Shown: piece after piece, positions 1 to 16,725 of the stretch
How positions within the stretch are numbered: position 1 is the first letter of the stretch
How the letters are laid out: every line of letters starts with the position of its first letter
DNA from: a bacterium
GTDB lineage: Bacteria > Babelota > Babeliae > Babelales > RVW-14
Length of the DNA stretch: 16,725 nucleotides
NCBI GenBank assembly: GCA_023249955.1
Contig: JAHFBR010000009.1
Location: forward strand, 1 to 16,725
Reading direction: 5' to 3'
Program-made: the position numbers and the translations under genes
The notes under the pieces: generated by a model
Told to the model about the DNA's origin: nothing
Database searches by the model: none
Seen by the model: the letters and a program-made list of their open reading frames with translations, nothing else

Positions 1-449
1 TTTCTTCCATGGAACAACATTGAATCGTTTAAAATTTTTGAGCACATTAGTTTCTACAAACATCCCCATCCACAAAGAACCCATCCTCAGGTGGATTTCG
101 AAGATTTCTTTACGTTGATACTATCAACTTTTAGGTAAAAAGTATAGCATCGACACGCACAAAATTACGCTCGTGACCCAAATCCCCACCCCCCTCTAAA
201 TCCGTAAAAAGTGTGGCTAGAAAAATTTAGATATCTAATTGACTTTTTGGCATAGAAACCTATACTTCAAGTAGATTAACCAGGGACAAAAATACGCAAA
301 TTTACTCGTAAAAATTAATGCGGCACGGTATAATTGGAACATGTCGCACGCTTCGGTGAAGTCACCACCATAAACTTTTCTCGCTGAAATGTTCATGGAA
401 AAAAACTTCCAGGCCAATGGGAACGTAAAATCCAGGAAAGAGGGTATTT
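1..449. other. Left-edge region without a secure gene
   Basis: No gene can be called with confidence here. From base 1 a plus-strand frame stays open to a TAA at 136-138 (about 45 codons, rich in Phe and His) and could be the 3' end of a gene entering from the left. The minus strand is also open across the same bases (roughly 1-119), with candidate ATGs near 84 but no good ribosome binding site, so the strand is undecided. A 15-nt perfect palindrome GTTGATACTATCAAC lies at 114-128. A 60-codon minus-strand frame at 235-417 looks like chance and overlaps the promoter of the next gene. The remainder is AT-rich and appears to be promoter and leader DNA for the transporter at 450. Confidence 0.4.
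239..266 (+). promoter_or_regulatory. Sigma-70-type promoter for the transporter pair
   Basis: TTGACT at 239-244 and TATACT at 261-266 are separated by 16 bases, close to the sigma-70 consensus. A start near 273 would give a leader of about 177 nt before the first transporter ATG at 450. A second TATAAT at 329-334 lacks a matching -35. Confidence 0.55.
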
Positions 450-1853
450 ATGCACGATCAAAAGTCGTACTCGTTGAGGAATTTGTGGGGCATTAAGCCC
501 GAATATAGGTCCAAGGTGTTTTACCTTGCCCTAACCTTCCTTCTGATGATGTCCTGTCACGTCATCTGGAGGCCGCTCAAAATGGCGGTGTTCTCAAAAA
601 TGGTCGGTGCCTACCTGCTCCCTGACGCCAAACTTTACTCTCTCCTCTTTGTGATTCCACTTATTTTACTTTACTCCAAACTTGTTGACTGGCTTCGCCG
701 TCACCAATTGCTCTACTGCTTCACACTCTTTCACGCCTTTGGCGGTATCATTTTCACCTACTTCCTGGCTCACCCTGTTTACGGCATTGCAAATACCGAA
801 ATAAATTCAAACCGCTGGGTTGGATGGTGTTTTTACTTTTTCATGGAAAGTTTTGACGCCTTCCTTTCAACCACGTTCTGGTCATTTGCCGACTCGGTTA
901 ACAACCCTAAAGACGCTAAAAACTTTTACGGCTTTTTTGTCTCTGGATCAAAGATCGGGGGTATTATCTCTGCCGCTGCCCTTTATTTAGCCATCTCATG
1001 GACCAGTACGCAAAGCCAAACCCTGCTTTTACCGGGCGCACTTCTGGCCGGTAGCTGTATGCTCATGGCCGCCGCCTTTTCTATCCACAAACTCATCACC
1101 AATGTTTCAGATGACTGCATGCACGGCTACGAGGCTGCTTATCGACTCGAAAAAGACAAATCACAAACAAAGCAAAGCATCTGGAAAGCGGCAAAAAGCT
1201 CTATTGATGGGCTTCTTATTATGCTTAAAAATCCATATGTTTTGGGGATTTTCGCCCTGGTAGTATTTTACGAAATCATGATTGTAATCTTTGATTGGTG
1301 GGTTGCGCTACACGCTGATTCCATCATGCCATCGGTGGGCGCCATGACCGGTTACTATGCATTTTATTACTTTCTCATGAATTTAATCGGTCTTTTTATA
1401 TCGTTCTTTGGCACCACGCCGCTAATGCGTGTTTTTGGCATCCGCTTTTCACTGCTTTTGTTCCCCATCATGTGCCTTGGCTTACTGGGTATTACCTATC
1501 TCTTCCCAACAGCAAGCATCTTCTTTATTGTGTTGGTCGTGTTGCGGTCGCTCAATTACGCACTCAATCATCCAACGCGTGAAGTGCTTTATATTCCAAC
1601 AACAAAGGCTATTAAATTTAAAGCCAAGACATGGACCGACGCTTTTGGTTCTCGTATCGCAAAAAGCTTTGGCTCTATTTTTAATGTATCACTCAAAGGA
1701 GCATCTCCAGCATTTGCATTGCTCTCAAGCCTCAGCCTAAGCTTCGGCTTAACATTCCTGTGGATTATCATTGTATACTTCCTTGGTAAAACGCTTCAGG
1801 ACGCCATCGATCACAAACGTGTTATAGGACAAACAGAAGAATCAGAACTTTAG
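450..1853 (+). CDS. ATP/ADP translocase-family nucleotide transporter (NTT, first copy)
   Basis: This is a 467-residue polytopic membrane protein of the TLC/NTT family, which in intracellular bacteria and plastids exchanges or imports nucleotides across the inner membrane. About eleven or twelve hydrophobic segments span the protein. Family-like features are the RPLK motif near residues 41-44 in the first membrane segment (family members carry a functional Lys there), FWSFAD followed by a YGFF-GSKIGG stretch, and a conserved NHPTRE...KFKAKTW block late in the protein. The start at 450 is preceded by AGGAAAGAGGG at 434-443. It is followed after 26 bases by a paralog in the same orientation, probably one transcript. 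The seventh-segment region reads YEI...IFD rather than the NxxExxWK type of classic ATP/ADP carriers, so the substrate cannot be assigned. Confidence 0.85.
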   Translation: MHDQKSYSLRNLWGIKPEYRSKVFYLALTFLLMMSCHVIWRPLKMAVFSKMVGAYLLPDAKLYSLLFVIPLILLYSKLVDWLRRHQLLYCFTLFHAFGGIIFTYFLAHPVYGIANTEINSNRWVGWCFYFFMESFDAFLSTTFWSFADSVNNPKDAKNFYGFFVSGSKIGGIISAAALYLAISWTSTQSQTLLLPGALLAGSCMLMAAAFSIHKLITNVSDDCMHGYEAAYRLEKDKSQTKQSIWKAAKSSIDGLLIMLKNPYVLGIFALVVFYEIMIVIFDWWVALHADSIMPSVGAMTGYYAFYYFLMNLIGLFISFFGTTPLMRVFGIRFSLLLFPIMCLGLLGITYLFPTASIFFIVLVVLRSLNYALNHPTREVLYIPTTKAIKFKAKTWTDAFGSRIAKSFGSIFNVSLKGASPAFALLSSLSLSFGLTFLWIIIVYFLGKTLQDAIDHKRVIGQTEESEL

Positions 1854-1879
1854 TCGCCCCCTAAAAAAAGGTCTGCGCT

Positions 1880-3274
1880 ATGATAAACGAGCAAAGCAAA
1901 GTTGTAAAAATCATTCAAAAATACGCTCGAGTCGATGCACCCGATGCTCTCAAGCTCCTGCTAGCGGCAGCCACCTTCTTTTGTATGATCGGTGCCTACT
2001 CCATCTTACGGTCACTTAAAACCTCTATCTTTTTGGGGTTTGTCGGACGCGAATACGAGCCAATTGCCAAGATTCTTGCGATTGTTTTGGCGGTCCCTGC
2101 CATGCTTATTCATGCCAGGATCACTGATTCATTCAGACGCCACCAGGTCGTTTATTGCTTTATCGGTTTTTACGCCGTTTCCATCCTCATTTTTTCAATA
2201 CTGTTCTTGCACCCGGTGTATGGTATCTCAAATACTCAAACCTCTCCCTATCGCATACTTGGCTGGGTCTTTGAATTTTTAATGGATCTTTTTCAAGCTC
2301 TTGTTGTTGGCACCTTTTGGAGCTTTTTAAACTCTATTAGCACCCCTGCATTTGCAGAAAAAGGTTATGGTTTTATTGTTGCCGGCTCACGCATTGGCGG
2401 CATTCTCACGCCTCTTCTAAGCCTGATTGTACTTGAAAAAACAGCTCTGGCCAGTTCAATAGCAATTCCGCTTTTAACTGCAAGCGCAGCCCTTCTTTTG
2501 ATCCTTGCTATTTATTGCATCTATGTCATTCAACATTCGGTTCCCACCGACCACCTCCACGGCTATGAGGCTGGTCACAAAGAAGAGTTGCAGGGCAAGA
2601 AAAAAAAGCACCATCCAACGGCGCTCGAGGGCCTCAGGCTGATACTCACGCAACCATATGTCTTTGGCATTTTTGGCCTCGTCTTTAGCTATGAAGTTGT
2701 CAACATCATCTTTGACTATCAGATGCACGTTGCCATGTCGATTTCAACCAATAATCAAATCGGCGCCATGAGCTCATTCATGCTGGTGTACACCTGCTCA
2801 TTTCAAGTGCTCAGCTTTATCTTTGCCTTATTTGGAACATCAGCCATCCTCAAGCACCTAGGGGTAAAGTGGAGCCTTTTGGTCATGCCCGGCGTAACAT
2901 TGCTCTTGACACTCTTGCCGGTTATGTATCCAAAGCTATGGACCTTCTTCTTTGTCATGGTTGTTCTACGAGCTCTGAATTACGGTTTTAATCACCCACT
3001 GCGTGAAATTCTCTTTATTCCAACGGTCAAAGACATTCAGTTCAAATCCAAGGCATGGATTGAGTCCTTTGGCCGCACTTTTTCCAAAACTACCGGCTCA
3101 ACGCTCAACTGGATGTTTGGGTCACTGGCGCCCTATTTTTGCATCATGGTTGGGGCTTCGGCCTCTGCCGGTATTACGGTAATTTGGGCATTTATGGCCC
3201 TTTTGGTAGGTAAAAAATATCTAACAACCATTGCAGCCAACCAAGTCATTGGAAAAAGGACGCATACGCCTTGA
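1880..3274 (+). CDS. ATP/ADP translocase-family nucleotide transporter (NTT, second copy)
   Basis: This 464-residue membrane protein is clearly paralogous to the preceding one. It shares RSLK at residues 44-47, GTFWSF, YGFIVAGSRIGG, HGYEAG, YEVVNIIFD and NHPLREILFIP...FKSKAW at matching positions. The spacing after the first copy is 26 bases, with only a weak purine stretch (AAAAAAAGG) before the ATG, so translation may depend partly on the upstream gene. Tandem copies with about this much divergence usually differ in substrate or mode (exchange versus proton-driven import), but nothing here shows which. The stop at 3272-3274 overlaps the -35 element of the rpsB promoter. Confidence 0.85.
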   Translation: MINEQSKVVKIIQKYARVDAPDALKLLLAAATFFCMIGAYSILRSLKTSIFLGFVGREYEPIAKILAIVLAVPAMLIHARITDSFRRHQVVYCFIGFYAVSILIFSILFLHPVYGISNTQTSPYRILGWVFEFLMDLFQALVVGTFWSFLNSISTPAFAEKGYGFIVAGSRIGGILTPLLSLIVLEKTALASSIAIPLLTASAALLLILAIYCIYVIQHSVPTDHLHGYEAGHKEELQGKKKKHHPTALEGLRLILTQPYVFGIFGLVFSYEVVNIIFDYQMHVAMSISTNNQIGAMSSFMLVYTCSFQVLSFIFALFGTSAILKHLGVKWSLLVMPGVTLLLTLLPVMYPKLWTFFFVMVVLRALNYGFNHPLREILFIPTVKDIQFKSKAWIESFGRTFSKTTGSTLNWMFGSLAPYFCIMVGASASAGITVIWAFMALLVGKKYLTTIAANQVIGKRTHTP

Positions 3275-3298
3275 TAAAAATAGCCAATATGGTAGAAT
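3271..3298 (+). promoter_or_regulatory. Promoter of rpsB
   Basis: TTGATA at 3271-3276 and TAGAAT at 3293-3298 with a 16-base spacer fit sigma-70. The -35 overlaps the stop codon of the upstream transporter gene. The predicted start is near 3305, giving a 5' leader of about 110 nt for rpsB. Confidence 0.55.
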
Positions 3299-3304
3299 TT
3301 TAGC

Positions 3305-3413
3305 AGTTTTCGAGCCAGTCATATGGTATGGCTGGCCTGTTTCATTGAATCTTGTTTCTTACGACGGGTGGTCATCTGACCCAAGAAACAATTGATAAAA
3401 CCCGGGAGATTAC
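3305..3413 (+). promoter_or_regulatory. Structured rpsB leader RNA, possible S2 autoregulatory element
   Basis: Two strong inverted repeats fill the leader. The first is a 10-bp stem at 3314-3323 / 3327-3336 (one G-U pair) with a 3-base loop and no following T run, so it is not a standard terminator. The second pairs TTGTTTCTT at 3352-3360 with AAGAAACAA at 3383-3391, continued by GGGT/ACCC (3366-3369 / 3379-3382) after a 5-base bulge. It ends 12 bases before the Shine-Dalgarno GGGAG at 3404-3408. Ribosomal protein S2 represses its own mRNA through leader structures in other bacteria; that this leader does the same is inference. Confidence 0.4.
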
Positions 3414-4358
3414 ATGATCGATTTAAAAAAAATGCTTGAGGCCGGCGTCCATTTTGGCCACAAAACATCACGCTGGTCCCCAAAAATGCGTCCTTACATC
3501 TGGGGTGCAAAAAACAAAGTTCATCTTATCGACGTTTCCAAAACAGCATTTTTGCTTGAACGCGCTGGAAAATTTCTTAAAGAAACCACCAGCACCGGCG
3601 GCAAGATTCTTTTTGTTGGAACAAAAAAAGCTGCTCAACAAATCATTCAGAGCGCTGCACTCAACACACAGATGCCTTATGTCATTCACCGTTGGGTTGG
3701 TGGCACGCTCAGCAATTACGAGCAAGTAAAAAAAGCTGTTACACGTCTTTTGCATATGCGCGACATTCTGCAAAAATCTACTGATCACTACAAGAAAAAA
3801 GAGATCAGTATGATTCAAAAAGAGATCTCTCGCCTTGAAAAGAACGTTGGTGGCATTCTTGATTTCGATTATCCACCAGCAGCACTTGTTGTCATCGATC
3901 CTAAAAAAGAACACTCAGCGGTCAAAGAGGCTTCGCGCTTGGGCATTCCAGTTATTGCTCTTGTAGACACCAACACCGACCCTGAAGGCGTTTCGTTTGT
4001 TATCCCTTCAAACGATGACTCACCAAAGGCAATTTCATTTATTGTTGAACACCTGGAAACGTGCGTTAAAGAAGGCACCAAAGAGCTTGAGTCTGCAAAA
4101 GCAAGACAGCGTGCAGAAAATGATGCAAAGCGTGCTGCAGCAAAAGTTGAAGTAAAGCCAGAAGTTAAAAAAGAAGTAAAAGTGGAAGCAAAAGTTGAAG
4201 CAAAGCCAGCTGAAGCTCCACAAACAGCTCCTGCACCTGCTGCGCCGGTTGAAAAAAAGGCTGCAGCTAAGCCTGCAGAAGCAGAAAAATCGGAAGCCGC
4301 AGAAAAGCCTGCTAAAAAAGCTTTTGACAAAAAGCCCGCTGCCAAAAAAGGCGCATAA
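3414..4358 (+). CDS. rpsB: 30S ribosomal protein S2
   Basis: S2 sits at the head-body junction of the 30S subunit and is one of the last proteins to assemble. The first 225 residues are a standard S2 fold: MLEAGVHFGH near the N terminus, WSPKMRPYIWG, KILFVGTKKAA, RWVGGTLSN, and a late IPVIALVDTNTDP block. The start at 3414 has GGGAG five bases upstream. At 314 residues it is longer than the usual 230-260 because of a tail from about residue 227 made almost only of Lys, Ala, Glu and Pro, probably disordered. The usual downstream partner tsf is absent; a tRNA-Ser gene follows after 24 bases. Confidence 0.97.
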   Translation: MIDLKKMLEAGVHFGHKTSRWSPKMRPYIWGAKNKVHLIDVSKTAFLLERAGKFLKETTSTGGKILFVGTKKAAQQIIQSAALNTQMPYVIHRWVGGTLSNYEQVKKAVTRLLHMRDILQKSTDHYKKKEISMIQKEISRLEKNVGGILDFDYPPAALVVIDPKKEHSAVKEASRLGIPVIALVDTNTDPEGVSFVIPSNDDSPKAISFIVEHLETCVKEGTKELESAKARQRAENDAKRAAAKVEVKPEVKKEVKVEAKVEAKPAEAPQTAPAPAAPVEKKAAAKPAEAEKSEAAEKPAKKAFDKKPAAKKGA

Positions 4359-4382
4359 CAATCTTTGATTATACACACCAGA

Positions 4383-4474
4383 GGAGAGATGGCTGAGTGG
4401 ACGAAAGCGCATGATTGGAAATCGTGTATGCTCTGAAAGGGGCATCGAGGGTTCGAATCCCTCTCTCTCCGCCA
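4383..4474 (+). tRNA. tRNA-Ser (GGA)
   Basis: The acceptor stem GGAGAGA (4383-4389) pairs with TCTCTCC (4464-4470), followed by discriminator G and an encoded CCA (4472-4474). The anticodon stem CATGA/TCGTG encloses the loop TTGGAAA, with anticodon GGA at 4417-4419. A long variable arm typical of class II tRNA-Ser and a normal T arm (GAGGG TTCGAAT CCCTC) are present. A TATACA box at 4370-4375 could serve as a -10, though no clear -35 is seen; readthrough from rpsB is also possible. The palindromic repeat downstream begins within the CCA. Confidence 0.96.
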
Positions 4475-4584
4475 GCCTTCGCTCGCAAGCGAGCTACTGC
4501 TGGGTAAACCAGTCAGATAGCGAAGGCTGTCCCGCCGAAGCTTTATGCGTAGGCGGACTGGCAAGCCAGCCCTTCGAAGCTAGC
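4472..4584 (+). repeat. tRNA-linked palindromic repeat, copy 1
   Basis: The element starts at the CCA of tRNA-Ser. CAGCCTTCGCT (4473-4483) is perfectly inverted at 4519-4529, enclosing two smaller hairpins: GCTCGC/GCGAGC (4481-4494) and CTGG-GTAAA-CCAG. A second palindromic module follows (GTCCCGCC ... GGCGGAC, about 4528-4558), then CTGGCAAGCCAG (4558-4569), ending near GCTAGC (4579-4584). Most of it recurs inverted at 14396-14530, again abutting a tRNA 3' end. It fills the gap between tRNA-Ser and the SRP RNA and holds no credible gene. Confidence 0.8.
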
Positions 4585-4612
4585 CTTAGAGCAGCAAAGA
4601 GTTATAAAAATC

Positions 4613-4696
4613 GGGGCAAGGTAAGTGGATCAGTTGCATAATCTGTCAGGTCCGGAAGGAAGCAGCAGGGGTAACAGGTTGCTGTATCTTGCCCTC
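4613..4696 (+). ncRNA. ffs: Small bacterial signal recognition particle RNA (4.5S type)
   Basis: The conserved SRP domain IV core GTCAGGTCCGGAAGGAAGCA (4645-4664) is present, including the GGAA tetraloop region and the asymmetric AGCAGCAG side. The terminal helix forms between GGGGCAAGGTA (4613-4623) and TATCTTGCCCT (4685-4695). A length of about 84 nt fits the short SRP RNA that binds Ffh and targets membrane proteins. TATAAA at 4603-4608 could be the -10 box. T-rich sequence follows the 3' end. Exact ends may be off by a few bases. Confidence 0.93.
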
Positions 4697-4730
4697 TCTT
4701 ATTTTCTATCAATATCGGGAGCGTTATTTA

Positions 4731-5318
4731 ATGCGTATCTACGCCATCCTTGCACATCCTAAAAAAGATTCTTTCAGTGGTCGCATGTTTTATGCGGCAG
4801 TAAAATCTTTTCAGGAGCATGGAGCAACGGTTGATGTCCTCGATCTTTATGATCATGTTGATCATATCCCTTTTTATATCCCCTCTATCAAAACGGCAAC
4901 AACCGAACTTGATCGCGCAAAGCTTGATTTCTTTAATGAAAACAAAGAACGATTCATGGCTGCTGACCGCTTGTTTATTGTGTATCCGGTGTATTGGTAC
5001 GCCGTGCCAGGCATTTTAAAATGTTGGCTCGACCTGATCACCAACTTTGCTTGGGAGTACAAGTCAGGCGATCATTATGCAAAACCACTGCACAAAATAC
5101 AACGTGCATTCGTCATCAACAGTGCAAGCATGTCCACCTGGTTTAGGTGGCTGCGCACGCGTAACTCTGCATCAGAAATGATGAAAGAAACTTTTAAATT
5201 TATGGGGATCAATCAATTTCGTTTTTATGAAATTGGCGGAACCTCAAAATTTTCAGCTCACGATATCGAAGAATATATTCAAACCGTCTGCCAAAAAAGC
5301 CTGTGGCTCATTCGCTAA
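4731..5318 (+). CDS. Flavodoxin-fold NAD(P)H quinone oxidoreductase family protein
   Basis: This 195-residue protein belongs to the flavodoxin-like fold family 2 (NQO1, MdaB, KefF type), cytosolic FMN/FAD enzymes that reduce quinones with NAD(P)H by two electrons. The N terminus MRIYAILAHPKKDSFS is the family's phosphate-binding start, and YPVYWYAVPGILKCWLD (residues 85-101) is the diagnostic flavin-binding block. I chose the ATG at 4731 because CGGGAGC lies 8-14 bases upstream; an upstream in-frame TTG at 4689 would place the start inside the SRP RNA. The exact substrate cannot be read from sequence. Confidence 0.85.
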   Translation: MRIYAILAHPKKDSFSGRMFYAAVKSFQEHGATVDVLDLYDHVDHIPFYIPSIKTATTELDRAKLDFFNENKERFMAADRLFIVYPVYWYAVPGILKCWLDLITNFAWEYKSGDHYAKPLHKIQRAFVINSASMSTWFRWLRTRNSASEMMKETFKFMGINQFRFYEIGGTSKFSAHDIEEYIQTVCQKSLWLIR

Positions 5319-5347
5319 CAAAAAATATCTAACAAAATTCAGCTTTG

Positions 5348-5381
5348 TTGAAAAACGCACTGCAGTCATGATATATATCAT
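5348..5381 (+). promoter_or_regulatory. Putative promoter with palindrome upstream of the small membrane protein gene
   Basis: TTGAAA at 5348-5353 and TATATA at 5372-5377 (18-base spacer) form a plausible sigma-70 promoter. The -10 lies inside a 14-bp perfect palindrome ATGATATATATCAT (5368-5381), which could be an operator or only a result of AT-rich sequence. Confidence 0.35.
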
Positions 5382-5422
5382 ATGGAGAATGCCAAATCAA
5401 TCGCTCTTCAGACGGGGGTATT

Positions 5423-5608
5423 ATGAATAAAAATTTAAAAAAAACACTCACCATACTCTTTATTGCCGCTACACTTCTGGCAACCGGATACGGAGCTTAC
5501 AAGCTCTATCACTACGTTATTGAAGATGCCACCAAAAGAATTCAAAAGGGTGTTGCCAAGGGCGTAAGCAAAGGGCTTGTTGGTACCATTAATCCCTTTA
5601 AGTGGTAA
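5423..5608 (+). CDS. Small single-span membrane protein
   Basis: This 61-residue protein has a basic N terminus (MNKNLKKT), one hydrophobic helix at about residues 9-30, and a basic amphipathic C-terminal part with the repeated pattern KGVAKGVSKGL. The hydrophobic segment could be a membrane anchor or an uncleaved signal. The ATG at 5423 has GACGGGGG as a strong ribosome binding site. The stop is one base before the arfB ATG, so the two genes are probably translationally coupled. I do not recognise a family and propose no function. Confidence 0.65.
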   Translation: MNKNLKKTLTILFIAATLLATGYGAYKLYHYVIEDATKRIQKGVAKGVSKGLVGTINPFKW

Positions 5609-5609
5609 C

Positions 5610-6041
5610 ATGAAAAACGATGTGCAGGTAAAGAATGGTATTGTAATCCCTGACCACGAGATTGAAATAACCACCAGCAGGGGCGGCGGGCCGGGCGGCC
5701 AGCACGTTAACAAAACGGACACACGCATTACCGTGCGCTGGAATGTGCCCAACACGCACGCATTGGACGAAGCACAAAAGGCACGCGTGCTGCAAAATTT
5801 GCAATCGCGGTTGACCACCGAGGGTGACCTGATTGTGCACAATGTTGCGTCACGCAGCCAACAGCAAAACAAGGAAAACGCCCTGCTCCAGCTTGCTGAG
5901 GTCGTGCGCAAGGCGCTTTATGTTCCCAAAAAACGCACACCGACACGCGTATCAAAATCGGTCAAAGAGGCCCGCCTGCAAGAAAAAACGCGGCGCGGCG
6001 CCATCAAAAAAATGCGTGGTAAAAAATTTCACGACGAGTGA
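5610..6041 (+). CDS. arfB: Peptidyl-tRNA hydrolase ArfB (ribosome rescue factor)
   Basis: ArfB (YaeJ/ICT1 family) enters stalled ribosomes lacking a stop codon and hydrolyses the peptidyl-tRNA. The 143-residue protein has the catalytic GGQ at residues 29-31 within SRGGGPGGQHVNKTDTR, the RF-1 catalytic domain, and a Lys/Arg-rich C-terminal tail ending KKMRGKKFHDE that fits the mRNA-channel-binding tail of the family. The length matches E. coli ArfB (140). I chose the ATG at 5610 over an in-frame TTG at 5577 because it gives the family N terminus and couples to the preceding stop. The Shine-Dalgarno is weak, consistent with translational coupling. Confidence 0.92.
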   Translation: MKNDVQVKNGIVIPDHEIEITTSRGGGPGGQHVNKTDTRITVRWNVPNTHALDEAQKARVLQNLQSRLTTEGDLIVHNVASRSQQQNKENALLQLAEVVRKALYVPKKRTPTRVSKSVKEARLQEKTRRGAIKKMRGKKFHDE

Positions 6042-6077
6042 TAAAGCCACCCTCACGACACCTTTCTCGGCCAATTC

Positions 6078-6107
6078 TTGACCCATTCTGCACCACCTCG
6101 CTATAAT
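6078..6107 (+). promoter_or_regulatory. Sigma-70-type promoter for the exported kinase-like gene
   Basis: TTGACC at 6078-6083 and a perfect TATAAT at 6102-6107 are separated by 18 bases. The expected start near 6113 leaves a leader of about 33 nt with GGGGTGGG (6131-6138) before the ATG at 6146. Confidence 0.65.
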
Positions 6108-6145
6108 TTTATAGCATAGTTGTATTTATAGGGGTGGGTACAAGG

Positions 6146-7120
6146 ATGAAAAAATTTATTTATTTGTTTATTTTTGCCACGCTTGGCGTGCGCGCAAACA
6201 GTGGCTCTTTATTGGTCGAACCAGCAACGCCGCAGGGACGCGTCATTTTTATAACCGGCTCGTGTTCATCGGGCAAATCAACGCTCGCAAGAAATATCGC
6301 ACAAAACCTAAACGCCAAATATTTTGCATTCGACGAATATGTCATGCCTATCGTGCTCAAAAAAATGATCGCAACGCACGTTGGCAGCTTTTTTGCCTTC
6401 TTTTTAACAAAACTCCTCATGCATAATTTTTTTACATTGATCGGCTTTTTGAGCGACAAAAGAAAGTATGCTTTTCAGAAGAAATTTTATGCAGATCTGC
6501 AACGTGGCATTGCTATCGAGCCAACCATCAAAATGTACCGCGCAGCACGCAACGTCGCGCTCCAGGGCAAAGATGTCATTATCGAAGCCCCACTGCAACT
6601 TGGGGATAAGATTGACTGTTTAAGCAGCCTGTCGGTGTTACAAGATCTTAATGTGACACTCATCTTGGCCTACTGCCCCTGGGAGCAGCTTGTTGAAAGA
6701 ATCAAAACCCGCAATCAGTCGCGCTACAAAAAAAGTCATCGCGAACTGGACTGGGCGATTGGCAACTTCGTGCACTGCTTCAACGTTTCTACCAAGCACA
6801 CAACACGTGCAATAGATCGTATTCATGGCAACGTTGTACAACAATTTGTCACCACGCACACTCAGCCTGAGTACAAGAAAAAACGCTTGTATATCCTGAA
6901 TGAAACCAAAGAGGCAACACTACGGTGTTTTAAAACAGACCGCATGAATTATGTTTACCCACGCCTCGAATACGACCTGGTTGTTAATACTCAGACGTAT
7001 AACCCCAAACAAACAGCAACACGTGTTTTAAGCTTTATCAACAACAGATCCACTCAGACGTTCAAACAAAATATCCTCGCTAAGAAAGCACTTGTCCAAA
7101 TCAAGTTTTATTATACTTGA
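6146..7120 (+). CDS. Exported P-loop NTPase, kinase-like
   Basis: This 324-residue protein has a signal peptide: MKK followed by a hydrophobic run (residues 4-14) and VRA-NS as a likely cleavage site. A Walker A motif GSCSSGKST follows at residues 38-46. DEY (63-65) and IIEAPLQLGD recall chloramphenicol phosphotransferase and shikimate-kinase-like small-molecule kinases. CPWEQLVERIKTRNQSR looks like the lid region. The C-terminal third (about 220-324) is not recognised. I chose the ATG at 6146, seven bases after GGGGTGGG; an in-frame GTG at 6134 overlaps that site. An ATP-using enzyme with an export signal is unexpected, since periplasm lacks ATP. The last codons lie within a long hairpin. 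Substrate unknown. Confidence 0.75.
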   Translation: MKKFIYLFIFATLGVRANSGSLLVEPATPQGRVIFITGSCSSGKSTLARNIAQNLNAKYFAFDEYVMPIVLKKMIATHVGSFFAFFLTKLLMHNFFTLIGFLSDKRKYAFQKKFYADLQRGIAIEPTIKMYRAARNVALQGKDVIIEAPLQLGDKIDCLSSLSVLQDLNVTLILAYCPWEQLVERIKTRNQSRYKKSHRELDWAIGNFVHCFNVSTKHTTRAIDRIHGNVVQQFVTTHTQPEYKKKRLYILNETKEATLRCFKTDRMNYVYPRLEYDLVVNTQTYNPKQTATRVLSFINNRSTQTFKQNILAKKALVQIKFYYT

Positions 7121-7140
7121 TTTGGACAAGTGCTTTCTTG
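7081..7140. terminator. Long perfect hairpin overlapping the 3' end of the kinase-like gene
   Basis: Bases 7082-7106 are the exact reverse complement of 7115-7139 (25 bp, 8-base loop). The stop codon TGA (7118-7120) is inside the right arm and the last 12-13 sense codons form the left arm and loop. No T run follows, so it is not a classical intrinsic terminator. It could still end transcription, stabilise the mRNA 3' end, or be an inserted palindrome. Calling it a terminator is inference. Confidence 0.45.
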
Positions 7141-7209
7141 GATGCTTAGTCGTTAAAATGTTCCTCAATACGCTAAGTCGTGTCCGTCTTTTATGCAGGA
7201 GATCTGTTG

Positions 7210-10200
7210 ATGAAGCAATCGTTACGCAATCGTTATTCCATGAAAAATTTCTCTAAAATACTTGGCGCCGCACTTTTGGCAAGCGCGGTGGCTCTTTCAG
7301 GCAATGCAGCTACAACGCCAACCATAATAGAGGATCTTCTGGTCAAAACAGTTTCTGCACCGCAAAAAAACCCTCAAACGCTTGCAACCATCAAAGACCC
7401 TTGCGGACAGATTGAAGTCGACAGCAATGTAGCATTTCATCCGTACAGAAAAATGCTTATCAACACGATAGATCCGGTCAAGCTTGCTGTTCTTACTAAT
7501 GGCACTCAATCAACCAAGCTGGTGGAAGATGATGCTGGCGCTACCTGTTTTAGTGGCAATGTTGCAGTGATGCCGTGCGAAAGTATGAAAGTTGGTACGC
7601 AAGTACAAGTTATGCGCAGAAAGCTGCTGGTTAACGAAATTAATCCGGTCAAGTTTGATTTTTTGCTTGACGAAAATGGTGATAAAGTTCGTGACGCTTG
7701 CGCAAAAGTAGCGACCGGTCTAGGACAGTTTGTTAGAACGTGCGTGCCCGATGACAAGGGCGTCACCTGCTTTAGCGGCAATGCAGCAATGCATCCAAAC
7801 AAAAAATTTCTGGTTAATGAAATCAATCCGGTCAAGCTTTCTAAGGGAACCGGTTGTGATGCAGGAATTTACGTAGAGGACGATACTGACCAGGCAGTAA
7901 CAAAATTTAGCGGTAATGTTTATGTTGGTAACGGTAGAGATCTAACCGTGTCCGGTTCAGTAATACTACATGCCGCAATACTCAATGACAATGTAACGAT
8001 AGCTGTGGGCAAAAAACTGCTGACCAATGAAATTGATCCCACAAGTGGTGATGATACGCATTTCAGTGGCAATGTGGTGCTTGACGCTGGTAAATCACTA
8101 ACGCTAACCGGTTCAATAAGAGACACAAGTATTTATAATGCCCCACCCCTCTTGGCAAATGCACCCATATCATTGGGCATTGATTCAACGGGTGTCATTG
8201 GTACATTCGCAGTTGGTGCTGGTGGTGGAACATCGGCTAATAAGCCCTTCACACTGGTCCTGCGCGATGGCTCTGGCGACTTTGCAGCCGGCACAATAAC
8301 TGCGGAGACCGATCTTGTTGTAATCGGTAACCAATCAATCGGTGGTACACTTTTGGTTAATGAAATAGATCCAATAGCCGGTGATACCACACACTTTAGT
8401 GGCAGTCTTCATGTTGGTAACGGCCAAGATCTGACTGTCTCTGGCTCATCAACACTGCGTGGCGATGTATTAATACCAACAAGCAATCTGACCGTTGGCG
8501 GTACAACAGCGCTCAATGACAATGTAACCGTAGCAACGGATAAGACACTTTTTGTTAATGAGATCGATCCAACCAGTGGTGGTAGCACCCACTTTAGTGG
8601 CAATGTTCATGTTGGTAACGGCCAAGACCTGACGGTGTCTGGTTCATCGACACTGCATGGTGATGTGTCATTTGGTGGTGCATTATCATTCAATAACAAT
8701 GTAACGATAGCAACGGGTTCGACGTTGTTCACCAACGAGATTGATCCAACAAGTGGCGGTAGTACTCATTTTAGTGGCAATGTTCATGTTGGTAACTGCC
8801 AAGATCTGACGGTATCTGGTTCATCAACACTACGTGGTGATACAACAGTGGTCGAAGGCAGGACGTTGTTCACCAACGAGATTGATCCAACAAGTGGCGG
8901 TAGTACTCATTTTAGTGGCAATGTTCATGTTGGTAACTGCAAAGATCTGACCGTATCTGGCTCATCGACACTACGTGGTGGCGTGTTTACTAATGAGATC
9001 GATCCACTCGTCAGTGGTGGCAGCACACATTTTAGTGGCAATGTTCATGTGGGTAACTGCAAAGATCTGACCGTATCTGGATCATCGACCCTGCGTGGTG
9101 GCGTGTTTACCAATGAGATTGATCCACTCGTCAGTGGCGGCAGCACTCACTTTAGTGGGAATCTCCATGTTGGTAACGGCAAAGATCTAACCGTGTCTGG
9201 TTCATCAACACTGCGTGGCAACACAACAATAATCGCAGGCAAGACACTGTTTACCAATGAAATTGATCCGGTCGTCAGTGGTGGTAGCACTCACTTCAGT
9301 GGCAATCTCCATGTTGGTAACAGCAAAGATCTAACGGTATCTGGCTCATCGACACTGCGTGGTGGCGTGTTTACTAATGAGATTGATCCACTCGTCAGTG
9401 GCGGCAGCACTCACTTTAGTGGGAATCTTCATGTGGGTAACGGTAAAGATCTGACAGTGTCCGGCTCATCAACACTACGTGGTAACACCACCATAATCGC
9501 AGGCAAGACACTGTTTACTAATGAGATCGATCCGGTCGTCAGTGGCGGTAGCACGCACTTTAGTGGATCTCTCCATGTTGGTAACGGCAAAGATCTAACC
9601 GTGTCTGGCTCGTCAACACTACGTGGTAACACCACCATAATCGCAGGCAAAACATTGTTCACTGATGAGATTGATCCCACAACAAGTGGTGGTAGCACTC
9701 ACTTTAGTGGCAACCTTCATGTGGGTAACGGCAAAGATCTGACCGTGTCCGGTTCATCAACACTGCGTGGTAACACCACAATAGTCGCAGGCAAAACGTT
9801 ATTCACTAACGAGATTGATCCGACAAGTGGTAATAGCACTCACTTTAGCGGTCATCTCCATGTTGGTAACGGCAGAGATCTGACGGTTTCCGGTTCATCA
9901 ACACTGCGTGGTAACACCACCATAATCGCAGGCAAAACGTTGTTCACCAATGATATTGATCCCATCAGTCCGGCCGTCACAACACAGTTCAGTGGCAGTA
10001 TTAATCTCCCCGACACAACATCTGCCAATGCAGGATCACTACAAATTGGTGGGGCCAGATTTCTTCACAACTTTGGATCCGGTAATACATTTGTTGGATC
10101 TACAGCGGGTAATACTTCTATGACTGGTGGTGCTAATACCGCGCTTGGCCAAGGCGGTCTTTCTAAGACAACCACGGGTGTCTCCAATACTGCGGTTGGC

Positions 10201-10959
10201 CATAACAGTCTTTTTAGTCTAACTACGGCTAACGAGAATACCGCCATTGGCAGGTACAGTCTCCAGTCTATAGACACTGCCGGCAATGCAAATACCGCGA
10301 TCGGCTATGCCAGTCTTAATAATTTAGCCTCCGGTTACCGCAACATCGCCATTGGCTGGGAGGCGGGCGCAGATCTTACGTTAGCAGACCATTCCAATAT
10401 CGACATTGGCGACTTTGGAACGTCCGGAGATGTAGGGGTCATTCGAATTGGTACCGCCCTAGAACAAACTAAATGTTTTATTGCAGGAATTCGCGGGGTA
10501 ACAACGGGTGCTGCAGATGCCGTAGCCGTACTTATTGACAGCAGTGGCCAACTTGGCACCGTATCATCATCACGTCGCTACAAAAAAGATATAAAGGATA
10601 TGGCATTTACAGAACGCCTTGCCAAACTACGCCCCGTTAACTTCGTTTACAAGACTGATGAGTCAGAAACTATACAGTACGGATTGATAGCCGAAGAAGT
10701 TGCGGAAGTGTTCCCAGAACTGGTCATCTTCAATCCTGATGGAGAGCCAGAAACAGTGCGCTACCACGACTTGGCTGTCATGCTTTTGAATGAGTATCAA
10801 AAACAACAGAAACAACTGGATCTTCAAAGTATGAGCACTGCCGAATTGCTGGATCGCCTTGCGGTGGTTGAGGCACTGCTGGCTCAGAAACAGGATCCAA
10901 GCCTTACCGATTTGTTGACTCGTCTTGCACAAGTTGAGGCGCTGTTGGCTCAAAAATAA
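7210..10959 (+). CDS. Giant exported repeat protein with YadA-like head and C-terminal S74 chaperone domain
   Basis: This 1249-residue protein is probably a cell-surface or secreted fibre. A signal peptide (basic start, hydrophobic residues 17-30, SGNAA-T cleavage region) leads into Cys-containing repeats (about 50-230). An array of units follows to about residue 920 with consensus HFSG-LHVGNGKDLTVSGSS and LFTNEIDP; I count 12 LTVSG and 16 NEIDP-like motifs. Residues about 955-1075 have NTAIG/NTAVG repeats like YadA head domains. SSRRYKKDI near 1120 begins a chaperone-of-endosialidase (S74) domain, which in phage tail fibres trimerises and may cleave itself off. The end is a duplicated heptad segment (RLAxVEALLAQK twice). 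The start at 7210 has AGGAG eight bases upstream. Role in host adhesion is inferred. Confidence 0.85.
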   Translation: MKQSLRNRYSMKNFSKILGAALLASAVALSGNAATTPTIIEDLLVKTVSAPQKNPQTLATIKDPCGQIEVDSNVAFHPYRKMLINTIDPVKLAVLTNGTQSTKLVEDDAGATCFSGNVAVMPCESMKVGTQVQVMRRKLLVNEINPVKFDFLLDENGDKVRDACAKVATGLGQFVRTCVPDDKGVTCFSGNAAMHPNKKFLVNEINPVKLSKGTGCDAGIYVEDDTDQAVTKFSGNVYVGNGRDLTVSGSVILHAAILNDNVTIAVGKKLLTNEIDPTSGDDTHFSGNVVLDAGKSLTLTGSIRDTSIYNAPPLLANAPISLGIDSTGVIGTFAVGAGGGTSANKPFTLVLRDGSGDFAAGTITAETDLVVIGNQSIGGTLLVNEIDPIAGDTTHFSGSLHVGNGQDLTVSGSSTLRGDVLIPTSNLTVGGTTALNDNVTVATDKTLFVNEIDPTSGGSTHFSGNVHVGNGQDLTVSGSSTLHGDVSFGGALSFNNNVTIATGSTLFTNEIDPTSGGSTHFSGNVHVGNCQDLTVSGSSTLRGDTTVVEGRTLFTNEIDPTSGGSTHFSGNVHVGNCKDLTVSGSSTLRGGVFTNEIDPLVSGGSTHFSGNVHVGNCKDLTVSGSSTLRGGVFTNEIDPLVSGGSTHFSGNLHVGNGKDLTVSGSSTLRGNTTIIAGKTLFTNEIDPVVSGGSTHFSGNLHVGNSKDLTVSGSSTLRGGVFTNEIDPLVSGGSTHFSGNLHVGNGKDLTVSGSSTLRGNTTIIAGKTLFTNEIDPVVSGGSTHFSGSLHVGNGKDLTVSGSSTLRGNTTIIAGKTLFTDEIDPTTSGGSTHFSGNLHVGNGKDLTVSGSSTLRGNTTIVAGKTLFTNEIDPTSGNSTHFSGHLHVGNGRDLTVSGSSTLRGNTTIIAGKTLFTNDIDPISPAVTTQFSGSINLPDTTSANAGSLQIGGARFLHNFGSGNTFVGSTAGNTSMTGGANTALGQGGLSKTTTGVSNTAVGHNSLFSLTTANENTAIGRYSLQSIDTAGNANTAIGYASLNNLASGYRNIAIGWEAGADLTLADHSNIDIGDFGTSGDVGVIRIGTALEQTKCFIAGIRGVTTGAADAVAVLIDSSGQLGTVSSSRRYKKDIKDMAFTERLAKLRPVNFVYKTDESETIQYGLIAEEVAEVFPELVIFNPDGEPETVRYHDLAVMLLNEYQKQQKQLDLQSMSTAELLDRLAVVEALLAQKQDPSLTDLLTRLAQVEALLAQK
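8386..9965 (+). repeat. Tandem coding repeats of 144/141 and 120 bp
   Basis: In-frame repeats within the giant gene. Long units of 144 bp (48 residues; 141 bp in some) carry the insert NTTIIAGKTLFT, and short units of 120 bp (40 residues) have RGGVFT instead. Spacing measured between AGCACTCAC/AGCACTCACTT landmarks at 9142, 9286 and 9406 gives 144 then 120 bp. Units differ mostly by synonymous changes and a few residue swaps, indicating duplication followed by drift. This is a protein-coding array, not CRISPR. Confidence 0.9.
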
Positions 10960-10974
10960 GCAATCACTGAACAA

Positions 10975-11011
10975 ATAGAAGAGGGGCGGTATGTACCGCC
11001 CCTCTTCTGTT
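10975..11011. terminator. Bidirectional intrinsic terminator
   Basis: AGAAGAGGGGCGGTA (10977-10991) is followed after two bases by its exact reverse complement (10994-11008), a GC-rich stem of about 14 bp with an ATGT loop, extendable by flanking A-T pairs. TGTTT follows on the plus strand and TATTTGTT on the minus strand. It lies between the convergent ends of the giant gene and the helicase gene and suits both. Confidence 0.85.
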
Positions 11012-11032
11012 TAAAGCTCACGTATTTAATGA

Positions 11033-12286
11033 TCAGGACTCGATAAAGGTCAGCGCTTGGCCAATTTTATTAGCTCGTCCCGTTCTACCAATTCTGTGAA
11101 TATAATCTTCATGCGATTGTGGCATGTCAAAATTGATAACGTGTGAAACATCGTCGATATCTATGCCACGTGCAACAACGTCGGTAGCCAAAAGGATTTT
11201 GACCTCGTTCTCTTTAAACGCTGCCAAAGCCTTCTTTCTTTGCTGTTGAGTCTTGTCACCATGCATGATGGCAACAAAAAAGCCACGCTCTTTTAAGTTT
11301 CTTGCTAACCTATCGGTTGCTCGCTTGGTTCTGACAAAGATGATGACCTTGGTAAACTCAGGCTTAATCAAAAGATCATGCAACACGTCGATTTTATTGG
11401 TTGCAGTAACCTGTATGACATCCTGATTGACGTTTTCAGCAGCTTCACGCGTTTTAACGCTGATGGAAATAGGATTGCGCAAAAAGCGATCCATCACGTC
11501 TTTAATCTCTCGCGAGATGGTCGCTGAAAAGAAAAGCGAGTGACGGTTTTGCGGCAGCTTTGAAATGATATATTTCATGTCAATGATGAAGCCCATATCA
11601 AGCATGGTATCAACTTCATCCAAAACAATTGAAGTATATTTATGGAGCTGCAAAAATCTGTTTTGTTCTAAATCTTTCAAGCGACCCGGTGTGCCAATAA
11701 CAAATTCAGGGTCTTGTCTGAGGCGATCGATCTGATAATTAATATTTAAACCACCGATGCACAGAACCGAGGTAAAGCCTGTATTCTCTTTAAAGAAGTT
11801 GAGCTCGCTCTGAATTTGCGCAGCCAACTCTCTAGTCGGGGTGATGATCAAAACCCGGCTGGTCTTTTTGGTCAAAAGGTTGTTCACCAAGGGGATCAAG
11901 AAGGCCGCTGTTTTGCCGGTGCCGGTGTTTGCTGTACCGATCAAATCCTTGCCCTCAAGCAACAACGGTATCGCTTGGTCTTGGATTGGCGTGGGTGCCG
12001 TGTACCCTCTTTTGATAATATTTTTCTTGATCTGCTCTTCAATTAAAAAGTCTGTAAACGCATGTTTGGGAACATAAACAGCTGAAGCTGCCTGTTTTTC
12101 GACCTTTTTAATAAAATCTGAAGGGTTAAATTTTTTGACCGGTCGGCTTGGTCCTCTGCGAGGGGGTCCAAAGCTTCTTCCTGGTCGTGATGCTCCACGT
12201 CCATCAAACCTGCCTGGTCTGTCTGATGGTCCGCTAAAAAATGGTTTTTGATCTTGTTTTCGATCTGAATTGTCGTATCTTGACAT
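11033..12286 (-). CDS. DEAD-box family ATP-dependent RNA helicase (DEVD variant)
   Basis: This cytosolic RNA helicase (416 residues from the chosen start) probably acts in ribosome assembly or RNA turnover. Motifs in order: Q-motif region (PTPIQ), Walker A ANTGTGKT (119-126), PTRELA (150-155), TPGR (199-202), motif II DEVD (223-226) instead of DEAD, SAT (254-256), ARGID (372-376), HRIGRTGR (397-404). The first 55 residues are Arg/Gly/Pro-rich and probably a disordered RNA-binding arm; the protein ends right after the second RecA domain. I prefer the ATG at 12286, with AGGA close upstream. An in-frame ATG at 12352 would add 22 residues but has no ribosome binding site and lies only about 9 bases from the predicted transcription start. 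Confidence 0.92.
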   Translation of the reverse strand: MSRYDNSDRKQDQKPFFSGPSDRPGRFDGRGASRPGRSFGPPRRGPSRPVKKFNPSDFIKKVEKQAASAVYVPKHAFTDFLIEEQIKKNIIKRGYTAPTPIQDQAIPLLLEGKDLIGTANTGTGKTAAFLIPLVNNLLTKKTSRVLIITPTRELAAQIQSELNFFKENTGFTSVLCIGGLNINYQIDRLRQDPEFVIGTPGRLKDLEQNRFLQLHKYTSIVLDEVDTMLDMGFIIDMKYIISKLPQNRHSLFFSATISREIKDVMDRFLRNPISISVKTREAAENVNQDVIQVTATNKIDVLHDLLIKPEFTKVIIFVRTKRATDRLARNLKERGFFVAIMHGDKTQQQRKKALAAFKENEVKILLATDVVARGIDIDDVSHVINFDMPQSHEDYIHRIGRTGRANKIGQALTFIES

Positions 12287-12367
12287 AAATTCCTGGGTAA
12301 AATTGAATAAAATGAAAGCTGATTCTGAAGCTTGCAGGGTGGAATGATCCATCTGAGCTATTTATCC

Positions 12368-12395
12368 AGTATAGCACGTTCCGAGCATATGTTAA
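12368..12395 (-). promoter_or_regulatory. Promoter of the helicase gene
   Basis: On the minus strand TTAACA (12395-12390) and TATACT (12373-12368) are separated by 16 bases. Transcription would start near 12361, giving a leader of about 75 nt to the ATG at 12286. Confidence 0.5.
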
Positions 12396-12455
12396 ATGGC
12401 CTGTTTTGGTAGTAATCTCATCCCCTGGGGCTTATAGCTTAAAAACATCATTTTA

Positions 12456-12485
12456 TTGCCCCTTTCACCCCTTTTTGACCATAAT
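12456..12485 (+). promoter_or_regulatory. Putative promoter of the MsrAB gene
   Basis: TTGCCC at 12456-12461 and CATAAT at 12480-12485 with an 18-base spacer give a moderate sigma-70 match. The expected start is near 12491, about 30 nt before the ATG at 12521. Confidence 0.35.
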
Positions 12486-12520
12486 CCAGGTAAAGAGACC
12501 CACAAACCATGGAGCCAATT

Positions 12521-13558
12521 ATGCTGGTTATTTTTCTAACACTACTTTTAGGAACGACCATGACATTACACGCTGCTGATACAACAGAAGTTGCAACCTT
12601 TGCCGGTGGATGCTTCTGGTGCGTTGAAGCTTCATTTAAGGCGATGCCAAAGATCACCGTTACCAGTGGATACACCGGTGGCAGGGAACCAGATCCAACC
12701 TACCAGGACTATGCTGACAAGGGACATGTCGAAGCTATACAAATCACCTATGACCCCAGCAAGACAACCTATAATCAACTCCTGGACATGTTCTGGCGCC
12801 AGGTTGACCCAACCGATGCCGGAGGACAATTTGCAGATCGTGGACCACAATACCGCTCGGTCATTTTTTATCATACCGATAAGCAAAAGGAGCTAGCTAC
12901 CGCATCTAAAGAGGCATTAGAAAAATCAGGACGCTTTGCAAAACCTATCGTCACCGAAATTATTAAAGCCGCACCATTTTATCCTTCTGAAGAGTATCAT
13001 CAGGACTATGCCAAAAAAAATCCAACACGCTATAAACTTTACCGTGCATTCTCGGGAAGAGATCAATTTTTAAAAAAAGCATGGGCAAAAAAGCCACAAC
13101 AATGCCCACTCCCCGCATCAGGCTATAAAAAACCTTCAGACAAAGAGCTACGCCAAAAACTTACTCAGCAGCAGTATAATGTCACCCAAAAACAAAAAAC
13201 CGAGGCTCCATTCACCAATGAATACTGCGATAACAAACGGCCTGGTATTTACGTCGATGTTGTCTCTGGCGAACCACTCTTTTATTCTGATGATAAATTT
13301 GATTCCGGCACCGGTTGGCCAAGTTTTACCAAACCTTTAGAACAGGACAATATCGTTACTAAAAAAGACCGTGGATGGTTCACCACAAGAACTGAAGTGC
13401 GCAGCAAACACAGCGATTCACACTTAGGACATGTTTTTAAAGATGGACCAGCACCAACAGGATTGCGCTATTGCATCAATTCGGCAGCCCTCAGGTTTAT
13501 TCCCGTCGAGGATTTGGAAAAAGAGGGATACGGGAAATACAAAAAGTTGTTTGAATAG
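12521..13558 (+). CDS. msrAB: Exported bifunctional methionine sulfoxide reductase MsrA-MsrB
   Basis: The fusion reduces both S- and R-methionine sulfoxide in oxidised proteins. The 345-residue protein starts with a hydrophobic signal-like segment ending HAADT (residues 1-20), so it should act outside the cytoplasm and need an external reductant. The MsrA domain (about 22-185) has GCFWC at 30-34 with catalytic Cys31; Cys195 may be a resolving cysteine. The MsrB domain (about 205-345) has GTGWPSF (263-269), HLGHVF (301-306) and catalytic Cys318 in RYCINSA. The zinc CxxC pairs of many MsrBs are missing (VDVVSG and RSKHSD instead). I chose 12521 because GGAG lies six bases upstream; an ATG at 12509 is an alternative adding four residues. 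Confidence 0.92.
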
Positions 13559-13611
13559 CCAAAGAATTAAGTCTGATTTAAGACTGGTGTGAGCAATTAG
13601 TTGCACTTCGA

Positions 13612-13629
13612 ACTTTTCCCTGGAAAAGT
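13612..13629. terminator. Weak hairpin between convergent genes
   Basis: ACTTTTCC (13612-13619) and GGAAAAGT (13622-13629) form an inverted repeat with only two bases between, so the real stem is about 7 bp with a 4-base loop. It lies between the 3' ends of msrAB and the DUF188 gene. It is AT-rich with no clear T run, so terminator function is doubtful. Confidence 0.2.
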
Positions 13630-13670
13630 ATACAGCAAGATGTGCTATCTTTGGCTACAATTGGTCGTAT

Positions 13671-13790
13671 TTAAGTGATCATTAACCTATTTTTTGCTGT
13701 TTCCAGTGTTCTTAGGAATTCTTGATAACTCAAGGTGATTTTGTGAAGTGAATATAATTCTATCTCCAACTTACCACTTTCTTGATTCAT
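13671..13790 (-). pseudogene. Possible small ORF or gene remnant downstream of the DUF188 gene
   Basis: On the minus strand a frame open from inside the 3' end of the DUF188 gene runs to a TAA at 13671-13673. The part after the DUF188 stop reads like real protein (EHRQFVTVFAEMNQES, then an amphipathic stretch with SYQEFLRTLETAKNRL). The only ATG, at 13790, would give 39 residues and lacks a ribosome binding site. It may be the remnant of a gene that lost its 5' end, or chance. I recognise no family. Confidence 0.2.
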
Positions 13791-13828
13791 TTCTGCAAAA
13801 ACGGTAACAAATTGGCGATGTTCATTGT

Positions 13829-14281
13829 TTAAGACTGTCTTTTTATGAGCTGAATCATTTCTTCCAATGCCCGTAAAAAACGAGAGCGATCCTGCTTGGA
13901 AAAAGTGGCGTTGTAACTTGAAGCTACTCCTGTTTCACGTAAATGAGCCCGTAAATTACGCATTGCTTTTGCAATACCTATATTATCACTATTAAAAATT
14001 TTGCCTGTTGGATTTATGGTGCATACACCCTTTTTTAGGCATCGCTCTGCTAGTAATATATCTACAGTAACCACAATGTCACCAGCTTCTATGTGCTCTT
14101 CTATCCAATCATCTGCCGCATCTAGGTCAGACTCAACTTGTATTTTATGCACATTTTTATCAACCACCATAGTAAGGCGACTATTGCTTACCAAGTAAAC
14201 CTGCAAGTTATGCCGAATAGCCACCCGAAAAATTTCTTCTTTTACGGGACAAGCATCGGCATCTACGTAGATGGTTAACAT
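13829..14281 (-). CDS. YaiI/YqxD family protein (DUF188, UPF0178)
   Basis: This 150-residue cytosolic protein matches the DUF188 family. It has the N-terminal YVDADACPVK (residues 5-14), a VYLVSN strand, SDLDAADDWI, an acidic DIVVTVDILLAERCL block and the NPTGKIF-NSDNIG segment. The family has a PIN-like nuclease appearance with conserved acidic residues, but its biochemical function is not settled. The ATG at 14281 has AGGAAGG six bases upstream. It is convergent with msrAB. The length equals that of family members, so it appears intact. Confidence 0.9.
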   Translation of the reverse strand: MLTIYVDADACPVKEEIFRVAIRHNLQVYLVSNSRLTMVVDKNVHKIQVESDLDAADDWIEEHIEAGDIVVTVDILLAERCLKKGVCTINPTGKIFNSDNIGIAKAMRNLRAHLRETGVASSYNATFSKQDRSRFLRALEEMIQLIKRQS

Positions 14282-14395
14282 TCATAACCTTCCTAATTAT
14301 GAAAAACAAAGCGGCGTACATCACCACTCTCTTGCGGGTGAACTGCAAACGTTCTTTTTCTAGGTTTAATATTAATCCGTTAAAGAAACTGGCAT

Positions 14396-14530
14396 GCTAG
14401 CTGAAGCTTTAGCGAACGTCCGCCTACGCGTAAAGCTACGGCGGGACAGCCTTCGCTCAATTCTCTTGTGTAAATCATTCATTTGAAGAAGCTGGTTTAC
14501 CCAGCCATAGCGCGTTAGCGCGAAGGCTGG
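14396..14530 (-). repeat. tRNA-linked palindromic repeat, copy 2
   Basis: Read on the minus strand, this begins at the CCA of tRNA-Arg with CCAGCCTTCGCGC and matches copy 1 at 4472-4584: the same outer stem (minus-strand arms at plus 14520-14529 and 14447-14456), the same GCTGGGTAAACCAGC hairpin, then GGCTGTCCCGCCG.AGCTTTA.GCGTAGGCGGAC and a GCTAGC end (14396-14401). It differs by about 30 extra bases between the inner hairpin and the second outer arm, and by sequence changes in the first small hairpin that keep the pairing (GCGC-TAAC-GCGC). Confidence 0.8.
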
Positions 14531-14604
14531 TGTGCCCAACAGGATTCGAACCTGTGGCCTAGCGTTTAGGAAACGCTCGCTCTATCCACCTGAGCTATGG
14601 GCAC
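14528..14604 (-). tRNA. tRNA-Arg (CCT)
   Basis: Minus-strand cloverleaf of 77 nt including encoded CCA. The acceptor GTGCCCA pairs with TGGGCAC, followed by discriminator A. The D arm is GCTC...GAGC. The anticodon stem AGCGT/ACGCT encloses TTCCTAA with anticodon CCT. The T arm is ACAGG TTCGAAT CCTGT. The repeat copy 2 begins at its CCA. It would read AGG codons. Confidence 0.95.
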
Positions 14605-14633
14605 TTGTAACTTCAAAAGATTCATCTGCCTTT

Positions 14634-14664
14634 AGTCCCGAGCCATGTCGAGGGATATGGGCAC
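14634..14664. repeat. Short palindromic repeat next to a 9-bp duplicate of the tRNA-Arg 5' end
   Basis: AGTCCCGAGCCATGTCGAGGGA (14634-14655) is an imperfect palindrome (TCCC/GGGA plus an inner GA/TC pairing) like small dispersed palindromes seen in many bacterial genomes. It is followed directly by TATGGGCAC (14656-14664), identical to 14596-14604, the tRNA-Arg 5' end, exactly 60 bp away. No gene is visible here. Confidence 0.3.
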
Positions 14665-14747
14665 ATAACATAGATACTTTATCACGTTTACAGTCGATGG
14701 TTAAGTCTTCTTTGCCTAGTCCCAAACAAAACGGTAAATGTTGCACA

Positions 14748-15716
14748 TCATGCTACCGCTAATCGACGTTTAAGCTCTGGCAACCATTTATGAATAAAAG
14801 TATTTTTCTCGTGATTAAGATCTTGCAACTTCTGCATAAGCACCGCAAGATTCTCTTCATCCATAATACGCTTACGCCGAGCAAACTTCACCGTGTGCAA
14901 GAAATCTTCTGCACGGGTCCAATAATGGTTAATACAGATTCGGTCAACCTGAATAGGCTGCCGACAGGCATCGATATGTTCCCGTGGAATTGAATAAAAT
15001 CCTGGATAGTGCTCGTCTACAATATGAATTTGAAATTTTTTTACAGCACGTGGCCTAACGACTGATTTTACCTGAGCATTATCAATATCCTTCGGCATTT
15101 TCATGACACCATTAGCAGCTGGATAATAATTCCAAGGTGCTTTAAAAATCAGGCTTTCTATCATCAATTTTCCAGGAGGAATACAGGGCAAATTGGATGT
15201 ACCATACAGCTGCCAATTGATTTTTATTGCTCCAACTTCAGGCTTGCTGTCGTAATCCTTTAAAAAGGCTACAAGATTTTCTCTATCCAGCGGAACAATG
15301 AATTCATCAATATCAATAACCGCCAACCATTGCACATCATCTTTACACTGCTTGATGCAGTGATTGTAAGCCTTCATTTGGTCTGACATCCAGGCTTGAA
15401 CACTAGGTGCACAAGGCCAATCGGTAAGTTCAACCACATTTTGAGCAATGTAGGGAGTAAGAACTTCTAAATAATTATCAGTGCTGCCATTGTTGTAAAG
15501 ATAAAAATGCTCAACCCCTTGAATACGATGATACTCAATCCACTCTTTCAGATACGGAGCCTCATTCTGGAAAAAGGCACAGGCGGCAAGATAGTAGCGG
15601 TATTTTTTTGGTTCTGGTTGCTGAGTGATATTAACCGCTGCACTCATGACATAGTGCCCAAACAATAATGGAATCACCGCTAACAAAAATATTTTTGATA
15701 CAAATCTTCTGTTCAT
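14748..15716 (-). CDS. Exported or membrane-anchored GT92-like glycosyltransferase
   Basis: This 322-residue protein resembles family 92 (DUF23) / GT2-like glycosyltransferases, which transfer a sugar from a nucleotide sugar. Residues 44-81 hold the typical FFQNEAPYLKEWIEYHR and FYLYNNGSTDN blocks. IDIDEF (134-139) supplies the DxD-type metal and nucleotide-sugar site, and HYWTR near residue 266 is the conserved C-terminal motif. The N terminus (basic MNRR, hydrophobic residues 9-24, MSAA) is a signal peptide or membrane anchor, so the catalytic domain would be outside the cytoplasm. GGAGAG seven bases upstream supports the ATG at 15716. Donor and acceptor are unknown. It is divergent from the acetyl-CoA synthetase gene. 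Confidence 0.82.
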   Translation of the reverse strand: MNRRFVSKIFLLAVIPLLFGHYVMSAAVNITQQPEPKKYRYYLAACAFFQNEAPYLKEWIEYHRIQGVEHFYLYNNGSTDNYLEVLTPYIAQNVVELTDWPCAPSVQAWMSDQMKAYNHCIKQCKDDVQWLAVIDIDEFIVPLDRENLVAFLKDYDSKPEVGAIKINWQLYGTSNLPCIPPGKLMIESLIFKAPWNYYPAANGVMKMPKDIDNAQVKSVVRPRAVKKFQIHIVDEHYPGFYSIPREHIDACRQPIQVDRICINHYWTRAEDFLHTVKFARRKRIMDEENLAVLMQKLQDLNHEKNTFIHKWLPELKRRLAVA

Positions 15717-15744
15717 AATATCTCTCCAAAAAACCCAGACCCTT

Positions 15745-15773
15745 TTGTTCTTTTTTTTTATTACGGGTATAAC
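15745..15773 (+). promoter_or_regulatory. Promoter of the acetyl-CoA synthetase gene
   Basis: TTGTTC at 15745-15750 and TATAAC at 15768-15773 with a 17-base spacer. Transcription from about 15780 would include the upstream ATG at 15814 that encodes the lipoprotein signal, supporting its use. Confidence 0.5.
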
Positions 15774-15813
15774 TGTGGGGTGTTGTGCATCATTTTAACA
15801 TTTTGGGTGAACT

Positions 15814-16725
15814 ATGAAACGTATTTTGTGGGTGGGGATCATTGTAGCATTAGGGGGTTGTGGTGGTGAACAGACAACATCAAATCACACGGAGAACAAA
15901 ATCATGCGACCAGCGTTAGACATAGAAAGCATCAAAACATTTTGGCATGAACAGGCAGAAAAACTTTCGTGGTCCAAAAAATGGGACAATACGCTTGAAT
16001 GGAATCCGCCCTTTGCCAAGTGGTTTGCTGGCGGCGAGCTAAATGCGTCATACAACTGCCTCGACGTCCATCTACAGGGACCACGCAAAGATAAAGTTGC
16101 CATCCTCTGGGAAGATGAGCTAGGCAACACACAACAGGTAACGTATCAACAGCTGTTTGCAATGACCAACCAGTACGCCAGCGTACTGCAAAACCTTGGC
16201 ATCACCAAAGGCGATATTGTCATGATTTATCTTCCCATGACACCACAAGCTGCAGCCATGATGCTTGCGTGTGCACGCATCGGCGCCACACATTCCGTGG
16301 TATTTTCTGGCTTCAGCAGTCAGTCGCTTCAAGATCGCATTGCCGATACCCAAGCAAAAGTTGTTATCACTGCTGATGCCGGCCTGCGCCGCGGCAACAA
16401 GATTTGGTTGAAAAAAATTGTTGATGATGCTGTTGCACAATCACCGTCGGTCAAGCATGTTTTGGTCATCAAACGCTTTGATGACGCCATCGACATGGTT
16501 GCAGGACGTGATACCTTTTTACACGATGAATTGCTCAAAGCCAAAGACTTTGTTGAGCCGGTACCCGTAGAATCAACGCATCCATTATTTATCTTGTATA
16601 CCTCCGGCACCACGGGAAAACCAAAGGGATTAATGCACTCCACCGGCGGTTATTTGACCTATGCTCGCTCAACATTCTTGTGGGCATTTGCTCCCGATGA
16701 GGCATCAGTTTATTGGTGCACTGCC
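15814..16725 (+). CDS. acs: Acetyl-CoA synthetase (AMP-forming) with lipoprotein signal peptide, partial
   Basis: The gene runs off the window (304 codons seen; family length about 650). Acs makes acetyl-CoA from acetate, ATP and CoA and is normally cytosolic. Family blocks are clear: NASYNCLDVHL, YLPMTPQAAAMMLACARIGA, SVVFSGFSSQSLQDRI, the adenylate motif YTSGTTGKPKG (residues 262-272) and YWCTA at the edge. The frame is open back to an ATG at 15814 encoding MKRILWVGIIVALGGCGG: basic start, hydrophobic core and lipobox LGGC with Cys16, predicting a lipidated exported enzyme. GGGTG lies a few bases upstream. An internal ATG at 15904 (residue 31), with GGAG nine bases before it, would give a conventional cytosolic Acs; both starts may be used. 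Confidence 0.9.
   Translation, partial: MKRILWVGIIVALGGCGGEQTTSNHTENKIMRPALDIESIKTFWHEQAEKLSWSKKWDNTLEWNPPFAKWFAGGELNASYNCLDVHLQGPRKDKVAILWEDELGNTQQVTYQQLFAMTNQYASVLQNLGITKGDIVMIYLPMTPQAAAMMLACARIGATHSVVFSGFSSQSLQDRIADTQAKVVITADAGLRRGNKIWLKKIVDDAVAQSPSVKHVLVIKRFDDAIDMVAGRDTFLHDELLKAKDFVEPVPVESTHPLFILYTSGTTGKPKGLMHSTGGYLTYARSTFLWAFAPDEASVYWCTA

Follow-up and report, generated by a model that had tools for sequence, protein, structure and literature searches.

The AMP-forming acetate–CoA ligase Acs (TIGR02188; structures 8rpk, 1pg4 and 2p2f) is normally a cytosolic enzyme. ATP-dependent enzymes relocated by an N-terminal signal are known in mitochondrial ACSS1, which is targeted to the organelle, and in the periplasmic ATP-dependent DNA ligase LigE. 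The Acs described here has the same domains and catalytic motifs as ordinary Acs and differs from it by an in-frame lipoprotein leader ahead of the domain. ACSS1 and LigE differ from it in compartment or in enzyme, and neither is a lipoprotein Acs. The leader resembles those of lipoproteins with a type II signal (the Lgt/LspA pathway) in its charged n-region, its hydrophobic core, its LGGC lipobox and a Gly at +2; the difference lies in the protein behind it, an ATP- and CoA-dependent ligase. Large predicted secretomes have been described for Dependentiae, which share the probable phylum and the lifestyle of the bacterium studied here: a signal was assigned to 44% of the CDS of Chromulinavorax destructans (PMC6561590) and to 79 of the 126 ankyrin proteins of Babela massiliensis (PMC4378268). 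The passages describing these secretomes put the emphasis on ankyrins, peptidases, nucleases and proteins without known function and name no exported Acs (PMC6561590, PMC4378268), and the word 'acetyl' does not occur in the latter text (PMC4378268). Searches of the open-licence PMC literature, a coverage that mostly excludes subscription journals, returned nothing on an Acs exported across the inner membrane, and nothing was found there on a secreted glycosyltransferase in Dependentiae.

The DNA analysed (hereafter the window) is the whole of a 16,725-base contig (C71) from a 1.06 Mb genome in 141 contigs, estimated as 86% complete (G000). The acs reading frame occupies 15814..16725 on the forward strand and is open at the contig end. 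The features used below were the following.

450..1853, forward strand: Tlc-type ATP/ADP transporter (PF03219, E 1.8e-18).
6146..7120, forward strand: CPT-like P-loop kinase (PF07931, E 4.9e-9), with a signal-peptide-like N-terminus by the SP rule.
14748..15716, reverse strand: glycosyltransferase of family 92, divergent from acs (PF01697, E 9.1e-32), with a signal-peptide-like N-terminus, MNRRFVSKIFLLAVIPLLFGHYVMSA, by the SP rule.
15745..15773, forward strand: weak promoter-like pair, TTGTTC (15745), 17 nt, TATAAC (15768), with 8 of 12 matches counted by hand.
15805..15810, forward strand: GGGTGA, possible ribosome site for the 15814 start, including the in-frame TGA.
15814..15903, forward strand: 30-codon leader with n-region MKR, hydrophobic core ILWVGIIVAL, lipobox LGGC and a linker rich in Ser, Thr, Asn and Gln (SPII by the hand-written rule).
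15859..15861, forward strand: codon of Cys16, the predicted lipidated residue.
15891..15894, forward strand: GGAG, possible ribosome site for an internal start at 15904, 9 nt before that ATG.
15904..16725, forward strand: Acs core from Met31, with ACAS_N and part of the AMP-binding domain, open at the contig end; the C-terminal half lies on contig C22.

Translation from the ATG at 15814 gives MKRILWVGIIVALGGCGGEQTTSNHTENKI, followed by Met31-RPALDIESIKTFW. The first residues, MKRILWVGIIVALGG and then Cys, make up a canonical type II signal that shares its frame with Acs. The whole leader, MKRILWVGIIVALGGC GGEQTTSNHTENKI, stands ahead of Met31 and the Acs N-terminus; ACAS_N starts at residue 37 and the AMP-binding domain at residue 91. 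An in-frame TGA (15808-15810) lies one codon ahead of the ATG and makes 15814 the earliest start possible. An earlier note on this DNA had read an in-frame lipoprotein signal ahead of acs, and this was confirmed in all its elements (MKR, core, LGGC with Cys16, linker), with a similar leader in a related protein, P0122. Its two candidate starts were also recovered, each with a possible ribosome site: GGGTGA, which ends 3 nt upstream of the ATG, before 15814, and GGAG before 15904. The 'good promoter' that it placed upstream of acs was overstated: a consensus promoter scan of the forward strand from 15717 to 15814 listed none, which leaves the weak pair given above. A second copy of the leader was searched for in the same genome and none was found.

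The matching C-terminal half of Acs was located at the end of contig C22 (G000:C22:5363-6298). The window piece covers positions 15-288 of TIGR02188 and the C22 piece positions 314-628, with the ACAS_N, AMP-binding and C-terminal parts in order; scored singly, each piece falls below the curated cut-off of 724.95 bits. When joined, they contain the four catalytic motifs sought (YTSGTTGKPK, DTWWQTE, GRADEVLNIAGHRVG and PKTRSGKIMRR), the lysine of the C-terminal PKxxSGKIxRR included. The joined core is 80% identical to P0122 over 576 columns, and P0122 itself matches 8rpk_A with E 1.7e-189. Because the joined pieces carry all four motifs and this identity to P0122, they most likely represent one ordinary-looking Acs split by the assembly. 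No second acs was found in the 86% complete genome; the scores of its other AMP-binding frames, located on C24 and C27, are far lower. Lgt (PF01790, contig C72, 153.1 bits) and LspA (PF01252, contig C39, 102.8 bits) are both encoded in this genome. The bacterium probably belongs to Dependentiae/Babeliales, since P0131 ('Candidatus Babeliales bacterium', order Babeliales) is among the nearest tree rows of the window Acs after P0122 and the window encodes a Tlc ATP/ADP transporter.

The rate at which such a leader arises by chance was estimated by dinucleotide shuffling of 15717-15903. An in-frame type II signal appeared in 22 of 20,000 shuffles, and a signal-like leader of whatever type in 371 of 20,000. 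With about 1000 genes per genome (an estimate), this rate is not negligible for the window leader taken alone, and the relatives decide. Signal-like N-termini are also common in the same genome: 61 of 140 sampled ORFs had one by the hand-made rule, a count that includes membrane proteins and at least three false positives by eye. The strict lipobox version of this hand-written rule passes 4 of 239 proteins, the window protein P0001 among them.

Relatives were sought at the protein level. A scan of the contig collection with P0001 as query found no relative. The first protein search accepted only lengths between 0.55 and 1.75 times 304 residues, which placed full-length relatives outside it, and no leader scored among the 120 matches listed, which cover at most 94% of the query. 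In the full-length protein search, 8000 candidates were scored and the best 120 were listed. The closest protein among the matches listed was P0122 (73% identical), which has the leader MKYIMVLISSVAIFGG followed by Cys, a linker and then Met-KPALD. The window and P0122 leaders align with a score of 25, which was reached by none of 2000 shuffles; against the other 61 N-termini scored as signal-like in the sample from its own genome, the window leader reached at most 16, below the value for P0122. Lipobox leaders were also found in P0124, in P0132 and in P0125, P0126 and P0129. The last three have a Cys at -3 and fail the first, stricter rule; they were added when the rule was relaxed to allow this residue after they had been seen. 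In total, 7 proteins (P0001, P0122 and these five) carry a lipobox leader among 313 scored of 314, and P0122 and the other five are protein-database entries with predicted starts.

All seven lipobox proteins sit in one 28-row part of the tree, which was built without L079 and L080, both partial loci, and without P0156, a near-copy. The window Acs groups with P0122 (100/100) and P0125, P0126 and P0129 group together (100/100), while P0124 and P0132 fall with P0123 and P0240. The latter two, close kin of P0132, are listed as leaderless from the internal Met of P0132. Leader-bearing Acs do not form one clade: the tree requires at least three changes for the lipobox and at least two for type I signals. 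The four catalytic motifs are intact in the nine other signal-bearing Acs. The hydrophobic N-termini of P0151 and P0155 were rejected as conserved signals, as their close kin L004 and L061 have a stop there and no lipobox is present.

At the DNA level, acs was found in 20 of 101 phylum genomes (E up to 1e-60). For acs inside and outside the phylum, and for serS and aspS, every start in the open frame ahead of the domain was judged by a single rule. Of 23 phylum acs loci, 22 were used (L078, the C-terminal half of the window's own acs, was left out). A leader was detected in 4 of these 22: SPII in the window and SPI in L064, L072 and L081. For comparison, 80 acs loci placed outside the phylum by their record titles were taken as the best of 246, one of them labelled only 'bacterium' and one only 'archaeon'. 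The same rule detected a leader in none of these 80, though the open upstream stretch is longer there (median 59 residues, against 22 in phylum acs loci). The rule also gave 0 of 30 for phylum serS and 0 of 30 for aspS (the 30 best-scoring of 95 genomes each). No signal-like leader was present in the remaining 18 phylum acs loci, among them those of the same-family genomes G003, G006, G007 and G008. In leaderless G007, acs can begin only at a GTG that corresponds to Met31 or at either of two ATGs that closely follow this codon. Among the loci examined, leaders are specific to Acs of the phylum, but they are a minority. The comparison with close relatives proposed in the earlier note pointed both ways: G007, of the same family, lacks the extension, which counts against the reading, but the closest relative found, P0122, has the leader.

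These data bear on the reading that the leader is a chance in-frame extension, with the true start at Met31 and a wholly cytosolic Acs. The shuffle rate for type II signals makes about one such gene per genome unsurprising, and leaderless G007 would fit. P0151 and P0155, with the frame of their kin L004 broken by a stop, illustrate that gene callers can add hydrophobic upstream stretches. The similar leader kept in P0122, the five further lipobox leaders and the score of 0 in 140 control loci under the same rule argue the other way, and we regard a chance extension as unlikely. The signal goes beyond chance, the closest relative found retains its form, and it turns up repeatedly in the phylum; the genome also encodes Lgt and LspA. 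As a sequence-based assignment, the lipoprotein signal itself is well supported, and the leader, its recurrence, the intact catalytic motifs, Lgt and LspA and the signal-bearing neighbours can all be read from the sequence.

The explanation that we favour, and consider probable, is that the window acs encodes a lipoprotein Acs and that, in this phylum, Acs was sent across the inner membrane on several occasions, perhaps for access to host ATP and CoA. For this protein, we infer export in vivo, lipidation, location, the source of the substrates, the use of the product and the existence of two forms. Translation from the ATG at 15814 would yield a Sec substrate, in which Cys16 would be lipidated by Lgt and the leader cut by LspA. 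A lipid would then anchor the otherwise intact Acs to the outer face of the inner membrane or, once it had been sorted, on the outer membrane. Sorting of lipoproteins by the +2 residue is an E. coli rule, and the outer-membrane option is retained because this residue is Gly and not Asp. A different placement would follow if the leader were a membrane tether that keeps Acs on the cytosolic face, near transporters such as Tlc. The long N-terminal hydrophobic stretch of P0291, which is not scored as a signal, speaks for such tethering, and the lipobox Cys or type I cleavage site that follows the hydrophobic core in 10 Acs speaks against it, as does the processing of lipobox proteins outside; we hold a tether to be very improbable. 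The stretch in P0291 (residues 1-30) is perhaps a membrane anchor or perhaps reflects a wrong start.

Dual targeting overlaps with the favoured explanation. Here the leader would be used, most Acs would be cytosolic and made from Met31, and the lipoprotein would be a minor or regulated form. Several observations agree with it: Met31 has GGAG 9 nt upstream, a Met stands at the matching place in P0122 (KIKMKPALD), P0132 retains the listed start Met of its kin P0123 and P0240, leaderless G007 can start at the codon matching Met31, and a single acs was found in the 86% complete genome. The internal Met may instead be a relic of the ancestral start. We give dual targeting slightly less than an even chance. 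Under the lipoprotein reading, too, the retained Met31 start with its GGAG would probably still give some cytosolic enzyme from the single-copy gene.

Two genomes, G005 and G099, have two acs each, one copy with a type I signal and the other without. The signal-bearing second copies, L081 (G005) and L072 (G099), are sisters in the tree (100/99), though they come from different families. Neither has an ATG, GTG or TTG between signal and domain, so that translation beginning close to the domain cannot supply a leaderless form; the window acs and L064 do have internal ATGs in this interval. In these four genes, the pattern fits dual forms from one gene in single-copy genomes and a division of labour between paralogues in two-copy genomes. 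L072 (G099:C1) also has about 250 extra C-terminal residues with a weak GNAT match (PF13508, E 0.18). This C-terminal piece had no PDB match by sequence, and its single-sequence AlphaFold model had a mean pLDDT of 36.

The genes around acs were examined in the window and at other signal-bearing loci. In addition to the glycosyltransferase and the kinase listed above, the window encodes a signal-bearing protein of 1239 residues (7240-10956), probably a surface protein, in which THFSGN/HVGNGKDLTVSGSSTLRG repeats are numerous and a Peptidase_S74 chaperone domain lies at the C-terminal end. It also encodes an MsrA-MsrB fusion (12509-13558) with an N-terminus that looks signal-peptide-like by eye. 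The L081 Acs closes a run of eight same-strand genes (L225:1208-11478, G005:C11) that includes two GT2, one GT4 and a UDP-glucose 6-dehydrogenase (TIGR03026, 427 bits). Of the seven other genes, six were scored as carrying a signal, that of the GT4 being poor-looking, and L225:2391-3659 does not score. This run resembles a cluster for glycan synthesis located outside the cytosol. No such cluster was seen among the neighbours scanned of the signal-bearing Acs of G099 and G096. In G034 (L227:5401-7818, G034:C22), a leaderless acs is immediately preceded on its own strand by a GNAT acetyltransferase ORF.

Other signal-bearing enzymes were sought in the genome of the window. The own-genome sample, the window included, contains 41 signal-like proteins of at least 180 residues with at most one further membrane span; 27 were scanned against Pfam, and the 14 others include the three false positives by eye. 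Nine of the 27 fall in families whose members use nucleotides or other cofactors: an ATP-dependent DNA ligase, three methyltransferases, a PLP enzyme, a pyridine-nucleotide oxidoreductase, a GT28 C-terminal domain, the GT92 and the CPT-like kinase. The DNA ligase with its signal-peptide-like N-terminus is at L050:328-2259 (G000:C20), and three SAM methyltransferase-like proteins with similar N-termini are at L043:5275-6883 and L052:45-932 (G000).

Acs export would then be one case of a recurrent habit of the phylum, in which normally cytosolic, cofactor-using enzymes are put behind Sec signals. In the periplasm or a host-facing space, Acs would turn host-derived ATP, CoA and acetate into acetyl-CoA, and this product could support exported acetyl transfer or glycan work, or be taken up. 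Since an intracellular bacterium with Tlc must receive host nucleotides at its inner membrane, periplasmic ATP is plausible; periplasmic CoA is less certain, as it is a larger molecule. That acetyl-CoA serves there to acetylate exported glycans or proteins is a guess prompted by the neighbouring genes. More broadly, and tentatively, ATP-, CoA-, SAM- and nucleotide-sugar-dependent metabolism might run partly outside the inner membrane on host cofactors, with exported Acs feeding the acetylation of exported glycans or proteins. Genomes with a single acs might then produce both the exported and the cytosolic enzyme by using two starts, and genomes with two copies might split the jobs between paralogues. 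If the favoured explanation is true, energy-parasitic bacteria could export enzymes to cofactors rather than import every cofactor. The large secretomes of the phylum would then read differently, and one gene with one short leader would offer a testable case.
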